This document shows positions 1 to 59,981 of a stretch of 59,981 nucleotides of DNA, piece after piece (within the stretch, counting starts at the first letter, position 1; each line of letters opens with the position of its first letter). The stretch is from a virus. Location: positions 1-59,981 of IMG/VR virus record IMGVR_UViG_3300032293_001960; one strand, written 5' to 3'. The notes under the pieces were generated by a model. It saw nothing but the letters and a program-made list of their open reading frames with translations. It was not told where the DNA came from and ran no database searches. Made by a program: the position numbers and the translations under genes.

Positions 1-156
1 AGCATTCCAGCATTTCCTGGATCAGTTGCAGCAGTTACGAACATGTCCAACATGTTCGCCAACTGCAGCTCCCTGCAAAGCATTCCAGCATTTCCTGGAT
101 CAGTTGCAGCAGTTACGAACATGGCCAGCATGTTCGCCAACTGCAGCTCCCTGCAA
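1..156 (+). repeat. 78-bp tandem repeat in the adhesin gene
   Basis: Two nearly identical 78-base units, starting at 1 and 79, encode 26-residue BspA-type repeats. More units may lie upstream. A repeat like this can stop an assembly, which may be why the window starts here. Confidence 0.85.
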
Positions 157-435
157 AACATTCCGGCACTCAACATGAGTGGTATTTCCTCAGCCGCAAA
201 CGGTGCAACCCTGTTCGTCACTTGCTCCTCCCTCGCCCGTGCCCCAGTTACAGGAATGCGCTTCTCCTTCTCTGTGGCTAGTTGCAAGCTATCCGCCACC
301 GCGCTAAACGAAATCTTCACCGGCCTGCCAACAGTGACGGGGCAGACCATCACCGTGACGGGCAACTATGGCATCAGCCAGGCGGGTTATAACCCAACGA
401 TAGCCACTGCCAAGGGCTGGACGGTGACCGCATGA
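1..435 (+). CDS. BspA-like repeat adhesin or tail fibre, C-terminal part (5' truncated)
   Basis: The reading frame is open from base 1, so the gene begins outside the window. The visible 144 residues contain the repeat MSNMFANCSSLQSIPAF, typical of BspA-like leucine-rich (DUF285) surface proteins, followed by a non-repetitive tail ending in an NYGISQAGYNPTIATAKGWTVT-type segment. At DNA level a 78-base unit is repeated in tandem (about 1-78 and 79-156). In phages such repeats occur in receptor-binding fibres and adhesins, so binding to the host surface is likely. The stop overlaps the next start (ATGATG). The internal ATG at 43 is only the first methionine in the window, not a likely start. 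Confidence 0.75.
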   Translation, partial: SIPAFPGSVAAVTNMSNMFANCSSLQSIPAFPGSVAAVTNMASMFANCSSLQNIPALNMSGISSAANGATLFVTCSSLARAPVTGMRFSFSVASCKLSATALNEIFTGLPTVTGQTITVTGNYGISQAGYNPTIATAKGWTVTA

Positions 436-884
436 TGAACACAGCAGGCTTTTACAAACTAGATGATGCGCTGAGATATGCGCCTACCGCTGTCTACGGC
501 CCTGAGTATGTGTTACGCCTGGAGCAGAGAGAATCTTATACCTACCCCGTGAATGGTTGGTGGTATTTCAACACTGAAAGCGAAGCGGAACAGTTCTTCC
601 AGGTGAATGGAACCAGCACAGCCCGTTGGGTGGAATTTGGCAATGCAGTGGCAGCCATGGTGGAGGTGAACCAGTTCCTTGCTGTCGCCTTTCAGGCTGC
701 ACCTGCCCTTTATGGCACCTTGACCGTGGGCCTGGGCAAAGCAGCTGATGGGGATTCCAGGGTGTTCCTGGCGGCCTGGAGCCAGGCCAAGGCGCTGGGG
801 CTGGTGCCAGTTGAGCTGATTGCTCCGCTGCAGGCACTGGCCACGGCCCATGGGCTACCGGTTGAGTTTGTGGAGGGGTTGTGA
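432..884 (+). CDS. Small protein downstream of the tail fibre (unknown, possibly fibre partner)
   Basis: A 150-residue protein with no recognised domain. The start overlaps the stop of the adhesin gene by four bases, so the two are translationally coupled. The position directly behind a fibre gene is where tail-fibre assembly or accessory proteins are commonly found, but no such motif is seen. The N-terminal half is aromatic-rich (NGWWYFNTESEAEQFF) and the C-terminal half is helical and alanine/leucine-rich. It converges on the L,D-transpeptidase gene with a 30-base tail-to-tail overlap. Confidence 0.7.
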   Translation: MMNTAGFYKLDDALRYAPTAVYGPEYVLRLEQRESYTYPVNGWWYFNTESEAEQFFQVNGTSTARWVEFGNAVAAMVEVNQFLAVAFQAAPALYGTLTVGLGKAADGDSRVFLAAWSQAKALGLVPVELIAPLQALATAHGLPVEFVEGL

Positions 885-1451
885 CGGGCGTGGGGCTTCC
901 TGCAAGACAGATACATACACATTGCCCATTGTGATTAACGGCAGTATTCGTTCTCGCAGATCTTGATTGTGCATGCGAATACAACCAAGCGTTGCATAAA
1001 GTGTCTGCTTAGGCATCCAAGCCCCAGGCCACCCACAGGCACTACCACCACCGTGGATCATGATCCCATCTCTATATGGTCTGCTATCCGGCCCTTCCTG
1101 TCCCTCTAGGCCTTCGAGATCAAATGAATACCAGCCATACGCGCATCTATTGGCTGTTTGATAGTTAGTAGAAGAGCTGTGTTCATAGTCTCTATAAATA
1201 CCTCTTTTATTGATTTTATACAGCCCTGGTGGTGTATCCGAGCCTGTGTGCTTCCACTCAGCTTCCTTACCCTGACCCCTGCACAGACAGGGTACACACC
1301 ACAGTTTCACACCTATGTGCGTGTAAGCAGTAATCGTCTCATTTATATCATTAGCGATCAAATGGTGATCACCGGCTTTTAGAGGCGGCCTGATCTTCGG
1401 TCCTACCATGCCCGAAGGCCACACAGGAGACGCGATAGTCACTGAAAACAA
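855..1451 (-). CDS. L,D-transpeptidase (YkuD) family protein
   Basis: The 198-residue product carries the YkuD signature in its C-terminal half: IMIHGGG followed about 25 residues later by ATLGCIRMHNQDL, giving the conserved histidine and the catalytic cysteine of the [S/T]xGC[I/V]R motif. The family makes 3-3 peptidoglycan crosslinks or attaches proteins to peptidoglycan. In a phage it could act on the host wall during lysis or remodel it in the lysogen. No signal peptide or membrane segment is visible, so export would need help. It is the only gene on this strand between the fibre and integrase genes, which fits an accessory gene. Confidence 0.85.
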   Translation of the reverse strand: MFSVTIASPVWPSGMVGPKIRPPLKAGDHHLIANDINETITAYTHIGVKLWCVPCLCRGQGKEAEWKHTGSDTPPGLYKINKRGIYRDYEHSSSTNYQTANRCAYGWYSFDLEGLEGQEGPDSRPYRDGIMIHGGGSACGWPGAWMPKQTLYATLGCIRMHNQDLRERILPLITMGNVYVSVLQEAPRPSQPLHKLNR

Positions 1452-1488
1452 CCCGTATAGGCCATTGTAACGACTTATTCATGAACCA

Positions 1489-1520
1489 GTGACGTACTCC
1501 CCCGCCTGAAGGCGGTCACC
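1489..1520 (-). mobile_element. Orphan IS200/IS605 right-end / omega-RNA-like hairpin
   Basis: The segment around 1490-1515 matches the right end of the TnpB element at 5518 for about 27 bases with one difference. It contains the hairpin CCGCCTGAAGGCGG at 1502-1515. No TnpA or TnpB lies next to it, so it is a relic or a solitary end. The element end reads GTCAC where the intact copies have GTCAA. Confidence 0.7.
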
Positions 1521-1597
1521 CGCAGAAGCGCTCTACTTAAACGACCCCACCAAGCCAGTTTTAAGCCAACCCCCGAAGACCGCCCCTCAAGATCCCA

Positions 1598-1645
1598 GTT
1601 CAGGACGTAGCTCAGCTCGCTAGCGCACCACTTGAAGGTAGTGGA
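1598..1645 (+). other. tRNA-like 5' half: attP candidate
   Basis: The stretch has GTAGCTCAG as in a tRNA D arm and a perfect five-pair stem CCACT/AGTGG around a seven-base loop, as in an anticodon arm. No T arm or 3' acceptor strand follows, so this is not a complete tRNA gene. Tyrosine integrases often use tRNA genes as targets, and this fragment lies about 140 bases upstream of the integrase start. It is therefore a candidate for the bacterial-identity part of attP. The D-stem pairing is imperfect. Confidence 0.3.
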
Positions 1646-1671
1646 TACTCCTTAATAATACACTAGACCCT

Positions 1672-1707
1672 AAGCCCTGACTGCCACTCAGAACGCAGTC
1701 GGGGCTT
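1672..1707 (+). terminator. 13-bp stem-loop, possible terminator
   Basis: AAGCCCTGACTGC pairs with GCAGTCGGGGCTT (one G-U pair) around a ten-base loop. The following CTGCTTTGC is only weakly T-rich. It could insulate the integrase or be a structural part of the attachment region. Confidence 0.5.
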
Positions 1708-1732
1708 CTGCTTTGCAAGAAAATAGGCTTGA

Positions 1733-1763
1733 CTGTTTAAGCCTGCGTAGGTCTGTCTAAGCC
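1733..1763 (+). promoter_or_regulatory. Arm-type site pair upstream of the integrase
   Basis: CTGTTTAAGCC (1733-1743) and CTGTCTAAGCC (1753-1763) are spaced exactly 20 bases apart, two helical turns. Related copies lie at 2872-2892 before the excisionase gene. Repeated short sites on both sides of int resemble integrase arm-binding or excisionase-binding sites. A small inverted repeat GTAGGT/ACCTAC spans the second site. Confidence 0.45.
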
Positions 1764-1781
1764 CACCTACACCCCGATTTT

Positions 1782-2831
1782 ATGCCAGATTTAAGCCAAG
1801 CCCCCGAGCTCGTAGGGGCCAATGCCCGCCTGAAAGCCTCCAAGCTGAAATGCTCCATTCAGCAACGCGGTAGTTCCTACGTACTGATCGCCACCCTGCC
1901 CCTGCGCGACGCTCCAGGACGCAAGCAACAGCGCATCAACCTGGGACCGCTCACAGTTATAGAGGCCGAACGCCTGGCCCTTGAACTCGGACATCAACTC
2001 CGCACAGGTACCTTCTGCTGGGAGGCCTGGGACCGTCCCCAGGGAGCGGCCACCATCACCACCGACGATTTCCACGCCGCTGCCGTAACGCTCCACGCCA
2101 GCAAGTACAGCCGCTCCCCCGAGCGCGGCGCTGTGGCCTGGGCCAAAAAGTGGGCCCCAGCTCTCCGCAAGCTGCCCCCAGGCCCTGTCACCGAAGCAAT
2201 TCTCCTGCGCACTGTGCGGCGGCTCCCAGAGGGCTCTGCAGGCCGCCGCGATCAGGGAAATGTGCTGGCCCAGGTGGCTCGTTCCCTGGGGATTCCTGAC
2301 GCCGCCCTGTTGGCGACCTGCCGAGGCTACGGGGCGGCCTCTCTGCGTCCTCGGGACATTCCCTCCGACCCCGAGATCGAGGCTGCCTGGAGCTGCCTGC
2401 GCCTGCCGCACTGGCGATGGACCTGGGGCATGTGCGCCGCCTACGGCCTGAGGCCCCACGAGTGCGCAGAGCTCACCTGGCTGGATGACGATTGGATTGA
2501 AATCGCGGATGCCACGAAGACAGGCAGCCGCCGTGTTACTCCCTGTCCAAGTGTTTGGGTGGATGCCTGGGGCCTGAGGGAGCTCCAGCGGCCTCCCCAA
2601 TCCCCGCAAACCTTAAGTAATGCTATCACTACTGCTCTCACCCGAGACCGCATCAGCATCAAGCCGTACGCCCTCAGGCACGCCTACGCCCTAAGGTTGC
2701 TGAGCAGGGGCGTTACTGCAGATCTGGCGGCCCGCCTGATGGGCCACAGCCTGGCAGTGCATCAGCAGACTTACCAACGATGGATCGAGGCTGACCGGAT
2801 TCAGAAAGCGATGGGCAACGTTCGGCTTTAG
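1782..2831 (+). CDS. int: Tyrosine recombinase / phage integrase
   Basis: The 349-residue protein has the C-terminal tyrosine-recombinase pattern: an arginine in GLRPHECAELTW (about 222), the HxxR-type box around ALRHAYALRLL (about 298), GHS (about 320) and the nucleophilic tyrosine in TYQRW (about 331). It would integrate and excise the phage genome by site-specific recombination. An excisionase-like HTH gene follows after 78 bases, and repeated CTGTYTARGCC-type sites flank the gene. The ATG at 1782 leaves a normal-length N-terminal region. The product establishes this as a temperate phage. Confidence 0.93.
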   Translation: MPDLSQAPELVGANARLKASKLKCSIQQRGSSYVLIATLPLRDAPGRKQQRINLGPLTVIEAERLALELGHQLRTGTFCWEAWDRPQGAATITTDDFHAAAVTLHASKYSRSPERGAVAWAKKWAPALRKLPPGPVTEAILLRTVRRLPEGSAGRRDQGNVLAQVARSLGIPDAALLATCRGYGAASLRPRDIPSDPEIEAAWSCLRLPHWRWTWGMCAAYGLRPHECAELTWLDDDWIEIADATKTGSRRVTPCPSVWVDAWGLRELQRPPQSPQTLSNAITTALTRDRISIKPYALRHAYALRLLSRGVTADLAARLMGHSLAVHQQTYQRWIEADRIQKAMGNVRL

Positions 2832-2871
2832 GTCTCTGCGCATTCCTAGCCGATCCAGGTTACACTTCAAC

Positions 2872-2892
2872 CTGTCCAGGCCTGTTTAGGCC
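2872..2892 (+). promoter_or_regulatory. Arm-type site pair upstream of the excisionase gene
   Basis: CTGTCCAGGCC and CTGTTTAGGCC are adjacent with a 10-base period. They match the two sites upstream of int, and they sit 18 bases before the excisionase start, so a protein bound here could both bend DNA and control the gene. Confidence 0.45.
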
Positions 2893-2909
2893 CTTACACA
2901 CCTAGCACC

Positions 2910-3212
2910 ATGCCTTTGAACCTGCGGCCCGACGCGGACGAGCGGACAGAAATCCTCTATCGCCTGACGCGCATCGAAGCCATCCTTGACAACCTCAGCC
3001 GCTCACAGGTGGAGTGGATCAATTCTGAGGAGTATTGCCGCTTGATCGGCATAGCACCCAAGCAGTTGACGTACTACATGTCAAAGGGCGTCCCCGGGGG
3101 CGATGCTGTGCGTAACATCGGAACGATTGCACGGCCCCGCTACCGCTTCCACCGCGTGACTGCCATTAACCAGTTTCTGAATAGGTCTGCTGCGCTTAGA
3201 TCCGCGCAGTGA
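2910..3212 (+). CDS. Excisionase-like / MerR-type HTH DNA-binding protein
   Basis: A basic 100-residue protein. Residues 35-90 (WINSEEYCRLIGIAPKQLTYY, then the RYRFHRVTAINQFL wing and helix) have the layout of excisionase or MerR-like winged HTH domains. It lies just downstream of the integrase and after the repeated CTGTTTAGGCC sites, which supports a role as recombination directionality factor. Phage excisionases are of similar size. A helper regulator is the alternative. Confidence 0.7.
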   Translation: MPLNLRPDADERTEILYRLTRIEAILDNLSRSQVEWINSEEYCRLIGIAPKQLTYYMSKGVPGGDAVRNIGTIARPRYRFHRVTAINQFLNRSAALRSAQ

Positions 3213-3816
3213 TCACCCGCTCCGGCTGGTGTTGGTATTTACCCGAGCGGTCTTCGTAGGTGACATCACAGGGATCCCCCTCGAAGAACAGCAGCTGGCA
3301 GATTCCCTCATTGGCATAGATACGGCAGTCAGCCCCTGAGGAGTTGCTGAACTCCAGAGTGAGATTCCCCTCCCAGCCGGCCTCGGCGGGAGTTGCATTT
3401 AAAATGATACCTAGACGGGCGTAAGTGCTCTTTCCCAGGCAGATGACCGTGACATTGCTCGGGACCTTGAGCTTCTCCCGGGCGACTCCGAGCCCATAGG
3501 AGTGGGCCGGGAGAATGAAATAGGTCCCGTCGTTGTCTGAGTTCAGGGCGGCGGGCTCCAGGTTGGCAGGGTTGAACCGCTTGGGGTCCATCACCGTGCC
3601 GGGCACATGGCGGAAGATCAGGAACTCCTTGGGCGAGAGGCGCAGGTCGTAGCCGTAGGAGCTGCAGCCGTATGACAGGGCCGGGACAGTGTCGATCAGA
3701 GTGGGAGAAACAAAGTAGGAACACCTGCGCTCAATGCGGCGTACCAGCTCCGGAGTGAACGGTTCGATCATCCCAGCAGAGGCTTGCTGCTTGATCCAGC
3801 GGTCGTTTTTCAGCAT
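3196..3816 (-). CDS. dcd: dCTP deaminase
   Basis: The product is 206 residues from MLKNDRWI. It has the dCTP deaminase/dUTPase fold signatures GKSTYARLG and TPAEAGWEGNLTLEFSN, the latter holding the catalytic glutamate region. It converts dCTP to dUTP, feeding dTTP synthesis for phage replication. The frame extends upstream to 3936, but that part is low-complexity and unlike the family. MLKNDRWI matches the usual N-terminus (SIKSDRWI-type), so I chose 3816. The gene ends convergently with the excisionase gene with a 17-base overlap. Confidence 0.92.
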   Translation of the reverse strand: MLKNDRWIKQQASAGMIEPFTPELVRRIERRCSYFVSPTLIDTVPALSYGCSSYGYDLRLSPKEFLIFRHVPGTVMDPKRFNPANLEPAALNSDNDGTYFILPAHSYGLGVAREKLKVPSNVTVICLGKSTYARLGIILNATPAEAGWEGNLTLEFSNSSGADCRIYANEGICQLLFFEGDPCDVTYEDRSGKYQHQPERVITARI

Positions 3817-3853
3817 GGAGGGGAATGGGCACGGCCCCGTGTGTGGGCGTCGG

Positions 3854-4210
3854 TCAAGACTTGCAGGCGATGGCGAGGGATCCACAGTCACAATATTCGG
3901 GGCCGTACTGACAGGGGCCACCAGCACATTCCGCAATGGTTACGGGAGAGTAGAGAAAGGGTCTAGTTACCATCTTTGGAGTCAACTGATGATCAGAGGT
4001 GAACATCATGGCGTCACAGGTAATATTTTTATCTAAAAATTCCCAGGGAGGGGTTTTATCAACATCAAATATCATTAGGCCGGGTATATCTGCAATTAGC
4101 TCTGCATAAGAGCATACTGTTTTGACCTGGCTAATTACGTCTTCCTTTTGGAGATTGGTATAGCTCCATTGGTGCTCATCATAAAGATAGAGATGATAAC
4201 AAGTTCCCAT
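3854..4210 (-). CDS. Hypothetical protein
   Basis: A 118-residue protein without a recognised domain. It is rich in aromatics near the N-terminus and has several cysteines near the C-terminus (CAGGPCQYGPEYCDC), which might bind metal. Codon use is AT-richer than in dcd, which follows it on the same strand after 37 bases. Confidence 0.6.
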   Translation of the reverse strand: MGTCYHLYLYDEHQWSYTNLQKEDVISQVKTVCSYAELIADIPGLMIFDVDKTPPWEFLDKNITCDAMMFTSDHQLTPKMVTRPFLYSPVTIAECAGGPCQYGPEYCDCGSLAIACKS

Positions 4211-4213
4211 GGC

Positions 4214-4297
4214 TTAAGTGGTGTGAGGTGAACTGGCAGACAGGGCGTCACTGATCGTTTGCCAGTGTTCGTCAGAAAGTGTGATCGTGCGGGTCAT
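4214..4297 (-). CDS. 27-residue peptide ORF
   Basis: The ORF reads MTRTITLSDEHWQTISDAL and ends shortly after. Its leader is the same about 30-base segment found before the mini-ORF at 4541, so the two share a duplicated translation start. It may be the truncated start of a longer family. Confidence 0.35.
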   Translation of the reverse strand: MTRTITLSDEHWQTISDALSASSPHTT

Positions 4298-4342
4298 GGA
4301 TTCATCTCCAATGGGGTTGGCACCGGCAGGGCTTGTAGTCAG

Positions 4343-4498
4343 TCATTTAGCTCCAAGGCAGAATATTTGGGCTGGACGGTTGTCATACAACTTTTGGCAG
4401 GCTTGCCACTTTTGCGGCAACCACCACCAAGCGACTGCAAACATAATCAGAAGGGTTGCTACTGTGGCAATCGCAATGAACTTGTCGTCGTCAGTCAT
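4343..4498 (-). CDS. Small single-pass membrane protein
   Basis: The 51-residue product is MTDDDKF followed by a hydrophobic helix (about residues 7-27, ending in AWWWLP) and a short polar tail. It overlaps the preceding mini-ORF by eight bases and ends in ATGA overlapping a further 14-codon ORF (4302-4346). Its length and topology fit a small inner-membrane phage peptide. Confidence 0.5.
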   Translation of the reverse strand: MTDDDKFIAIATVATLLIMFAVAWWWLPQKWQACQKLYDNRPAQIFCLGAK

Positions 4499-4541
4499 TG
4501 CCACCCTGCGGCTCGGGCTTGGCCAGTTCGGCGCGGGTCAT
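4491..4541 (-). CDS. 16-residue mini-ORF with AELAKPEP linker
   Basis: The start overlaps the stop of the 4538-5092 gene as ATGA and the stop overlaps the next small gene. It encodes MTRAELAKPEPQGGND. The RAELAKPEP linker also occurs in the two upstream genes. It may be only a translational relay or a gene remnant. Confidence 0.3.
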   Translation of the reverse strand: MTRAELAKPEPQGGND

Positions 4542-5092
4542 GGATTCATCTCCAATGGGGTTGGAAGGGGTAGGGCATTATGGGGGAGCGAGTGAGTCCA
4601 GCATGACCACGCCTCTGGCCTATCAAAAACCCAACAGGGGTCTGTGTCGTCCGCGTCAAAACCCCAGCACCAACCGGCTTCATCGCACCATCCCTCACGC
4701 TCCCATGGCCGCTCAGCGACGGGCACCGGCTCGATGACGGGGCGGGCGTAGCGGGCGAGCATGTCTGCAGCGCGGCCAAAGTAGATCCCATCACCCCGAT
4801 CCCTCAGGCTTGCGCCTTCCTGAGTCAGGAAGTGTTCCCGAGTGCGCAGGCACTGGATCAGCTCGTCCACCTCTCCCACCTCCAGCTCAGGCTGGGCCAG
4901 GGCGGCGGCAGGCAGCCAGGTCCTCGTCCCATCCGTCAGCCCCACCCCCTGCGGCTCGGGCTGGGCCAGGGCGGCGCGGACGCGATTCACCAGCGCATCA
5001 TCGTGCTGCTCATTGGCGACTTTGTAGTCGTGTAGCTCGTTCACCAGCTCAGCGCACAGCGCACGAAACGAGATCGAAGTGGGTTGGCTCAT
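4538..5092 (-). CDS. Hypothetical protein with A(L/A)AQPEP linkers and a WEREGWCDEAGWCWGF motif
   Basis: A 184-residue protein built of short modules: an N-terminal CAELVNELHDY helix shared with the next upstream gene, two copies of an AALAQPE linker, and a Trp/Cys-rich C-terminal module (PWEREGWCDEAGWCWGFD) of a kind I associate with picocyanobacterial phage proteins. No function is known to me. Start and stop both overlap neighbours as ATGA, so it belongs to a translationally coupled chain from 5391 to 4302. Confidence 0.65.
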   Translation of the reverse strand: MSQPTSISFRALCAELVNELHDYKVANEQHDDALVNRVRAALAQPEPQGVGLTDGTRTWLPAAALAQPELEVGEVDELIQCLRTREHFLTQEGASLRDRGDGIYFGRAADMLARYARPVIEPVPVAERPWEREGWCDEAGWCWGFDADDTDPCWVFDRPEAWSCWTHSLPHNALPLPTPLEMNP

Positions 5093-5391
5093 GATTCAGG
5101 TGGTCGCGGATTTGCAGGAATGGTTCTTGCCAGCTCAAGCAGATCCTCCCTAGAGAAGCAGCCGTCTAGCTCTATGTCGCCGTCACAGTATTCATAGATG
5201 TAATTTTCCCTGTGTTTGCGCATGTCGTTACATTCCTGCACGGTGAGTGCCTCCGGCTCAGGCTTGGCCAGTTCGGCGCGGGTGCGGGTGATCAGATCGG
5301 CATCTGCTGTGTCTTCAGGTGGACCACCACCAAGCTGCCATTCAGCCAAGGCATTAACCAGCTCAGCACACCGCTCTCTCCAATCAGTCAT
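5089..5391 (-). CDS. Hypothetical protein, paralogous N-terminus to the next gene
   Basis: A 100-residue protein. It starts MTDWRERCAELVNALAEW and contains the linker RTRAELAKPEPEALT, both resembling parts of the 4538-5092 product. The C-terminal half is acidic. It is the first gene of the ATGA-overlapping chain. Function unknown. Confidence 0.6.
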   Translation of the reverse strand: MTDWRERCAELVNALAEWQLGGGPPEDTADADLITRTRAELAKPEPEALTVQECNDMRKHRENYIYEYCDGDIELDGCFSREDLLELARTIPANPRPPES

Positions 5392-5517
5392 TTTTCAGAC
5401 CGTTGATAGTAATAGTGTTAGACATGATAACTTGGTTGGTAAAGGAACTAAAGGTTGGTAAGGTTTCTAGCCGGAGCCTGCTGAGCACTTGCATCCTAAA
5501 CAGGACAGCTATGCGTT

Positions 5518-6818
5518 TTGACGTACTCCCCGGCCTGAAGGCGGGAGATTCTCGGATCTTCAGGAGCCCTCATGGTGCTTCCCCTCCCCGAGCTTCTCTA
5601 GCGCCCAGCCCGGACGCTGAATGGATTCCACGCTTGAGCACCACCTGAGCGGCGGCTACATCCCGATCGGCGGTGTAGCCGCACTCCGGGCAGTCGTGGA
5701 CACGAACACTGAGATCCTTCGGCACTGCCGCCCCGCACTCGGGGCATTGCTGGCTGGTGCCCCTGGCATCCACCTTCTTCACGCAGACGCCACGCTTCAG
5801 CCCGACCCATTGCAGGATCGAGATGAACTGGCTCCAGCCTGCATCGAGCACCTGCTTCGACAGGTTGCCGCGTGCCATCCCTGCGATGTTCAGCGCCTCA
5901 ACCACGATGGTGTCGGCGGTGTCGCAGAGCCGGTGGGCTTCCTTGAAGTGGAAGTCCTTGCGGACATTGCTCAGGCGTTCGTGTTGCCTGGCGAGACGGT
6001 GCATGGCGATGCGCCAGCGGCTGCTCCCCTTGCGCTTCTTCGATGCCGAACGGTTCAGCTCTTTCAGCCTGTGTTGTCCGGTCTCGAAGAAACGGGGATT
6101 GGCCACCAACTCACCGGCACTGGTCGCCAGGAAGCTTTTGATGCCGACATCGACGCCGATCGCATTGCCGTGCGGCTGCGGTTCGGGGATGTCGATGTCC
6201 TGCTCAAGCGAGAGCATGGCGTAGAAGCCAGACGCTCGCTTGACGATCCGCACCTGCTTGACGATGGCGCCATCAGGCAGCGGACGAGACTGGCGTAGCT
6301 TCACCCAGCCGATCTTCGGCAGGCTGATGCGGCCAGCAGATAACACCTGCTTGTTCAACTGTGGGAACAGGAAAGACCTGATCCGTTTCTTGAACCTTGG
6401 GAAGCCCAGTCCTCGCTCCCATGTCGCCACAAAGGATGCCTCCAGGTTGCGGAGGACTTGCTGGAGAACATGGGTGTGAGGTTCCTTCAGCCATGGCCGT
6501 GATGGCTTGGCGGCTGCCAATGCAGCGCACTGCTTGGCGAAGGTGGGCTTGGGTGCATCCGGCGGAATGATGTACTCCTGCCGGATCGAGCAGGCGTTGA
6601 CGGGTGATTTCTTCGCACGAGCGAAGTCCCGTCGCTCAGCCAGGGCGTAGTTCCAGACGCCTTTGCAGATATCCAGCCAGCGGTCGAAAGTCTCGACCTG
6701 GGCGGGCGTCGGCAGCAGCTTGAACTCGTAGGTCTGGTTAAGCATGACTAAATGCTAGCCGTTTTCTTCAGGCTGTGCTGGACAAGGCTTTGAGGGAAAG
6801 CCGCCCTGAAGGGCGGGG
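5518..6818 (-). mobile_element. IS200/IS605-family element with tnpB only (IS1341-like)
   Basis: The element holds a complete tnpB but no tnpA, so mobility would need TnpA in trans, for example from the elements at 20.6 or 38.3 kb. On the minus strand the left end has TCAAG then the hairpin CCGCCCTTCAGGGCGG (6801-6816). The right end has a CGGCCTTCAGGCCG-type hairpin and ends in GTCAA (5518-5522). There is no target duplication, as expected for the family. Confidence 0.8.
5570..6745 (-). CDS. tnpB: TnpB RNA-guided endonuclease (IS1341-like)
   Basis: The 391-residue protein has all three RuvC carboxylate motifs: GVDVGIKSFLAT, VVEALNIAG and CGYTADRDVAAAQ. It also has a four-cysteine zinc ribbon (CPECGAAV...CPECGY). 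TnpB uses an omega RNA from the element's right end to cleave DNA next to a target motif. Here the 3' hairpin and following guide would lie below 5570. The upstream flank TCTCAAG is the expected target-adjacent motif. Catalytic residues look intact. It is less similar to the other two TnpBs in the window than they are to each other. Confidence 0.93.
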   Translation of the reverse strand: MLNQTYEFKLLPTPAQVETFDRWLDICKGVWNYALAERRDFARAKKSPVNACSIRQEYIIPPDAPKPTFAKQCAALAAAKPSRPWLKEPHTHVLQQVLRNLEASFVATWERGLGFPRFKKRIRSFLFPQLNKQVLSAGRISLPKIGWVKLRQSRPLPDGAIVKQVRIVKRASGFYAMLSLEQDIDIPEPQPHGNAIGVDVGIKSFLATSAGELVANPRFFETGQHRLKELNRSASKKRKGSSRWRIAMHRLARQHERLSNVRKDFHFKEAHRLCDTADTIVVEALNIAGMARGNLSKQVLDAGWSQFISILQWVGLKRGVCVKKVDARGTSQQCPECGAAVPKDLSVRVHDCPECGYTADRDVAAAQVVLKRGIHSASGLGAREARGGEAP

Positions 6819-6851
6819 CTTGAGACCCAGTTCCAAGGGTCAGTGAGGCGC

Positions 6852-7211
6852 TTACGCCGCGTCGTCTTCCGGGCTTGCACTCGGCGGCTCTTCCCCTGCT
6901 TGTGTTGTCACTTCAGTCACCACAGACTCCAGGAATGCGTCTACCCGTTCTCGCAACAGCGCTAAAGGGTCATGCATGTCCCGCACCACTGGAGCAGTGT
7001 CCCCTTCACCCTGCTCCATTGCGAAATGACTTACTAGACGACGGAAGCGCATTGCATCCGCTTCATCACTTTTATCAGGTTGTAGTGCAGGCCTTCGCGC
7101 TTCTCGATAACGCATTGCGCACTCAGCTGAAACGTGACTAGCTAACCAGTCGTAGCTCTGCTCAAACTCGTCATCGGCCCCTGCTTGTCTGTGCTGCGCT
7201 TTGGTTGTCAT
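6852..7211 (-). CDS. Hypothetical protein
   Basis: A 119-residue acidic protein without a recognised domain. The N-terminus overlaps the end of the upstream gene by about 41 bases in another frame. A central stretch (DEADAMRFRRLVSHFA) is likely helical and the C-terminus is low-complexity and acidic. Confidence 0.6.
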   Translation of the reverse strand: MTTKAQHRQAGADDEFEQSYDWLASHVSAECAMRYREARRPALQPDKSDEADAMRFRRLVSHFAMEQGEGDTAPVVRDMHDPLALLRERVDAFLESVVTEVTTQAGEEPPSASPEDDAA

Positions 7212-7398
7212 TTTTCTGTGCTGATGGTTGATTTTGTTTCAAACGGGCTGAAGCACGAGCTTGTTTTTTGCCTATGTTCCAATCGTGAAAAAACTGGGCA
7301 TCATCAACAAGCCGAACTAACAACCCGTTTGGCAGCTTCTGCGCTATTACATACAAACGACGCAATAGCGCAGTTCTATGCTGCTCGGCTGGGCTCAC
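7171..7398 (-). CDS. Small basic hypothetical protein
   Basis: A 75-residue protein with a helical N-terminal half and a basic Gln/Ser/Ala-rich tail. It follows the AbrB-like gene with a four-base overlap, so it is likely cotranscribed. No domain recognised. Confidence 0.5.
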   Translation of the reverse strand: MSPAEQHRTALLRRLYVIAQKLPNGLLVRLVDDAQFFHDWNIGKKQARASARLKQNQPSAQKNDNQSAAQTSRGR

Positions 7399-7802
7399 GC
7401 AGCAACGAGTTCCCGTTCAGGCACGGCCTGTTGTGCATCGAGTGCACCCAGCTCAGCGTCTTCGTCCAGATAATTAAGCCGAACTTCACCGCTACTCACC
7501 GTAATTGCTAGCCTGTCACCAGGCTCGAAGCCAGCAACCTGCCCGTATGTGCGGCCAATTAGCATGATGCCGTTACGATGCACTTTAGTTGCATAGCTAG
7601 CACTCTTACCGCGATCATGCTTGTGCTCAGCCCCAACTTTTAGCCCCTTTGCAGCCAAAACTGCTGTAATAAACGCCTTTTTAAGCACTTGTGGCTTTCC
7701 GGCTGGCGTGGTGCGGACATACCCAGCTGCACGAGCTAGGTCTATTTCGGACACACCAGGGTTGGCTTCAATAAATGAAACCAGTTCGTCGCCTCTGAGC
7801 AT
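7395..7802 (-). CDS. Cyanobacterial AbrB-like transcriptional regulator
   Basis: The 135 residues from MLRGDELV have the layout of cyanobacterial AbrB proteins: an N-terminal helical region ending in a conserved AxGL segment (AAKGLKV), and a C-terminal swapped-hairpin domain (VHRNGIMLIGRTYGQVAGFEPGDRLAITV). Host cyAbrB proteins control carbon/nitrogen and stress genes, so a phage copy may interfere with host transcription or control lysogeny. The frame runs on to 7880, overlapping the polymerase gene, but MLRGDELV matches the family N-terminus. Confidence 0.75.
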   Translation of the reverse strand: MLRGDELVSFIEANPGVSEIDLARAAGYVRTTPAGKPQVLKKAFITAVLAAKGLKVGAEHKHDRGKSASYATKVHRNGIMLIGRTYGQVAGFEPGDRLAITVSSGEVRLNYLDEDAELGALDAQQAVPERELVAA

Positions 7803-7869
7803 GGTTATAGGTGGAAGGCTTCTCCACCCTACACCAAGCCGGTTAGCACTGCAACCAAACCGGAACAGG

Positions 7870-9807
7870 TCACTTAGCATCCGCCCACGTCAGCCCGTAG
7901 GACACCTCAGCCACGATAGGCACCTTGCTGCAAACCGACTCCCCAGCTCGTTCCATGCAGTCTTTTAAACGCTGCGCCCACTGCTCTTTTACATCCTCTT
8001 GAACTTCTAGCACTATTTCATCGTGGATCATTGCTATCAGTTTAGCTTCTCCCGGTAACTTTACTATTTCTCTCCAGATACTACTGATCGCCTTTTTCGC
8101 AATATCTCCAGCAGTCCCCTGAACCTGTGTGTTTATCCGCGTAGTGTACTTATCATCAAACCCTTTAAGAATCCGCCTCCTCCCCGAGAGCGTTAACACT
8201 GACGCAGTTGTCTTAGAGCCTTCGCGTTGCTGCCACTCGTACAACTGTGGATAAGCTGTTCTAAAACCATCGACAATCTCTTTCGCCTCAGAATCAGACA
8301 TTTCAATCCCATATTCAGCCATCGCCTGTTTCCTTAATGTTGCTGGACCAGCTCCATACAGCAGTCCAAAGTTTGCAATTTTAGCGCTTGTCCGTTGTGC
8401 CTTAGTGATCTTATCGCTTTCCACTCCAGTAATGAGCGTTGCGGTCTCGGTGTGCAAATCCCGGCCTGCTCTGTAGGCATCCAGCATGCGCTGCTCCCCC
8501 GAGAGCTCAGCAGCAACTCGAAGTTCCACCTGAGAAAAGTCCGCAACAACTAGCACACAGCCTTTTGATGCAATGAACTTACTCCTAAATTCTGGACTAC
8601 GATCTACCTGTTGTAGATTCGGCCCCGCGCAACTGAGCCGCCCGGTCTTTGTGCCTGTTTGCCTATAACCAGCATGGATAGCACCATCAGGCCCCGTAGC
8701 TTTAATTAGCTTTTGAATATTGGTAACTTGATTAGCCGCAGATTTCCAAGTAAGGTACTGATCTACAAGTTCGTATTTTGAGCGAATAAATGACAACAAG
8801 TTCTGATCTAAACTAGTCTTGCCCTCGGCATTGGGCGGTAAAATAATACCCGCCTTGGTAAATGCATCAGCCATTTGCTGAGTCGAAGAGGGGTTGAAAC
8901 CCGCGTATAGCTTGGTTCCTAAGCGCAGCGAGCCTGACTCTCTGGCTCTTGTGTTGACACTGCCGTCTGCATTCCTGGGAAGCCAAACATCAGGTTGATT
9001 GGGATGTTTCTGCTTAATATGCTGATCTAAATTCTCTAGAAACGCTTGTTCCAGACCAGTGGCTTTCAACTCCAAAGCAGTTTCCAGTTTCACAGCGCTT
9101 TTTGAATCAAATAGAAACCCGCGATACTGCATCAAGGCTATCGGCCGTAATACTTGCATTTCTAGCTTAAAGATTTCGTATAAGGTACAGTCTTCTTTAA
9201 CCCGAGCCTCCAACAATGCAGTCTCAAGAACAGGCATCAGATGGGGTAAACAAATTGCATCACGCGCAGCATATTGCAGCATTTCTTCAGTGATAGAGCC
9301 GCTCCAATCTGCTTTTTGCAATTCCTTAGGTAAGTCATATTTTAAATACCGCCTAACAATTGAACCTAAATCATTCTTCACTCCAGGGGAGCCATTATTG
9401 ATAATGCCGCTTGCAATCATTGTATCAAATATCATGCCCTTCAATGTAACACTTGACCGTAGTAAAAAGTTCAAATCAAAAGCCGCATTTTGTAAGACCT
9501 TAAATGTCCTGGACTCTAATAACCCTTTAAGAGGACTGAGATAGTCCCAGTCGATCGCACCATATTGATCACGAAAGCCGTGTACATCAACAATCAACGC
9601 CATCTCCTCTGATGCTACCTGAATCAAACGCACGGTATTAACCATGGGATCAAGCCCTGTAGTTTCTGTATCCACCCCTAACATAGGGGCCTGATCTAAT
9701 ACAGAAACGGCATTTGTAAGTTTGTGATGGTCCTGAGGACCTTTCACATACACATAATCAGCTTGATCTAGTACCTGTTGGCGATACAGAGCTTTGTCAG
9801 AAGGCAT
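7870..9807 (-). CDS. Family A DNA polymerase with 3'-5' exonuclease
   Basis: The 645-residue protein has an N-terminal 3'-5' exonuclease domain (GVDTETTGLDP near residue 46, later AARDAICLPHL) and a C-terminal polymerase domain with motif A (ADFSQVELRVAAEL, about 421), motif B (KIANFGLLYGAG, about 477) and motif C (MIHDEIVLEV, about 590). There is no 5'-3' exonuclease, as in other phage PolA proteins. It replicates the phage genome with the primase-helicase next to it. Its codon use is AT-richer than the structural module. Confidence 0.95.
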   Translation of the reverse strand: MPSDKALYRQQVLDQADYVYVKGPQDHHKLTNAVSVLDQAPMLGVDTETTGLDPMVNTVRLIQVASEEMALIVDVHGFRDQYGAIDWDYLSPLKGLLESRTFKVLQNAAFDLNFLLRSSVTLKGMIFDTMIASGIINNGSPGVKNDLGSIVRRYLKYDLPKELQKADWSGSITEEMLQYAARDAICLPHLMPVLETALLEARVKEDCTLYEIFKLEMQVLRPIALMQYRGFLFDSKSAVKLETALELKATGLEQAFLENLDQHIKQKHPNQPDVWLPRNADGSVNTRARESGSLRLGTKLYAGFNPSSTQQMADAFTKAGIILPPNAEGKTSLDQNLLSFIRSKYELVDQYLTWKSAANQVTNIQKLIKATGPDGAIHAGYRQTGTKTGRLSCAGPNLQQVDRSPEFRSKFIASKGCVLVVADFSQVELRVAAELSGEQRMLDAYRAGRDLHTETATLITGVESDKITKAQRTSAKIANFGLLYGAGPATLRKQAMAEYGIEMSDSEAKEIVDGFRTAYPQLYEWQQREGSKTTASVLTLSGRRRILKGFDDKYTTRINTQVQGTAGDIAKKAISSIWREIVKLPGEAKLIAMIHDEIVLEVQEDVKEQWAQRLKDCMERAGESVCSKVPIVAEVSYGLTWADAK

Positions 9808-9912
9808 TTTGATAAAAACAAGTTAAAATTAAAGTGGAGCCAAAGCGAGCTCCAGCCCGCAGGGAAATAGTTCCCAAGGTTCGCCCCTTAGGAACTAGGG
9901 CTGTTTGTGCGT

Positions 9913-12573
9913 TCAGTCCTCCCAAAGGTCATCGTCCGCATCAAAGATCGGCTCGTACGCGCGCGCGCGTGATATCTGTGTGGGGATGTCCTTTGCTCCT
10001 TCCTCCCTGGGATCGCCCTCGGGGACTGGAAAAAAGGAAAGGACATCAGAACCGGAATCGGTTGCTTGTCCCTTGCTTTTCGGAACTGGTGATTCTTCCA
10101 AAAAGGAAAGGACATCCTCTTCAGGGATGCTGGCGATGTCCTTTCCTTTTTCCTGTTCTTGCAACCGTTCTCGGGGGGCAAGGAGCAAAGGACACTCATA
10201 CATGGACAACGCACGCGCGCGCGAGGGGGGAACCGTATAGGAAGGCACCGGTTTATCGCTCCCGGGGACGATCCGCTTCTTACCCTCCACCAGCACCCCA
10301 GAGGCCACCCAGCGATCCAGCCAGCGCCTTACGGTCTTGATCGAGGGTGTCTTCCTCGCCTGGCCGGTCATCTCCTCTCCCAGGCGCTCCCAGACATCTT
10401 TGGCGGTCAACCTGTCCGGGCCCTCCCCTGACTCCCGAGCACGCTGCACCGCGTCTCTGACGATCCGCAGGGCCATGGTGTGTGGCTCCGGATCTCCCTG
10501 CCCGTTGTCCTCCCTCCTCTCGGTCGGCGTCCAGTCCCACACGGAGTACGCGAAATCAGCGTCCCGCTCCACCACCAGCAGGTCCCCTTCCCGGCCCAGG
10601 CGGCTTTTCTTGATCTGGATCAGCCTGCAGCTAGAGGGCACCAGGCGCCGCTCACGGAGCCTTTCACGTTCATCGTCTGTGGGCTTGCGCAGATGCCACT
10701 GTTCGTCCACTGCAGCCGTGAGATAGCGGGTGCCCCGCGCTTCGCCCGCCGCGTTGTCGTGATGAATCCAGATGATGCTGGTGGCTGGAAATCCATCAGG
10801 AGCTCCGTTCTGTTCGCTGTAGTAGTAAAAAGGCGATGCAAAGGCTTTATCTTTTTCTTCAACCTGCATCTTTGTACTGCAGGAGCCAATGCTGTCTACA
10901 ACCACAAGAGCGGGTCTGTGCTCTTTAATCCATTCACCAAATTCATGTGTATGGTTTAGCTGAAAACCACGCTTGACAATGAACCACTCGGAATCCTTGT
11001 CGAGATCAATACCGTTATCTTCGCAATCCTGTAGTAACTTCGCAGGGCTCTGATCATTTTGGATCCAAAGCACGGGACCCTGTTTCACAGGAAGATCAAT
11101 TCCACGAATCCTCATCGGGCTGCCACGACCTATGGCAGTTGCCAGGCCCATACAGGCTGAAGTCTTCCCGAGGCCGCCAGCAGCGTGCACCATGACTTGT
11201 GTAGGCTTTTGAAGAAGATTAGGAATGACATAATCCATCTTTTCAATATGCCGCCACCAACCAATCTTTACATTTAAGGCTCTTGTAGATTCGTAATACC
11301 TATACTCGTCCATTGCAGCTAGGCACTGTTGACCAGTAAGGCGACGACCTGTTTCTGCTGCTAAGCCGGCCATGCGTCCGATTCGCAAAGCGGGGTTGAG
11401 TTCTTCATCATGAATGCGTATCAAGGCCTCGTGAAACTCCCTTTCGTTCATAACGACGCGGGGAGTATCTACAGATTTTACGACTTGTAATTTAGCATCT
11501 TCAGGGTAGGAGTACCCAATAGCAGACGCTAATTCCGCAACAATAGTCTCTAACTCAGCCCCCCGAGGACGTGGGGCGTGTTTCTTGCCTGACCTTACTT
11601 TATGCATAAAGTCCAATACATCACCATGCACACCACATGCTTTGCAGTCCCAGCATCCAGTATCTGTCGAGTATTGGAAGGATGTACCGCTCTTACCACC
11701 GTGCCAAGGGCAGCCTGACACCATTTGTGGCTTTGCTCCAGAGCGCAGCTTCCAACCGTATTCCGTAAATGTGTGGTCGTTAAAGACCAGTTCTTCTAGT
11801 CGTGGGAGGAGCTTCGCCTGAACTTCAGGGCGAAAAAACCAACCTCTGATTTGTTTCTCTGGGATTAAGGTATCAAGGCCGACATCAGACGCTAGCTCTT
11901 CTAATTCATCAGCACTGAGGAACTGAACAGGTTTTCGATAGGGTCTGACAGCATCTAGTAGCCACCCCGGGGCCGTGGCTGGCATCCCATCATTGTAGCT
12001 AAGCCATTTGTAGATCATCCCATCTGGGTGTCTGGAGCCTGGAAGCACGCTTTGGCAGGCGTTAAAGCGGATGACTAATTCTTGATAGTCACCTTCAGTT
12101 TGTATCTCAGGGACAGTGTCTATCCATTCGTTTTCATCAGAATCGGGATTAAAGCTGTAGTATAGTTTCTTAATAGATTTCATTTCATAGACTAACTGAG
12201 AAGGCATACGATAGACAATCTGTCTTCTTTCAAGTCTTCCAGATGTCCAGCTCATAGTTTTTTCTTGTCCATACGGTTCGTATTCATGTTTTGCTGCTTG
12301 TTTGTATTTGGCATCCGCATCAGGCCCGTCAATATCGACAGCGATCAGACCATCAGAGAGGGAACCAGTAACAACACCAATACCGTTGTACGCTGATTTA
12401 GTCTTATACAGTTGGATTGTCTGTTCTTTCGTGAAAGGCTGCGTCGTCCAGTCTTTGACGTAAGTATCTTTACCTGCTACGGGTATGAAGGCCCAACCAC
12501 TTGGGAAGACGTTGCCTTCGAGTTGACGAATTGCTTTTGCATTTAGAAGTGCCGGCCTGCCTGAAGAGGACAT
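9913..12573 (-). CDS. Bifunctional primase-polymerase / helicase
   Basis: The 886-residue protein begins with a prim-pol-like domain (IPVAGKDTYVKDW, then VVTGSLSDGLIAVDIDGPDA with acidic metal ligands). A zinc-finger-like CPWHGG...CWDCKACG follows at about 284-313. A RecA-fold helicase domain has Walker A GGLGKTSA (about 465) and Walker B ALVVVDSIG (about 550). The last 100 residues are low-complexity, with repeated DVLSF and KGKDI segments encoded by DNA repeats. It would prime and unwind at the phage origin. It is divergently placed from the early plus-strand genes. Confidence 0.88.
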   Translation of the reverse strand: MSSSGRPALLNAKAIRQLEGNVFPSGWAFIPVAGKDTYVKDWTTQPFTKEQTIQLYKTKSAYNGIGVVTGSLSDGLIAVDIDGPDADAKYKQAAKHEYEPYGQEKTMSWTSGRLERRQIVYRMPSQLVYEMKSIKKLYYSFNPDSDENEWIDTVPEIQTEGDYQELVIRFNACQSVLPGSRHPDGMIYKWLSYNDGMPATAPGWLLDAVRPYRKPVQFLSADELEELASDVGLDTLIPEKQIRGWFFRPEVQAKLLPRLEELVFNDHTFTEYGWKLRSGAKPQMVSGCPWHGGKSGTSFQYSTDTGCWDCKACGVHGDVLDFMHKVRSGKKHAPRPRGAELETIVAELASAIGYSYPEDAKLQVVKSVDTPRVVMNEREFHEALIRIHDEELNPALRIGRMAGLAAETGRRLTGQQCLAAMDEYRYYESTRALNVKIGWWRHIEKMDYVIPNLLQKPTQVMVHAAGGLGKTSACMGLATAIGRGSPMRIRGIDLPVKQGPVLWIQNDQSPAKLLQDCEDNGIDLDKDSEWFIVKRGFQLNHTHEFGEWIKEHRPALVVVDSIGSCSTKMQVEEKDKAFASPFYYYSEQNGAPDGFPATSIIWIHHDNAAGEARGTRYLTAAVDEQWHLRKPTDDERERLRERRLVPSSCRLIQIKKSRLGREGDLLVVERDADFAYSVWDWTPTERREDNGQGDPEPHTMALRIVRDAVQRARESGEGPDRLTAKDVWERLGEEMTGQARKTPSIKTVRRWLDRWVASGVLVEGKKRIVPGSDKPVPSYTVPPSRARALSMYECPLLLAPRERLQEQEKGKDIASIPEEDVLSFLEESPVPKSKGQATDSGSDVLSFFPVPEGDPREEGAKDIPTQISRARAYEPIFDADDDLWED
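9957..10226. repeat. Nested inverted and direct repeats in the primase 3' end: origin candidate
   Basis: Outer arms pair at 15 exact bases (TGTCCTTTGCTCCTT at 9987-10001 with its complement at 10180-10194) and at alternating CG tracts (9957-9970, a perfect 14-base palindrome, and 10213-10223). Inside, AAAAAGGAAAGGACATC occurs directly at 10031 and 10100 and inverted at 10135-10151. Iterated and inverted repeats within or beside a primase gene are typical of phage origins. Confidence 0.5.
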
Positions 12574-12748
12574 GGTTTCGATTTTTGTTCAGAATTGATG
12601 AGGTCATCATACCACCTACTTAGAAAACAGTGCAATATTCACACAAAAATGCGAATTTTGGGTGGTTAGCAGTCTTTTCGGTTGCTTTCCAGCACTAAGC
12701 GGTGCTTTAATCTGTTTAGGGGACATCCCATTGGTTATTATCGTTGTT
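12574..12748. promoter_or_regulatory. Divergent intergenic region between the primase and early plus-strand genes
   Basis: About 175 AT-rich bases separate the divergent starts at 12573 and 12749, so promoters for both directions should lie here. A short inverted repeat CAAAA...TTTTG is at about 12643-12659. No clear -35/-10 pair could be assigned. Confidence 0.4.
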
Positions 12749-13465
12749 ATGTCGCGTCGTATTCCCAAACACTCTTCCGAAGAATCTGCTCAGTACGGTC
12801 AAGGTGTGCGTAATTTTTCGGTGCTCTTCACCCGATGGATGGACACTAACGAGTGGTCTCATCCTGTGATGACCGTTCTAGCCAAGGGAGCGTTAAACGG
12901 TACTGCATGGCTTCACAGCAGTCAAATTAGTGGCTTAAGACATGGTGAGCTCTACAGTCCAGGCCCCCGCACGTTTGTTGCTATTGAGCGCTTAAACTAT
13001 TATGTTTTCAGATACATAACAGAGAAAAAGTTAATTCCAGGCACCACAAGTAGCAGTAACTATTCCAAGGCTTTCGCTATTGTTGAAGATAATAGCCCCC
13101 CTCCTTTGGGCTGGTGGGTAGAAGTGTTTTGCGGCGTTCGCACCCCGAAAGATATTGATCTGAAAATGAATTTCTTCTCAGACACTCAAGCCAGAGAGCT
13201 ATCTTTGTCGTGGGCATCTTTAATTCGCGGACTTATGATTGCAGCTAAGATTGATATTATTACGGATTTAGAAACTACAATAAGAGAGTATTATCCAGCT
13301 AATGACCATGCTCGTGTTGCAAAAATACTTGAAGTGATTAGAAACAAATCTACCTGGGAACCCATGGAGCTGACTGTAGAGTTGCCCGCAATCGCGGCTT
13401 TTACGGCAGCTCTAGGCGGCCCCGAGAGCGAGAAGCTACTTTTATCAACCTTGCAAAACCGCTAA
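12749..13465 (+). CDS. Hypothetical protein at the head of the early plus-strand operon
   Basis: A 238-residue protein. I chose the ATG at 12749 (MSRRIPKHSSEES); a GTG at 12662 would add 29 hydrophobic residues that look like untranslated leader. It includes GALNGTAWLHSSQISGLRHG, which may be a small DNA-binding helix pair, and it ends in a helical region. No family is recognised. Its place opposite the primase suggests an early role. Confidence 0.65.
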   Translation: MSRRIPKHSSEESAQYGQGVRNFSVLFTRWMDTNEWSHPVMTVLAKGALNGTAWLHSSQISGLRHGELYSPGPRTFVAIERLNYYVFRYITEKKLIPGTTSSSNYSKAFAIVEDNSPPPLGWWVEVFCGVRTPKDIDLKMNFFSDTQARELSLSWASLIRGLMIAAKIDIITDLETTIREYYPANDHARVAKILEVIRNKSTWEPMELTVELPAIAAFTAALGGPESEKLLLSTLQNR

Positions 13466-13503
13466 TAAGCTGTAATATAAACCAGTTTTAGGCTACTACT
13501 TCC

Positions 13504-13782
13504 GTGCCCCTCACAGCTTGTTTGTACTTACCTATCACAGGTTTTGCTAACTTATCCGCTTGTTATGAAATTGATTGTTACGACGACGGCACGGATTTAA
13601 CTTACCGTGTTGTGTGTTTTGACAAAGGAGCTGTTTTATCGCTTATTGACCAAACAAAGAAATGGTTGGAAGACCCACTAGTGCATGAACAGGCGTTGCT
13701 TCCTTGCTATTTCATATCAGGAATGGCACGCCCTCATATGCCCAATATTTATACAGATAATCTCCTTGCGTGCGTAAAGTGA
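13504..13782 (+). CDS. Hypothetical protein
   Basis: A 92-residue protein starting at GTG 13504, 38 bases after the previous gene. It contains several cysteines and no recognised domain. It is AT-rich like its neighbours. Confidence 0.5.
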   Translation: MPLTACLYLPITGFANLSACYEIDCYDDGTDLTYRVVCFDKGAVLSLIDQTKKWLEDPLVHEQALLPCYFISGMARPHMPNIYTDNLLACVK

Positions 13783-13792
13783 CCAGGACTGG

Positions 13793-13821
13793 TTGACAAA
13801 CCCACCAGAACCGGCTACTCT
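13793..13821 (+). promoter_or_regulatory. Sigma-70-type promoter candidate
   Basis: TTGACA (13793-13798), a 17-base spacer and TACTCT (13816-13821). The same arrangement, TTGACAA-N16-TACCTT, occurs at 25544-25572. It lies 57 bases before the probable ssDNA-binding protein start. Confidence 0.5.
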
Positions 13822-13878
13822 TTGTTCAGGTTGATCCTTGATCGCCCTAAACCCACCTACTTTCTTTGCAACTTTCCC

Positions 13879-14424
13879 ATGGCACTTGCATTTCTCGACG
13901 AAGAGGTTATTGAAGGCCTATCAAAAGAGCTTCAATCTGGACGATACTTAAACCTCAGCAAAATCAACGGCGAAAAGAAAGTCCGCTTTTTTGGTCAGGG
14001 CTTGACCGGTTGGGAAGCCTGGACAGACGACAAAACGCCTATTCGCTGGGAGACCAAACCAAGTGAGTACCCCGCAAACATCAAAAGAGGTGATGATAAC
14101 TCTGTAGATCTCAAGCGTTTTGTTGCTGGTATTGTTTACGACTATGAAGATGATCAGTTCAAAATCATGAATATTAACAAACCTTCTGTACTCACAGAGT
14201 TTTTTAAATACTGCAAGACCCCCGAGTACGGCGATCCTCAAGGATACGACATCAAGTTTGGGAAAACAGGCAGCGGCATGGATACTAAGTACACCACCCT
14301 GGCTCTGCCACCTAAATCGGTTCCTGACCTTCTTATTGCTCGATTTAAGGAGGAATGCAGCGGCTGGTGTTTGGCCGCAATCTTTGACGGCGATGACCCC
14401 TTTGGTGGAACCAGCGCGGCCTAA
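13879..14424 (+). CDS. Probable single-stranded DNA-binding protein
   Basis: The product is 181 residues from MALAFLDEEV; the frame is open to 13822 but that stretch covers a promoter-like sequence. The central part (RFVAGIVYDYEDDQFKIMNI...PQGYDIKFGKTGSGMDTKYT) resembles phage ssDNA-binding proteins of the gp32-like group. It ends in an acidic FDGDDPFGGTSAA tail, as SSBs often do to recruit partners. A terminator-like hairpin follows. This is inference from pattern, not a certain family call. Confidence 0.6.
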   Translation: MALAFLDEEVIEGLSKELQSGRYLNLSKINGEKKVRFFGQGLTGWEAWTDDKTPIRWETKPSEYPANIKRGDDNSVDLKRFVAGIVYDYEDDQFKIMNINKPSVLTEFFKYCKTPEYGDPQGYDIKFGKTGSGMDTKYTTLALPPKSVPDLLIARFKEECSGWCLAAIFDGDDPFGGTSAA

Positions 14425-14446
14425 TTTGTCAGCCTGATCTTCACAC

Positions 14447-14476
14447 GGGCTGGCTTACCGGTCAGCCCTTTATTTT
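14447..14476 (+). terminator. Rho-independent terminator candidate
   Basis: GGGCTG and CAGCCC pair around a ten-base loop and are followed by TTTATTTT. It lies between the probable SSB gene and the HTH gene. Confidence 0.65.
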
Positions 14477-14485
14477 AAAACAGCT

Positions 14486-14770
14486 ATGCACAGCACACCA
14501 CTAATTCGCATTTACACTCGAAACATCGAGCATTTAGCTTTCAAACGCGGTTGGGATTCTACGCGCCTAGCTGATGAATTAGGCATTTCGCCTAATACGT
14601 TTCGTCGTCTTTTCCGCTCTGGGGTAAGTCGTTACATCTGCACAGACTTGTTTCAGACTGCCTTAACCATTTTTGATTGTACGCCAAACGATTTGCTTTT
14701 ACCACAAGATGGCATCGAGTACATTGTTGACCAACCGGATCACCGCGTTACCGCGCTGGGAGATTCCTAG
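14486..14770 (+). CDS. Cro/CI-type HTH regulator
   Basis: A 94-residue protein whose residues 15-60 (LAFKRGWDSTRLADELGISPNTFRRLF) form a typical lambda-repressor-like HTH, followed by a short C-terminal region ending CTPNDLLLP. It probably regulates transcription in the early region. It overlaps the start of the nuclease gene by 62 bases in another frame. Confidence 0.7.
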   Translation: MHSTPLIRIYTRNIEHLAFKRGWDSTRLADELGISPNTFRRLFRSGVSRYICTDLFQTALTIFDCTPNDLLLPQDGIEYIVDQPDHRVTALGDS

Positions 14771-15407
14771 TCACACAGCCCCTAATGGCGAGCGCACTTA
14801 TGAAACCCCCCTTGGGATTGGTAGTAGCGTTACGACTATTTTAAGCGGATCTCGTGACAACACCGAGATCGAACTTTGGCGCGAGTCTGTCGGTATTGAA
14901 AAAGCCGATGCTATTCGTGATTTTGCCGCCGCGAGAGGCACTACACATCATGCTTTAATCGAGCGATTTCTTACAGACCAAACTGAACCCGAGTTTGATT
15001 ATGTACAAACTCCATATTGGTGTTCAACTCGTGCATTTCTAGGAACGATTCAACGCAGTTTAGTTCTTGAAGGCGCTATATGGCATCCTGAAGGTTTTGC
15101 TGGATCGTTTGATTGGCTCGGTTATTTAGAAGACGATGAGTTGCAGCCTACGTTATGTGATTGGAAAACAGCTGATACCCCTCGTAATCCAAGAAAGATG
15201 TATGAGTACAGCTTACAAGCTGCTGCTTATGTTGCCGGTGCGAACTATGTATACAACGGCCTGGGCTTAGACATCCAACGAGCCAAGATAGTGGTCGCAC
15301 TACCCGACCAGTCTCCACAGATTGAAACCTTAGATAAGTCGTCGTTAGACCAGCTATTCCAACACTTTCTTGCTCGTTTACAACGTTACACCTTCTCCAA
15401 AAAATGA
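14709..15407 (+). CDS. PD-(D/E)XK exonuclease, RecB/Cas4-like
   Basis: The product is 232 residues from MASSTLLTNRITALPRWE. The core motif is GSFDWLGYLEDDELQPTLCDWKTA, with an Asp, then D-W-K, followed by YSLQAAAYVAGA, the QxxxY-type helix of RecB-family nucleases. A histidine upstream (ARGTTHHALIERFL) is also typical. It probably processes DNA ends in recombination or replication. I chose the ATG at 14709 rather than 14673 because the latter lies deeper in the preceding gene. Confidence 0.8.
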   Translation: MASSTLLTNRITALPRWEIPSHTAPNGERTYETPLGIGSSVTTILSGSRDNTEIELWRESVGIEKADAIRDFAAARGTTHHALIERFLTDQTEPEFDYVQTPYWCSTRAFLGTIQRSLVLEGAIWHPEGFAGSFDWLGYLEDDELQPTLCDWKTADTPRNPRKMYEYSLQAAAYVAGANYVYNGLGLDIQRAKIVVALPDQSPQIETLDKSSLDQLFQHFLARLQRYTFSKK

Positions 15408-15640
15408 TTCATCTTCACTGGTCTATTTTAATTATTCTTCTTTACTGCTTTTTCGTAGTGGGCTACTTCTTTGCTTTGCCTACCCTGCGAGTACGCAAGC
15501 GGGTGAGGAGTGTCGGAAAGCCGAGGGTCCAGCCATCAATTAGCAGCGGCATTCAATTTAATTCCCGCCGTAGCTCCCGCCCGCTCCGTCGAGTTGAGTC
15601 GAGGCGTGTAGTTTCGGCACAAGCGGTCAAAGAACAGTGA
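15404..15640 (+). CDS. Small membrane protein
   Basis: A 78-residue protein with one N-terminal hydrophobic helix (about residues 5-27) and a basic Arg/Ser-rich cytoplasmic tail. The start overlaps the nuclease stop as ATGA. Function unknown. Confidence 0.6.
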   Translation: MIHLHWSILIILLYCFFVVGYFFALPTLRVRKRVRSVGKPRVQPSISSGIQFNSRRSSRPLRRVESRRVVSAQAVKEQ

Positions 15641-15685
15641 AGCAATGCCCCTCCCTCATCAACTGCGCACCAACCTGTAGGTTTT

Positions 15686-15964
15686 ATGACTGACCTAAAC
15701 ATAACATTAGCTGAACGTGGCAGTCGTTATGGCGACTTTATGGGTCACTCAATGGTCACACAAGACTTAAAGGGCATTATTCTCAGCCACCTTGAACAGC
15801 GTAGTAAGTCGCTTGCGCCTGATCAGCAAGAAGCCCTTGACATGATCTTCCACAAAATCGGAAGGATCATCAATGGCGACCCTGACTACGCTGATTCGTG
15901 GGTTGATATAGCGGGCTACGCGCAGCTGGTGGCCAATAGGCTGAACAGGGAGGGTGTGCAATAA
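15686..15964 (+). CDS. DUF6378-like phage protein
   Basis: A 92-residue protein with LAERGSRYGDF at the N-terminus and EALDMIFHKIGRIINGDPDYADSWVDIAGYAQLV at the C-terminus. This pattern is characteristic of a widespread phage family I recognise as DUF6378. Its function is not established; the ERGxxYGDF and NGDPxxxDSWxDIAGYA blocks suggest a MazG-like helical fold. Family assignment is from memory. Confidence 0.75.
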   Translation: MTDLNITLAERGSRYGDFMGHSMVTQDLKGIILSHLEQRSKSLAPDQQEALDMIFHKIGRIINGDPDYADSWVDIAGYAQLVANRLNREGVQ

Positions 15965-16207
15965 ATGGCCCCTACCCCTATTTTGTTATGCTTACTGTTG
16001 CTGACAGGCTGTGCATATCCGCATCATCATCAGCGTACTGCACAGCCGCTGAAATCAGCATCTATTTCACCCTCCACACCAACTAATGATCCGATGATCA
16101 CTGTCGTTCCTATCGACGTCCCTGCCCCTCTGGGGCTCCTAGGTGTTACTGCAATGTTTACCACAGCCCGTAGGTTGCGGAAGCGCATTAGGGAGGGAAG
16201 TGACTAA
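15965..16207 (+). CDS. Small lipoprotein
   Basis: An 80-residue protein with signal sequence and lipobox (LLLLTGC, Cys about 17), a Pro/Ser-rich linker and a second weakly hydrophobic stretch before a basic tail. It follows the DUF6378 gene with no gap. A spanin-like or cell-surface role is possible, but it is far from the endolysin. Confidence 0.6.
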   Translation: MAPTPILLCLLLLTGCAYPHHHQRTAQPLKSASISPSTPTNDPMITVVPIDVPAPLGLLGVTAMFTTARRLRKRIREGSD

Positions 16208-16304
16208 CCCCCAAAGCAGTAGAATTATGGCCATAGCCGTATCACTACTCCTTACGGCGGCTCTGTATTTTCTTCTAACTACCTTCTCAACAAAGAGAAG
16301 GTGA
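16200..16304 (+). CDS. 34-residue membrane peptide
   Basis: The GTG at 16200 overlaps the lipoprotein stop. The product MTNPQSSRIMAIAVSLLLTA continues hydrophobic to a basic end (TKRR). One membrane helix is predicted. The ORF 3' end forms a perfect eight-pair hairpin (16281-16302). Confidence 0.45.
   Translation: MTNPQSSRIMAIAVSLLLTAALYFLLTTFSTKRR
16281..16302 (+). other. Stem-loop at the end of the membrane-peptide ORF
   Basis: ACCTTCTC pairs with GAGAAGGT around a six-base loop. A T-rich run begins only about 10 bases later, so it is a weak terminator or an RNA stabiliser. Confidence 0.4.
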
Positions 16305-16332
16305 TTTCACCCTTATTCTTTTTTCAGAACCC

Positions 16333-16662
16333 ATGTACTTTTCAAACAACACCTTTGACATTGTCAGGGCCTGGTTTCAGGATTCATCCGTCATCCAGCT
16401 AAAAGCTGATCCAGAATTGTTGGCAGTAGCCCTGGAGGCATTTGCAATGCATGTCCAGGTTGCCCCAGAAACTGCTAACGAACCCCCTACTAACAAGTTT
16501 CTTAGGCACGGGCAGATTGCGATGCGCGATACGGCACGGCAGATCGCGGCTGAAATCCGTCGTCAACCCGCATCTCCATTTGCTAGCGGCATGTCACTAG
16601 ATCCAGGGGATTTATCTACTTTAGATTCTTTTCAGGAAGCGGAGGCGGTGAGCCAGAACTAA
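16333..16662 (+). CDS. Hypothetical protein
   Basis: A 109-residue, mainly helical protein with no recognised domain. It has its own leader of 28 bases after the membrane-peptide stop. Confidence 0.6.
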   Translation: MYFSNNTFDIVRAWFQDSSVIQLKADPELLAVALEAFAMHVQVAPETANEPPTNKFLRHGQIAMRDTARQIAAEIRRQPASPFASGMSLDPGDLSTLDSFQEAEAVSQN

Positions 16663-16813
16663 TTACCATCGCAGCCGAGCTGTAGGGCGTTCAGTGAACA
16701 ACTATCAGGTAACACTGGTGTTTGCTGTCGCCCTTTTGGCTTCAGAACTAATGCTCACTTCAGTGGCCGCATAGCCCCGTCAACCTGCGTCCGGAGCCTG
16801 CTCCGTTGATTTT

Positions 16814-17572
16814 ATGTCTCACACCCCCGTAAAAGCCGGGACCTGGATCTGCGATCACGGCGACATCCGTGTCTCGCCTGACGGTCAGCCCAGCGTCTTC
16901 GACATGATCCGCGTGCTGGGCGGGCAGAAGAAGCCCACAATGGTGTGGCTGCGTCTGAAGGAGTCCCATCCTGAGGTTGCCACAAAATGTGGTTACCTCC
17001 AGTTTCCCGGTTCGGGCCAGCGCGAGACGCCAGTTGCCAAGACCAAGGAGGATGCCTACTACATCCTTGGATTGTTGCCTGGAGCAGTCGGCAAACAATA
17101 TAGAGAAGAAGCGGCTAAGTTATTTGTAACTTTCCTAGATGCACCAGAAAAAGCTATTTACTTAGCGGCAGATAGGTTATCCCAAGATGAACTGAAGCGC
17201 GTCGAAGCTAGGCTAAGAGGTAAACGCACACGTAAATTTTTCACCGATGTGCTTCAGCAGCACGGCGTGCAGCAGCACGGCTTTGGACAATGCACAAACG
17301 CTGTCTACATCCCGCTTTTCGGGCGAACCGCGGACATGTTAAAAACAGAGATAGCGCAAGAACGTAATATCCAACGTGCAAAAGTCAATCCACGAGACTA
17401 CTTTGATATTGAAGAATTAACGTATGTAGAAACCGCCGAGCGCGTTGCAGCTGGTCAGTTGCGTCGAAAAAATGTGTACGGAAATTATTCAGTAGTACGC
17501 GAGGTAAGAAATTCTACTGAATATACGAAAAAACTACTTAACGGCGAGATCGATATTCCGACAGTACATTAA
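16814..17572 (+). CDS. BRO-N/antirepressor-like protein
   Basis: The N-terminal 100 residues (DIRVSPDGQPSVFDMIRVLG, then PGAVGKQYREEAAKLFVTFLD) resemble the BRO-N/KilA-like DNA-binding domains of phage antirepressors. The second half (KRTRKFFTDVL...CTNAVYIPLFGRTADMLK) resembles C-terminal domains found fused to them. It probably controls the lysis-lysogeny switch or host genes. It lies in the regulator cluster before the sigma factor. Confidence 0.65.
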   Translation: MSHTPVKAGTWICDHGDIRVSPDGQPSVFDMIRVLGGQKKPTMVWLRLKESHPEVATKCGYLQFPGSGQRETPVAKTKEDAYYILGLLPGAVGKQYREEAAKLFVTFLDAPEKAIYLAADRLSQDELKRVEARLRGKRTRKFFTDVLQQHGVQQHGFGQCTNAVYIPLFGRTADMLKTEIAQERNIQRAKVNPRDYFDIEELTYVETAERVAAGQLRRKNVYGNYSVVREVRNSTEYTKKLLNGEIDIPTVH

Positions 17573-17826
17573 AGTATTCTTGTGGCTTCTGCCTTTGCGG
17601 TCCAGGGCACCAGCACCAGAGAACCTCCCTCCGGATCCAACACCCAGGAAAGCTCTACTGCAACCCTGACTCCACCGAGTTGCGATCTTGTATGAACACC
17701 CCCTCGAATCTCCGCCTGCTCCCAGCGCATTCGTCCCCCCGAGTACGAATCTCCATGCAGCAGGACATCCCAGCCGGGTGGCATAGCGCGTAAGTATCTT
17801 GTATCCGTACAATCGCCTAACCGCAA
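17569..17826 (-). CDS. Hypothetical protein on the opposite strand
   Basis: An 85-residue frame that fills the gap between the antirepressor and sigma genes. It reads like a beta-rich protein (PPGWDVLLHGDSY...RVAVELSWVLDPEGG) rather than a shadow. No overlapping plus-strand gene explains it. It is divergent from the sigma gene. Confidence 0.4.
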   Translation of the reverse strand: MRLGDCTDTRYLRAMPPGWDVLLHGDSYSGGRMRWEQAEIRGGVHTRSQLGGVRVAVELSWVLDPEGGSLVLVPWTAKAEATRIL

Positions 17827-17844
17827 ACGGTTGCCAAGGCGCTT

Positions 17845-18720
17845 ATGACCAAATCCGAAGTACGTGAGTACCTAAACGAGGTAGGGCGGTGGCCAGTGCT
17901 TAGCCAGGAAGCACAGTTGCAACATTGCTACAGGATTAAAGCATGGGTAACGCATGCAGATGGAAAAGATCGATGTCCGAAGCGCATAAAGCGGGCAGGG
18001 GAGAGAGCGATGAAAGTGATGGTACTGACCAATCTACGTTTAGTCATCTCAGTAGCAACCAAATACCAGTATCGAGGTTTAGACTTACTAGATTTAATTC
18101 AAGAAGGCAATATAGGTTTAATCCGAGGTTTAGAGCTTTACGACCCCACCCGTGGATACGCTGTCAGCACTTATGTTTACTGGTGGGTACGACAGTCTAT
18201 TGTTCGTGCTATACATCTGAGCGGTAGAACCATTAAGCTACCAATCAACGTGCAAGAAGTAGTTATCAACGCACAGACGAAAGCAGCGGAATTTACCAGT
18301 ATGCAAGGCCGTGCTCCTACATTAGAGGAATTAAGCGGTCTTATAAACGAGACACCAGAGCGCTTAAGTTTTTGTTTGCAGATGTCAGACACTACACAGT
18401 GCTGTACATACGATATTCAATGCGCGGCTGACGGCAGCCACATGTTAGAGTTCATCCCTTCAGAAGACACTACAGAATACGAAATCGAGTATCCTGAAGA
18501 GTTCAGCGATCGGGTCACTCCCGAAGCTGTTGCTCATGCATTTTCGTGTTTAAATGAAAGAGAGCGCCAGATAATAGAAAAAAGCTATTACAATGATGAG
18601 GTGCTTGCGGAGGTTGCTGCAGATTTCAAAATATCCCGTTCCCGAATCGGGCAGATCCGCAGAGCAGCTCTGATCAAGATGCGTACCGAGATCGAGCGAT
18701 ACCAGATGACCCCACCGTAG
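17845..18720 (+). CDS. Sigma-70 family RNA polymerase sigma factor
   Basis: The 291 residues contain region 1.2 (VREYLNEVGRWPVLS), region 2 (TNLRLVISVATKYQYRGLDL, LIQEGNIGLIRGLELYDPTR, then STYVYWWVRQSIVRAI), region 3 and a region 4 HTH (AEVAADFKISRSRIGQIRRAAL). It is the size of a cyanobacterial group 2 sigma and has no region 1.1. It would direct host RNA polymerase to chosen promoters, phage or host. A stretch of acidic and cysteine-containing residues between regions 3 and 4 (STQCCTYDIQCAADG-like, about 180-200) departs from the family. Confidence 0.93.
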   Translation: MTKSEVREYLNEVGRWPVLSQEAQLQHCYRIKAWVTHADGKDRCPKRIKRAGERAMKVMVLTNLRLVISVATKYQYRGLDLLDLIQEGNIGLIRGLELYDPTRGYAVSTYVYWWVRQSIVRAIHLSGRTIKLPINVQEVVINAQTKAAEFTSMQGRAPTLEELSGLINETPERLSFCLQMSDTTQCCTYDIQCAADGSHMLEFIPSEDTTEYEIEYPEEFSDRVTPEAVAHAFSCLNERERQIIEKSYYNDEVLAEVAADFKISRSRIGQIRRAALIKMRTEIERYQMTPP

Positions 18721-18770
18721 CTTGACAAGTTATAAATTATATGCCAGTCTACAGCATCTATACCTGCTCT

Positions 18771-19157
18771 ATGCCCCGCTCTGCCCTTGTTCCCCTGCCG
18801 GACCTCATCCATACGTTTGAAGAAATTTACAAACGCGATGGCTACGTGCGCTGGGCCGAAGTGGCTTCCATCCACGGCATTTCCCGCCAAGCTGTCCATG
18901 CTCGCATCCAGGATGCCCAACACCAAGGTTTTCTTCCCCCCGAGGACGTAGCACGTTGGCGGTCTATGAGTTCTCGTGCAGCCCTTTCTCGTCGTCGTCG
19001 TGACATACAAGAGTTGCATCGCCGGTTTCGGTTAGACATTCAATTGACATCTGAAAACTACGCCTGGCTCGACGCCGAGTGCGTGAGCGGCAATTGCACA
19101 CGTACGGATGTAGTTAATGGTTTGATCAACAAAGCGAGGACAGCTGAGCACTCTTGA
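18771..19157 (+). CDS. HTH-containing hypothetical regulator
   Basis: The product is 128 residues from MPRSALVPLPD, or 138 if the ATG at 18741 is used. The segment YVRWAEVASIHGISRQAVHARIQDAQHQG is a probable HTH. A basic RRRR cluster and a ribbon-like C-terminal segment (LTSENYAWLDAECVSGNCTRTDVVNGLI) follow. It lies 51 bases after the sigma gene and may be cotranscribed. Confidence 0.6.
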   Translation: MPRSALVPLPDLIHTFEEIYKRDGYVRWAEVASIHGISRQAVHARIQDAQHQGFLPPEDVARWRSMSSRAALSRRRRDIQELHRRFRLDIQLTSENYAWLDAECVSGNCTRTDVVNGLINKARTAEHS

Positions 19158-19275
19158 CCCACTCAACCACAGAAGCTGTAGAAGCAGCCGGGGAGCTGAG
19201 TTGCTGAGCTACTGAGGGTGCTGCTGCAGCCAACCTATTCCCGAACCAGTCACATAGCAATCGGCAACTGGTCTG

Positions 19276-20637
19276 ATGTTCAACGCTGATTTCTACCCTA
19301 CTCCGCCCGAGGTGGCGGCGACCATGTTGGACCCGTTGGACCTTCGCGGTCGCACCGTGCTGGAGCCTTCTGCCGGCAGCGGCAACCTGGTGCGCGAGTG
19401 CCTGGCCCGTGATGCTGCTGAGGTGCTCTGGTGCGAGCCGGAACCTCAGCTGCGAGCGATCCTGCACAGCCTGCCCGGCGGTTACTACCTGGGCCACGAT
19501 TTTCTGCAGGTTCAGGCTCACCAGGTCAGTCATGCGGATCTGATCGTGATGAACCCGCCGTTCAGCACCGATGAGTCCCACATCCTGCATGCGTGGAATG
19601 TGGCCCCACCAGGCTGCGAAATCGTGGCGCTCTGCAACTGGAACACCATCTCCGGCCAGTACCGTGGCCTACAGGTTCAGCTGGCGCAGCTGATCGAAGG
19701 TTACGGCAGTAGTGAAGCCCTAGGCGAGTGCTTTGCTGACTCTGAGCGCCCCACTCGTGTCTCAGTCGGCATGGTCCGCCTCACCAAGCCAGGGCAACGT
19801 GCAAGCGGCGCTGATGAGTTCGACGGTTTCTTCCTCGGACCTGATGACATCGAAGCCCAGCAGGGTGAGGGGCTGATTCCTTACCGTCGCAGCCGCGACA
19901 TTGTGAACCGCTATGTGGAGGCGTGCCGGATTTTCGATGAACAAGTGGCGGCCGGCGTGCGGTTGCGCAGCGTGCTAGATGGCTTCTTCGGCAAGGATCT
20001 AGGCCTGCAGGTCACGATCGAAGGCCAGGCGGTCACGCGCAACCGGTTCAGGAAGGATCTGCAGAAGCGGGCCTGGCAGCACGTCTTCGATGAGTTCCTG
20101 CCACAGCAGATGGCCACCAGCCAGCTAGCAAAGGACATCAACCGGTTCGTGGAGGATCAGAGCAAGATCCCGTTCACCGAGCGCAACATCTACCGGATGC
20201 TCCAGATCGTCGCCGGCACCCAAGAGCAGCGGATTGATCGTGCAGTGGAGGAAGCGATCGACAGCCTCACCCGCTACACGAAGGAAAACCGCTATGGCGT
20301 GGAGGGCTGGGCGACGAACTCGGGCTACATGCTGAATCAGCGGTTCATCCGTGGATTCCTTGCGGAACTGGCCTGGAGCAACCCCGGCAAAGTGCGTCTC
20401 AAGACCTACGGCAGTCAGTGGGATGAGATCCAGGATCTGATCAAAGCGCTGTGTTTCATCACCGGCCGCGCCATCGAGGAAGTGCGCACGCCTGAGCGGA
20501 TCAATGAGAACAGCTACGAGTCCGGCATGTGGCACGACTGGGGGTTCTTCCTGTTCCGCCCCTACAAGAAGGGCACAGTGCATTTTGAGCCTTGGCACTG
20601 GGATTCAACCCTCCCCCTTCAGGGGGACTTTCCTTGA
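19276..20637 (+). CDS. Adenine-type DNA methyltransferase with DUF4942-like region, 3' end altered by an IS
   Basis: The N-terminal domain has FYPTPPEVAATML, motif I VLEPSAGSGNLV and motif IV IVMNPPF, the layout of N6-adenine methyltransferases, although the NPPF tetrad also fits other amino-methyl transferases. The long C-terminal region ends in WGFFLFRPYKKGTVHFEP, as in DUF4942 proteins. The last eight or so codons are supplied by the left end of the inserted IS. Joining the two IS flanks restores a natural end HWDSTTQQGSQPM, so activity is probably kept. It may protect phage DNA from host nucleases. Confidence 0.85.
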   Translation: MFNADFYPTPPEVAATMLDPLDLRGRTVLEPSAGSGNLVRECLARDAAEVLWCEPEPQLRAILHSLPGGYYLGHDFLQVQAHQVSHADLIVMNPPFSTDESHILHAWNVAPPGCEIVALCNWNTISGQYRGLQVQLAQLIEGYGSSEALGECFADSERPTRVSVGMVRLTKPGQRASGADEFDGFFLGPDDIEAQQGEGLIPYRRSRDIVNRYVEACRIFDEQVAAGVRLRSVLDGFFGKDLGLQVTIEGQAVTRNRFRKDLQKRAWQHVFDEFLPQQMATSQLAKDINRFVEDQSKIPFTERNIYRMLQIVAGTQEQRIDRAVEEAIDSLTRYTKENRYGVEGWATNSGYMLNQRFIRGFLAELAWSNPGKVRLKTYGSQWDEIQDLIKALCFITGRAIEEVRTPERINENSYESGMWHDWGFFLFRPYKKGTVHFEPWHWDSTLPLQGDFP

Positions 20638-21020
20638 TTCTCGATGTACTGGCGGATCACGGTGATCGGAGCCCCCCCGCAAGAACCGGCGAAGTAGCTT
20701 GGACTCCATAGGTGTTCTGCGTGGGGGCGCAGCGGGAACTCCTTGCGAAGCATCCGGCTGGATACGCCCTTCATGGCGTTCACGATCCCGGCCACCGATT
20801 GCTTGGGCGGGTACTCGACCAAGAGGTGAACGTGATCGGGCTCACCGTTCAACTCCAGCAACACGCAGTCCAGCTTCTGGGCAACACCCTGGCAGACCTC
20901 CCGCATCCGGTCCAGCTCCGCATCACCTAAGACCTTGCGCCGGTATTTGATCGTGAAGACCAAGTGGACCACAAGCCGAGAAACGCTGTGCCGGCCTCGC
21001 CGAAGCTTGTCTAGTTGCAT
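20619..21020 (-). CDS. tnpA: IS200-type HUH transposase TnpA
   Basis: A 133-residue Y1 transposase with the HUH pair in PDHVHLLVEYPP and the C-terminal catalytic tyrosine in VIRQYIENQ. It cuts and joins single-stranded DNA at the hairpin ends, giving peel-and-paste transposition. Length and motifs are complete. The stop lies in the left-end hairpin. It is closely related to the copy at 38299. Confidence 0.93.
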   Translation of the reverse strand: MQLDKLRRGRHSVSRLVVHLVFTIKYRRKVLGDAELDRMREVCQGVAQKLDCVLLELNGEPDHVHLLVEYPPKQSVAGIVNAMKGVSSRMLRKEFPLRPHAEHLWSPSYFAGSCGGAPITVIRQYIENQGKSP

Positions 21021-21048
21021 GGCAAACCCAAGTTGGTATGCTGTTGGG

Positions 21049-22332
21049 ATGAAGGCACGTTACCGCTTCCGCCTGTATCCGCATCCGCACCAGCGCATCG
21101 CGTTGGCGCAGCTGTTCGGCTGCACCCGGCGGGTGTGGAACGATGCCCTGGCTCACTGCCAAGGGCTGCGGGCAGCGGGCAAGAAAACACCTTCTGGCTA
21201 CGCCCTGCGTAACTGGATGTCCGCCGCCAAAGCAGGTGTCCCTTGGCTCGCAGCGGCACCCTCAACGCCGCTGTGCGAATCGGTGCTGGACTTGGCGGTT
21301 GCCTACAAGAACTTCTGGGCCAGCTGCACTGGTAAGCGCAAGGGGCCGAAGGTGCGGGCGCCTCGCTTCAAGTCGAAGCGAGACAGCCGCCAGGCCGCTC
21401 GGTTCACGAAGGTGGCCTTTCGCTGCCATGAACGCACCCTGCAGCTCCAGAAAATCGGCAAGGTGCCCATCGAGTGGAGCCGGGATCTACCGGCGGAGCC
21501 CAGCTCTTGCACGGTGATCCGTGATGCCTCGGGCCGCTACTTCGCCTCCTTTGTAGTGGAAGTGGCTGGCGCCAACTCCTGCGCCATTCGCCCCCAGGAA
21601 GGGCGAGCCATCGGCATTGACTTGGGCTTGGCATCCCTCGCCATCACCTCTGACGGCGAAAAGGTGCCCCTGCCAAAGCACTTCGATGCGGCGCGGAAGC
21701 GGCTGCGTCACCTGCAGCGGCAGGCGGCGAGGAAACGCCGTTGTGTCTCCAAGGGCACGAAGGCATCGAATCGCCTCAAGGCCGTGGATCGCAAGATCGC
21801 CAGGCTTCACGCCAGAGTTGCAGACCAGAGAACCAATGGGCTGCACCAACTGACGAGCCGCCTGGTGCGCGATCACGACTTCATCGCCATCGAGGATCTC
21901 AATGTGTCCGCGATGCTGAAGGCGCCGAAGCCGGTGCTGGATGAAGCGATGGCTCGCTGGCTGCCCAATGGCCGCGCCTCAAAGCGTAGCCTGGCCCGTG
22001 GCATCTCCGATGCTGGCTGGGCCACCTTCCGCACCATGCTGGAGCAGAAGGCCGACCGTGCCGGTAAACGGGTGGTGGCGGTGAACCCCGCCTACACCAG
22101 CCAGCGGTGCAACCACTGCGGCCACACCGAAGCCGCCAACCGCCCGAAGCAGGACACCTTCCGGTGCCAGAGCTGCGGGCACACCGAATATGCCGACATC
22201 AACGCGGCACGAAACATCTTGGAGGCCGGACTGGCCTTGTCTGGACGTGGAGCCTTGCGTAATTCCGAGCCTCGCTTGGTTGCTGGCTGCGAAGCGTCAA
22301 CCCACCTGAAGGTGATGGCTCATGCAGCCTGA
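21049..22332 (+). CDS. tnpB: TnpB RNA-guided endonuclease
   Basis: A 427-residue protein from MKARYRFRL. RuvC motifs are IGIDLGLASLAIT, IAIEDLNVSAM and CGHTEYADINAARNI, and the zinc ribbon is CNHCGHTE...CQSCGHTE. All acidic catalytic positions are present. The upstream frame to 20935 overlaps tnpA on the other strand and is not the start. The omega-RNA scaffold should be the transcript 3' region ending at the 22349-22375 hairpin, with the guide from methyltransferase-flank DNA. Confidence 0.93.
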   Translation: MKARYRFRLYPHPHQRIALAQLFGCTRRVWNDALAHCQGLRAAGKKTPSGYALRNWMSAAKAGVPWLAAAPSTPLCESVLDLAVAYKNFWASCTGKRKGPKVRAPRFKSKRDSRQAARFTKVAFRCHERTLQLQKIGKVPIEWSRDLPAEPSSCTVIRDASGRYFASFVVEVAGANSCAIRPQEGRAIGIDLGLASLAITSDGEKVPLPKHFDAARKRLRHLQRQAARKRRCVSKGTKASNRLKAVDRKIARLHARVADQRTNGLHQLTSRLVRDHDFIAIEDLNVSAMLKAPKPVLDEAMARWLPNGRASKRSLARGISDAGWATFRTMLEQKADRAGKRVVAVNPAYTSQRCNHCGHTEAANRPKQDTFRCQSCGHTEYADINAARNILEAGLALSGRGALRNSEPRLVAGCEASTHLKVMAHAA

Positions 22333-22348
22333 TCTGAGAAGGAATCTC

Positions 22349-22375
22349 CGGCCTTCAGGCCGGGGAGGAAGTCAA
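22349..22375 (+). ncRNA. Right end / omega-RNA 3' hairpin of the IS at 20.6 kb
   Basis: A perfect eight-pair palindrome CCGGCCTTCAGGCCGG followed by GGAGGAAGTCAA. In this IS family the TnpB guide RNA ends in such a right-end structure, and the flanking bases act as guide. Confidence 0.6.
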
Positions 22376-22487
22376 CAACCCAGCAAGGGAGCCAGCCTAT
22401 GTAGTTTCAGCCTTTCCAGAGCGCGGCCCTGTGTTGCGTTGGCTGACCGATTCCTGAACCGAACTCATTTTTCACCCCATTCTGATC

Positions 22488-22691
22488 ATGTCTTCTTACA
22501 CCCACACTTTTGACGTACGCCTTCAACTGGAGTCTTCTTTTGAAAGGTTCGACAGTGCCTTGATTGATTTTATTAAAAAGTATTCAGACCGAGAAATTAT
22601 AGACAGGTTGTTTGAGAGCGAGGATGTGTCTTCTTGTTTGAGATATGCAGTGCACGCCGAGACGTTCGAGGAATCAGACCCAGATTTTTGA
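22488..22691 (+). CDS. Hypothetical protein
   Basis: A 67-residue acidic helical protein with no recognised domain. AT-rich, unlike the IS just upstream. Confidence 0.55.
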   Translation: MSSYTHTFDVRLQLESSFERFDSALIDFIKKYSDREIIDRLFESEDVSSCLRYAVHAETFEESDPDF

Positions 22692-22735
22692 CAGCTGCTT
22701 TTTCAACTCCTGCTTTACTGATTTCTAAACCAGTC

Positions 22736-22885
22736 ATGCCCCAACCTTCTCACGTTTGCGGTTTCCTGCTGGCCCTGGCCTTTACCGGCTGGGCCGTGCA
22801 TCAGGCCCGCATCACATCGCCTACGATTCCCAGCCAAGAGCATCGAGCTGTGACCGCTATCATTGCGCCTCCAGTTCACCAGTAA
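22736..22885 (+). CDS. Small exported or membrane peptide
   Basis: 49 residues from MPQPSHVCG, with a hydrophobic stretch FLLALAFTGWAVH near the N-terminus and a polar tail. The frame upstream to 22634 overlaps the preceding gene and is not needed. Confidence 0.45.
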   Translation: MPQPSHVCGFLLALAFTGWAVHQARITSPTIPSQEHRAVTAIIAPPVHQ

Positions 22886-22922
22886 TTGCATCTTTTCCCA
22901 CACTCATCTATTACAAACCGCA

Positions 22923-23270
22923 ATGACCGCAACCGTTTCCCGCGTCCGCATGTACAAACCTACTGGCGACATCGGCCGACGCTTACAAGAGGCCTACCAA
23001 CTGCAGGCCGACATCGCCGCTCTCGAAGATAAGCTAAAAGTGCATCGTGACTTTATACTCAAGCACATGGAAGAGCAGGAACTTGACAAGATACAGCTCA
23101 ACGACATTACTGTCTACAGGAGAATCCGCCACAAGTGGAGCTACTCTATTGCTACACGCAATGAGATGTTGAAACTACAAACAACCCAGGAATACGAACA
23201 GGCCGAGGGCATCGCCACCGATAACCCGCGTGTCTACATTGCTCTTACCCATAAGGAGGCTCAGAAGTGA
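22923..23270 (+). CDS. Coiled-coil hypothetical protein
   Basis: 115 residues from MTATVSRVRM. Residues 15-50 (IGRRLQEAYQLQADIAALEDKLKVHRDFIL) form a probable coiled coil, followed by a short beta segment (DITVYRRIRHKWSYS). The leader carries CTCATCTATTAC eight bases before the ATG, a motif shared with other starts. Function unknown. Confidence 0.6.
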   Translation: MTATVSRVRMYKPTGDIGRRLQEAYQLQADIAALEDKLKVHRDFILKHMEEQELDKIQLNDITVYRRIRHKWSYSIATRNEMLKLQTTQEYEQAEGIATDNPRVYIALTHKEAQK

Positions 23271-23309
23271 TGACTGAGGCATTCCCTCGTTCCTAACCCC
23301 CTCCCCACT

Positions 23310-23948
23310 ATGTGCCTTTCTATCATCGTTGACTCCCCTGATCGCCTACTCGCCGAGGGCGAGGCCTATGGCTTTCAATGGGTCGTCACGCACAACACAA
23401 TGGGCTCCCGATGCGGTTACATCCGACTCCCTGAGAACCACCCCTGGCACGGATGCGATTACAACAACATCAAGGCCTCAGTCCATGGCGGGCTGACCTT
23501 CTCCGAGCCAGACGAGAGCTGCGATGCCCCCGGCCCCGATTCGGACTGGTGGATCGGCTTCGACTGCGCCCACGCCGGTGATGCACCGGATCCCGCATTG
23601 CTTGGAGGTTACCTACGCCGGCTCCCCCGACCTCTGTACGGCGAAATACGCACCCAAGAATATGTAGAGGAGCAATGCAGACAGCTATGCAAGCAGGCTT
23701 GCACCGCTTCGGTAGCCAACAATCTTGATAAGTACTACCAAGCTATCGCCGGAACCGCAAAACAATTCAGTGACGCTTTTACGTCGATGCTTCAACTCTT
23801 TGTACCCACCTCACCTTCCAACACCGGACAACCCTGGTGGCCCCTGGACGTGACCGACACCAGCGGTTCTTTCGGCCGCTTCGTCTGGGTCAACTCCGAT
23901 GAGGACGGCTGGGGCCACTGCTACTGGGAGGATGACGACAATGCGTAA
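23310..23948 (+). CDS. Conserved phage protein of unknown function
   Basis: A 212-residue protein. GYIRLPENHPWHGCDYN, VHGGLTFSEPD, WWIGFDCAHAGDAPDP and the RTQEYVEEQCRQLC helix are blocks I recognise from many phage hypothetical proteins. The conserved His, Cys and Asp suggest a metal site, but I know no assigned function. Confidence 0.7.
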   Translation: MCLSIIVDSPDRLLAEGEAYGFQWVVTHNTMGSRCGYIRLPENHPWHGCDYNNIKASVHGGLTFSEPDESCDAPGPDSDWWIGFDCAHAGDAPDPALLGGYLRRLPRPLYGEIRTQEYVEEQCRQLCKQACTASVANNLDKYYQAIAGTAKQFSDAFTSMLQLFVPTSPSNTGQPWWPLDVTDTSGSFGRFVWVNSDEDGWGHCYWEDDDNA

Positions 23949-23984
23949 ATGTGTCACCAACGCCACCTCACTGCAGCCATAGCT

Positions 23985-24224
23985 ATGTTCTACGTTCAAG
24001 CAACACTGCAAGAGCCCCATGGTGCGATGAACTTAAAAGAGATTCGCACACGCTTCCCCTGCGAAGCGTACGTTACTTGGGATAGCAGGCATGTACCTGT
24101 CTTTCTTGGCATTGACAATCCACCAAAGCCCGTGCCGATGGGAGAAGCCGAACGGCTGCTATCCCAGTGTGAAAAGGTTCACGGGTGGATGTATGACCAT
24201 AATTTGCGGATTGTGCCCGCCTAG
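23985..24224 (+). CDS. Hypothetical protein
   Basis: 79 residues from MFYVQATLQ. It contains MGEAERLLSQCEKVHGWMYDHNLRIVPA, probably helix then strand. Linked closely to the preceding gene. Function unknown. Confidence 0.5.
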   Translation: MFYVQATLQEPHGAMNLKEIRTRFPCEAYVTWDSRHVPVFLGIDNPPKPVPMGEAERLLSQCEKVHGWMYDHNLRIVPA

Positions 24225-24278
24225 CCCACGGCCCGCCGGGAGCCTGTCTCGGCAATCCATTCCACTGCACTTCACGCC

Positions 24279-24545
24279 ATGAGCAAATCCCAAATCCCAG
24301 AAGACTTAAGAAGGTCTTTTAATCATGAGAACAAGAATAAGCCATCCGGCGAGCCTCCCTTAAAGCTCAAGACATCAGAAACCCCTCCCTGTGCAAACGC
24401 ATGGGAAGTTTCCAAATTGATTGCTTCACTAGAGGCCCGCCTGGAAGCGTTAGAAGCCCGCTGGCGAGCCTTGGCGGCACCATCCAATCGGAGCTCTCTG
24501 GGGCTCCGCAAGCCACTGGTCCCGTTCCCAAAAGACAAGCCGTGA
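24279..24545 (+). CDS. Patchwork hypothetical protein with tape-measure-derived DNA
   Basis: An 88-residue protein with a helical centre (KLIASLEARLEALEARWRALA). Bases 24462-24504 match the tape measure gene (52806-52848) at 42 of 43 positions, but are read in a different frame here, giving APSNRSSLGL instead of GGTIQSELSG. Just after its stop lies a fragment related to the gene at 37897. The gene therefore looks assembled from pieces of other phage genes. Confidence 0.45.
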   Translation: MSKSQIPEDLRRSFNHENKNKPSGEPPLKLKTSETPPCANAWEVSKLIASLEARLEALEARWRALAAPSNRSSLGLRKPLVPFPKDKP

Positions 24546-24601
24546 GCCACCCCTACGAAATCCACCTTCAGGCTCCCTCCGGCCAGCGCAACACAGGTTA
24601 G
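24542..24601 (+). pseudogene. Truncated copy of the RPYEIHLLAPSGQR gene
   Basis: The frame from GTG 24542 reads MSHPYEIHLQAPSGQRNTG and stops. It matches the first 17 residues of the 37897-38061 gene (MSRPYEIHLLAPSGQRRTLHL). The GTG overlaps the preceding stop. It is either a remnant or a very short paralogue. Confidence 0.5.
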
Positions 24602-24649
24602 CCAGCCAACCACCCCGAGCTAGATTAAAGGTAGCTTCTAGCTTTCTCC

Positions 24650-24799
24650 ATGACTGTTACTCCTGAACAGGTGATCCAGATTTTGGGATCAGCTCTGCTG
24701 ATTTCAGAACTCCTGGCGCAGATTCCCTGGATTAAGGCCAATAGTATTTTTCAGCTTATCACGGGAGTGCTGCGGAGTCTGCTTAAAAAAAAGAACTAG
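24650..24799 (+). CDS. Holin-like small membrane protein (zero-frame product)
   Basis: A 49-residue protein with a hydrophobic stretch (ILGSALLISELLAQIPWI) and a second weakly hydrophobic helix (SIFQLITGVLRSLL) before KKKN. It lies directly before the lysozyme and could be a holin or signal anchor. The final codons CTT AAA AAA AAG AAC TAG contain the heptamer A_AAA_AAG in the zero frame. A -1 slip there enters the lysozyme frame, which is open from this point. Confidence 0.6.
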   Translation: MTVTPEQVIQILGSALLISELLAQIPWIKANSIFQLITGVLRSLLKKKN

Positions 24800-25542
24800 A
24801 CCCAAAGCTCCTCGACCTACTAAATCGCTATGGCGTAGTAGGTAAGGCAGCCAAGCTGTATCTACAGCGTTATGTCAAGCGTATAAACGTATGGCTCAAA
24901 ACCTATTTTATACCCGCAACAGTCACCGAAGCTGAAGAGCAGTACTTCAAAGAAGCACCGGTACCTCCTCCACCTGACCCGATTCTTATTGAGCATCCAA
25001 TTGACCCAACAACTCAGACTGGCGCCAGTGCTGCATTAGGCGGGTCCTTATCCATCCACGCCCCTTGGTCTATGCAACCCGCGATTGATTTGATCACCGA
25101 GTTCGAGGGCTTTTCCTCCAAGGCCTACCCCGACCCCTTGTCTGGTGGCGAGCCCTGGACGATCGGCTACGGCTCCACCTATGTCAATGGCAAAAAGGTC
25201 CGCCGTGGGGATGTCATCACCAAGGAGCAGGCCATGGCGGAGGTGAGACGCGAGCTTGCCAAGATAGAGGCGAGGCTATCAAAACGCATCCCGTATTGGG
25301 CTGAGATGACATCCGGCCAGCGTGGTGCGCTGCTGTCGTTCGCCTGGAATCTCGGCGCGAATTTCTACGGCAGCGAGGGTTTTTACAGCCTCACCCGAGC
25401 GCTGCAAACCAAGGCCTGGAGCACTGTGCCTGCTCTTCTGGAGCGTTACCGCAATCCAGGCAGCGCAGTGGAGGTCGGCCTACGGAGGCGGCGCATTGCA
25501 GAGGGCCGCTTGTGGCAGCGTCCAGCAACCAGGGTTGGATAG
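24650..25542 (+). CDS. Predicted -1 frameshift fusion: membrane anchor - linker - GH24 lysozyme
   Basis: If ribosomes slip -1 at 24787-24793, the product is about 297 residues: 48 from the membrane ORF, then ELDPKLLDLLNRYGVVGKAA, a basic helix, a Pro-rich linker (EAPVPPPPDP), and the lysozyme. The linker region 24794-25071 has 93 codons in the lysozyme frame with no stop and no ATG, GTG or TTG start, so it is hard to explain otherwise. An indel in the A8 run is the main alternative. A membrane-anchored endolysin would resemble signal-anchor-release enzymes. Confidence 0.55.
24787..24842 (+). promoter_or_regulatory. -1 frameshift site: slippery heptamer and downstream hairpin
   Basis: The heptamer A_AAA_AAG (24787-24793) is the most slip-prone in bacteria and is correctly phased. 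A hairpin CCTACT/AGTAGG with an inner CGC/GCG stem lies at 24816-24842. It is 22 bases downstream, farther than the usual 5-9, so its role is uncertain. Confidence 0.55.
25072..25542 (+). CDS. Endolysin: T4-type lysozyme (GH24)
   Basis: From MQPAIDLITEFEGF there are 156 residues. The catalytic glutamate is in TEFEGF, followed by TIGYGST (the Gly-Tyr-Gly-x-Thr motif with its conserved Thr), and QRGALLSFAWNLG and GLRRRRIAEGRLW, as in P22/lambdoid-type GH24 lysozymes. It hydrolyses peptidoglycan at lysis. As a stand-alone product from 25072 it lacks a signal. The same frame is open upstream to 24787, which supports expression as a fusion (see separate entry). Confidence 0.9.
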   Translation: MQPAIDLITEFEGFSSKAYPDPLSGGEPWTIGYGSTYVNGKKVRRGDVITKEQAMAEVRRELAKIEARLSKRIPYWAEMTSGQRGALLSFAWNLGANFYGSEGFYSLTRALQTKAWSTVPALLERYRNPGSAVEVGLRRRRIAEGRLWQRPATRVG

Positions 25543-25543
25543 G

Positions 25544-25572
25544 TTGACAAGTCAACCCAGCCCCGTTACCTT
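25544..25572 (+). promoter_or_regulatory. Sigma-70-type promoter candidate
   Basis: TTGACA (25544-25549), a 17-base spacer and TACCTT (25567-25572), 70 bases before the DUF932 gene. It matches the layout of the site at 13793. Confidence 0.5.
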
Positions 25573-25591
25573 GTAGGAGTCCCCCACCCCT

Positions 25592-25617
25592 GGGGTGCGC
25601 CTGGGTCACCAACGCAC
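25592..25617 (+). promoter_or_regulatory. Shared 5' leader element, copy 1
   Basis: GGGGTGCGCCTGGGTC, three variable bases, then AACGCAC. An identical element precedes the gene at 26806 (copy at 26757-26782). Both lie 23-25 bases before the ATG. A short GC-rich hairpin can form, so it may be a translational operator. Confidence 0.55.
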
Positions 25618-25623
25618 AGTCCT

Positions 25624-25635
25624 CTCATCTACTAC
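25624..25635 (+). promoter_or_regulatory. CTCATCTACTAC leader motif
   Basis: CTCATCTACTAC ends seven bases before the DUF932 ATG. It is repeated at 27311-27322, as TTCATCTACTAC at 27608-27619 and as CTCATCTATTAC at 22903-22914, always shortly before a start codon. It may aid translation initiation where no Shine-Dalgarno is present. Confidence 0.4.
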
Positions 25636-25642
25636 CACCTTC

Positions 25643-26743
25643 ATGCATACAACCTTTCTTCGTCCCGGTAGCTACAACACCGTGACGCAGGCCGCCATCG
25701 CCCCTGGCAATGACGTAATGGTTTACGGCCGCTACCGCGAACGCGGCTACCACGTCGAGCCCCTCACCTCCCGCGCTGGTGGTGTCATCACCCCCGAAAA
25801 CGCTTCCGCTTCTGAAGCCTTTGCCCTGGCGGGCCTGAACTGGACGGCGGAGAAGTCCCCGGTGCTATACAGCCCTGACGGCTGGAAGGTTGCTATCTCC
25901 CCCGACCACTGCTCCATTGTCCGTTCCGATACGGGCGGTCTACTCGGTATCCACGGCGCCGGCCACACACCGCTCCAGCACAGCGCCATTATCACTGTCC
26001 TCGATTATATCCGCGAGGACATCCAGATCGAATCGGTGCTGAACATTCGCGAAGGCCGCAAGGTCTTGGTTTCTGCTGCCCTCAAGCTGCAGGACGAGGT
26101 GGTCCCCGGCGACCGCATCCGCCGCTACATCCACATTTTCAACTCCCACGACGGCTCCAGCGCCTTCGGCGTGATGTTCTCTGACAGGCGCCTCCGCTGC
26201 GCCAATGAGATCAACTTCATCACCGGCCGCGCCTTCCACAACGCCGTCGCTGAGGGCACCGGCCCCCGAGCCCGCCACACCGTCAACGTCGAGCAGTTCG
26301 CCCGTTCCCTGCCGGATCTGATCAACCTCCAGCAGAAAAGCTTCCACCAGCGAATTTGGGCAATGCAGGACATGGCTGCCACACCCTGCACCATCGAGGT
26401 GGCCCGCCGCATCTTGGAGCAGACCTATGCCGATCGGCTCGCTACTCCCGTGAAGGAGCGCAACGGCGATACCCGTGCCCGCCATCTCGGCGACATCCGC
26501 GACTTCGACACGATCATGAGCCACTACCAGGGGGAGACCGGCTACGGCATCAACGACGACGCCCGTCCGATCGGCGGCACGGTCTACGGCCTGTACAACG
26601 CCATCACCCAGTTCCACACGCACGATGCTGGCCGCAGAACCGACGCCACCGAGCACGCCCGCGCCCGCCTGGAGTCCCTTTGGGGCGGTCCCAGCGCCAC
26701 CCGCGTAGAGAAGGCCTACCAGGCCTGCCTCGCCGCCTGCTGA
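25643..26743 (+). CDS. DUF932 phage/plasmid-like protein
   Basis: A 366-residue protein from MHTTFLRPGSYNTV. The order ALAGLNWTAEKSPVLY, PDHCSIVRSDTGGLLGIHG, FNSHDGSSAFGVMFSDRRLRCANEI and GTVYGLYNAITQFHTHDAGR is the DUF932 (TIGR03299) pattern. The family is common on phages and plasmids; its biochemical function is not settled. It is GC-rich with strong codon bias, suggesting high expression. A promoter candidate, shared leader and CTCATCTACTAC motif lie upstream. Confidence 0.85.
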   Translation: MHTTFLRPGSYNTVTQAAIAPGNDVMVYGRYRERGYHVEPLTSRAGGVITPENASASEAFALAGLNWTAEKSPVLYSPDGWKVAISPDHCSIVRSDTGGLLGIHGAGHTPLQHSAIITVLDYIREDIQIESVLNIREGRKVLVSAALKLQDEVVPGDRIRRYIHIFNSHDGSSAFGVMFSDRRLRCANEINFITGRAFHNAVAEGTGPRARHTVNVEQFARSLPDLINLQQKSFHQRIWAMQDMAATPCTIEVARRILEQTYADRLATPVKERNGDTRARHLGDIRDFDTIMSHYQGETGYGINDDARPIGGTVYGLYNAITQFHTHDAGRRTDATEHARARLESLWGGPSATRVEKAYQACLAAC

Positions 26744-26756
26744 TCACCACATCCCA

Positions 26757-26782
26757 GGGGTGCGCCTGGGTCCATAACGCAC
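26757..26782 (+). promoter_or_regulatory. Shared 5' leader element, copy 2
   Basis: Identical to the element at 25592-25617 in all 16 + 7 conserved bases with the same three-base spacer. It precedes the ATG at 26806. Here CCCAGG/CCTGGG can pair around the core. Confidence 0.55.
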
Positions 26783-26805
26783 TTCCCTTTTACATCCCAC
26801 ATCCC

Positions 26806-27279
26806 ATGACATCGTCTTTACACGAAAAAGACTCAATTACTGGCTTCACAATCGACCCAAAAGGTCCAGAGCAAACCTACGCGGAATGGAAGGCAGCTAG
26901 GCAAGGCACAACCCCATCCTGTACACCCGAAGTCTGCACTCCCACCGAGGGCGAAACCCTCCTGCAGGAGGCCCTGGCGGAGATGACCTCCACCGTCCGC
27001 GACGAGGCCAAGGCTGTCATCCAGGAGCGCATCCGTGAGATTCAACACCTCGAAGTCCTGCTTGCCAAGGCTAAAGCTGATCTACAGGCATTCACGCAGC
27101 GCCCCGCCGCTGAGATCGCCATGGGCGTCAGTTCCAAGGCCAAAGGCCGAAGCGTTACAGGGCATCGTCCCCGACGGTCAGTGAGCCGAGATGTTTTCCA
27201 CTTCTCAACCCAGCAAGATGGGTGGGTCGATGAGCTGCTCAAGCTGGCCTATCGCCGCATGGATGCCCGCGCTTCATAA
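26806..27279 (+). CDS. Coiled-coil hypothetical protein with chimeric 3' end
   Basis: 157 residues from MTSSLHEKDSITGF. Residues 50-95 (LLQEALAEMTSTVRDEAKAV and following) form a coiled coil. The 3' part carries DNA copied from the terminase gene: 27146-27174 equals 33378-33406 in all 29 bases, and 27192-27219 matches 33421-33448 at 26 of 28. Between them 27175-27194 equals 30994-31013 in all 20 bases. The terminase pieces are read in another frame. Function unknown. Confidence 0.55.
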   Translation: MTSSLHEKDSITGFTIDPKGPEQTYAEWKAARQGTTPSCTPEVCTPTEGETLLQEALAEMTSTVRDEAKAVIQERIREIQHLEVLLAKAKADLQAFTQRPAAEIAMGVSSKAKGRSVTGHRPRRSVSRDVFHFSTQQDGWVDELLKLAYRRMDARAS

Positions 27280-27440
27280 AGAAAAGGCCCCGGGAACCAC
27301 CCCGAGGCCGCTCATCTACTACACACAGCCGTTTTCGACCATGCTGCCTGATTATTTCACACTACCGCCGCCCCGCGCCAAACTGCCTTTACCGGGTCCC
27401 CGCACCACCGGATCCTTTTCCCTTTTTACTTCCACGACAC

Positions 27441-27623
27441 ATGGACATGGCCATGGCAGGTTTTGCTGTCTACGTGCTCCTCCAGATGGAGACAGGCGTA
27501 CCTCTGTACTCCACAACTGCTCTCCCTGAGGAGATTACAGCAGCCAACGCATCTTTAGAGGCCTACGGCAATAGCTGCCGTTTTGTTCCTAAGAGCAGTC
27601 TGTCGCATTCATCTACTACCTAA
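27441..27623 (+). CDS. Small hypothetical protein
   Basis: A 60-residue product with a hydrophobic N-terminus (MDMAMAGFAVYVLLQ). Its stop overlaps the next ATG as TAATG, supporting translation. Could be a small membrane-associated peptide. Confidence 0.45.
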   Translation: MDMAMAGFAVYVLLQMETGVPLYSTTALPEEITAANASLEAYGNSCRFVPKSSLSHSSTT

Positions 27624-27802
27624 TGTCTCCTCCTTCTTCAGACAACGGCTGGGCAGCCTTCGCCCACTTCTGCAATGAACTTGCTCCGGTGATGGGCCCC
27701 CTGCTCTCAACCGTCGCCGAGACCGCTCATGCCATCGACCGTGCCCAGCGCGGCGTTACCACCACCCAGTCCCTTCCCCAGTCCCGTACCCGGAGTTTAT
27801 GA
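27623..27802 (+). CDS. Small hypothetical protein
   Basis: 59 residues, MSPPSSDNGWAAFAHFCNEL onward, with a helical middle. It starts in TAATG with the previous gene and ends in ATGA with the next, so it is part of a coupled chain. Function unknown. Confidence 0.5.
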   Translation: MSPPSSDNGWAAFAHFCNELAPVMGPLLSTVAETAHAIDRAQRGVTTTQSLPQSRTRSL

Positions 27803-28044
27803 CCGATGCCGAATTTCTCGAACACGTTCGCAGCATCTGCCCCACCAAGGCCTGCTACAGCACCTCCGCCGAAGCCAAAGCGATGATGCGTAGGCGTCAG
27901 TTCTCCGGCAGGCCCTACGCCTGCCCCTGGTGCGACTTTTGGCACATCACGACTCTTGACCGAGTCCGCAGTAAAGCGTTCTCTCGTCGCCTTAAAAGTA
28001 TCCGCTCTTTGGAGTTTGAAGATTCATGCGCTATTCCGTCTTGA
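27799..28044 (+). CDS. Small Cys/His-containing protein
   Basis: 81 residues. CPTKACYSTSAEAKAMMRRR and YACPWCDFWHIT give a CxxC...H arrangement, so a zinc-binding ribbon is likely. Similar small phage proteins bearing PYxCPxCxxWHxT are common, function unknown. Confidence 0.6.
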   Translation: MTDAEFLEHVRSICPTKACYSTSAEAKAMMRRRQFSGRPYACPWCDFWHITTLDRVRSKAFSRRLKSIRSLEFEDSCAIPS

Positions 28045-28208
28045 TCTTTTGCCTATCGTTGTTGACTGGTTGTGCTTCTAGTTATCGCTCATTTCCGCAA
28101 ACCGAAGCACGACAGTTTTACTATTCTATTGCAGAGTCTCATTCGTGCACAGACCCTGTAATGCCTAGTCTAGTATCAGTTCCACCATTTAGTTATTATG
28201 CGAAATAG
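28026..28208 (+). CDS. Small lipoprotein
   Basis: A 60-residue protein with signal peptide and lipobox LSLLTGC (Cys about 16), then a short periplasmic region. It overlaps the previous gene by 19 bases. An outer-membrane spanin-like role in lysis is possible given the endolysin 2.5 kb upstream, but this is a guess. Confidence 0.6.
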   Translation: MRYSVLIFCLSLLTGCASSYRSFPQTEARQFYYSIAESHSCTDPVMPSLVSVPPFSYYAK

Positions 28209-28455
28209 CAACAGCAGCTTGATAAGCACTCTTATCAGTATAAGAAACCCATGGCGTTTCAGTCCTGGTGACACGGCTTATGTTCGTGGTTGGTCTCAGG
28301 ACTATCCAGTAACGATCGAGGCCCCAGCAGAGTTCGGCGAAGGCTTACGCCGCGTCACGGTCCCGCACTACCACTGCCGTGACCACCTGGGCGGCACCTG
28401 GCTGCTGAGCCAGCTGCATCTGTCCAGATCACCAATTTCGGAGCGCAAGCGATGA
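28198..28455 (+). CDS. Hypothetical protein with SH3-like segment
   Basis: 85 residues; WRFSPGDTAYVRGWSQDYPVTIEAP looks like a small SH3/KOW-like barrel. It overlaps the next gene as ATGA. Function unknown. Confidence 0.5.
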   Translation: MRNSNSSLISTLISIRNPWRFSPGDTAYVRGWSQDYPVTIEAPAEFGEGLRRVTVPHYHCRDHLGGTWLLSQLHLSRSPISERKR

Positions 28456-29168
28456 CAGCTAACCGGCCACTGCGCGGCGGCTCGTGGATCCACCTCCCGC
28501 ACGACTGCCGCGCCGCCTTCCGGCTCAGCGGCTACCCGGACAGCACCGGCTCCAACCTCGGCCTGCGTCCCTGCTGTATCCTTCCCCTCCCCCATTCATC
28601 TCTCAATCCCTCAGAAACCATGACGACCTCCAATCACACTATTTCCGCCTCTGCTCTCAACCTGCCCATGGTGTCCATCGCCCCAGGGCGCTTCATGATG
28701 GGATCCAATTCACCGTCGGCTTTCTCTGATGAGAAGCCGGTCCATGAGGTGATTATCGACAAGGGCTTCGAGATGGCGGAGACTCCGACCACCCAAGCCC
28801 AGTGGCGATGGGTCGCCGAGAACCTGCCCAAGGTCGAGCGCGATCTCGATCCTGATCCTTCGCGCTTCAAGGGCGACAGCCGCCCGGTCGAGCGCATCTC
28901 CTGGTATGACGCCATGGAATTCTGTGCCCGCCTCAGCCGGGCTACAGGCAAGACATACACCCTTCCCACCGAGGAACAGTGGGAGTACGCCTGCCGCGCA
29001 GGCACCACCACTGAATTCGCTTTCGGGGACACCCTCGATGAGTCCCAGGCACGCTTCAACGCAGACTCCACCTGCGATGTCAAGCAGTACAAAGCCAACG
29101 CCTGGGGCCTCTACGACATGCACGGGCAGGTCTTCGAGTGGTGCCTTAACGAGTACCAACCCTACTGA
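28452..29168 (+). CDS. FGE-sulfatase (SUMF1/PvdO-like) protein with RGGSW cassette placed in front and C-terminus missing
   Basis: The frame starts with an RGGSW cassette (LRGGSWIHLPHDCRAAFR, residues 7-36), then a linker, then an FGE-like domain from about residue 57: LPMVSIAPGRFMMGS, DEKPVHEVIIDKGFEM, RISWYDAMEFCARLS, YTLPTEEQWEYACRAG and GLYDMHGQVFEWCLNEYQP. A normal family member would continue into RVLRGGSW...GFRVV, but here a stop falls just before it. An internal ATG at 28620 could yield the FGE part alone. The catalytic cysteines of true FGE are in the missing part. It overlaps the upstream gene as ATGA. Confidence 0.75.
   Translation: MTANRPLRGGSWIHLPHDCRAAFRLSGYPDSTGSNLGLRPCCILPLPHSSLNPSETMTTSNHTISASALNLPMVSIAPGRFMMGSNSPSAFSDEKPVHEVIIDKGFEMAETPTTQAQWRWVAENLPKVERDLDPDPSRFKGDSRPVERISWYDAMEFCARLSRATGKTYTLPTEEQWEYACRAGTTTEFAFGDTLDESQARFNADSTCDVKQYKANAWGLYDMHGQVFEWCLNEYQPY
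28468..28577 (+). repeat. RGGSW cassette A (upstream, divergent copy)
   Basis: Encodes RGGSWIHLPHDCRAAFRLSG and on to GLRPC. It is the most diverged copy, with GLRPC in place of GFRVVC. It precedes the FGE core instead of following it. Confidence 0.7.
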
Positions 29169-29178
29169 TTCCCCTCCT

Positions 29179-29463
29179 ATGCACTCTGATCTGCGGGGCG
29201 GCTCCTGGGACAGCAACCCCGGGGACTGCCGCTCGGCCTTCCGCGACCTCAACCAGCCCGTCTATGCCAACGGCAACGTCGGCTTCCGTGTGGTGTGCCT
29301 CCCCGGGGAGGTAGCACCACCCCGGATGCTGCTGCGCGGCGGCTCTTGGGTCAACGACCCCAGGCTCTGTCGCTCGGCCTGGGGCGGCCACGCCCTGCCC
29401 GGCAATGCCAGCCTCAACTCCGGGTTTCGTGTGGTGTGCCTCCCCGGGGAGGTGACACCATGA
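29179..29463 (+). CDS. Tandem RGGSW (FGE C-terminal / C-lectin-like) cassette protein, two units
   Basis: The ORF opens 10 bases after the FGE stop in a different frame and encodes 94 residues holding two cassettes: RGGSWDSNPGDCRSAFRDLN... and RGGSWVNDPRLCRSAWGGHA..., each ending GFRVVCLPGEV. This is the C-terminal lobe of FGE-like proteins, including the CRSA and GFRVV core. The two units are separated by a shared APPRMLLRGG joint. Most differing codons are NNC, while the framework is fixed. The stop overlaps the next start as ATGA. Confidence 0.7.
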   Translation: MHSDLRGGSWDSNPGDCRSAFRDLNQPVYANGNVGFRVVCLPGEVAPPRMLLRGGSWVNDPRLCRSAWGGHALPGNASLNSGFRVVCLPGEVTP

Positions 29464-29753
29464 CAACTCGTGACACCCTTCGGCTGTTTCGCGTGCGCGG
29501 CGGCTCCTGGGACGGCTACCCCAGGTACTGCCGCTCGGCCTACAGCAACCACGCCCGGCCCGGCGATGCCAACGACGACGTCGGGTTTCGTGTGGTGTGC
29601 CTCCCCGGGGAGGTAGCACCACCCCGGATGCTGCTGCGCGGCGGCTCCTGGGACATTGGTAACTACCGGTTCTGCCGCTCGGCCTTCCGCTACCACTTCC
29701 AGCCCGACGTTGCCAACGACTTCATCGGGTTTCGTGTGGTGTGCCTCCCTGCC
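29190..29753 (+). repeat. Four RGGSW cassettes B-E with NNC variable codons
   Basis: Units begin near 29193, 29335, 29499 and 29637. They share GGCGGCTC(C/T)TGG, TGCCGCTCGGCC (one TGT) and GGGTTTCGTGTGGTGTGC-type blocks. B-C and D-E are joined by an identical segment GGGGAGGTAGCACCACCCCG. Between these blocks codons vary, with third base mostly C (GAC, GGC, GTC, TAC, AAC, TTC). Confidence 0.8.
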
Positions 29754-29804
29754 CCCGAGATCGTAGCCGCTGCTGCCCTCCGCGCCCTGGAGGACCATGG
29801 CTGA
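29460..29804 (+). CDS. Tandem RGGSW cassette protein, second pair
   Basis: 114 residues, MTTRDTLRLFRVRGGSWDGY onward, with two cassettes (RGGSWDGYPRYCRSAYSNHA..., RGGSWDIGNYRFCRSAFRYH...) followed by a helical tail (EIVAAAALRALEDHG) also seen in the gene at 29961. It starts in ATGA with the previous cassette gene. It could provide exchangeable ligand-binding lobes or be a remnant of duplicated targets. Confidence 0.65.
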   Translation: MTTRDTLRLFRVRGGSWDGYPRYCRSAYSNHARPGDANDDVGFRVVCLPGEVAPPRMLLRGGSWDIGNYRFCRSAFRYHFQPDVANDFIGFRVVCLPAPEIVAAAALRALEDHG

Positions 29805-29964
29805 CCCAGCTTCACTAGAGCAACTGAGCAGGGCCGCTGAATCAGCAGCGGAGAGATATGTCGTAACTGACGCAAGTTCGTATCAGTTGCTGAACATTAT
29901 CAGCTGTCTTGAGTCCGCGGCTGCCATATTACGGAGGAAAGCATTCAGGAGACAGTTATTATGA
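29797..29964 (+). CDS. Small hypothetical protein
   Basis: 55 residues (MADPASLEQLSRAAESAAER and on), helical. It overlaps both neighbours by 4-8 bases, so it belongs to the same coupled chain. Confidence 0.45.
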   Translation: MADPASLEQLSRAAESAAERYVVTDASSYQLLNIISCLESAAAILRRKAFRRQLL

Positions 29965-30185
29965 CTGAACAACAGCAGCATCCCAGCAGCCCGCCTCAAG
30001 AGCTGCGAGACAAATGGAGAGAAGCGCAAACGGCAGAAGAACTCATATCGCAAATAGAGAATGAGGCTCTTCGAGTGCTTGACTCGAAGATGCCTGTTAC
30101 TCGTCCTCCTTGGATTATGACAAAAGACCTTTACGACAAAGCCGCTGCTGCCTTCCGCGCCCTGGAGGCCCTTCCCGATGACTGA
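29961..30185 (+). CDS. Small helical hypothetical protein
   Basis: 74 residues beginning MTEQQQHPSSPPQELRDKWR and ending KAAAAFRALEALPDD, an ending similar to the cassette gene at 29460. Starts in ATGA with the previous gene. Function unknown. Confidence 0.55.
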   Translation: MTEQQQHPSSPPQELRDKWREAQTAEELISQIENEALRVLDSKMPVTRPPWIMTKDLYDKAAAAFRALEALPDD

Positions 30186-30227
30186 CCTACTCACCCGACT
30201 GCTGGCCCTTGCTGGGGAGGTGACACC

Positions 30228-30491
30228 GTGGTGATTTGGAAGTTTGAGTTGAAAATTACGGACATGCAGGAAGTGACGATGCCAGAGGGCGCAGAGTTGC
30301 TAAGCGTGGCGAACCAGAACGGCAACCTATGCCTTTGGGCGATGGTCGATCCGTCGAAGGAAAAGCGACATCGTTACATCGAGATCATTGGGACAGGCAA
30401 CCCGATGCCAACAGACATGGGTATTGACCGGAAGTTTATCGGCACAGCGGTTATGAATCCGTTTGTGTGGCATGTGTTTGAGCGTCGGTAA
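30228..30491 (+). CDS. DUF7352-like small phage protein
   Basis: 87 residues from GTG 30228. The pattern KFELKITDMQEVTMPEGAEL, LSVANQNGNLCLWAMVDP matches a small beta-rich phage family I know as DUF7352; function unknown. The leader repeats GGGGAGGTGACACC before the start, as in the cassette gene at 29460. A 17-codon ORF (30178-30231) couples it to the preceding gene. Confidence 0.65.
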   Translation: MVIWKFELKITDMQEVTMPEGAELLSVANQNGNLCLWAMVDPSKEKRHRYIEIIGTGNPMPTDMGIDRKFIGTAVMNPFVWHVFERR

Positions 30492-30517
30492 TCGTCCGAC
30501 GAACGGGGGTTTAACCA

Positions 30518-30835
30518 GTGAACTGGACTCATTTTTCGAAGTTATCTTTTACCAAAGAGGTCCACAATGTTGTCACAGCCTTGGACCTCACCATTCCTCC
30601 CGATGGACGGCCTCACGTCTTCCTACACAACACCGGAGACGGGCAGTTCTTCTCTGTGAAGCGGGAGGGTCCCGACAGATGGCTGATCACTACGACGCGT
30701 GGGGTGGATGTTGGCCTCAGTAGCCAGCTTGCCACTGAAGAGGTCAAGAAACAGGCCACCACTTGGTTCTTGTCCAAGGGTACACCTTCTGGCGATGCTT
30801 TACGGTACTGGCTCAATTTATGGGAGGAACCTTAA
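30518..30835 (+). CDS. Hypothetical protein
   Basis: 105 residues from GTG 30518. Beta-rich first half, then a helical GLSSQLATEEVKKQATTWFL segment. No recognised domain. Confidence 0.55.
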   Translation: MNWTHFSKLSFTKEVHNVVTALDLTIPPDGRPHVFLHNTGDGQFFSVKREGPDRWLITTTRGVDVGLSSQLATEEVKKQATTWFLSKGTPSGDALRYWLNLWEEP

Positions 30836-31003
30836 TTGCAGAATGTGGAGGAGCACAATCGCCGTCTTTTTTGTCAAGCTTGTCAGCAGCTAACCCATTT
30901 ACGAACAGTGCATAGACGCACCCGACACCTGAATGCTATGCTAGGAGGGAGCTCACGCCCCGCCACATGCTCACGGCTATTCGTGACTTCACACGGTCAG
31001 TGA
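30836..31003 (+). CDS. Possible small CxxC protein (TTG start)
   Basis: An open frame of 55 codons from TTG (or GTG 30845) with NRRLFCQACQQLTHLRTVHR. It directly follows the previous stop and overlaps the next gene by 37 bases. The motif suggests a tiny zinc-binding peptide, but the unusual start makes it uncertain. Confidence 0.3.
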   Translation: MQNVEEHNRRLFCQACQQLTHLRTVHRRTRHLNAMLGGSSRPATCSRLFVTSHGQ

Positions 31004-31425
31004 GCCGAGATGTGGAGCGTTTCTTGCAGGCCCTCCGCACGATTGAGCGTCTGCCCGCACTCCTGGCAGAAAACCACAACACTCTTTTACACCAAATGTC
31101 CGCTCTCAGTCAGATCCTGTCCGGGATCGAATTTTTGATCACCGAAAATGCGGCCCTCAAGGCAGCGCTTGGTGAATCCGGCCTGACCAATGAGGCTCTC
31201 CAGGCTGAGCTTGCTGCTGCTGGTGAGCGTTACAAGTCTCTGGTTGCCGAGGAAGTCGCCGAGGACGAAATGGAAGCCCGCATCCTTAGCCGCCTATCCG
31301 AAGTGCTGCCCCAGCCTCCTGCAGAGGAGCCCGCTGCTGAGGAGCCTGTTGCCGAGGAGCCTGTTGCTCCTGCCGTCGAGCCTGCTGCTGAGGAGCCCGC
31401 CGCCGAGGAAGAGGAGCCTGCCTGA
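30967..31425 (+). CDS. Coiled-coil protein with PAEEP repeats
   Basis: 152 residues. Residues 5-100 form a long amphipathic coiled coil, and the C-terminal third is a repeat of EEPAAEEP/EEPVAEEP. Such acidic tails occur in scaffold or DNA-mimic-like proteins; function here unknown. Its start region (30994-31013) is the source or copy of 20 bases found in the gene at 26806. A strong terminator follows. Confidence 0.65.
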   Translation: MLTAIRDFTRSVSRDVERFLQALRTIERLPALLAENHNTLLHQMSALSQILSGIEFLITENAALKAALGESGLTNEALQAELAAAGERYKSLVAEEVAEDEMEARILSRLSEVLPQPPAEEPAAEEPVAEEPVAPAVEPAAEEPAAEEEEPA

Positions 31426-31447
31426 GCCGCTGCTCATTGACTGCACT

Positions 31448-31469
31448 GGGGGCTAAACGCCCCCTTTTT
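31448..31469 (+). terminator. Rho-independent terminator
   Basis: GGGGGC-TAAAC-GCCCCC followed by TTTTT. It closes the accessory-gene transcript upstream of the NblA-like and terminase genes. Confidence 0.9.
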
Positions 31470-31492
31470 GCTATCTACTTGCACTCAGCTCC

Positions 31493-31672
31493 ATGCCAGA
31501 CCCCGATCCAATGCGGTTAACTCTTTCTCAATCCTTTGAACTAGAAAGAATGTGCCGCACGATAGATGAAACCAACGATATAGCCACCCTACGCCAACTC
31601 TGCAAAGAGACCCTCCGAGCCTGGCAAATGCAGAAAGCCGCCACAGCGTGGGTCATGCGCCAAGGGTTATAG
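31493..31672 (+). CDS. NblA-like small helical protein
   Basis: 59 residues. LTLSQSFELERMCRTIDETN resembles the first helix of NblA (LTxEQxFELxxF), and LCKETLRAWQMQKAATAWVM fits a second amphipathic helix, giving the NblA size and two-helix layout. NblA triggers phycobilisome degradation, and freshwater cyanophages are known to carry nblA. The match is short, so a different small helical protein is possible. It lies alone between the terminator and terS. Confidence 0.4.
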   Translation: MPDPDPMRLTLSQSFELERMCRTIDETNDIATLRQLCKETLRAWQMQKAATAWVMRQGL

Positions 31673-31707
31673 TTGTTTAATATACGACGCAGCTAGCACC
31701 TATACCC

Positions 31708-32160
31708 ATGCCCGGACGTAATCCCAACCCTATTGACGGCTTACGGGAGCAGGAACGGATGGCTGTAGCACTCCTGGCCCAGGGCAAAACGAACCGCGCC
31801 ACCGCTACCGAGCTCGGCATATCAGAGCGTGCACTGTACAACTGGCGTCAAAAACCTGTGGTTCAACGTGCTATCTTCCTCAGGCAGCAGCAAATAATTT
31901 CAGACAACGAAAGCCAAACTATAGAACTTCTGCCCGAGGCGATTAGCACTCTTAAAGCCATCATGCAGGACTCCCGTGCTCGTCCCTCCGATCGCATTGC
32001 TGCTTCTCGTGCCCTGATCAACGGTGCAGGTCGCTATCAAGAGACCCAAATGCTAAACCGCAAGTTGGCCAACCTTGAAGCGATGGTGGACCCCCTGACC
32101 GCAGAACTTCTCCCCGAGGACGAGGATAATCTCCCTTCATTCGAGCCTACCGATGAATGA
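31708..32160 (+). CDS. terS: Small terminase subunit
   Basis: 150 residues. The N-terminal HTH (QERMAVALLAQGKTNRATAT, then ELGISERALYNWRQKP) is of the TerS type, followed by a helical oligomerisation region and an acidic tail. It recognises the packaging site and loads TerL. It overlaps terL by four bases. Confidence 0.85.
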   Translation: MPGRNPNPIDGLREQERMAVALLAQGKTNRATATELGISERALYNWRQKPVVQRAIFLRQQQIISDNESQTIELLPEAISTLKAIMQDSRARPSDRIAASRALINGAGRYQETQMLNRKLANLEAMVDPLTAELLPEDEDNLPSFEPTDE

Positions 32161-33665
32161 CCACATCAACGCTGACGCAACTCGTCCGCCGCGCTGACAA
32201 GCTGCAGGCTGCAATCGAACGCCGCAAGGCCCAGGCCACCTCCTCCCCCGAGGCCGCTGTCAGCACTCTGCCTACCATTGACCAGTGGCCCGAGTTTGCT
32301 CGCCTGACCTGGATCACCACGAGCGGCACTGTCGCCCCATTCGACCCGTACGACTTCCAGATTGATCTAGTACGGCAGATCTATTCCCATCAGAATGTTA
32401 TTGTAAATAAATCACGCCAAGTTGGCGTTAGTGAAACTGTTGTCAACGCCCTGAGCTGCCGTGCCGCCACTGAACCGGGGTATGTTGCTGTCGTATTTTC
32501 CAAAACTCAGGGCGATTCATCGCAGTTAGCACGCCGCGCTAAGCGGATGCTTAATAGCATTTCAGGTCACGCATTTCGTTATGCTACAGACAGCGCGACG
32601 CTAATCAGCGTCGTGGGCTTCGGCACTATCTACTTTCTACCCGGCAGCTCCCGTGCTGCTCGCGGTATCCCCTCTTGCTCAGACCTATGGATTGACGAGG
32701 CCGACTTTGTTGATGGTGCCGAGGAGATCTACCGCGCCGCCAGCCCCACGTTGTCCATGTTGGGAGAGAAAGGCCGTGTGATTGTCACCAGCACACCGGA
32801 CACGGCTTCGGGCTGGTACGGCTCCCTGTGGCACGCTGGTATTTTCCCTGATTGGTATTCCTACGTCGAGCGTGCTCGTGATACCCCTGCCCAGGGCCCT
32901 GCTGTTATTGCAGAGCTGAACAACCGCCTGGCGCAACTCCCGGACAAGTGGCTCCGCGTTGCGATTCATTATTCCCAGCATTCGGTCTACAACCAAGATC
33001 CCAATTGGGCGAAGAAAACCCGTGAGGACCGCCGTATCACCCAATCTGCCTGGGCCACCGAGTACGAACTAGCCTTTGGTTCCACAAACAGCCAGGTCTA
33101 CCCCTATGAACTGATCAACCGTGGCGCCCGAGGCTCCTGGCGCGAATGCGGCTCCGTTAATCGTACATACGTACTAGCTATAGATCCAAACGCGGGCGGC
33201 GATGATTACTTCGTAGGCTTGGTACTTGACATCACCAGCAAGCCGTACGAAGTTGTCAGCCTATACCGTGAAAACGGTCGTAGCACTGAGTACAGTCTAC
33301 GCAAGATTAAAGAGCTGATAGAAGACTACATCCCGCATCGTATCATCGTGGAAAAGCAGGCCATGGGTGCAGTGATCGCCGAAGCGTTACAGGGCATCGT
33401 CCCCGAGTACGCGATCGAGCTGTTCTCCACTTCTCAGCCCAGCAAGATCACAGCCACGGATCGCATCCTGTTCCTGCTGGAACACGATGACCTGATCTTC
33501 CCCGAGGGCGTAATCGTCGATGAGCTTCGCGCTTTCCAGCAGAAAGATCACGGAGTCCGTGCCGCTGGATCTGGTTTCCATGATGATACTGTCATGGCGT
33601 TAGCCTTTGCGTGTAGTTTGATTCCAGAAACTCCGAATACTGCAGCGTTCTTTGCGAATATCTAA
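32157..33665 (+). CDS. terL: Large terminase subunit
   Basis: 502 residues. The ATPase has Walker A-like KSRQVGVSET (Lys about 85) and Walker B DLWIDEADFVD (about 178). The RNase H-like nuclease has AIDPNAGGDDYF (about 340) and the HDDTVMALAFA motif (about 474). It pumps DNA into the prohead and cuts the concatemer. Part of its 3' region (33378-33448) is duplicated in fragments in the gene at 26806. Confidence 0.95.
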   Translation: MTTSTLTQLVRRADKLQAAIERRKAQATSSPEAAVSTLPTIDQWPEFARLTWITTSGTVAPFDPYDFQIDLVRQIYSHQNVIVNKSRQVGVSETVVNALSCRAATEPGYVAVVFSKTQGDSSQLARRAKRMLNSISGHAFRYATDSATLISVVGFGTIYFLPGSSRAARGIPSCSDLWIDEADFVDGAEEIYRAASPTLSMLGEKGRVIVTSTPDTASGWYGSLWHAGIFPDWYSYVERARDTPAQGPAVIAELNNRLAQLPDKWLRVAIHYSQHSVYNQDPNWAKKTREDRRITQSAWATEYELAFGSTNSQVYPYELINRGARGSWRECGSVNRTYVLAIDPNAGGDDYFVGLVLDITSKPYEVVSLYRENGRSTEYSLRKIKELIEDYIPHRIIVEKQAMGAVIAEALQGIVPEYAIELFSTSQPSKITATDRILFLLEHDDLIFPEGVIVDELRAFQQKDHGVRAAGSGFHDDTVMALAFACSLIPETPNTAAFFANI

Positions 33666-33671
33666 GTGCCC

Positions 33672-33737
33672 AGTGTAAGTTCCTCTGTACGCATTGCGAG
33701 TTCCTCTGCGCCTAGTGTAAGTTCGCGAAATTACACT
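33672..33737 (+). promoter_or_regulatory. Operator candidate: 24-bp palindrome plus half-site
   Basis: At 33714-33737 AGTGTAAGTTCG faces CGAAATTACACT, pairing at 11 of 12 positions. The half-site AGTGTAAGTTC also occurs at 33672, and GTTCCTCTG is repeated twice between them. It lies 35 bases before the KilA-N gene and is likely its operator. Confidence 0.6.
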
Positions 33738-33772
33738 CCAGTGATAAACTATGTGCATATCCTCCTAGTTTG

Positions 33773-34528
33773 ATGAAGTCCTTCGAGCTAGTTTCCCGTT
33801 CTTGGAACGGCACGCCGATCCACCGGCGCATCACCGATGGCTATGCCAATGCCACGGCCATGTGCAAGGCGAACAAGAAGAGGTGGTCTGACTACCGGGA
33901 ATCGGACCGCTGCCAGCTCTACCTGGACGCTCTGTCCCAAACAACGGAAATTCCGGTGTTTGATCTGATCCAGTCCCGCCAGGGGCACGGTGGTGGTACC
34001 TGGGTCCATCCCCAGGTCGCGGTCGACCTGGCCCGCTGGATCAGCGCACCGTTCGCGGTGTGGATGGACCGCTGGTTTTTGGAGAATATCCAACAAGCGT
34101 CAAAAGCACCTGTAGAGACAGTATCTCCTAGGCTTCGCGAAGTTGAGATGATTACTCTTATAGAGAGTAGCCTTAACTTGTTTGATCGTCTCGGCGGAAT
34201 GGATCAACGTGATGAAATTCTGTTTAAAGATGTTGTTCGTAATAACTTATTAGCAGCCACGTCCGGTTCACTCCCTCAGATTGACCCCGAGCTCGCATTA
34301 AGTGATGCCTGGCTCGAAGTATTTAAACAACCGCTGAATCCTGCCAACTTTAATAAGATCGGTAAGCTAGTTGCCAGAAATTACAGAAAAGAATTTAATG
34401 AAGATCCTCCCCTTCGTGAGCAGTTTGTGAATGGCAGACCCTGTCAGGTAAAGAGCTATCGTCGTTCCTGGTTGCTTAGAACTTTAGAGCAACTAGATCC
34501 TGTCTCTATACTGAAGCCAAGTGTCTGA
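33773..34528 (+). CDS. KilA-N domain protein
   Basis: 251 residues. The N-terminal KilA-N domain has RRITDGYANATAMCKANKKR, WVHPQVAVDLARWISAPFAV and WMDRWFL. The C-terminal part is a helical domain (KLVARNYRKEFNE...LREQFVNGRPCQVKSYRRSW) like that of phage antirepressors. It lies between terL and portal, an unusual place for a regulator, behind its own operator-like palindrome. It overlaps the portal gene by eight bases. Confidence 0.85.
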   Translation: MKSFELVSRSWNGTPIHRRITDGYANATAMCKANKKRWSDYRESDRCQLYLDALSQTTEIPVFDLIQSRQGHGGGTWVHPQVAVDLARWISAPFAVWMDRWFLENIQQASKAPVETVSPRLREVEMITLIESSLNLFDRLGGMDQRDEILFKDVVRNNLLAATSGSLPQIDPELALSDAWLEVFKQPLNPANFNKIGKLVARNYRKEFNEDPPLREQFVNGRPCQVKSYRRSWLLRTLEQLDPVSILKPSV

Positions 34529-36341
34529 CTCATCTGATTTATTCCGGAATAACGACGCTGTAAGTCGTACAGATGGCGCGTTGGTGAACGTGCTAACCGG
34601 CATGGGGACTGCCTCTACCGATCGCAGCGTCGCTACAAAAGTTGCGAATGCTTCACTGCTTTCTCAGACAGAGTTAGAAATACTGTATTTAAACGGTATC
34701 CCTCGCCGCTATGTAGATAATATTGCAGACGCAGTTCTGCGTCATCCCGCTACTATAAAACTAGGTGGGGACGACATACCCAATGCCAATGATCTCATTG
34801 CTGACTTTGAAGAGTATATAAAGAACCTCCAATTTCGCCGCGCTTACGCTGAAGTTGTCAAGCTCCAAAGGCTATACGGTGGTGCTGTCCTGGTCCTGCT
34901 GATTGACGATGGCCTTCCGCCTGATGAACCCGTTGACCCAGCACGTATCCGCGCTGTTCGAGGCCTAGTCCCGCTGTCTCGCCATGAGGTGATCCCCGAG
35001 GACTTCACGATTATTGACTACAGCAAGCCTCAGTTCTACCGCATATCCACTTCGCAGCGCCTGTCGCCCGACCAGACCAGCCGTTATGCCGATATACGCA
35101 TACACGCATCAAGAGTAGCTCGCTTTGACGGGCTGTATCTCCCCTGGAATCTCCGAGTGCGCAACACCGGCTGGGGCCAATCTGTTCTGCAACTAATTTG
35201 GGACGCCTTTAAGCGCTACGAAAGCGGCATGATGGGCTTGGAAACAATGCTTTCAGACGCAGATCTATTTGTACATAGTATTCCGGGGCTCTTTAATCGT
35301 ATTGCCGCTGGCAATGAATCAGACATCCGCAAGCGCCTAGAAGCCAATATCTTATCACGCAGCATGTACAAAGGTATGGTCATTGACAAAGAAGAGACAG
35401 TTACATATCTCAACCGTGCTCTCAACAATATCTCTTCAGCTACAGACCCCTTCATCAAAGACCTACAGGCCGCTACTGGTTGGCCTTCTGCCATCCTCAT
35501 GGGTGAGTCCCCCGGGGGCTTGGGCAAAGAGGGCCGCTTTGAGGAGCGTCTTTGGGCCTCCCTGGTGGAGAACTGGCAGGAGATCTATTGCCTACCTCCT
35601 GTTGAGCAGATTTTCACCTACATCCTGGCCAGCCAAGAGGGCCCCACCCGAGGACGCCCCCCGCGTAATTGGTCTGTTTCGTTCCCTTCAGCGTTCACCG
35701 AGACTAATAAAGAGAAAGCTGACATTCGCTCTGCTCAAGCACAAATAGACCATGCCTATATCAATATGGGTGTGTTGAACGCCATCGAAGTACGCGAAGC
35801 TCGCTTCGGCGGTACAGACTTCAACACCGAAACCACGCTCAATCCTGCTGTAACCGAGCAGTTGATCGCTGCTGCGGACGCCTCGTTCGAGAGTCAGATG
35901 ATGGGGTATCAGAACCAGCAGCTCACCACCCAGCAGCTCCCGGGTGGGGAGGAGCAGCCCCCTCCCCCCGCCCCCGAGGACGAAGCCAAGACCGACGTTT
36001 TCGACCATTACGCGGCCCACGGCATGCGGATCCGGGTCACCCACAGGATGGACGACCTATGTGCGGGCTATTTGGTGGGGCCTGATGGCCAGCGCACTGA
36101 TTCCAGCCAGGCGGCCCCCCTGGTTGTATTCGGCCCTAACCGCGCCCGGGCCTACAAGCTGTATCGAGCCCGCTTCGATCGTGACGGGGAGCTGATCGAC
36201 GGTCCCTATGCCACTGGTTTCGCGTCTCTTCGTGCTGCCAAGCTTGGAATTTCCCGATTATTCCGGCAAAATGTGGCAGGGCTCTCCGCTATACCCGAGA
36301 GCGAAATCGAGTCGCTTCGTGCTGGATGGGAGGTCTACTAA
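34521..36341 (+). CDS. Portal protein (DUF1073-like)
   Basis: 606 residues. VVKLQRLYGGAVLVLLIDDG, IHASRVARFDGLYLPW, NTGWGQSVLQLIWDAFKRYE and GWPSAILMGESPGGLGKEGR are typical of DUF1073-type portals. It forms the dodecameric DNA gate and head-tail vertex. After a Pro-rich linker (about 475-490) there is an extra C-terminal domain of about 110 residues that I do not recognise. Confidence 0.9.
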   Translation: MSDSSDLFRNNDAVSRTDGALVNVLTGMGTASTDRSVATKVANASLLSQTELEILYLNGIPRRYVDNIADAVLRHPATIKLGGDDIPNANDLIADFEEYIKNLQFRRAYAEVVKLQRLYGGAVLVLLIDDGLPPDEPVDPARIRAVRGLVPLSRHEVIPEDFTIIDYSKPQFYRISTSQRLSPDQTSRYADIRIHASRVARFDGLYLPWNLRVRNTGWGQSVLQLIWDAFKRYESGMMGLETMLSDADLFVHSIPGLFNRIAAGNESDIRKRLEANILSRSMYKGMVIDKEETVTYLNRALNNISSATDPFIKDLQAATGWPSAILMGESPGGLGKEGRFEERLWASLVENWQEIYCLPPVEQIFTYILASQEGPTRGRPPRNWSVSFPSAFTETNKEKADIRSAQAQIDHAYINMGVLNAIEVREARFGGTDFNTETTLNPAVTEQLIAAADASFESQMMGYQNQQLTTQQLPGGEEQPPPPAPEDEAKTDVFDHYAAHGMRIRVTHRMDDLCAGYLVGPDGQRTDSSQAAPLVVFGPNRARAYKLYRARFDRDGELIDGPYATGFASLRAAKLGISRLFRQNVAGLSAIPESEIESLRAGWEVY

Positions 36342-36349
36342 CCTAAGTC

Positions 36350-37222
36350 TTGGATCTACTTGAGCGCTACAACAACCTGCTACGCAATGCTGAGGATGAT
36401 ACAGTTGTATTATTAAATAAGGTTTTGGAGAGTTCGTTCAATCGTCTGCTTCGCCGAGCACGGGAGTACATACGACGCGGCATGCAAGATCCTAGCCAAC
36501 GGAATGTACTGCTATTGCAATTATTCCGTGAGCTGATTCCTGCTGTGCGGCCGGACATGCAGGACCAGTATGACGAGTTATTCCGGAATTTAGTTGCGGA
36601 GGCATCCAAGCTTGGGATCGTGGCAGCTGATGCGCTCACGGGTGAGCTACTACCAACTCATCCACGAGTGGATATTACAATTCCGATTGAGGCAACGATG
36701 GCTGCTGCGGCGCAGGCCAAGGGGTATTTAAGGCGTCATGGGGATGAGTTTGCTCGAACTGCTGCGGAGATTGTGGCGCAGGGGGTTGCAGAGGGTCGTC
36801 CGACGGATGCGATGGTGCGTGATATGCGTGATCGTTTGGGGATTACAAGAGGGAGAGCGGAGACAATTGTACGAACCGAAAGCCTGCGGGCGTATTCGGA
36901 GGCAAGTAATGCATATTATGCTACAATAGGAATTGATCTAGTGATGTATTACGCGACAAGTGATGATCGGACTTGTCCCGTATGTCGAGACAGGGCAGGT
37001 CGTATTTATCGACGTACAGAGTTAAAGTTACCGTTACATCCACGGTGCCGGTGTGCTGTAGCGCCGTATGACCCTGAGATAGCGAGGATTGATCCTGCCT
37101 ATGCTGGGATGGCTGCACGTCATCGCAAGGAAGTCGCAAAGCATACTGGTGTTCCGTTAAGCGATGATTTAACAAAAGCAGTGTTTGAGTCGATGGCGCC
37201 TACTCCTGTTACAGATGTGTGA
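36350..37222 (+). CDS. MuF-like head morphogenesis protein
   Basis: 290 residues starting at TTG 36350, just after the portal. The C-terminal half has RAETIVRTESLRAYSEASN and the minor-head signature DDRTCPVCRDRAGRIYRRTE...PLHPRCRC. It is a minor capsid protein injected or attached at the portal in SPP1/Mu-like phages. Confidence 0.9.
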   Translation: MDLLERYNNLLRNAEDDTVVLLNKVLESSFNRLLRRAREYIRRGMQDPSQRNVLLLQLFRELIPAVRPDMQDQYDELFRNLVAEASKLGIVAADALTGELLPTHPRVDITIPIEATMAAAAQAKGYLRRHGDEFARTAAEIVAQGVAEGRPTDAMVRDMRDRLGITRGRAETIVRTESLRAYSEASNAYYATIGIDLVMYYATSDDRTCPVCRDRAGRIYRRTELKLPLHPRCRCAVAPYDPEIARIDPAYAGMAARHRKEVAKHTGVPLSDDLTKAVFESMAPTPVTDV

Positions 37223-37323
37223 CGGTTTGTGAACAGACTGCTTGTGGCCATGCCAACCACAACGGTAGGCGCTACAGTATGAAGACAGCAGGGGAGGCCC
37301 TGCACCACCACAACTTTTACATC

Positions 37324-37797
37324 ATGGCTACTCTCACCGCCAACCCAACGAGTACAACCAACGGTCAAGTCTCTAAGCCTAAGCCTTTGCCTAAGCTCTC
37401 AGACATTCAGACGATAGTGCCAGTTTACAAGCAAACATGGTTGCGTGTGACTGAGCGGTATGATCTTTACGACGAAGGCTGCAATAATATCGTTGCCAAA
37501 GAATGGCATTCTATGGTGCTTGATGTGCTGGCTTTTGGTTTCGTATCGACACCTTACTATCTATCGGAACACGCTTATTTTACGATGAATCCAGATAGTC
37601 CAGAGAGTCCCTATTGGCTTTTTAAGCCTGGAGATCTACAGGATGTAGTAGTTGAGGTTTTTGTCGGCGAAAAGCCTGACACATCAAAACCCATAAAGAG
37701 CTTTTGTGAAGGGTATACATATGTCTGTGAAGAGGGGGCTCCAGTTGAAACAGTTGACTATTCCCTTTATTGGATAACAAGTGATCATTCCCTATAA
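37324..37797 (+). CDS. Hypothetical protein
   Basis: 157 residues from MATLTANPTST; a GTG at 37219 overlapping the MuF stop is another possible start. Acidic, aromatic-rich, no recognised domain. It is inserted with the next two small genes and an IS in the head module. Confidence 0.55.
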   Translation: MATLTANPTSTTNGQVSKPKPLPKLSDIQTIVPVYKQTWLRVTERYDLYDEGCNNIVAKEWHSMVLDVLAFGFVSTPYYLSEHAYFTMNPDSPESPYWLFKPGDLQDVVVEVFVGEKPDTSKPIKSFCEGYTYVCEEGAPVETVDYSLYWITSDHSL

Positions 37798-37896
37798 TTC
37801 TCGTGATAAACCTAAACAATGAGTCTCTCGATTGGTGCCGTCCTTGGCACCAGCACCAGTGGGTTGCTGAACAGCATCGCACTTGGAACTAGATCA

Positions 37897-38061
37897 ATGA
37901 GCCGCCCCTACGAAATCCACCTGCTGGCTCCCTCCGGCCAGCGCCGCACCCTGCACCTCCAGGCCCAGTCCCCATCTCATGCCCAGCTGTCAGCAATCGA
38001 GCTGGCAGGCCTCGGCCCCAAGGCCACGGTGATCCGCTGCCATCGCCTGGGGGACTGGTGA
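37897..38061 (+). CDS. Small hypothetical protein (RPYEIHLLAPSGQR family)
   Basis: 54 residues from MSRPYEIHLLAPSGQRRTLH, ending ATVIRCHRLGDW. The start is supported by the homologous fragment at 24542. The frame also extends to 37819. It overlaps the next gene as GTGA. Function unknown. Confidence 0.6.
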   Translation: MSRPYEIHLLAPSGQRRTLHLQAQSPSHAQLSAIELAGLGPKATVIRCHRLGDW

Positions 38062-38279
38062 GCGACCCCACCAACGCCGAGCGCTCCCGCCGCTGGCGTG
38101 CCAGGAAAGCCGGCAAGATGCCACCAGCAGAGCGGTTGATCTGCTCAGCCTGTGGAGCAGGTCGTAGCGGGCGCTACGGGGAGATCTGCCGTCGCTGCTG
38201 GGAGAGGGTCACGCCAGAGGGAAGGGCAGCAAAGGCTGAGCGGGTGGCAAAGACAAGGAAGAAGCGTGACGGATTGTGA
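38058..38279 (+). CDS. Small zinc-ribbon-like protein
   Basis: 73 residues from GTG 38058. LICSACGAGRSGRYGEICRRCW has a CxxC...CxxC arrangement flanked by basic helices, so a zinc-binding, possibly DNA-binding, peptide. The next IS begins right behind its stop and may have replaced its original 3' flank. Confidence 0.6.
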   Translation: MSDPTNAERSRRWRARKAGKMPPAERLICSACGAGRSGRYGEICRRCWERVTPEGRAAKAERVAKTRKKRDGL

Positions 38280-38298
38280 ACAGGCCTCGCTGTGCCCT

Positions 38299-38718
38299 TT
38301 AGGGCGGGGAGGAATGGCCTTCAGGACGATCCTGCTCAGCGATGTAGCGCCTGAGCGTTTCGATGGTGGCGCCGCCAGCACTTGAAGCGAAGTAGCTCGG
38401 ACTCCAAAGGTGCTCGCCGTGCGGACGCAAAGGGAACTCCTTGCGCAGCATCCGGCTCGACACTCCCTTGAGGGCGTTGACCAGGGCCGACACCGAGAGC
38501 GTTGGCGGGTACTCGACCAGCAGATGCACATGGTCGGCTTCGCCGTTGAACTCCAGCAACTGAAAGCCCATCTTTTCGGCGACACCGAGGCAGACCGCCT
38601 CCATTCGCTCAAGGTGCTCAGCCGTCAGCACGGCTCGCCTGTACTTGACGACAAAGACCAAATGGACGACCAGCCTGGAAACGCTGTGCCTGCCTCGCCT
38701 AAGCGGTTGCTGTGCCAT
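38299..38718 (-). CDS. tnpA: IS200-type HUH transposase TnpA
   Basis: 139 residues from MAQQPLRRGRHSVSRL. The HUH motif is in ADHVHLLVEYPP and the catalytic tyrosine in LRRYIAEQ. Highly similar to the TnpA at 20619 (RRGRHSVSRLVVHLVF, RMLRKEFPLRPH). The frame to 38913 covers tnpB sequence in reverse and is not the start. Confidence 0.93.
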   Translation of the reverse strand: MAQQPLRRGRHSVSRLVVHLVFVVKYRRAVLTAEHLERMEAVCLGVAEKMGFQLLEFNGEADHVHLLVEYPPTLSVSALVNALKGVSSRMLRKEFPLRPHGEHLWSPSYFASSAGGATIETLRRYIAEQDRPEGHSSPP

Positions 38719-38747
38719 TGCACCCCAAGTCTGGTATGGTGATTGGT

Positions 38748-39950
38748 ATGCAACTACGGTACCGCTACCGCTGCTACCCCAGCCCCGCCCAACAGCAGGC
38801 CCTGTCCCGCTCGTTTGGTTGTGCTCGGGTTGTTTGGAATGACGCCCTGGCCCTGAGCAACAAGCTCTATGCCGAGGGGGAAAAGTATCCGGGCGGTTCG
38901 GCGCTGATGGCACTGGTCATCACCAAAGCCAAGCGGACGCCGGAGCGGCAGTGGCTGACCGAAGCATCCCATTCGATGCTTCAGCAGTCAGTGCGTGACC
39001 TGGACCGTGCCTTTCGCAACTGGTGGGGTTCACTCACCGGCAAGCACAAAGGCAAGGCCAGAGCACCGCGTTTCAAGAAGCGGAGCAACGACCAGAGCAT
39101 CCGTATCTGCGGCAAGCAGTTCCGCGTCACCGAGGGCGGCGTCCGCTTCCCCAAGGTGGGTGATCTGCCTCTGGTTTGGTCACGACCGCTGCCAGCGGTG
39201 CCTTCCTCCTGTACCATCATCAAGGATGCGGCTGGTCGGTACTTCGCCAGCTTTGTTGTGGAAGTGGATCGGCCCCAACTGGAGCCCAACGGCAACACCG
39301 TGGGAATCGACCTGGGCCTGACGACCTTCGCCACGCTCAGCACTGGCGAGAAAGTGGATGCGCCTAAGCCCCTGCGTTCCGCCTCCAAGCGGCTACGCAA
39401 GCTGCAACGCAACCTCAGCCGCAAGACCAAAGGCAGCAACCGCCGCAACCGGGCGCGGGTGCAAGTGGCACGGCTTCATGCCCGCATCGCTGACACCCGT
39501 AAAGATTTCCTCGACAAGCTCAGCACTCGCATCATCCGTGAGAACCAAACGGTGGTGCTTGAGGATCTGAAAGTCTCGGGGATGATCCGCAACCGCAAGC
39601 TGGCCCGTTCCATTGCGGATGCAGGCTGGCGTCAGTTCCGCCTGCTGCTGGAATCCAAGGCCCTGATGTATGGCCGCACGGTCAACATCATCAGCACCTG
39701 GGAGCCAACTTCTCAGCGGTGCTCAGCCTGCGGAGAACTAGGCGGCAAGAAGCCGCTCAACATCAGGGCGTGGACCTGTCTGCACTGCGGTGCCGAACAT
39801 GACAGGGACATCAACGCCGCCAATAACATCGCCGCCGCCGGACAGGTGGAGGCACAAAACGGACGTGGAGCCAGGCGTAAGACGGGCTTGCCCGCTGCAG
39901 GCTGTGAAGCGTCAACCCAACAGAGGAGCAAGCAGTTATGCCTGCTCTGA
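38748..39950 (+). CDS. tnpB: TnpB RNA-guided endonuclease
   Basis: 400 residues from MQLRYRYRCY. RuvC motifs are VGIDLGLTTFATL, VVLEDLKVSGM and CGAEHDRDINAANNI, and the zinc ribbon is CSACGELG...CLHCGAEH. All catalytic carboxylates are present. The omega-RNA 3' hairpin lies at 39961. Its guide would read phage DNA just after 39988. Confidence 0.93.
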   Translation: MQLRYRYRCYPSPAQQQALSRSFGCARVVWNDALALSNKLYAEGEKYPGGSALMALVITKAKRTPERQWLTEASHSMLQQSVRDLDRAFRNWWGSLTGKHKGKARAPRFKKRSNDQSIRICGKQFRVTEGGVRFPKVGDLPLVWSRPLPAVPSSCTIIKDAAGRYFASFVVEVDRPQLEPNGNTVGIDLGLTTFATLSTGEKVDAPKPLRSASKRLRKLQRNLSRKTKGSNRRNRARVQVARLHARIADTRKDFLDKLSTRIIRENQTVVLEDLKVSGMIRNRKLARSIADAGWRQFRLLLESKALMYGRTVNIISTWEPTSQRCSACGELGGKKPLNIRAWTCLHCGAEHDRDINAANNIAAAGQVEAQNGRGARRKTGLPAAGCEASTQQRSKQLCLL

Positions 39951-39960
39951 CTGGAAATCT

Positions 39961-39988
39961 CCGGCCTTCAGGCCGGGGAGGATGTCAA
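39961..39988 (+). ncRNA. Right end / omega-RNA 3' hairpin of the IS at 38.3 kb
   Basis: CCGGCCTTCAGGCCGG followed by GGAGGATGTCAA. Nearly identical to the element at 22349-22375. Confidence 0.6.
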
Positions 39989-40067
39989 GTCCCAGTTGGA
40001 CTGACCAACGCAGCTAACCAGATCCCCCGAGCACGTTACCTTAGGGCTATATCCCATTGTTGTTGCC

Positions 40068-40289
40068 ATGGCGTTGACCAAAAAGAACTTGATGCCATCC
40101 CCGCAGGAGGAAGAGTGTGAGGACGGCGGGATGTACAAGCCGATGATGCGCGATGGAAGCAGCCAAAAGCCACAACTGATGGCAAGCACGATGCAAGCTA
40201 ATCCTTTGAGCTACAAGCCCAAGCGGAAGAAGAAGCCCACGGCAGATGGCATCTGGGCTAAAGGCTTCGCTTCACGTCCTAGCAAGTAG
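40068..40289 (+). CDS. Small basic hypothetical protein
   Basis: 73 residues. An acidic start (PSPQEEECEDGG) is followed by a basic tail (SYKPKRKKKPTADGIWAKGF). Proteins of this sort near the prohead protease are sometimes head-associated. Its 3' end overlaps the minus-strand HTH gene by 18 bases. Confidence 0.5.
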   Translation: MALTKKNLMPSPQEEECEDGGMYKPMMRDGSSQKPQLMASTMQANPLSYKPKRKKKPTADGIWAKGFASRPSK

Positions 40290-40466
40290 TTTCCGCACCT
40301 TGTAGCGGCTCAGACCTAGATGGCCTGCGATTCGCTGCTGACTCCAGCCTGCAATACGAAGGCGATGAACCCTAGATGTTGGGGTTTCACTGAGCCACGC
40401 CAGGAACAACAGGGGGAACACAAGCAGCATGAAAGCCCAGAAGAGGGCGCAAGAAATGGTCGTCAT
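40272..40466 (-). CDS. Small membrane-anchored HTH protein
   Basis: 64 residues from MTTISCALFWAF, or 77 from 40505. An N-terminal hydrophobic helix (to about 26) is followed by an HTH (RIAGWSQQRIAGHLGLSRYK). The combination would give a membrane-tethered DNA-binding peptide. It lies on the opposite strand in the head module, next to a Cro-like gene. Confidence 0.5.
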   Translation of the reverse strand: MTTISCALFWAFMLLVFPLLFLAWLSETPTSRVHRLRIAGWSQQRIAGHLGLSRYKVRKLLART

Positions 40467-40542
40467 GGTGAAAAGCTGTGAGAGATCACCGGGGGCGAGC
40501 AACAAGCCACGCGCTTCCGGTATCTCTGTAGCTTAGCACCTT

Positions 40543-40758
40543 TTACACGTCATCGACGACATCGCGAGCCTTTACGCCATATAAGTCACACAATTCAAGT
40601 AGCTTCAGCACAGATATTTCCACTTCCCCCGTTTCTAGGCGACTATATGCCGCTTGACTGATGCTCATGTGTTCCGCTACGTCACTTTGTGTCATTCCAG
40701 CGTGTATCCGTAGCGCTTTAATCCGCCTACAAATCGTCAACTGCCTGTAGATAGCCAT
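40543..40758 (-). CDS. XRE/Cro-type HTH regulator
   Basis: 71 residues with a complete HTH_3 domain (IKALRIHAGMTQSDVAEHMS, ISQAAYSRLETGEVEIS) and short tail. It lacks a C-terminal CI domain. Placed divergently from the prohead protease operon, it could repress the late promoter there. Confidence 0.85.
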   Translation of the reverse strand: MAIYRQLTICRRIKALRIHAGMTQSDVAEHMSISQAAYSRLETGEVEISVLKLLELCDLYGVKARDVVDDV

Positions 40759-40819
40759 TACTCCTATCCGCTTTTCGATTAAGCCTACTCATTACACCCA
40801 AAACGAGTAATCTGAGGCC

Positions 40820-42073
40820 ATGGAAACATCTGTTTCTCGCTACGACTTCGCTCCTATAACAAAGAGCGAGACCACTCCAGAGGGCTACCTCCGGGTGTGG
40901 GGTCGTACAGCCCGTGTCGGCACTCAGTTGTACCGACGCGCAGACGGCAGCCAGGTTCGAGAGTACCGACCCCCTGAAGAGGTTGGTAACCCTGAATCAC
41001 TCAGTACGTTCGGAATGACCCCCGTAACGTATGGCCATCCCCCCGCTCTTCTTGATTCTACAAATACAAAGCTGTATCAAACTGGCTACTCCGGTAGCAA
41101 AGTCCATTACAGCGATGGCTTCGTAGAAGTCTGCCTCACTATTACAGATGCAGACTCCATCGAGAAGATTGAAAGAGGTGATGCTACCGAACTATCCGCT
41201 GGATACAAAGTCGATTACGACCCCACCCCTGGTGTAACTCCCAATGGTGAGGCCTACGACGGTATTCAGCGAAACATTCGTGTCAACCACATCGCTGTCG
41301 TCCCCAGAGGACGAGCGGGCCCTGAAGTCCGTCTGCTCCTGGACCGTATGGATGCTGCCGATGCAGTCGCCATCGATCCTGATTCCCCCCTCGATCTCTC
41401 ATCCCAGTTCCCTACAAAACCATCTCCTCGTATGGCCACTGTCAAACTCGACGGCCTGGAGATCGAACTGCCCAGTGATGCAGCAACCGCTGTCCAGTCC
41501 TATGTACGGGATCTGGAGCGCCGCGTTGATGCCGCAAAGGCCACCGAAAACGAGTTGCGTACTGCACTTGATTCGGCCAAGTCCGATCTCGAAGCCTTGT
41601 CCCAAGAAAAAGCTACCGCCGAAGGGCGTGCTGATGCTCTTAAAGAGCGAGTTGGCGAGCTGGAATCCGCCACCGCCCGTCTCGACACAGCGCAGATCGA
41701 CCAACTGGTTCAGAAGCGCCTGACCACCCTCAAGCACCTTGCTCCAGCCTTCGCTGACGATTTCCATTTCGATGGGATCGACGACGCAGAGCTCTACAGC
41801 CAGGCCTTTACCAACCTCACCGGTAACAAACCCCCCGAGGACGCAAACCTTAGTTACATCCAAGGCGCTGTGGACGGCATCCTCGCCCATCGCGACTCGG
41901 AAGATCCCGAGGACACCGAAGAGGACGAATCCCCTGAAGAGGACCGCGCCGATAGCTCTGTTGTTCTTCAGCAGGCTCTCAGAGGTGTTGGTAACTCCTC
42001 TCGCAATCCAATTGCGCAATACCATGCCGACCAACAGAACGCATGGAAAAAACCGCTCACTGCCACTAAGTAA
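40820..42073 (+). CDS. Prohead protease-scaffold (DUF2213-like)
   Basis: 417 residues. The N-terminal 180 (TPEGYLRVWGRTARVGTQLY, YRPPEEVGNPESL, TPVTYGHPP, then VNHIAVVPRGRAGPEV) match DUF2213, a phage maturation protease family; His in YGHPP and Ser in LSAGYKV are plausible active-site residues. Residues 215-290 form a coiled-coil scaffold, and the end is acidic. Start 61 bases from the divergent Cro-like gene. Confidence 0.85.
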   Translation: METSVSRYDFAPITKSETTPEGYLRVWGRTARVGTQLYRRADGSQVREYRPPEEVGNPESLSTFGMTPVTYGHPPALLDSTNTKLYQTGYSGSKVHYSDGFVEVCLTITDADSIEKIERGDATELSAGYKVDYDPTPGVTPNGEAYDGIQRNIRVNHIAVVPRGRAGPEVRLLLDRMDAADAVAIDPDSPLDLSSQFPTKPSPRMATVKLDGLEIELPSDAATAVQSYVRDLERRVDAAKATENELRTALDSAKSDLEALSQEKATAEGRADALKERVGELESATARLDTAQIDQLVQKRLTTLKHLAPAFADDFHFDGIDDAELYSQAFTNLTGNKPPEDANLSYIQGAVDGILAHRDSEDPEDTEEDESPEEDRADSSVVLQQALRGVGNSSRNPIAQYHADQQNAWKKPLTATK

Positions 42074-42697
42074 ATGGCTGTTACCTTCACCGCTACCACT
42101 GTAGCCAATCCCATCGGAGTTCAGGGGAATTATCCCCTGACTCAGGATGCAGCTCATGAGGGCATGATTGCTGATCAGCAAGCCTATGTCTCCCGTAGCT
42201 ACATCAACCAGTCCGGCGCGGCACTGCCGTTTGGGGCACTGCTGAGGATCGACAACACCCCGACAACCAATGTTGCATTGGCAGTCGAGATTGCTTCGGC
42301 AGCTACCAACATCGTTGGTCTTGCCGTGAGCTCCATGACCATGGAAGGTGTTGGAGGCTCCCAGTCCTACATCCCCAATCCCACTCCTATCTTTTCGGAC
42401 GGCCGCCTTGGTTATCCCGATAAGGAGGCCGTGAATGTCCTTTCCAAGGGCGTCACCTGGGTCTACGTCACCGAGGCCGTGGCCCTCGGAGATGACGTGC
42501 GCTTCTGGAACGCTGCCAACACTACCGGTGGTGGCGCTGTCGCAGGTGCGTTCCTCGGTCGTTTCGCCAAAACGGCCGTGGCCAATAAGACCACGCGCAT
42601 CACGGGTGCCCGCTGGCTCTCTGAAACCACGGCAGCCGGTCTTGTTCTCCTCGAACTGGACATCCCCGCCTCCACTTTTACCGCTGACGTGCCATGA
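42074..42697 (+). CDS. Capsid decoration/cement protein
   Basis: 207 residues, directly abutting the protease stop. PIGVQGNYPLTQDAAHEGMI...LPFGALLRIDN and a beta-rich body resemble structural cement proteins found between protease and major capsid genes (DUF2190-like). It would bind the outside of the capsid. Confidence 0.7.
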   Translation: MAVTFTATTVANPIGVQGNYPLTQDAAHEGMIADQQAYVSRSYINQSGAALPFGALLRIDNTPTTNVALAVEIASAATNIVGLAVSSMTMEGVGGSQSYIPNPTPIFSDGRLGYPDKEAVNVLSKGVTWVYVTEAVALGDDVRFWNAANTTGGGAVAGAFLGRFAKTAVANKTTRITGARWLSETTAAGLVLLELDIPASTFTADVP

Positions 42698-43608
42698 CCA
42701 GAGACATCCGTAACGATGCTGATGTCGGCATCTTTCTTGCTCGCGAGCTGGAGCAAATCCTTACTCGCACTTTCGAGCAACAGTACGCTGACATTAAGTA
42801 TTCCACTGTTGTACCTATTTCCACTGAAGTAGGTCCCGGCGCTGATTCCTACACCTATCGGGTGTTCGACAAGATCGGCAGTATGAAGATGATCGCTGAC
42901 AAAGCGCAGGATCTTCCCCGCTCCGATGTGCTCCGCAAGGAAGTCACCCACCCGGTGCGCTCCTTCGGCGCCTCGTTCGCCTACACCGTTCAGGAAACCC
43001 GGGCCGCCTCCATGGTCCCCGGCATGAACCTGGAGCAGCGTCGGGCCAATGCCGTCAGGCGGGCCTACGAGGAGACCATGCAGTCCCTTGCCTACTTCGG
43101 GGAAACCGGAAGCGGCATGAAGGGCTTCCTCAATAACGATCAGATCGACAAGCTTGTTCCTAACAAGTGGTTCGATACTGCATCCACAGACGAGATGCTG
43201 CAACTGCTGAATGAAGGCCCCACTCGCCTTGTTCAAAACAGCAACATGAAGGAAAGCCCCAACACCATGTTGGTGCCCTACGACGTGTACCGCATCATCT
43301 CCACCACCCCGAGATCGCCCAACAGCGACACCACGGTTCTGGAGTTCTTCCTCCGCACCAATCCGATCATCCGTGCTATTGAGCCTATCAATGAGCTCGA
43401 AGCCTCGAAATCCGGTGGCCGCCTGTCCAAGGACCGCATCGTTATCTATGACCGGAGCCCGGACAAGCTCCAGTTCCATATCACTCAACCCCTGGAGTTC
43501 TTCCCTCCGGAACGCCGTGGTCTGGAATTTTCCGTTGCTGCACACGCACGCTGCGGAGGCCTCGCTTGGTACTACCCCAAGAGCGGCCTTGTCATGGAGA
43601 AGGCGTAG
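42694..43608 (+). CDS. Major capsid protein (DUF2184-like)
   Basis: 304 residues. The pattern DVGIFLARELEQILTRTFEQ, GADSYTYRVFDKIGSMKMIA, VRSFGASFAYTVQETRAASM and SLAYFGETGSGMKGFLNND is that of DUF2184 major capsid proteins. Forms the capsid shell. GC-rich with strong codon bias, as expected for the most abundant product. Confidence 0.88.
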   Translation: MTRDIRNDADVGIFLARELEQILTRTFEQQYADIKYSTVVPISTEVGPGADSYTYRVFDKIGSMKMIADKAQDLPRSDVLRKEVTHPVRSFGASFAYTVQETRAASMVPGMNLEQRRANAVRRAYEETMQSLAYFGETGSGMKGFLNNDQIDKLVPNKWFDTASTDEMLQLLNEGPTRLVQNSNMKESPNTMLVPYDVYRIISTTPRSPNSDTTVLEFFLRTNPIIRAIEPINELEASKSGGRLSKDRIVIYDRSPDKLQFHITQPLEFFPPERRGLEFSVAAHARCGGLAWYYPKSGLVMEKA

Positions 43609-43655
43609 CCTTTTTTGACCTATTCTGAACAGGTTGCTAGTACAACCAATTCATC

Positions 43656-44072
43656 ATGATCCTCGTTTATCGCCCCGAACTACTCAATCCCCCGATGGAC
43701 AAAGAAGCCTTTTGGGGCTTTTCGTTCTTGCAGGAGAAGGGCCTACCTGATTACTTCCGCCTTTCAGCGGGAGTGAATCGCGAGGTCGAGGAGTCAATTT
43801 GGGACAAGATCAAAACCTACGAAGAGGTTAAAACAGCTCTTCAACTCGGTGCTCTTCGCATCGAAGCAGAAGAGTCCTCTGCTGTAGAAGAAACTGTCAA
43901 GGGTGAAGTACACGAATCCATCGTTGCTTTCCCTCTTGAAACCGCCTTGCGGTTGATTGATGACAGCTTTGATCTTGAGCAGCTTTCCAAATGGGAAGCA
44001 AAGGATCAGCGAATCAAGGTCAAGAACGCGATTGCGCATCGCATCAAAGCCATTACTGCTGGTAATGGCTAA
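43656..44072 (+). CDS. Hypothetical head-module protein
   Basis: 138 residues, helical and acidic, no recognised domain. It sits between the major capsid and DUF4054 connector genes and shares its last base with the next gene's start. Confidence 0.6.
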   Translation: MILVYRPELLNPPMDKEAFWGFSFLQEKGLPDYFRLSAGVNREVEESIWDKIKTYEEVKTALQLGALRIEAEESSAVEETVKGEVHESIVAFPLETALRLIDDSFDLEQLSKWEAKDQRIKVKNAIAHRIKAITAGNG

Positions 44073-44380
44073 TGGCGATACCTTCTACTGATTTTTTCCT
44101 AACCCGGTTCCCCGAGTTCGGAGAGCAGTCAGAAGACATCGTGGCAGGAGCTATTGCAGAAGCAGGGCGTGCTGCTTCTCCTGTCGTGTGGGGTTCTCTC
44201 CACACAGACGGCGTCAGCTACCTTGCCGCCCATCTCCTGGCTACCCGCATCGCCCAGATCGGTCTGCAGATCGATGCTCGCTCCGGTTCCCCCACAGGCA
44301 ACCTGATCGAATCGACTCTTTACGGCCAAGAGTACAAACGACTTCTTGATTCACTCGCTATTTGTGGTTTCAGTCTCTAA
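44072..44380 (+). CDS. Head-tail connector (DUF4054-like)
   Basis: 102 residues. TDFFLTRFPEFGEQSEDIVAGAI, a central helix (GVSYLAAHLLATRIAQIG) and LYGQEYKRLL are typical of DUF4054/gp6-like adaptor proteins that bind below the portal. Confidence 0.8.
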   Translation: MAIPSTDFFLTRFPEFGEQSEDIVAGAIAEAGRAASPVVWGSLHTDGVSYLAAHLLATRIAQIGLQIDARSGSPTGNLIESTLYGQEYKRLLDSLAICGFSL

Positions 44381-44382
44381 TC

Positions 44383-44784
44383 ATGCCTATCGCTGCTGCG
44401 ATTATTGCTGATTACGCCCCTTGGGGTAATGCTGAATTAGCGTTTGAAGTGCCTGCAGATAGGCTAGGCACAGAAGATCCTACTACAGGAAACTTCACTC
44501 AAGATCTCGTAACTGTCGAATACCTCGCTGCTCTCAAGCTCCAGGTCCCCTCCTGGTCCGCTCAGAGTGGCGTAGACAGCACGGTCTATTCGTGCTCGGG
44601 GCGCTTGTTGCACCCCACCAAGCTCGATCCACGCATTACAAACGGCTCCCAAGCCTTTGCCACAATCAACGGCTACCGAGGCCGTTTCGAGCTTGTATTC
44701 GACCTCGCGATGGATGCCTACCACCGCGAAACCCTTCGTCAATCGATTGAAGGAACCTTCCGTGTCGTCGGAGGCCCAGCGTAA
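44383..44784 (+). CDS. Head-closure/stopper-like protein
   Basis: 133 residues from MPIAAAIIAD. Position between the DUF4054 adaptor and gp10-like gene, size and beta-rich composition fit a stopper. No firm motif. Confidence 0.6.
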   Translation: MPIAAAIIADYAPWGNAELAFEVPADRLGTEDPTTGNFTQDLVTVEYLAALKLQVPSWSAQSGVDSTVYSCSGRLLHPTKLDPRITNGSQAFATINGYRGRFELVFDLAMDAYHRETLRQSIEGTFRVVGGPA

Positions 44785-45158
44785 TGCCACGGCCACAACG
44801 CGACATCAACCGGGCTGTTCAAGCTGCTAAGGCCAAAGCAATGCGGCAATTAGCGGTATATCTCGAAGCTAGTTTCACTGATGAAATTTCAGCAGTGAAG
44901 TGGGGTTGGCCTAACCCGCCAACTACAAGAGACATCGTGGACAAAAACCGTCTGCGCAGCAGCTTGACCCGTGAGATTAATGAAGATGACTCCGTGACTT
45001 TTACCTGGGCCACCGATTACGCCTCCCACGTCCATGAGGGGTATGTCGCCATCGATGGTAACCGCTACCCAGCTAGGCCCTGGACACGGGAGCCACTCAA
45101 GGAGGTCCCGACAAAGTTCGGTGAATTCCTCCGCGCTGCCCTGGAGCGCTCGTCATGA
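44784..45158 (+). CDS. Tail completion / neck protein (HK97 gp10-like)
   Basis: 124 residues. YASHVHEGYVAIDGNRYPAR, then PWTREPL is the typical gp10-like ending (Y[A/P]..VHEG....G...PARPW). Helps join tail to head. Start and stop overlap neighbours by 1-4 bases. Confidence 0.75.
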   Translation: MPRPQRDINRAVQAAKAKAMRQLAVYLEASFTDEISAVKWGWPNPPTTRDIVDKNRLRSSLTREINEDDSVTFTWATDYASHVHEGYVAIDGNRYPARPWTREPLKEVPTKFGEFLRAALERSS

Positions 45159-45628
45159 CGATCTCCACCGCCTGCCCCAGCCCACGGGACCTACGCCGCA
45201 CTCTTGAGCGCTACATCCTCGACATCTACGAGGCTGACGGCTCCACCCTCAAGTCCGAGCTGCATTGGCCAGGTGTTTACACCCTGCCCAACAAAACTCG
45301 AATCCCTGCGGTCTATGTCATCGGTTCTTCCACGGTGCCATCGAGCTGGAATATCACCGGCATCGAATGCATCGTTGAGGAAGTCCCCGAGGCCGTATCC
45401 CCCGGTTCCATGAGCGGCATCCTGACTTTCGAGTCATGGAAAGTGCGCTTTACGAACTACGGCAACAGAGAGGGTACGCAAATGCCTCTTTCCATGAGGG
45501 ACATCGTCCGTCGTTTAGTGCGGACTTTCCCTCGAGCCTCAATTGTTCCCATGCCTCGCACCGAGGCGACATTCGAGGCTGTTACGGCTCGTATCACTGA
45601 GCCATCTATCCATCCCCCCATCCCCTAG
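45155..45628 (+). CDS. Tail terminator-like protein
   Basis: 157 residues. Position just before the tail tube gene and an LRRTLERYILDIY...FESWKVRFTNYG pattern fit a tail terminator that caps the tube. Assigned by synteny. Confidence 0.6.
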   Translation: MTISTACPSPRDLRRTLERYILDIYEADGSTLKSELHWPGVYTLPNKTRIPAVYVIGSSTVPSSWNITGIECIVEEVPEAVSPGSMSGILTFESWKVRFTNYGNREGTQMPLSMRDIVRRLVRTFPRASIVPMPRTEATFEAVTARITEPSIHPPIP

Positions 45629-45638
45629 GAGAACTCCC

Positions 45639-46247
45639 ATGGCCGATTATGCAATCGGACTTGCATTCCACAAAGCTCACCGCACGCTCGTTCGTGCTGT
45701 GGGTCTCAAAGCCCCTTGTCGGTATTTCGCTTCACGAAATAGCACCACCGGTCTAATCACCTTGCCCACATTGGACGCTGGTGATGCTTATATCACCATC
45801 CAAGGTGTGTCACAAACCTCGTTTCAGATCAACGACACCAATCAAGATTTTCGTCTGCTTGGTGACGACGGCTGGGGCGACAGCGTGATCACTGGATCTA
45901 GCGTACAGGCTAGTGTCACGACCTACTTCATGAAAGACACCACCACTCCTGAGGGCGGTGGTTGCCCAACGTTCGTAGGCGACTACGAGGAAGGCTTCGA
46001 GCTGTTTCAGCGTGCCCGCTACGACAAGGATTACGAAGTGTACTTCGAGTTCCTGAAAGAGATGGGCCGTGCTTCTGGCTCCTCTGGTAACTACATCTAT
46101 GACTTCACCGGCTTCAATGCCGTTGTCAGTAACTACCAGGAGCAGATGTCCGCTGAAGGTCTCACCGAGATCTCCCTGGATCTCATGTCCCGAGGCCGTC
46201 CGGTGTTCGGCATGTACAGCAACACCACGGCACTGAGCTTTGCCTGA
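45639..46247 (+). CDS. Major tail tube protein
   Basis: 202 residues from MADYAIGLAFHKAHRTLVRA. It has a Shine-Dalgarno-like AGGAG 8-12 bases upstream, rare here, and is followed by a strong terminator, as expected for an abundant structural protein. LTEISLDLMSRGRPVFGMYS-type strands fit tail tube folds. The frame to 45543 overlaps the previous gene. Confidence 0.75.
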   Translation: MADYAIGLAFHKAHRTLVRAVGLKAPCRYFASRNSTTGLITLPTLDAGDAYITIQGVSQTSFQINDTNQDFRLLGDDGWGDSVITGSSVQASVTTYFMKDTTTPEGGGCPTFVGDYEEGFELFQRARYDKDYEVYFEFLKEMGRASGSSGNYIYDFTGFNAVVSNYQEQMSAEGLTEISLDLMSRGRPVFGMYSNTTALSFA

Positions 46248-46269
46248 CCGTAGCTCGGTCACACTCACT

Positions 46270-46292
46270 GGCCCCGTTTTCGGGGCCTTTTT
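46270..46292 (+). terminator. Rho-independent terminator
   Basis: GGCCCCG-TTTT-CGGGGCC followed by TTTTT, 22 bases after the tail tube stop. It probably lowers expression of the downstream tail genes. Confidence 0.92.
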
Positions 46293-46299
46293 CATCTGA

Positions 46300-46533
46300 A
46301 TGCAGTTTTCTTTCCTATCCGACCCAGAACGCACAGTTTTCGCGGTGAATTGTCGAGTTGAGGGCTCCACGCTCCACTGCGGTGCCCTCTACCTCGAACC
46401 CCTCATCCGTCAGCAGTCTATACGCTTAGCGGATGAACGCGCTACATTGTCATTGAATCTTCTACCAGAACTGCTCAACCAGTCCATCCCATTTCGGGCC
46501 TGGGATGTTGAGCTTCCTATAAGCCATGAGTAA
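46300..46533 (+). CDS. Hypothetical tail-module protein
   Basis: 77 residues. Beta-rich start (FAVNCRVEGSTLHCGALYLE) and helical end. Overlaps the chaperone gene by eight bases. Function unknown. Confidence 0.55.
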   Translation: MQFSFLSDPERTVFAVNCRVEGSTLHCGALYLEPLIRQQSIRLADERATLSLNLLPELLNQSIPFRAWDVELPISHE

Positions 46534-47071
46534 GTACGGCAGCCTTCTTTTCCCGAGCCCTACCGAGTTTCATGAGATCGGGCCATTTCGTTTTCCTATC
46601 CATAAAGAGCTTCGCACGGGTGAGATCATCGGTTTCGAAAAAATTGATAGGCAGCAAAGTAAGGTCACACTTGCACAGATGAAGCTCGTGCGTCGTATCT
46701 CTAGAGATAAGAAGGTTACACCTACGGAAGCACAAGACATGCTTTCTAAGATGTCAGACGATGAAAACTCAAACCTACTATTTGACTATGTTGATGAATT
46801 TAGTGAGGTTCAAAATGCGGGTATATCCATCACACAGACACAAATCAGCTACGTCACCGTACTGATGCAATACAGAGGGCAAGTCAAAATGCCCAAGGTC
46901 AAGGACTGGATTCAGACCCGAGACTGGACACAAGAGGACACTGAGGATCTGCCTTCTGAGATCCGCGCAAACATTTACCAATTCATTCTTTGGGAACGTG
47001 ACGGCTGGCCTGTAGCCGAACCCGAGGGAAAGCAGGAGGAGCCAGAGCTGGAACCAGCGCTCGTGAGCTGA
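46526..47071 (+). CDS. Tail assembly chaperone, G-like (zero-frame product)
   Basis: 181 residues, helical, ending in an acidic PEGKQEEPELEPALVS tail. Its position between tail tube and tape measure is that of the lambda G gene. Near its 3' end GAG GGA AAG contains the slippery heptamer G_GGA_AAG, the same as in lambda G-GT. It should coat the tape measure during tail assembly. Confidence 0.75.
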   Translation: MSKYGSLLFPSPTEFHEIGPFRFPIHKELRTGEIIGFEKIDRQQSKVTLAQMKLVRRISRDKKVTPTEAQDMLSKMSDDENSNLLFDYVDEFSEVQNAGISITQTQISYVTVLMQYRGQVKMPKVKDWIQTRDWTQEDTEDLPSEIRANIYQFILWERDGWPVAEPEGKQEEPELEPALVS

Positions 47072-47520
47072 GCATCGACGGGATCATTGACCGCTGCGAA
47101 ACGCATCTGCGACTCCCCGAGACCGACTGGGATTCGATCTACTTCCGCATTCGCTGCTCCCCTCTTGGGCCTGATTTCCCTGCCGACCGTTTCCTGAGGA
47201 CTCCAGTACGCGTCATCCGCTGGGTCCTCCGTGAGCTGGACAATCAGGAGTTCGGACGCGCCAACCTAGAAGCGCTGCCAGTAGCTCGCCTGACCACGAC
47301 CCTAATCGGGATCGCTCACGGCTTCTCCGGATCCAAACGGGCCGCCCCCAAGTTGGATGTCAAGGATTTTCTGCCGTTCCCCGATTGGAACCCCGAGGGC
47401 GCAACCCGTATCGGGCCCAGCGACGAAACCGTTGTCCAGTTGAAGAATCTATTACTCAAGCGTCAGATTCCCATGCATGTGTTTACTTCTCTGATTACCC
47501 CAATCAGCCAATCCACGTAA
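46526..47520 (+). CDS. Tail assembly chaperone GT-type -1 frameshift fusion
   Basis: After a -1 slip at 47026-47032, translation continues in the frame open from 47002 to 47520: AGGARAGTSARELSIDGIID and on to LITPISQST. The second frame has no start codon of its own near its beginning and is clearly coding (LPETDWDSIYFRIRCSPLGP, RVIRWVLRELDNQEFGRANL). This is the conserved G/GT arrangement of long-tailed phages. Product about 331 residues. The T part links the chaperone to the tail tube. Confidence 0.82.
47026..47032 (+). promoter_or_regulatory. Slippery heptamer GGGAAAG for -1 frameshifting
   Basis: Phased as G_GGA_AAG in the zero frame, identical to the lambda G-GT site. 36 bases before the zero-frame stop. 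Confidence 0.85.
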
Positions 47521-47548
47521 CATACGGATAACGTATAGGGCTTAAGGT

Positions 47549-50500
47549 GTGTCTGAGTATCAAATAAAAGTCACAGCGGACACCAAAGCCGCTTTAGATG
47601 AATTAAGAAAACTGTCTAAACAGATAGAAGATATAAACAAGCCAAAGATACAGCCTATTGTAGACTCTAATAGTTTAGCTTCTTTAACCAGAGGTTTACA
47701 AACTGAGCTACGGCGCTTAAAAGAGCAGCAAGTCACCGTTGACATCAATAGCACTTCGTTCAAACAGTTAGGCGCACAAATTCAAGATACTCAAAATAGG
47801 CTTAGGGGTCTTGAGCAAAAGAAGCTGCTTATTAACGCAGACCCCTCTAGCATCGTTGCGTTAAAAGCTAAACTCGGAGACTTACAGCAACAACTTGAGA
47901 GAGTTAGTACAAAATCTGAAGCGTTTAAGCAACTTACTGGTGAGATCAAAAAAACTGAAGCTGCCTTAAGCGGAGTAGGTAACGCGGGCGGAGGAGGCGC
48001 AATGCGTCTTGTGGAGAACTTTGCAAAAGTTGGTCTCGCCCTGTACGGTGTACAACAGGCTGTGCGTCTCACGGGCGCTGCTTTCAAAGGTTTTTTTGAT
48101 GAAACAATAGGAAGGGAAGTAAAGTTCAGAGAAACAATACTTAAAACCCAGACCACTCTGGCTTCTACCAACAAAGTCTTTCGAAATGGTTCAGAAATTA
48201 CAGATCCCTATCAAAAGATTGTAGCTCTTACAGGACAAGTTGAGGAGCGTGTCGATAGCATCCGTAAGCGCTCTATTGAACTCGCGGGGGTCACGTCTAA
48301 CGATGTAGTTGAAGTTTTTGGAATTGTTTCCTCTCAAATCGGGATGATTGGTGGGGGCTTAAAAGACGCGGAAGATTTAGCAATTAGCTTCTCCGCTGCT
48401 TTAGGAACCTTTGGTCTCCCACTACATCAGGCTCGCCAAGAAATTGGCTCCATCATGCGGGGAGATATAACACAGGATTCTTACCTCGCAAAGGCCCTTG
48501 GAATTACTCCAAAAGATATAGAAAAAGCCAAAACACAAGCCGGTGGTGTCGTAGCTTTCATTCAAAAGAAACTAGAGGCTGCTGTCGCTGGCCAAAACAT
48601 CTCCGCGCAGAGCTTCTCTGGCGTGATAAGCAATCTTAAGGATTTACAAGAACTCTTTGGACAAGAATTTGGTAAAGGTTTACTCGACCCCATGCTGGGC
48701 GGTCTACGAACTGTTTTCAACTATCTCAATAGTATTCGAGATACCTTATTTGCAATAGGTAGAGAAGCGGGAGAGGGTATTGGTAAACTCTTCGGCAATA
48801 ATTTATCAGCGATCGTCGGAGGATCAGATCTATTCCAAGGCATGGGCGCCAGTGCCGCCGAGGGCGCTAAGCAGTTTGTAACCGTTATTCAACAGGCTTT
48901 TGCCTCATTACAGGCTGATGCTAATGAGTTTATAGCACCAGTTCGCAACATCCTAGAAGAGCTTGTTAAAAGTGCTGGTGTGCTACTCAGCGCATTCTTA
49001 GAACTAGGCAAGGCCCTGGCCTCTATCGGTGTTGAATCTCTAAAATCGCTTGCTTCTCTTTTTTCAAACCTCAGTGAAGTTGTAACAGTTATTGCTACAG
49101 GCCTTGCTGGTTTGCTGAAAGTTTTGACAGCACTTGTGCAGCTTCCACCTGTGATGGTGCTTGCTCAGTTAGCTGCTCAAGTAGCAATACTAAACAGGCT
49201 GGGGATCACCCAGATGTTCGTTAATGCTATTGGACCCATCAGAAATATGAGTACGGCTGTGGTGGGCCTTAGTCAAAATCTGATTAGAAGTGGAGTCAGC
49301 ATGAAGACTTTCACAAGTGCAGCTGCAGGCATGGGTGCTGCAGTATCTGCAGCAGTTGTATCCATGGGGCGAGCGGTTGCCAGTTTTATGAAAGCTAATG
49401 CGTACATGTTAATAATTCAAGTTACTCTAGCCGTTGTTTTAGATCTTTTCGGGCGTTTCCAACGTCAGCAGGAGGAACTTGCACGCACCCAGAAAGCAGA
49501 AGCGGCATTGCAAGAGCTGAACACGAAGTTTCGTGATGTAGGTGATAGCGCCACCGAGGCCGAAAAAGCGCAGAAGGCCTACCTCGAATCTTTAGTTGGC
49601 AATGAGTTCGACACTCTTACCAATAAGTTAAATGAATTGGACGAAAAACTTCGGCGACAAGCTGGGCCCAATATCTTCGAACAATTAGGCAATAGTGTAA
49701 AATGGTTTGCTGGAGAGCTAAGTAAGTTAGTACGTCAATTTGGCCCATTACTTTCCATTCTTACAGGTGCTGCATTAGGTGGAGGGATGGCTGGAATTAT
49801 TTCTAGTGTTAACTCAAAAACAGGTGGTAAAGCTCAGGATAACAAGATCTTTGGTTTTGATACCCGCAATATCACCGATCCCATGGGTCGTCACAGTAAA
49901 ACTGGGTGGTATCAGCAAGACATACTGCGTCAGCGACAGGAAACGGCTGCCCAAAGAGAAAAATTTAAGCTCAATGATAAAGCTGGCGGCACTGGTTCAG
50001 ATGACATCCGCCTTCAGGCTGAAGAAAACCGCGCCAATATCGAACGACAGAAGCAGCTTGAAAGTGATCTAGCTGAGCGTCGTCGCACCTTCGAGGAAGA
50101 GCTAGCAAATTTCCGCAAGTCCCAGGAGGACGCCGTCTTTGAGCGGCGACAGTCCCTAGCCCAGAAGGAAATCGACATCTTCCGTGCTGCTGGTGAGCTT
50201 CGAATCGCTCAGATGGAGCAGGCCAACGCGAAGATGATCGAAGGCGAGCAGGGTGCTTCCCGGGCGGCTATGGAAGCGCTCAACACCTACATCACCGAGC
50301 GCGAAAAGGGGGAACTGAACATCGAAGCGCAAAAGCAAGAGATAGCACAAGAAATGATAAAGATGGAAAAAACTCTGGCCGACTACAGGCTGGAGCAAGA
50401 GAAGCGAATTGCGGAGATACGTCGAAAGGCGGATGAGTACACCATGCTGGCAATTAAGGGTCAGCAAGAGATAGGTGCTGGTATGAGTGGAAGCGCTACC

Positions 50501-53500
50501 CCTGGTGGCGCAACCGGCCTTTCTGGTGGTAAAGCCTTCGATACCGGCCTCCGCACGGGCCCCGCGCACCTCATAGGAGGAAGTTCGGAGTATCACCAAG
50601 ATATGGCATTTGGTGCTGGCGTACCCCTTAAAGAGCAGGTTGCTCTTGTACGTCAAATGGCACAAGAATACGATAAAATAGGGAAAGCGATGGTGTTAAG
50701 TAATAATGCTGTCCACGGAAGAGTATTCCCTGTAAATGGTTCCGAGAGTGAACAAACTAAATGGGTAACAGATGCTCGTGCTGCTCATCGTTCTCGTAAC
50801 GGGGGAACCGGAAGAGATGCAATCGACTTTTACACACCTTCCAAACAAGTAGCTCTCGAAAGAGGCGGTAAAGCTGCATTAGCGCACAGTTCAGCCGTAG
50901 AAAGCACGCCCATGCTTGCTCCTGTAATACCAGGAGCGCAGAGAGAGTATTTCAGTGGTGGTCGCAATGGAGCTGGTATGCGACTTACACGCGATGGCCA
51001 GCAGCTCTTCACGCTCATCCATGGGAGAACTGACCGAGCTTTACCGCAAAACGGAGCCATCCCTGTAGCCTCTGCCCCTACAGCTTCTCGTCCTTCTAGC
51101 AGCGGTATCACCCCCGAGCTACGAGCCGCGCTCGACACCATCCGAATGGCTGAAGGCACTTGGCTTGGTGGATCTGATAAGGGCTACCAGACCATGTTTG
51201 GTGGCGGCACCTTCTCCAGTTACGCCCGCCATCCAGATAAGGTCATCCGCTCTGGAGGTTACGCCAGCGCCGCAGCCGGTGCCTATCAATTCATGCCCAA
51301 CACCTGGGCTTCCCTTGGTCAAAAAGACTTCAGCCCAGAAAGTCAAGACAAGGCCGCAATCGAACTATTAAAAAAACGGGGTGTCTACGATGCACTCGCT
51401 GCAGGTAAGTTCACACCTGAAGTGTCAGCAAAGATGGCCCCCGAATGGGCATCATTCCCAACAAAGGCTGGGGTTAGTTTTTACGGTCAGCCCGTTAAGA
51501 AGTTCTCAGAACTACAAAAGTTCTATCAACAGCGACTGGGAGAAAACCAAAAGACTCAACCATTCCGCACACTCCCCGAGTACGGCTCTACTCTCGATAA
51601 CCCGCAGCACACGCAGAAAATCGGAGATCTTGAGCGGCAACTCATGGCAAGTGACCAGAAGCTGGCAACGCTCCGCACCTCTTTAACTGAGCTCAGCAAC
51701 AGCAAAAACTTTGATGCTATTGGCAAAGCATTTGAAGATGCCCTTCCTGGCAAGGAAGATTTTGAAGCAATGGAAACGCAGTTGTATGGCACGATGCAAA
51801 CCATTGCCCAACTTGGAGAGACTGCAGGCGAAGCCTTTGATCCTGAAGCAGCGAAGTTAATAGTCGAACATACTTCTAATCAAATGGTATTGGAGCGTGA
51901 GCTTGGACAGACAAAAGCGCATATCGCACAACTAACTAACCTGTCAGATGCAGAGCGACTGAAGATAAATGAAATGCTAAATCAAACCGCAGAGAAGTAT
52001 AACCAGAATCAAACCCGCACCTTAGAACTCAAAAAGCAGCAACTTGCAGCAGAACGAGGTCTGGCCTATATCCAAGAGGCCCAGCAGCGAACTCGTGAAA
52101 TGAATGAACAGACAGAGATCATACGTAATACTTCTCAAATGAAATTTAGCGGGATGCGGCAAGAGGATATAGATTACGAACTAGACGTCGCAGCTATTCG
52201 ACGCAACTACGATAAACAATTCAAACAGCTACTTACGGCCAATCCTGTAGCCAACAAAATCAGTGAAACTTTCATAGCACCTGTGGCCGAGCCGGTCGAT
52301 GCTGGAATGTTTACCACACCCTTGCCTAAACCAGTGGCGCCGCCCGCCCCCGCAGTGCCTGTAGCCACGCCTGCTAACAACATCGTTCCAACAAGCGGTA
52401 AGCCCCCTACCACTGCCACCACACCCGCTCCCCCAAGCACGACTCCGATCTCCGCACTCGTGGCCGGCGCTAAAACTTCCCTCTTGGATACACAAGCTGC
52501 GGCGTTAGCACTTTCTGCTACAGCTACTAACACCCTTGCTCCTGCACTCTCTGATGTCTTCACTTCTATTGCTGCAAGTGAACTTCAGCTTCCTGAGGGA
52601 TTCAAAGCAATATCCGCAGGTTTTCTTGAATCTACAAACTCCTTTATTGATGCATCTGGTGGATTAAGCGCCAAACTTATCGACGATACGAACAAACAAA
52701 TAGAGGCACGAGGTCGGCTGCGTGATGCTATCAATGAATCCAACGACCCGATCCGCAACCAGATCGGTCAGTGGCGCCGCGAGCTAGCCGATACTGAAGG
52801 CATGGTGGCGAGCCTTGGAGGCACCATCCAATCGGAGCTCTCTGGGGCCATGAGCACCTCCTTGATCGGCCTGGTCAATGGCACGAATACAGCCAAGGAA
52901 GCGTTCAGCTCAATGCTGCAAAGCATCGGTAAAACAATGGTGGACACCGCCACTCAGATGCTGTCCAAGTCACTGGTGAGTGGCCTGATGGGTGGTGGCG
53001 CTGCTGGTGGTGGCATCCTGGGCAGCATCTTCGGTCTCAGTGGAGGCGGTGGTGGCGGTCTGGGGGGCCTCTTGGGAGGCCTCTTCGGCGCCCGCGCTGC
53101 TGGTGGTCACGCTGATGCCAATCGCCCCCTCCTGATCGGCGAGCGTGGCCCCGAGATCTTCGTACCCGATACCGGGGGCCAGATCGTTCCAAATCACCGC
53201 GCCCAGGCCTACGCAGCGATGTCGCGCTCTATGGACGACTCGGCTTTCCCTAAGACACAAAAGGGCGGCACGAATTTACGACAGCAAGAAGATCCCTTTG
53301 CAGCTAATAAAGAAGTGCTCGGCTCAATTGCTGCTGCGTCCCAGAAGCGCAGCACTGAGAAATCTATTGCCAGCATTGGCGGCACCTCCGAGATCAAATA
53401 CTCCCGCGTCAACTCCGGTGACCTACCCTTCATCACCGAGGACGACGCCCTGCGGATCGCTAAACAAGCTGAAATGAATGGAGCTAAGATGGGTCAACAG

Positions 53501-53557
53501 CGCACCCTTGCGGCCCTGCGCAACAACCCGAGCACGAGGAGAGGCATAGGTATCTAA
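47549..53557 (+). CDS. Tape measure protein with peptidoglycan-hydrolase domains
   Basis: 2002 residues from GTG 47549. N-terminal coiled coil, hydrophobic stretches (about 530-640 and 735-750), and a long helical region (about 835-970). Around residues 1005-1110 lies an M23-like segment (VHGRVFPVNG...GRDAIDFYTP). About 1190-1330 is a lysozyme/transglycosylase-like domain of the lambda-R type (TIRMAEGTW, GGYASAAAGAYQFMPNTWAS). The C-terminus is Gly-rich with GRAAGGHADANRPLLIGERG-type tail. It sets tail length and may digest host peptidoglycan on entry. For scale, about 0.3 micrometre tail. Confidence 0.93.
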   Translation: MSEYQIKVTADTKAALDELRKLSKQIEDINKPKIQPIVDSNSLASLTRGLQTELRRLKEQQVTVDINSTSFKQLGAQIQDTQNRLRGLEQKKLLINADPSSIVALKAKLGDLQQQLERVSTKSEAFKQLTGEIKKTEAALSGVGNAGGGGAMRLVENFAKVGLALYGVQQAVRLTGAAFKGFFDETIGREVKFRETILKTQTTLASTNKVFRNGSEITDPYQKIVALTGQVEERVDSIRKRSIELAGVTSNDVVEVFGIVSSQIGMIGGGLKDAEDLAISFSAALGTFGLPLHQARQEIGSIMRGDITQDSYLAKALGITPKDIEKAKTQAGGVVAFIQKKLEAAVAGQNISAQSFSGVISNLKDLQELFGQEFGKGLLDPMLGGLRTVFNYLNSIRDTLFAIGREAGEGIGKLFGNNLSAIVGGSDLFQGMGASAAEGAKQFVTVIQQAFASLQADANEFIAPVRNILEELVKSAGVLLSAFLELGKALASIGVESLKSLASLFSNLSEVVTVIATGLAGLLKVLTALVQLPPVMVLAQLAAQVAILNRLGITQMFVNAIGPIRNMSTAVVGLSQNLIRSGVSMKTFTSAAAGMGAAVSAAVVSMGRAVASFMKANAYMLIIQVTLAVVLDLFGRFQRQQEELARTQKAEAALQELNTKFRDVGDSATEAEKAQKAYLESLVGNEFDTLTNKLNELDEKLRRQAGPNIFEQLGNSVKWFAGELSKLVRQFGPLLSILTGAALGGGMAGIISSVNSKTGGKAQDNKIFGFDTRNITDPMGRHSKTGWYQQDILRQRQETAAQREKFKLNDKAGGTGSDDIRLQAEENRANIERQKQLESDLAERRRTFEEELANFRKSQEDAVFERRQSLAQKEIDIFRAAGELRIAQMEQANAKMIEGEQGASRAAMEALNTYITEREKGELNIEAQKQEIAQEMIKMEKTLADYRLEQEKRIAEIRRKADEYTMLAIKGQQEIGAGMSGSATPGGATGLSGGKAFDTGLRTGPAHLIGGSSEYHQDMAFGAGVPLKEQVALVRQMAQEYDKIGKAMVLSNNAVHGRVFPVNGSESEQTKWVTDARAAHRSRNGGTGRDAIDFYTPSKQVALERGGKAALAHSSAVESTPMLAPVIPGAQREYFSGGRNGAGMRLTRDGQQLFTLIHGRTDRALPQNGAIPVASAPTASRPSSSGITPELRAALDTIRMAEGTWLGGSDKGYQTMFGGGTFSSYARHPDKVIRSGGYASAAAGAYQFMPNTWASLGQKDFSPESQDKAAIELLKKRGVYDALAAGKFTPEVSAKMAPEWASFPTKAGVSFYGQPVKKFSELQKFYQQRLGENQKTQPFRTLPEYGSTLDNPQHTQKIGDLERQLMASDQKLATLRTSLTELSNSKNFDAIGKAFEDALPGKEDFEAMETQLYGTMQTIAQLGETAGEAFDPEAAKLIVEHTSNQMVLERELGQTKAHIAQLTNLSDAERLKINEMLNQTAEKYNQNQTRTLELKKQQLAAERGLAYIQEAQQRTREMNEQTEIIRNTSQMKFSGMRQEDIDYELDVAAIRRNYDKQFKQLLTANPVANKISETFIAPVAEPVDAGMFTTPLPKPVAPPAPAVPVATPANNIVPTSGKPPTTATTPAPPSTTPISALVAGAKTSLLDTQAAALALSATATNTLAPALSDVFTSIAASELQLPEGFKAISAGFLESTNSFIDASGGLSAKLIDDTNKQIEARGRLRDAINESNDPIRNQIGQWRRELADTEGMVASLGGTIQSELSGAMSTSLIGLVNGTNTAKEAFSSMLQSIGKTMVDTATQMLSKSLVSGLMGGGAAGGGILGSIFGLSGGGGGGLGGLLGGLFGARAAGGHADANRPLLIGERGPEIFVPDTGGQIVPNHRAQAYAAMSRSMDDSAFPKTQKGGTNLRQQEDPFAANKEVLGSIAAASQKRSTEKSIASIGGTSEIKYSRVNSGDLPFITEDDALRIAKQAEMNGAKMGQQRTLAALRNNPSTRRGIGI

Positions 53558-54027
53558 TGCAAATAGCGATTGGTACTTACATTAACTTCCGACTGTTCAC
53601 AGGTGCGAATACAGGATACGCCTTTCAAAACTTTCACGCAGGAGCAACGCGTAGCTATGGCGGCGTCAGCTACATCTACGCAGGTTTTGGTTTTAGTGGC
53701 ACCAGTGTAGACCTACAAGGCAGTGCAATTGAGGCCCAGCTGGTTTTTGCTGTTAGCTCCCTGCTGATGACCTTTATCCAGCAGGCCGCAGACGAGCGTT
53801 GGATCCTCCGAGTGCGTACTGTTTGGCTGGACCCCGATACATTGGTGGAGACGAGCACCTATATGGAAGAGGTCTATCAAGTACACGCATTCCAGCATAA
53901 TGGTAGTCGGCTTAGCTTAAAGCTCGGTAGTCCTTTAGATGCTGTAGCGAGCCATGTTCCCAAGCGAACGCTACGTCAAGGGCTTGTAGGAGCTCTACCT
54001 TCTTCAGGGCAGATTAACTTCTCATGA
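53557..54027 (+). CDS. Minor tail protein (tail-tip component)
   Basis: 156 residues, starting in TAATG with the tape measure stop and ending in ATGA with the next gene. Beta-rich, with SSLLMTFIQQAADERWILRV and DTLVETSTYMEEVYQVHAFQ as in DUF1833-like minor tail proteins. Probably part of the baseplate hub. Confidence 0.65.
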   Translation: MQIAIGTYINFRLFTGANTGYAFQNFHAGATRSYGGVSYIYAGFGFSGTSVDLQGSAIEAQLVFAVSSLLMTFIQQAADERWILRVRTVWLDPDTLVETSTYMEEVYQVHAFQHNGSRLSLKLGSPLDAVASHVPKRTLRQGLVGALPSSGQINFS

Positions 54028-57000
54028 CATTAACGCCATATAAAGGTCCAATAATTCTACTTCCTGAAGACAGGGAGCTAATTAGCACTTTAGGTATTAC
54101 AGAGGAAGAGTATCGCTTTTTTGTCCGCGAGGCGATGAAGCGCTCTCGTGTGGAGCCCGGAAAGCCCCAAGCTTTGCTGCTCATCCCATTTGTTGCGAAT
54201 TTAGTTATTGGCTTAGCACTGAGTTATGTCAGTAGTCTGCTCACACCTAAAGCTAGTAGTGGCAAGGGCCCCAATATCCGGCAGACGCAGAAGCAAGGGC
54301 AAAACATTGTAAACCAAACAGAATATGCACCAAAGGTCGGTTTCGACTCTCTGCAGAATGTAGTTGAGCTCGGATCAACAATTCCTGTTATCTATGCAAG
54401 GCGCGAGGTTATTAATGGTTTTACCTACGGTGGTGTGCGTGTCAATACAAACCTTATTTGGTCGCAGATGCAGTCCTATGGAGGTAACCAACTCCTTCGG
54501 GCTATTTTCTTAGTTGGTGAAGGCTTTATAGGTGCTTTAGATCCTAAGCAATTCGCCTTCGGTGATAACACAATCAATGGTTACGACTTCGGATTAGCAA
54601 ATGAGAATAACAGTAAAGTCACTTTCTACCAGAAGACGAACGGCGGGCGGATCCAGAGTGGTGACCGTATAGCGGGGCGTGCGGCAAATAAAGACCCTGG
54701 AAACGCACAAAACCAAGGAGCGCCTGATGTCTTCCATATTAGGAGCCTAAACAATAAATGGCGACCTGATTTCTGTTATTCTTACAAGCCTGCAACTCAA
54801 ACACAATTCGGTGTTTATTCCCCAATTGGTGTTGGTTTAGGCTACAGAGTAAACCCCTCAATGCGGCCTACTGTAGTCGTACGAACAGAGCCTGCTGGTA
54901 AAAAGAAAGATAAAGTCAGAGTTAAATGTGATAATGATGGCGCAGCTCTAGCGCAACGCGAAAAGTATAACTATAAATTCAGATCACAAAGCGGCATTAT
55001 TAGGATCAATGGTGTAAACTTCATGCCATCACAAAATGATGATGGCGAGCGCACTGAAAATCGTTTTCTTAATGTCAATGATACTGTTACTTACATATTA
55101 AGGAGAGATACCGATGCATCCAAAAGGTTTAGAGGATCACAAGCTGGTGATGATCATTTTGAAACAAGCAATGATGTTGCGCAAGCTGTTGCTGGTCGGC
55201 AAAAGAATTGGGATGATTCCTGCTCCATTGGTGATCTATACAAATTAGGAACAGCGCAACTTATTTGCGAGTCCCGCAGTCCTGCAAATGAAATCTTTGC
55301 TTCTAAAATCGAGCAAGATCCGCCAAGTGGTGGACGTGACATGGAGGTTACGTTCCGTGTTGTACAAAGCGGCACAGCGGAATTAACTGACCCTTCTGGA
55401 GTCGGCACAGGTACCGGCAGATCTCATCTGCTCAAGCTAGCTGTATGTAGTTTTAGCCTATCAAGAGCCACGCAGGTCCTCGAATTAGGATTCAAGAGCA
55501 CACTAGGTATTCGTATAAGTGGTCTTTGTAATTTTAGAGATTGTATCAGTCAAGGGGAGATCAACGAGAGAGCCTGCGAAAAAGCTGAGGACGAGGAGTT
55601 TGGAAGCGGCGAAAGCTTAAAACTCAGCTCTTTCACCTCGGGAACCTTTTCAGGATCTGAGCGGCGCTACTCCTTCTTCCGTATTGGTTACCGTGTCGCA
55701 GGCAGTATTACCTACACTTTTTTATCTCCGTGTTTTGGCTTCGCTGGCATAACTCAACAAAACCAGTTTAATTATATCCGACTTCAAATGCCTAAATTTG
55801 AAGTATGGGAGTTCCTATTAGTACCCCTTTCTGGTTGGGAAATAAGGTCCGGTTCCGCCTCCGGTAGGCTACTAATACTGGATTCTAAAATAACAAGCTC
55901 TTTAACTGTATGGGCTAATCAAGTAGGTGCAACATTTAACGGCAGGGAGATAGCCCGCAACAGGGGCGCTTTTCAGATGGCGTGTACAAGAGACAAAAAC
56001 TTAGGTATCACTCGACAAGACAGCAAGGACTACGCAGACGATTGGGGAAGATTAGCTGAAACATTTGTCTTCGATGAAATCCAATCATCCGCACGCTCCC
56101 CCGAGCACGAACTGGCATACATCAACATCATCACCCCCAATACAACGACTCCCCAGTACAATAACTTAGCCTTAATAGGCATGAACATTCGGAGTAGTAC
56201 CGAATTTTCACAGCTTAAGCAACTATCTGTTTATGTTACTTCCGGTCTAGGTAACCACCATACCTTCCCAAAAGTTCTTCAGGATCTTTTTTATAGCCAG
56301 CGTTATGGCGTTGCATCGACCTTAAGTTCTCAACAATGGAACGACTCTCTCCTTAATGCAGCTTCAACTTGGACCCAAGAACGTCGCTACTTTTGGGACG
56401 GCGCACTCCCCGAGCCCGTTAACATCCGACAATGGGCAAGTACAACTGCTCCATACTTCTTACTAGACTTTATTATAAGAAATGGTAAGTTTGCACTGCA
56501 ACCTGCTGTCTATTTTGATCAACCCGAGCCCATCACTAACCTATATACAAGTGGCAACATCTTAGAAGACACATTTGAATTTGCCTATAGTGATACTGAG
56601 CAGCGCATACCTAAACGTGTTTCTGTTAAGTGGAGGCACGAAAGACCGTCAAATACAAATAATTCAGCCGGTATTTTCCCGTTAATCCGGGAAATTAACG
56701 TCCGCGAGGTCGGTACTCCAGCAGACGCCCCATTAGAAACTGTCGATTTAACAGATTTTTGTACAAATCAAGATCATGCTATTGATGTGGCCAAATATAT
56801 ATGCCGAACTTCAAGGCTTATTACGCACTCGGTGTCCTTCAAGACTGTACCCAGTCAAGCTGGGTTGGAAATTGGGCGCTGTTTCAAACTAGGCCTCGAA
56901 ACAGTAAACTACTCCCAGCCGAATAATGGTGTAATTGCCGGGGACGGTACAATTACAAGTATTGATCCTATAGCCAATGGCGATTATGACGTACTGCTAT

Positions 57001-59981
57001 GGGATGGTGCATCAACGACAATTACCGAGACCGTTCTAAATGTACAAAACGGGAAAGCTACTAACTACACTAGCGCAGTCTTTTGTCTTAAAGAGTTCCA
57101 TTCCGATACGGTAGCGTACAAAGTCCAATCCCTCGCATTCGACGATGAAGGCAATCTCCAGGTAGAAGCAACTGTATTCCCTCTTAAAGAAAACGGATAC
57201 AGTTTGATCACAGATGGATGGGATGTTTCCAGTAACTGGATCATTGAAGGGGAGATCGCTGGAGGAGAAACGGATGAACCAGAAGAAGCATATTTCACGG
57301 GTATTAACTTAGTCGGTCCCCTCTCTCTAACCAAGAATGTAGGTGACGATTTTACCGCCCTAATCAGCGGCACTGACGACACTTATACCTATCAATGGGC
57401 CGCAACCAATAAGCCACCAGGAATGAATGTCACACTTTCCGCTCCTACATCCGCAACCACTAGAGTTACGGCTTCAGCAGAAGGTGAATTTGATCTTGAA
57501 GTCTTTGTTACGAACTCGGTGGGTTTTTCTTTAGGTGTAGGCCAAACTATTGAAGTCGCAGGGCCTAAGGTCCTCCTAGATCTCATAGGCACAGTCGAGG
57601 TTAAAGGATCTGCAACAACTGCTACGGATGTACCAACAACATACATAGTGGAGTACACGGGGCAGTCTGCGCCAAAAATTGCAACCGCTCTCATTGCTCA
57701 GGGTTCATATCAGATAGTTACCGCAGGCACAACAAACTTCACTGCTATTGGTGCGGCTAACAACAACGTCGGCACTGTCTTTACTGCTACAGGTCCAGGA
57801 ACCGGTACTGGAACTGCGCATGATCTGAGCGATGCCTTCATCTCGTGGTCTTGGACCTCGACCACACCGGGTGCTGAAGCCAATATCGAAAGATCAGGTG
57901 TTCCACGTACAAACATTACATTCCGTGCGGGCGGCACGTACCTTGTTAAATGCATAATCAGTTCCCCTACAGCATCCGATAGTCCTAAAACAGGCACATT
58001 GTCTGTCACTGTCGGGGCACCTTCCATCAGCGTTGAGGCAACCGACTCCAATGCCGCTGAAACCGGCCCATCAGAAGCCGCAGATGGAGGAGCGTTCACA
58101 CTCACTCGCACAGGTGCTACAACCGATCCTCTAACTGTAATTGTATCGCTGACGGGCACAGCAATTAACGGACTTGACTACACACATTCTCTAGTCTCTA
58201 ATGCGCCTTCTACTGGATATAAGGTTGATTTTGCTGCAGGCTCAGCAGTAAGCATAATCCCTATCACGGTCTTAACTGACACGATCAGCGAAAACCCCGA
58301 GACCGTTACACTAGAAATCCTTGACGAACTCGGCTATTCCTTAGGTTTACCTTTTAGTGCCACTATAACAATACAAGAAAAAGTGGGCTCTAATCAGATA
58401 TACGCCGGCCCTCCTACGGTATCTAATCCTACCCGCCCTACATTCAGATTTTTAACTGCAGATGATCTTCCTAATATCGGCACTCCTGGTACATACACCA
58501 AGGTTACAACAGATGTTAAAGGTCGGGTTACTGCAGGTAGTAATCCTACAACACTAGCGGATTACGGAATTGGAGATACTTACACAAAAGACGAAGTTGA
58601 CTCCCTTGTTCAAGGCTTAAAACCCAAAGAGATTGTCCGAGCTGCGACCACAACAAATATTACATTATCAGGGTTGCAGACTGTTGATGGGGTTTCATTA
58701 GCAGCCGGAGACCGTGTTTTAGTTAAAGACCAGACGAATAAAACACAGAATGGTATTTATATTGCTGCAACAGGTGCGTGGACCCGCTCCACAGATTTTG
58801 ATGTTTTCGAAGAAGTTCCAAATGCTTATGTCTCTGTGCGTTCAGGCACTGTTAATGCTAGCGACAGTTTTGTTTGTACAAGTGGTAGTTCATTATTTGG
58901 GCAAAGCGAAATTGGTACTACAGATATAAACTTCATCACATTCTCCGTAGCCCTTGAAATCGCTGCTGGAGTTGGTCTTACCAAAACCGGAAGTACTCTC
59001 GCGCTCGCAGACACCGCAGTAACACCTGGGACTTATGGCAGTGCTTCACAGGTATCTACATTTACTGTTGACGCACAAGGGAGGCTAACAGCTGCAGGAA
59101 CCGCAGCCCTCGGTATCGGCACAACTGCCAATTTGCCAATTATCACTGGAGCTGGTGGTGTCTTAACAGCTGGTGCATTTGGGACAGGCCCTAATGATTT
59201 TGTGCGTGGTAACGACAGCAGATTAAATGCACTAGGCACAGTCACAAGCGTAGGACTAGCCTTACCCACGATATTTACCGTAACAAATAGTCCAGTCACT
59301 TCCAGCGGAAACCTAACTGCGACACTGAACACACAAGCGCCTAATCAGATATTTGCTGGACCCGCTACTGGAACAGCTTCAGCAACGCCAACGTTCAGAG
59401 TAATGGCTGCTGCGGACCTGCCGGACTCGGGGGCTACGCCTGGTACATACGGGACTGCTTCGCAAGTTGCAACAGTCACTATTGATTCAAAAGGGCGTAT
59501 TACTTCTATTGTCAATACCACTATTGCTATACCAGATTCTGCGGTTTTGGGTCTCGGCACAGCAGCCAAGAAGAATGTACCTGTCACTGGTAATGCAACT
59601 CCTACTGAAGTTCTTCTAGGTTCTGATAGTAGATTAAGCGATCCTAGAACCCCTGCTTACACCAATCAAAACGCAAATCATGTTTTAGCAGGTCCCCTTA
59701 CGGGTGCAGCGACACTTCCAACATTCAGACTATTGGGCGCCGCTGATATTCCATCTCACAACCAGCCATGGTCCACAATAACCAGCACACCGACAAATAT
59801 AGCTGGATACGGTATTACAGACGCTGTAAGCAATACAGACAGCAGACTGAGTGATGCTCGTACACCATTAGCCCACACGCACGGCAACATCAGTAACGGC
59901 GGTGCAATCGGTACGACTGCCAACCTACCAATAATCACCACCACAAGTGGTGTACTAACTACAGGTGCGTTTGGCAATACA
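54024..59981 (+). CDS. Giant tail-tip/fibre protein (gpJ-like) with Calx-beta domain, 3' truncated
   Basis: The frame is open for 1986 codons to the window end. The first 900 residues are a gpJ-like tip protein (GLALSYVSSLLTPKA, GSTIPVIYARREVINGFTYG, RAIFLVGEGFIGAL). Then come Ig-like and PKD-like beta domains (about 1090-1320) and a Calx-beta-like domain (about 1335-1450: GGAFTLTRTGATTDPLTVIV, TAINGLDY). The rest is fibre repeats (SQVSTFTVDAQGRLTAAGTA, SQVATVTIDSKGRITSIVNT) and HTHGNISNGGAIGTTANLPI. It binds the host and opens DNA ejection. Confidence 0.88.
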   Translation, partial: MTLTPYKGPIILLPEDRELISTLGITEEEYRFFVREAMKRSRVEPGKPQALLLIPFVANLVIGLALSYVSSLLTPKASSGKGPNIRQTQKQGQNIVNQTEYAPKVGFDSLQNVVELGSTIPVIYARREVINGFTYGGVRVNTNLIWSQMQSYGGNQLLRAIFLVGEGFIGALDPKQFAFGDNTINGYDFGLANENNSKVTFYQKTNGGRIQSGDRIAGRAANKDPGNAQNQGAPDVFHIRSLNNKWRPDFCYSYKPATQTQFGVYSPIGVGLGYRVNPSMRPTVVVRTEPAGKKKDKVRVKCDNDGAALAQREKYNYKFRSQSGIIRINGVNFMPSQNDDGERTENRFLNVNDTVTYILRRDTDASKRFRGSQAGDDHFETSNDVAQAVAGRQKNWDDSCSIGDLYKLGTAQLICESRSPANEIFASKIEQDPPSGGRDMEVTFRVVQSGTAELTDPSGVGTGTGRSHLLKLAVCSFSLSRATQVLELGFKSTLGIRISGLCNFRDCISQGEINERACEKAEDEEFGSGESLKLSSFTSGTFSGSERRYSFFRIGYRVAGSITYTFLSPCFGFAGITQQNQFNYIRLQMPKFEVWEFLLVPLSGWEIRSGSASGRLLILDSKITSSLTVWANQVGATFNGREIARNRGAFQMACTRDKNLGITRQDSKDYADDWGRLAETFVFDEIQSSARSPEHELAYINIITPNTTTPQYNNLALIGMNIRSSTEFSQLKQLSVYVTSGLGNHHTFPKVLQDLFYSQRYGVASTLSSQQWNDSLLNAASTWTQERRYFWDGALPEPVNIRQWASTTAPYFLLDFIIRNGKFALQPAVYFDQPEPITNLYTSGNILEDTFEFAYSDTEQRIPKRVSVKWRHERPSNTNNSAGIFPLIREINVREVGTPADAPLETVDLTDFCTNQDHAIDVAKYICRTSRLITHSVSFKTVPSQAGLEIGRCFKLGLETVNYSQPNNGVIAGDGTITSIDPIANGDYDVLLWDGASTTITETVLNVQNGKATNYTSAVFCLKEFHSDTVAYKVQSLAFDDEGNLQVEATVFPLKENGYSLITDGWDVSSNWIIEGEIAGGETDEPEEAYFTGINLVGPLSLTKNVGDDFTALISGTDDTYTYQWAATNKPPGMNVTLSAPTSATTRVTASAEGEFDLEVFVTNSVGFSLGVGQTIEVAGPKVLLDLIGTVEVKGSATTATDVPTTYIVEYTGQSAPKIATALIAQGSYQIVTAGTTNFTAIGAANNNVGTVFTATGPGTGTGTAHDLSDAFISWSWTSTTPGAEANIERSGVPRTNITFRAGGTYLVKCIISSPTASDSPKTGTLSVTVGAPSISVEATDSNAAETGPSEAADGGAFTLTRTGATTDPLTVIVSLTGTAINGLDYTHSLVSNAPSTGYKVDFAAGSAVSIIPITVLTDTISENPETVTLEILDELGYSLGLPFSATITIQEKVGSNQIYAGPPTVSNPTRPTFRFLTADDLPNIGTPGTYTKVTTDVKGRVTAGSNPTTLADYGIGDTYTKDEVDSLVQGLKPKEIVRAATTTNITLSGLQTVDGVSLAAGDRVLVKDQTNKTQNGIYIAATGAWTRSTDFDVFEEVPNAYVSVRSGTVNASDSFVCTSGSSLFGQSEIGTTDINFITFSVALEIAAGVGLTKTGSTLALADTAVTPGTYGSASQVSTFTVDAQGRLTAAGTAALGIGTTANLPIITGAGGVLTAGAFGTGPNDFVRGNDSRLNALGTVTSVGLALPTIFTVTNSPVTSSGNLTATLNTQAPNQIFAGPATGTASATPTFRVMAAADLPDSGATPGTYGTASQVATVTIDSKGRITSIVNTTIAIPDSAVLGLGTAAKKNVPVTGNATPTEVLLGSDSRLSDPRTPAYTNQNANHVLAGPLTGAATLPTFRLLGAADIPSHNQPWSTITSTPTNIAGYGITDAVSNTDSRLSDARTPLAHTHGNISNGGAIGTTANLPIITTTSGVLTTGAFGNT

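Follow-up and report, generated by a model that had tools for sequence, protein, structure and literature searches.

A conserved, very likely programmed -1 frameshift site at the end of a putative holin gene in cyanophages

What is the function of a slippery heptamer that lies one codon before the stop of a small membrane-protein gene, with an open lysozyme frame running on in the -1 frame? The question is raised by virus record IMGVR_UViG_3300032293_001960, whose 59,981 bases are hereafter called the window. Among large terminases, those of cyanophages come closest to its own, but at only ~30% identity. A zero-frame ORF (24650–24799; this and the other features of the locus are on the plus strand) encodes 49 amino acids (MTVTPEQVIQILGSALLISELLAQIPWIKANSIFQLITGVLRSLLKKKN), is holin-like by size and position, and ends CTT AAA AAA AAG AAC TAG, such that the heptamer A_AAA_AAG lies in the zero frame at 24787–24793 and the stop TAG (24797–24799) follows one codon later. 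From 24787 the -1 frame stays open up to a lysozyme stop at 25540–25542 (251 codons) and contains no ATG, GTG, or TTG upstream of 25072; the only near-cognate codons there are CTG at 24856 and some ATT, ATC, and ATA. An earlier note, drawn from this DNA without database searches, had described this arrangement and proposed programmed -1 frameshifting; the arrangement was confirmed in the sequence. Our answer is that the small membrane-protein gene, probably a holin gene, very likely ends in a programmed -1 frameshift site that adds a conserved extension—a conclusion resting on comparative sequence evidence, with no evidence at the protein level.

What would be made from this locus? Past the slip site, the -1 frame encodes a 93-amino acid extension (24793–25071) consisting of a basic helix, a Pro-rich linker, and a conserved QTGxSxxLGGxxSIHAPW end. 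It shares its frame with a GH24 phage lysozyme domain (25072–25542), whose ATG at 25072 could serve as an internal start. A Pfam match to Phage_lysozyme (PF00959, E 1.9e-22) satisfies the GH24 profile criterion, and the domain is 55% identical to the lysozyme of cyanophage S-CBS3; within it, EFEGFSSKAYPDPLSGGEPWT holds E-x8-D and then T as candidate catalytic Glu, Asp, and Thr, which were spotted by eye without a structural check. In the mechanism we propose, most ribosomes would stop one codon past A_AAA_AAG and release the 49-amino acid protein, while a fraction would slip back one base at the heptamer and append the extension. In the window, slipped ribosomes would read on through the extension into the lysozyme, giving a predicted trans-frame fusion (24650–25542, read as 24650–24793 and then 24793–25539) of 48 + 249 = 297 amino acids—a membrane hairpin, the extension, and a membrane-anchored lysozyme. 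The slip rate would then set the amount of anchored lysozyme relative to the free small membrane protein. That slipping occurs at useful rates is itself an inference.

Other features of the window were recorded in passing. A DUF932 protein (25595–26743) lies immediately downstream of the lysozyme. Three IS200/IS605-type loci, recognized by Pfam matches to OrfB_IS605, Cas12f1-like_TNB, and Y1_Tnp, comprise a lone TnpB on the minus strand (5570–6745) and two TnpA–TnpB pairs (20619–22332 and 38299–39950). At 28452–29804, an FGE-sulfatase-like protein is followed by three to four tandem copies, each of ~140–160 nt and in shifting frames, of an end reading RGGSW...CRSA..GFRVVCLP; these might be diversity-generating variable repeats, a suggestion made by resemblance only.

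How widespread is this layout among other phages? Querying viral contigs with the window's extension–lysozyme alone returned zero relatives, and tblastn with the 49-amino acid peptide gave matches only at E > 1. Relatives were obtained instead through a homologue in S-CBS3 and through alignments. The S-CBS3 homologue of the small protein has 46 amino acids and ends GGA AAA AAG CTC TAG; its -1 frame appears in the annotation as an ORF of its own, gp22, whose end (QTGDSRLLGGAMEIKAPWRRE) resembles the window extension (QTGASAALGGSLSIHAPW). The S-CBS3 fusion, used as a query, led to KBS-S-2A, S-CBS1, and S-EIVl and to the T7-like 7B11-B, WH11-B, and S-B28, all of which share its layout, so that both siphovirus-like and T7-like cyanophage isolates are represented. 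In 86 of the 94 loci fetched by protein similarity, a -1 extension overlaps the small ORF. Of 184 relatives, an alignment-guided scan blind to the heptamer retained 80 viral loci. Further loci were added by a heptamer-based pattern; these are left out of the counts of heptamers in 69 relatives and 28 clusters given below, and are included in the figures based on 87 or 88 clusters (stop spacing, start codons, dN/dS, and RNA folding). One entry in the cluster list, L080, proved to be a false positive. The layout is also carried by a single cyanobacterial contig, from a Synechococcaceae MAG (TTC CCA AAG CGC TGA), found by searching genomes with alignment A1.

Is the heptamer itself conserved? Protein similarity brought up 69 distinct relatives. 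In 68 of them a heptamer of the X_XXY_YYZ type lies in the zero frame (57 AAAAAAG, 4 GGGAAAG, and 7 CCCAAAG), the sole exception having a degenerate site (GGGAAAAAG in locus L163). One further locus, with a divergent small protein that the search expression missed, also has GGGAAAG (L188). At 80% identity, the heptamer is found in 28 of 28 clusters. The codon preceding AAA AAG varies (GGA, GCA, CCA, TCA, or CAA) and always has A as its third base, with a probability of ~1e-33 under local codon use when these clusters are treated as independent. Of 87 clusters, 79 have a single codon between the heptamer and the zero-frame stop, and the other 8 have none. Furthermore, none of 18 homologues without the extension has the heptamer in the last 33 bases, which were scanned (Fisher 3.5e-13). 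We count the fixed third-base A, together with the presence of the heptamer in all 28 clusters, as support for programmed -1 frameshifting.

Is the extension a protein under selection? Downstream of the zero-frame stop, the median dN/dS of the extension in relatives is 0.17, versus 1.27 and 2.08 when the same DNA is translated in the two remaining frames; the small protein itself, in the zero frame, likewise has a dN/dS of 0.17. Thus, the -1 extension is protein coding and under purifying selection. By alignments (A2 and A6) and structure prediction, its first half is helical and, after a Pro-rich linker, it closes with a short beta stretch at SIHAPW; the extension model has a predicted helix at residues 15–54 plus strands. 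No start-codon position in the extension is conserved across clusters, and 37 of 88 lack any ATG, GTG, or TTG in the first 30 codons. These results bear on several claims of the earlier note: the 93 linker codons that it judged to be coding are so by the dN/dS of the relatives' extensions, the heptamer and open linker that it suggested looking for in relatives are conserved, the start codon at the linker that would have counted against it was not found in any conserved form, and its programmed frameshift is supported by comparison, protein-level proof being absent.

Foldseek with the extension model gave two matches at E < 0.001, both to short unnamed proteins, and an S-PM2 protein matched at low TM. 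The ending ETGxFGxEGWSIxITNP is common to the extension and to T4-GC 410 (phrog_6464) of T4-like cyanophages (hhalign E 1e-4, probability 58, a weak match); at the loci seen (L220, 1423–1959; L221, 1267–1662; L222, 1267–1653) T4-GC 410 is a stand-alone protein away from lysis genes. The extension may therefore exist elsewhere as a protein in its own right, although a match this weak allows no more than the possibility.

How is the extension related to the peptidoglycan hydrolases beside it? In 67 of the 74 loci that have a downstream ORF, the start of that ORF lies 1–77 nt before the extension stop, most commonly 26 nt. Domains found in 68 such ORFs, often in combination, were Phage_lysozyme (47), Peptidase_M15_3 (40), Peptidase_C39_2 (19), and Glucosaminidase (12). 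Since the end of the extension overlaps the hydrolase start, slipped ribosomes would, in most relatives, finish at the start of the hydrolase gene; that they raise hydrolase translation is inferred. An in-frame fusion of extension and lysozyme occurs at only two of all the loci, the window and L227 (IMGVR_UViG_3300034198_016918), and scans by fixed spacing, guided by the lysozyme, or guided by the small protein revealed no others. The two are 56% identical over the extension–lysozyme and 50% over the small protein, and the slip region of L227 reads GGA AAA AAG GGC TAA. Slipped ribosomes in L227 would, as in the window, produce a membrane-anchored lysozyme. Possible internal starts (ATG 25072 in the window; ATG 4778 and GTG 4709 in L227) mean that both might also make some free lysozyme; there is no Shine-Dalgarno-like motif just upstream of ATG 25072.

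A ~55-amino acid N-terminal region, RLxDLFxYYKxLPHQ...WFxTW, is conserved on cyanophage endolysins whose catalytic domains differ widely. It occurs in 63 of the 68 separate hydrolases (e.g., L002 at 1824–2903, and also L003 and L006) and has no Pfam match. Both fusions lack it, and one untested reading is that the fused extension could stand in for its role. The earlier note's fused, anchored lysozyme alongside a free holin-like peptide is thus supported for the window and L227, including the second in-frame fusion as a relative with the same heptamer and open linker; what the note missed is a frameshift that is family-wide, with the fusion as its rare form. Most relatives, we infer from sequence, would make a tailed membrane protein instead. 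That tethering of the lysozyme matters for lysis is likewise inferred.

Is the small protein a holin? Its model has predicted helices at residues 5–23 and 32–46, forming a two-helix hairpin whose insertion in the membrane is inferred, and its size (49 amino acids, with these helices) and place beside an endolysin fit two of the criteria for holins. Its neighborhood consists of peptidoglycan hydrolases and, in T7-like cyanophages, it lies between the tail fiber and small terminase genes; in T7, holin gene 17.5 occupies that position. Positively charged C-terminal residues hint at a cytoplasmic C terminus, the topology being unresolved. No annotated holin family matched in Pfam or NCBIfam, PHROGs gave only weak matches to families of unknown function (3509 and 22542), and Foldseek with the small-protein model returned no matches. 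We therefore regard holin identity as likely, inferred from size, predicted fold, and gene position only, and permeabilization as an inference; to this extent, with no library naming the family, the holin-like character first proposed for the protein held in part. A group of hairpin proteins related to the window small ORF (GALLAISEALALIPGIKANSIFQLV; L319–L330), most without heptamer or extension, was also seen. Several of them adjoin C39-like or M15-like proteins, and related hairpin proteins without the extension also adjoin endolysin-like genes. They could be candidate holins from a family that has no name and seems to be broad.

What might stimulate slipping? A Shine-Dalgarno-like GGAG (24774–24777) lies 9 nt upstream of the heptamer; it is a possible stimulator of uncertain role, and a four-base match of this kind is present in only 8 of 87 relatives. 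A predicted RNA stem-loop with a CCTACTA..TAGTAGG core (24807–24851) begins 13 nt past the heptamer and is another possible stimulator; the usual spacing is 5–9 nt, which the window exceeds. Folding of the window RNA gave -19.9 kcal/mol (z -2.3) for 24794–24860 and z -3.4 for 24794–24900. Across relatives, RNA 5–75 nt downstream is more stably folded than its shuffled versions (mean z -1.4 vs. -0.4 and -0.7 in control stretches). Clear consensus folds emerged in two of six groups (z -3.2 and -3.5) and in none of the other four; because folds are so uneven across groups, a downstream RNA stimulator is only partly supported and remains a possibility. The number of lysine tRNAs matters for slipping on A_AAA_AAG. 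None was among 30 tRNA loci fetched from the Synechococcaceae MAG, an incomplete genome that does not settle the count in cyanobacterial hosts.

Which other explanations survive? The one that fares best accepts the frameshift and gives the small protein a role other than holin: extended, it might for example position the hydrolase as an adaptor, act as a spanin-like part, or belong to the virion. This is possible: every library leaves the family unnamed, and the related-looking ending of T4-GC 410, itself weak evidence, is not beside lysis genes. Against it stand the small hairpin size, the constant neighborhood of peptidoglycan hydrolases, and, in T7-like cyanophages, a position that is the place of gene 17.5 in T7.

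A second alternative denies any programmed frameshift, with the extension made by reinitiation or from a noncanonical start and the lysozyme from ATG 25072. In its favor, that ATG is near where the free S-SRM01 lysozyme begins, GenBank lists S-CBS3 gp22 and S-CBS1 gp23 as separate ORFs, and at TGA stops the overlapping -1 codon is often CTG. However, the extension has no conserved start position, 25072 is not preceded by a Shine-Dalgarno-like motif, and in the 22 clusters that stop at TAG, a C or T just before the stop makes the overlapping -1 codon CTA or TTA, neither of which is a start. This account also leaves the conservation of the heptamer unexplained, and we consider it very unlikely. 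Equally improbable is slippage of RNA polymerase, rather than the ribosome, on the A run to yield the trans-frame product: the run is A8 in the window and A6–A7 in most relatives, but GGGAAAG or CCCAAAG at the same place, as also in the Synechococcaceae MAG contig, offers no long homopolymer and suits tandem tRNA slipping. Finally, a sequencing or assembly indel in A8 (24785–24792), which the earlier note had allowed could hide a plain in-frame fusion, is all but excluded: this is the window's only A-run of at least eight and one extra A would fuse the frames, but the exact heptamer–codon–stop–extension layout recurs in many phages (87 clusters, many contigs, and isolates, some with only three to six A) and the L227 fusion shows the same arrangement.

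Programmed -1 frameshifting at this site thus remains our preferred reading. No joined CDS at the locus appears in the annotated phage records examined, and the literature searched—most subscription papers being outside its reach—holds no description of this frameshift in phage lysis genes. Within these records and this literature, -1 frameshifting is of a known kind; a phage lysis cassette that uses it, and the lysozyme fusion, appear to be new. The finding brings to light a conserved stretch of protein that is either left unannotated or called a separate ORF in S-CBS1, S-CBS3, KBS-S-2A, S-EIVl, S-B28, 7B11-B, and WH11-B. Few cyanophage holins have been studied and the timing of cyanophage lysis is little described; a conserved recoding site joining a putative holin to a hydrolase is a defined, mutable control point. 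A bolder reading, toward which we lean slightly less than away, makes one joint claim: that many siphovirus-like and T7-like cyanophages govern lysis by -1 frameshifting in the holin gene, with the slip rate setting the ratio of free to tailed holin and delivering ribosomes to the endolysin start, and that in one lineage the endolysin has become a frameshift-dependent, membrane-tethered fusion. If true, this would be a recoding-based lysis clock. Phage lysis would join the known uses of -1 frameshifting, which is directly testable in culturable phage–host pairs.

How does the site compare with known systems? Like Escherichia coli dnaX (tau/gamma), the window has a zero-frame A_AAA_AAG, a sequence reported as much more shift-prone in E. 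coli than the other sites compared (PMC5009743), as well as a GGAG-like element 9 nt upstream and a predicted downstream stem-loop. Unlike dnaX, its stem-loop is 13 nt away, its Shine-Dalgarno-like element is not conserved in relatives, and its slip would lengthen the product by a domain instead of cutting one short. Signal-anchor-release (SAR) endolysins also carry a GH24-type lysozyme on an N-terminal membrane segment, but the SAR anchor is in-frame; the criterion of an anchor within the same ORF is not met in the window, where the anchor comes from an ORF in another frame and would be joined by frameshifting, with topology unknown. The lambda S105/S107 holin and antiholin similarly derive two lengths of protein from one small membrane-protein gene, although the functional parallel is unproven; the lambda forms differ at the N terminus through two start codons, whereas the cyanophage frameshift would alter the C terminus. 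In RNA phage MS2, ribosome frameshifting has been proposed to open access to an overlapping lysis gene (PMC10885494), much as we propose for the cyanophage hydrolase; to our knowledge, MS2 has neither a conserved slippery heptamer nor a selected trans-frame extension. Alphavirus 6K/TF involves unrelated proteins, a eukaryotic virus, and no link to a cell-wall hydrolase, but it is the closest functional parallel: there, a conserved heptamer in the gene for a small membrane-permeabilizing protein directs -1 frameshifting to an alternative C terminus, with diverse downstream stimulators (PMC2569925).
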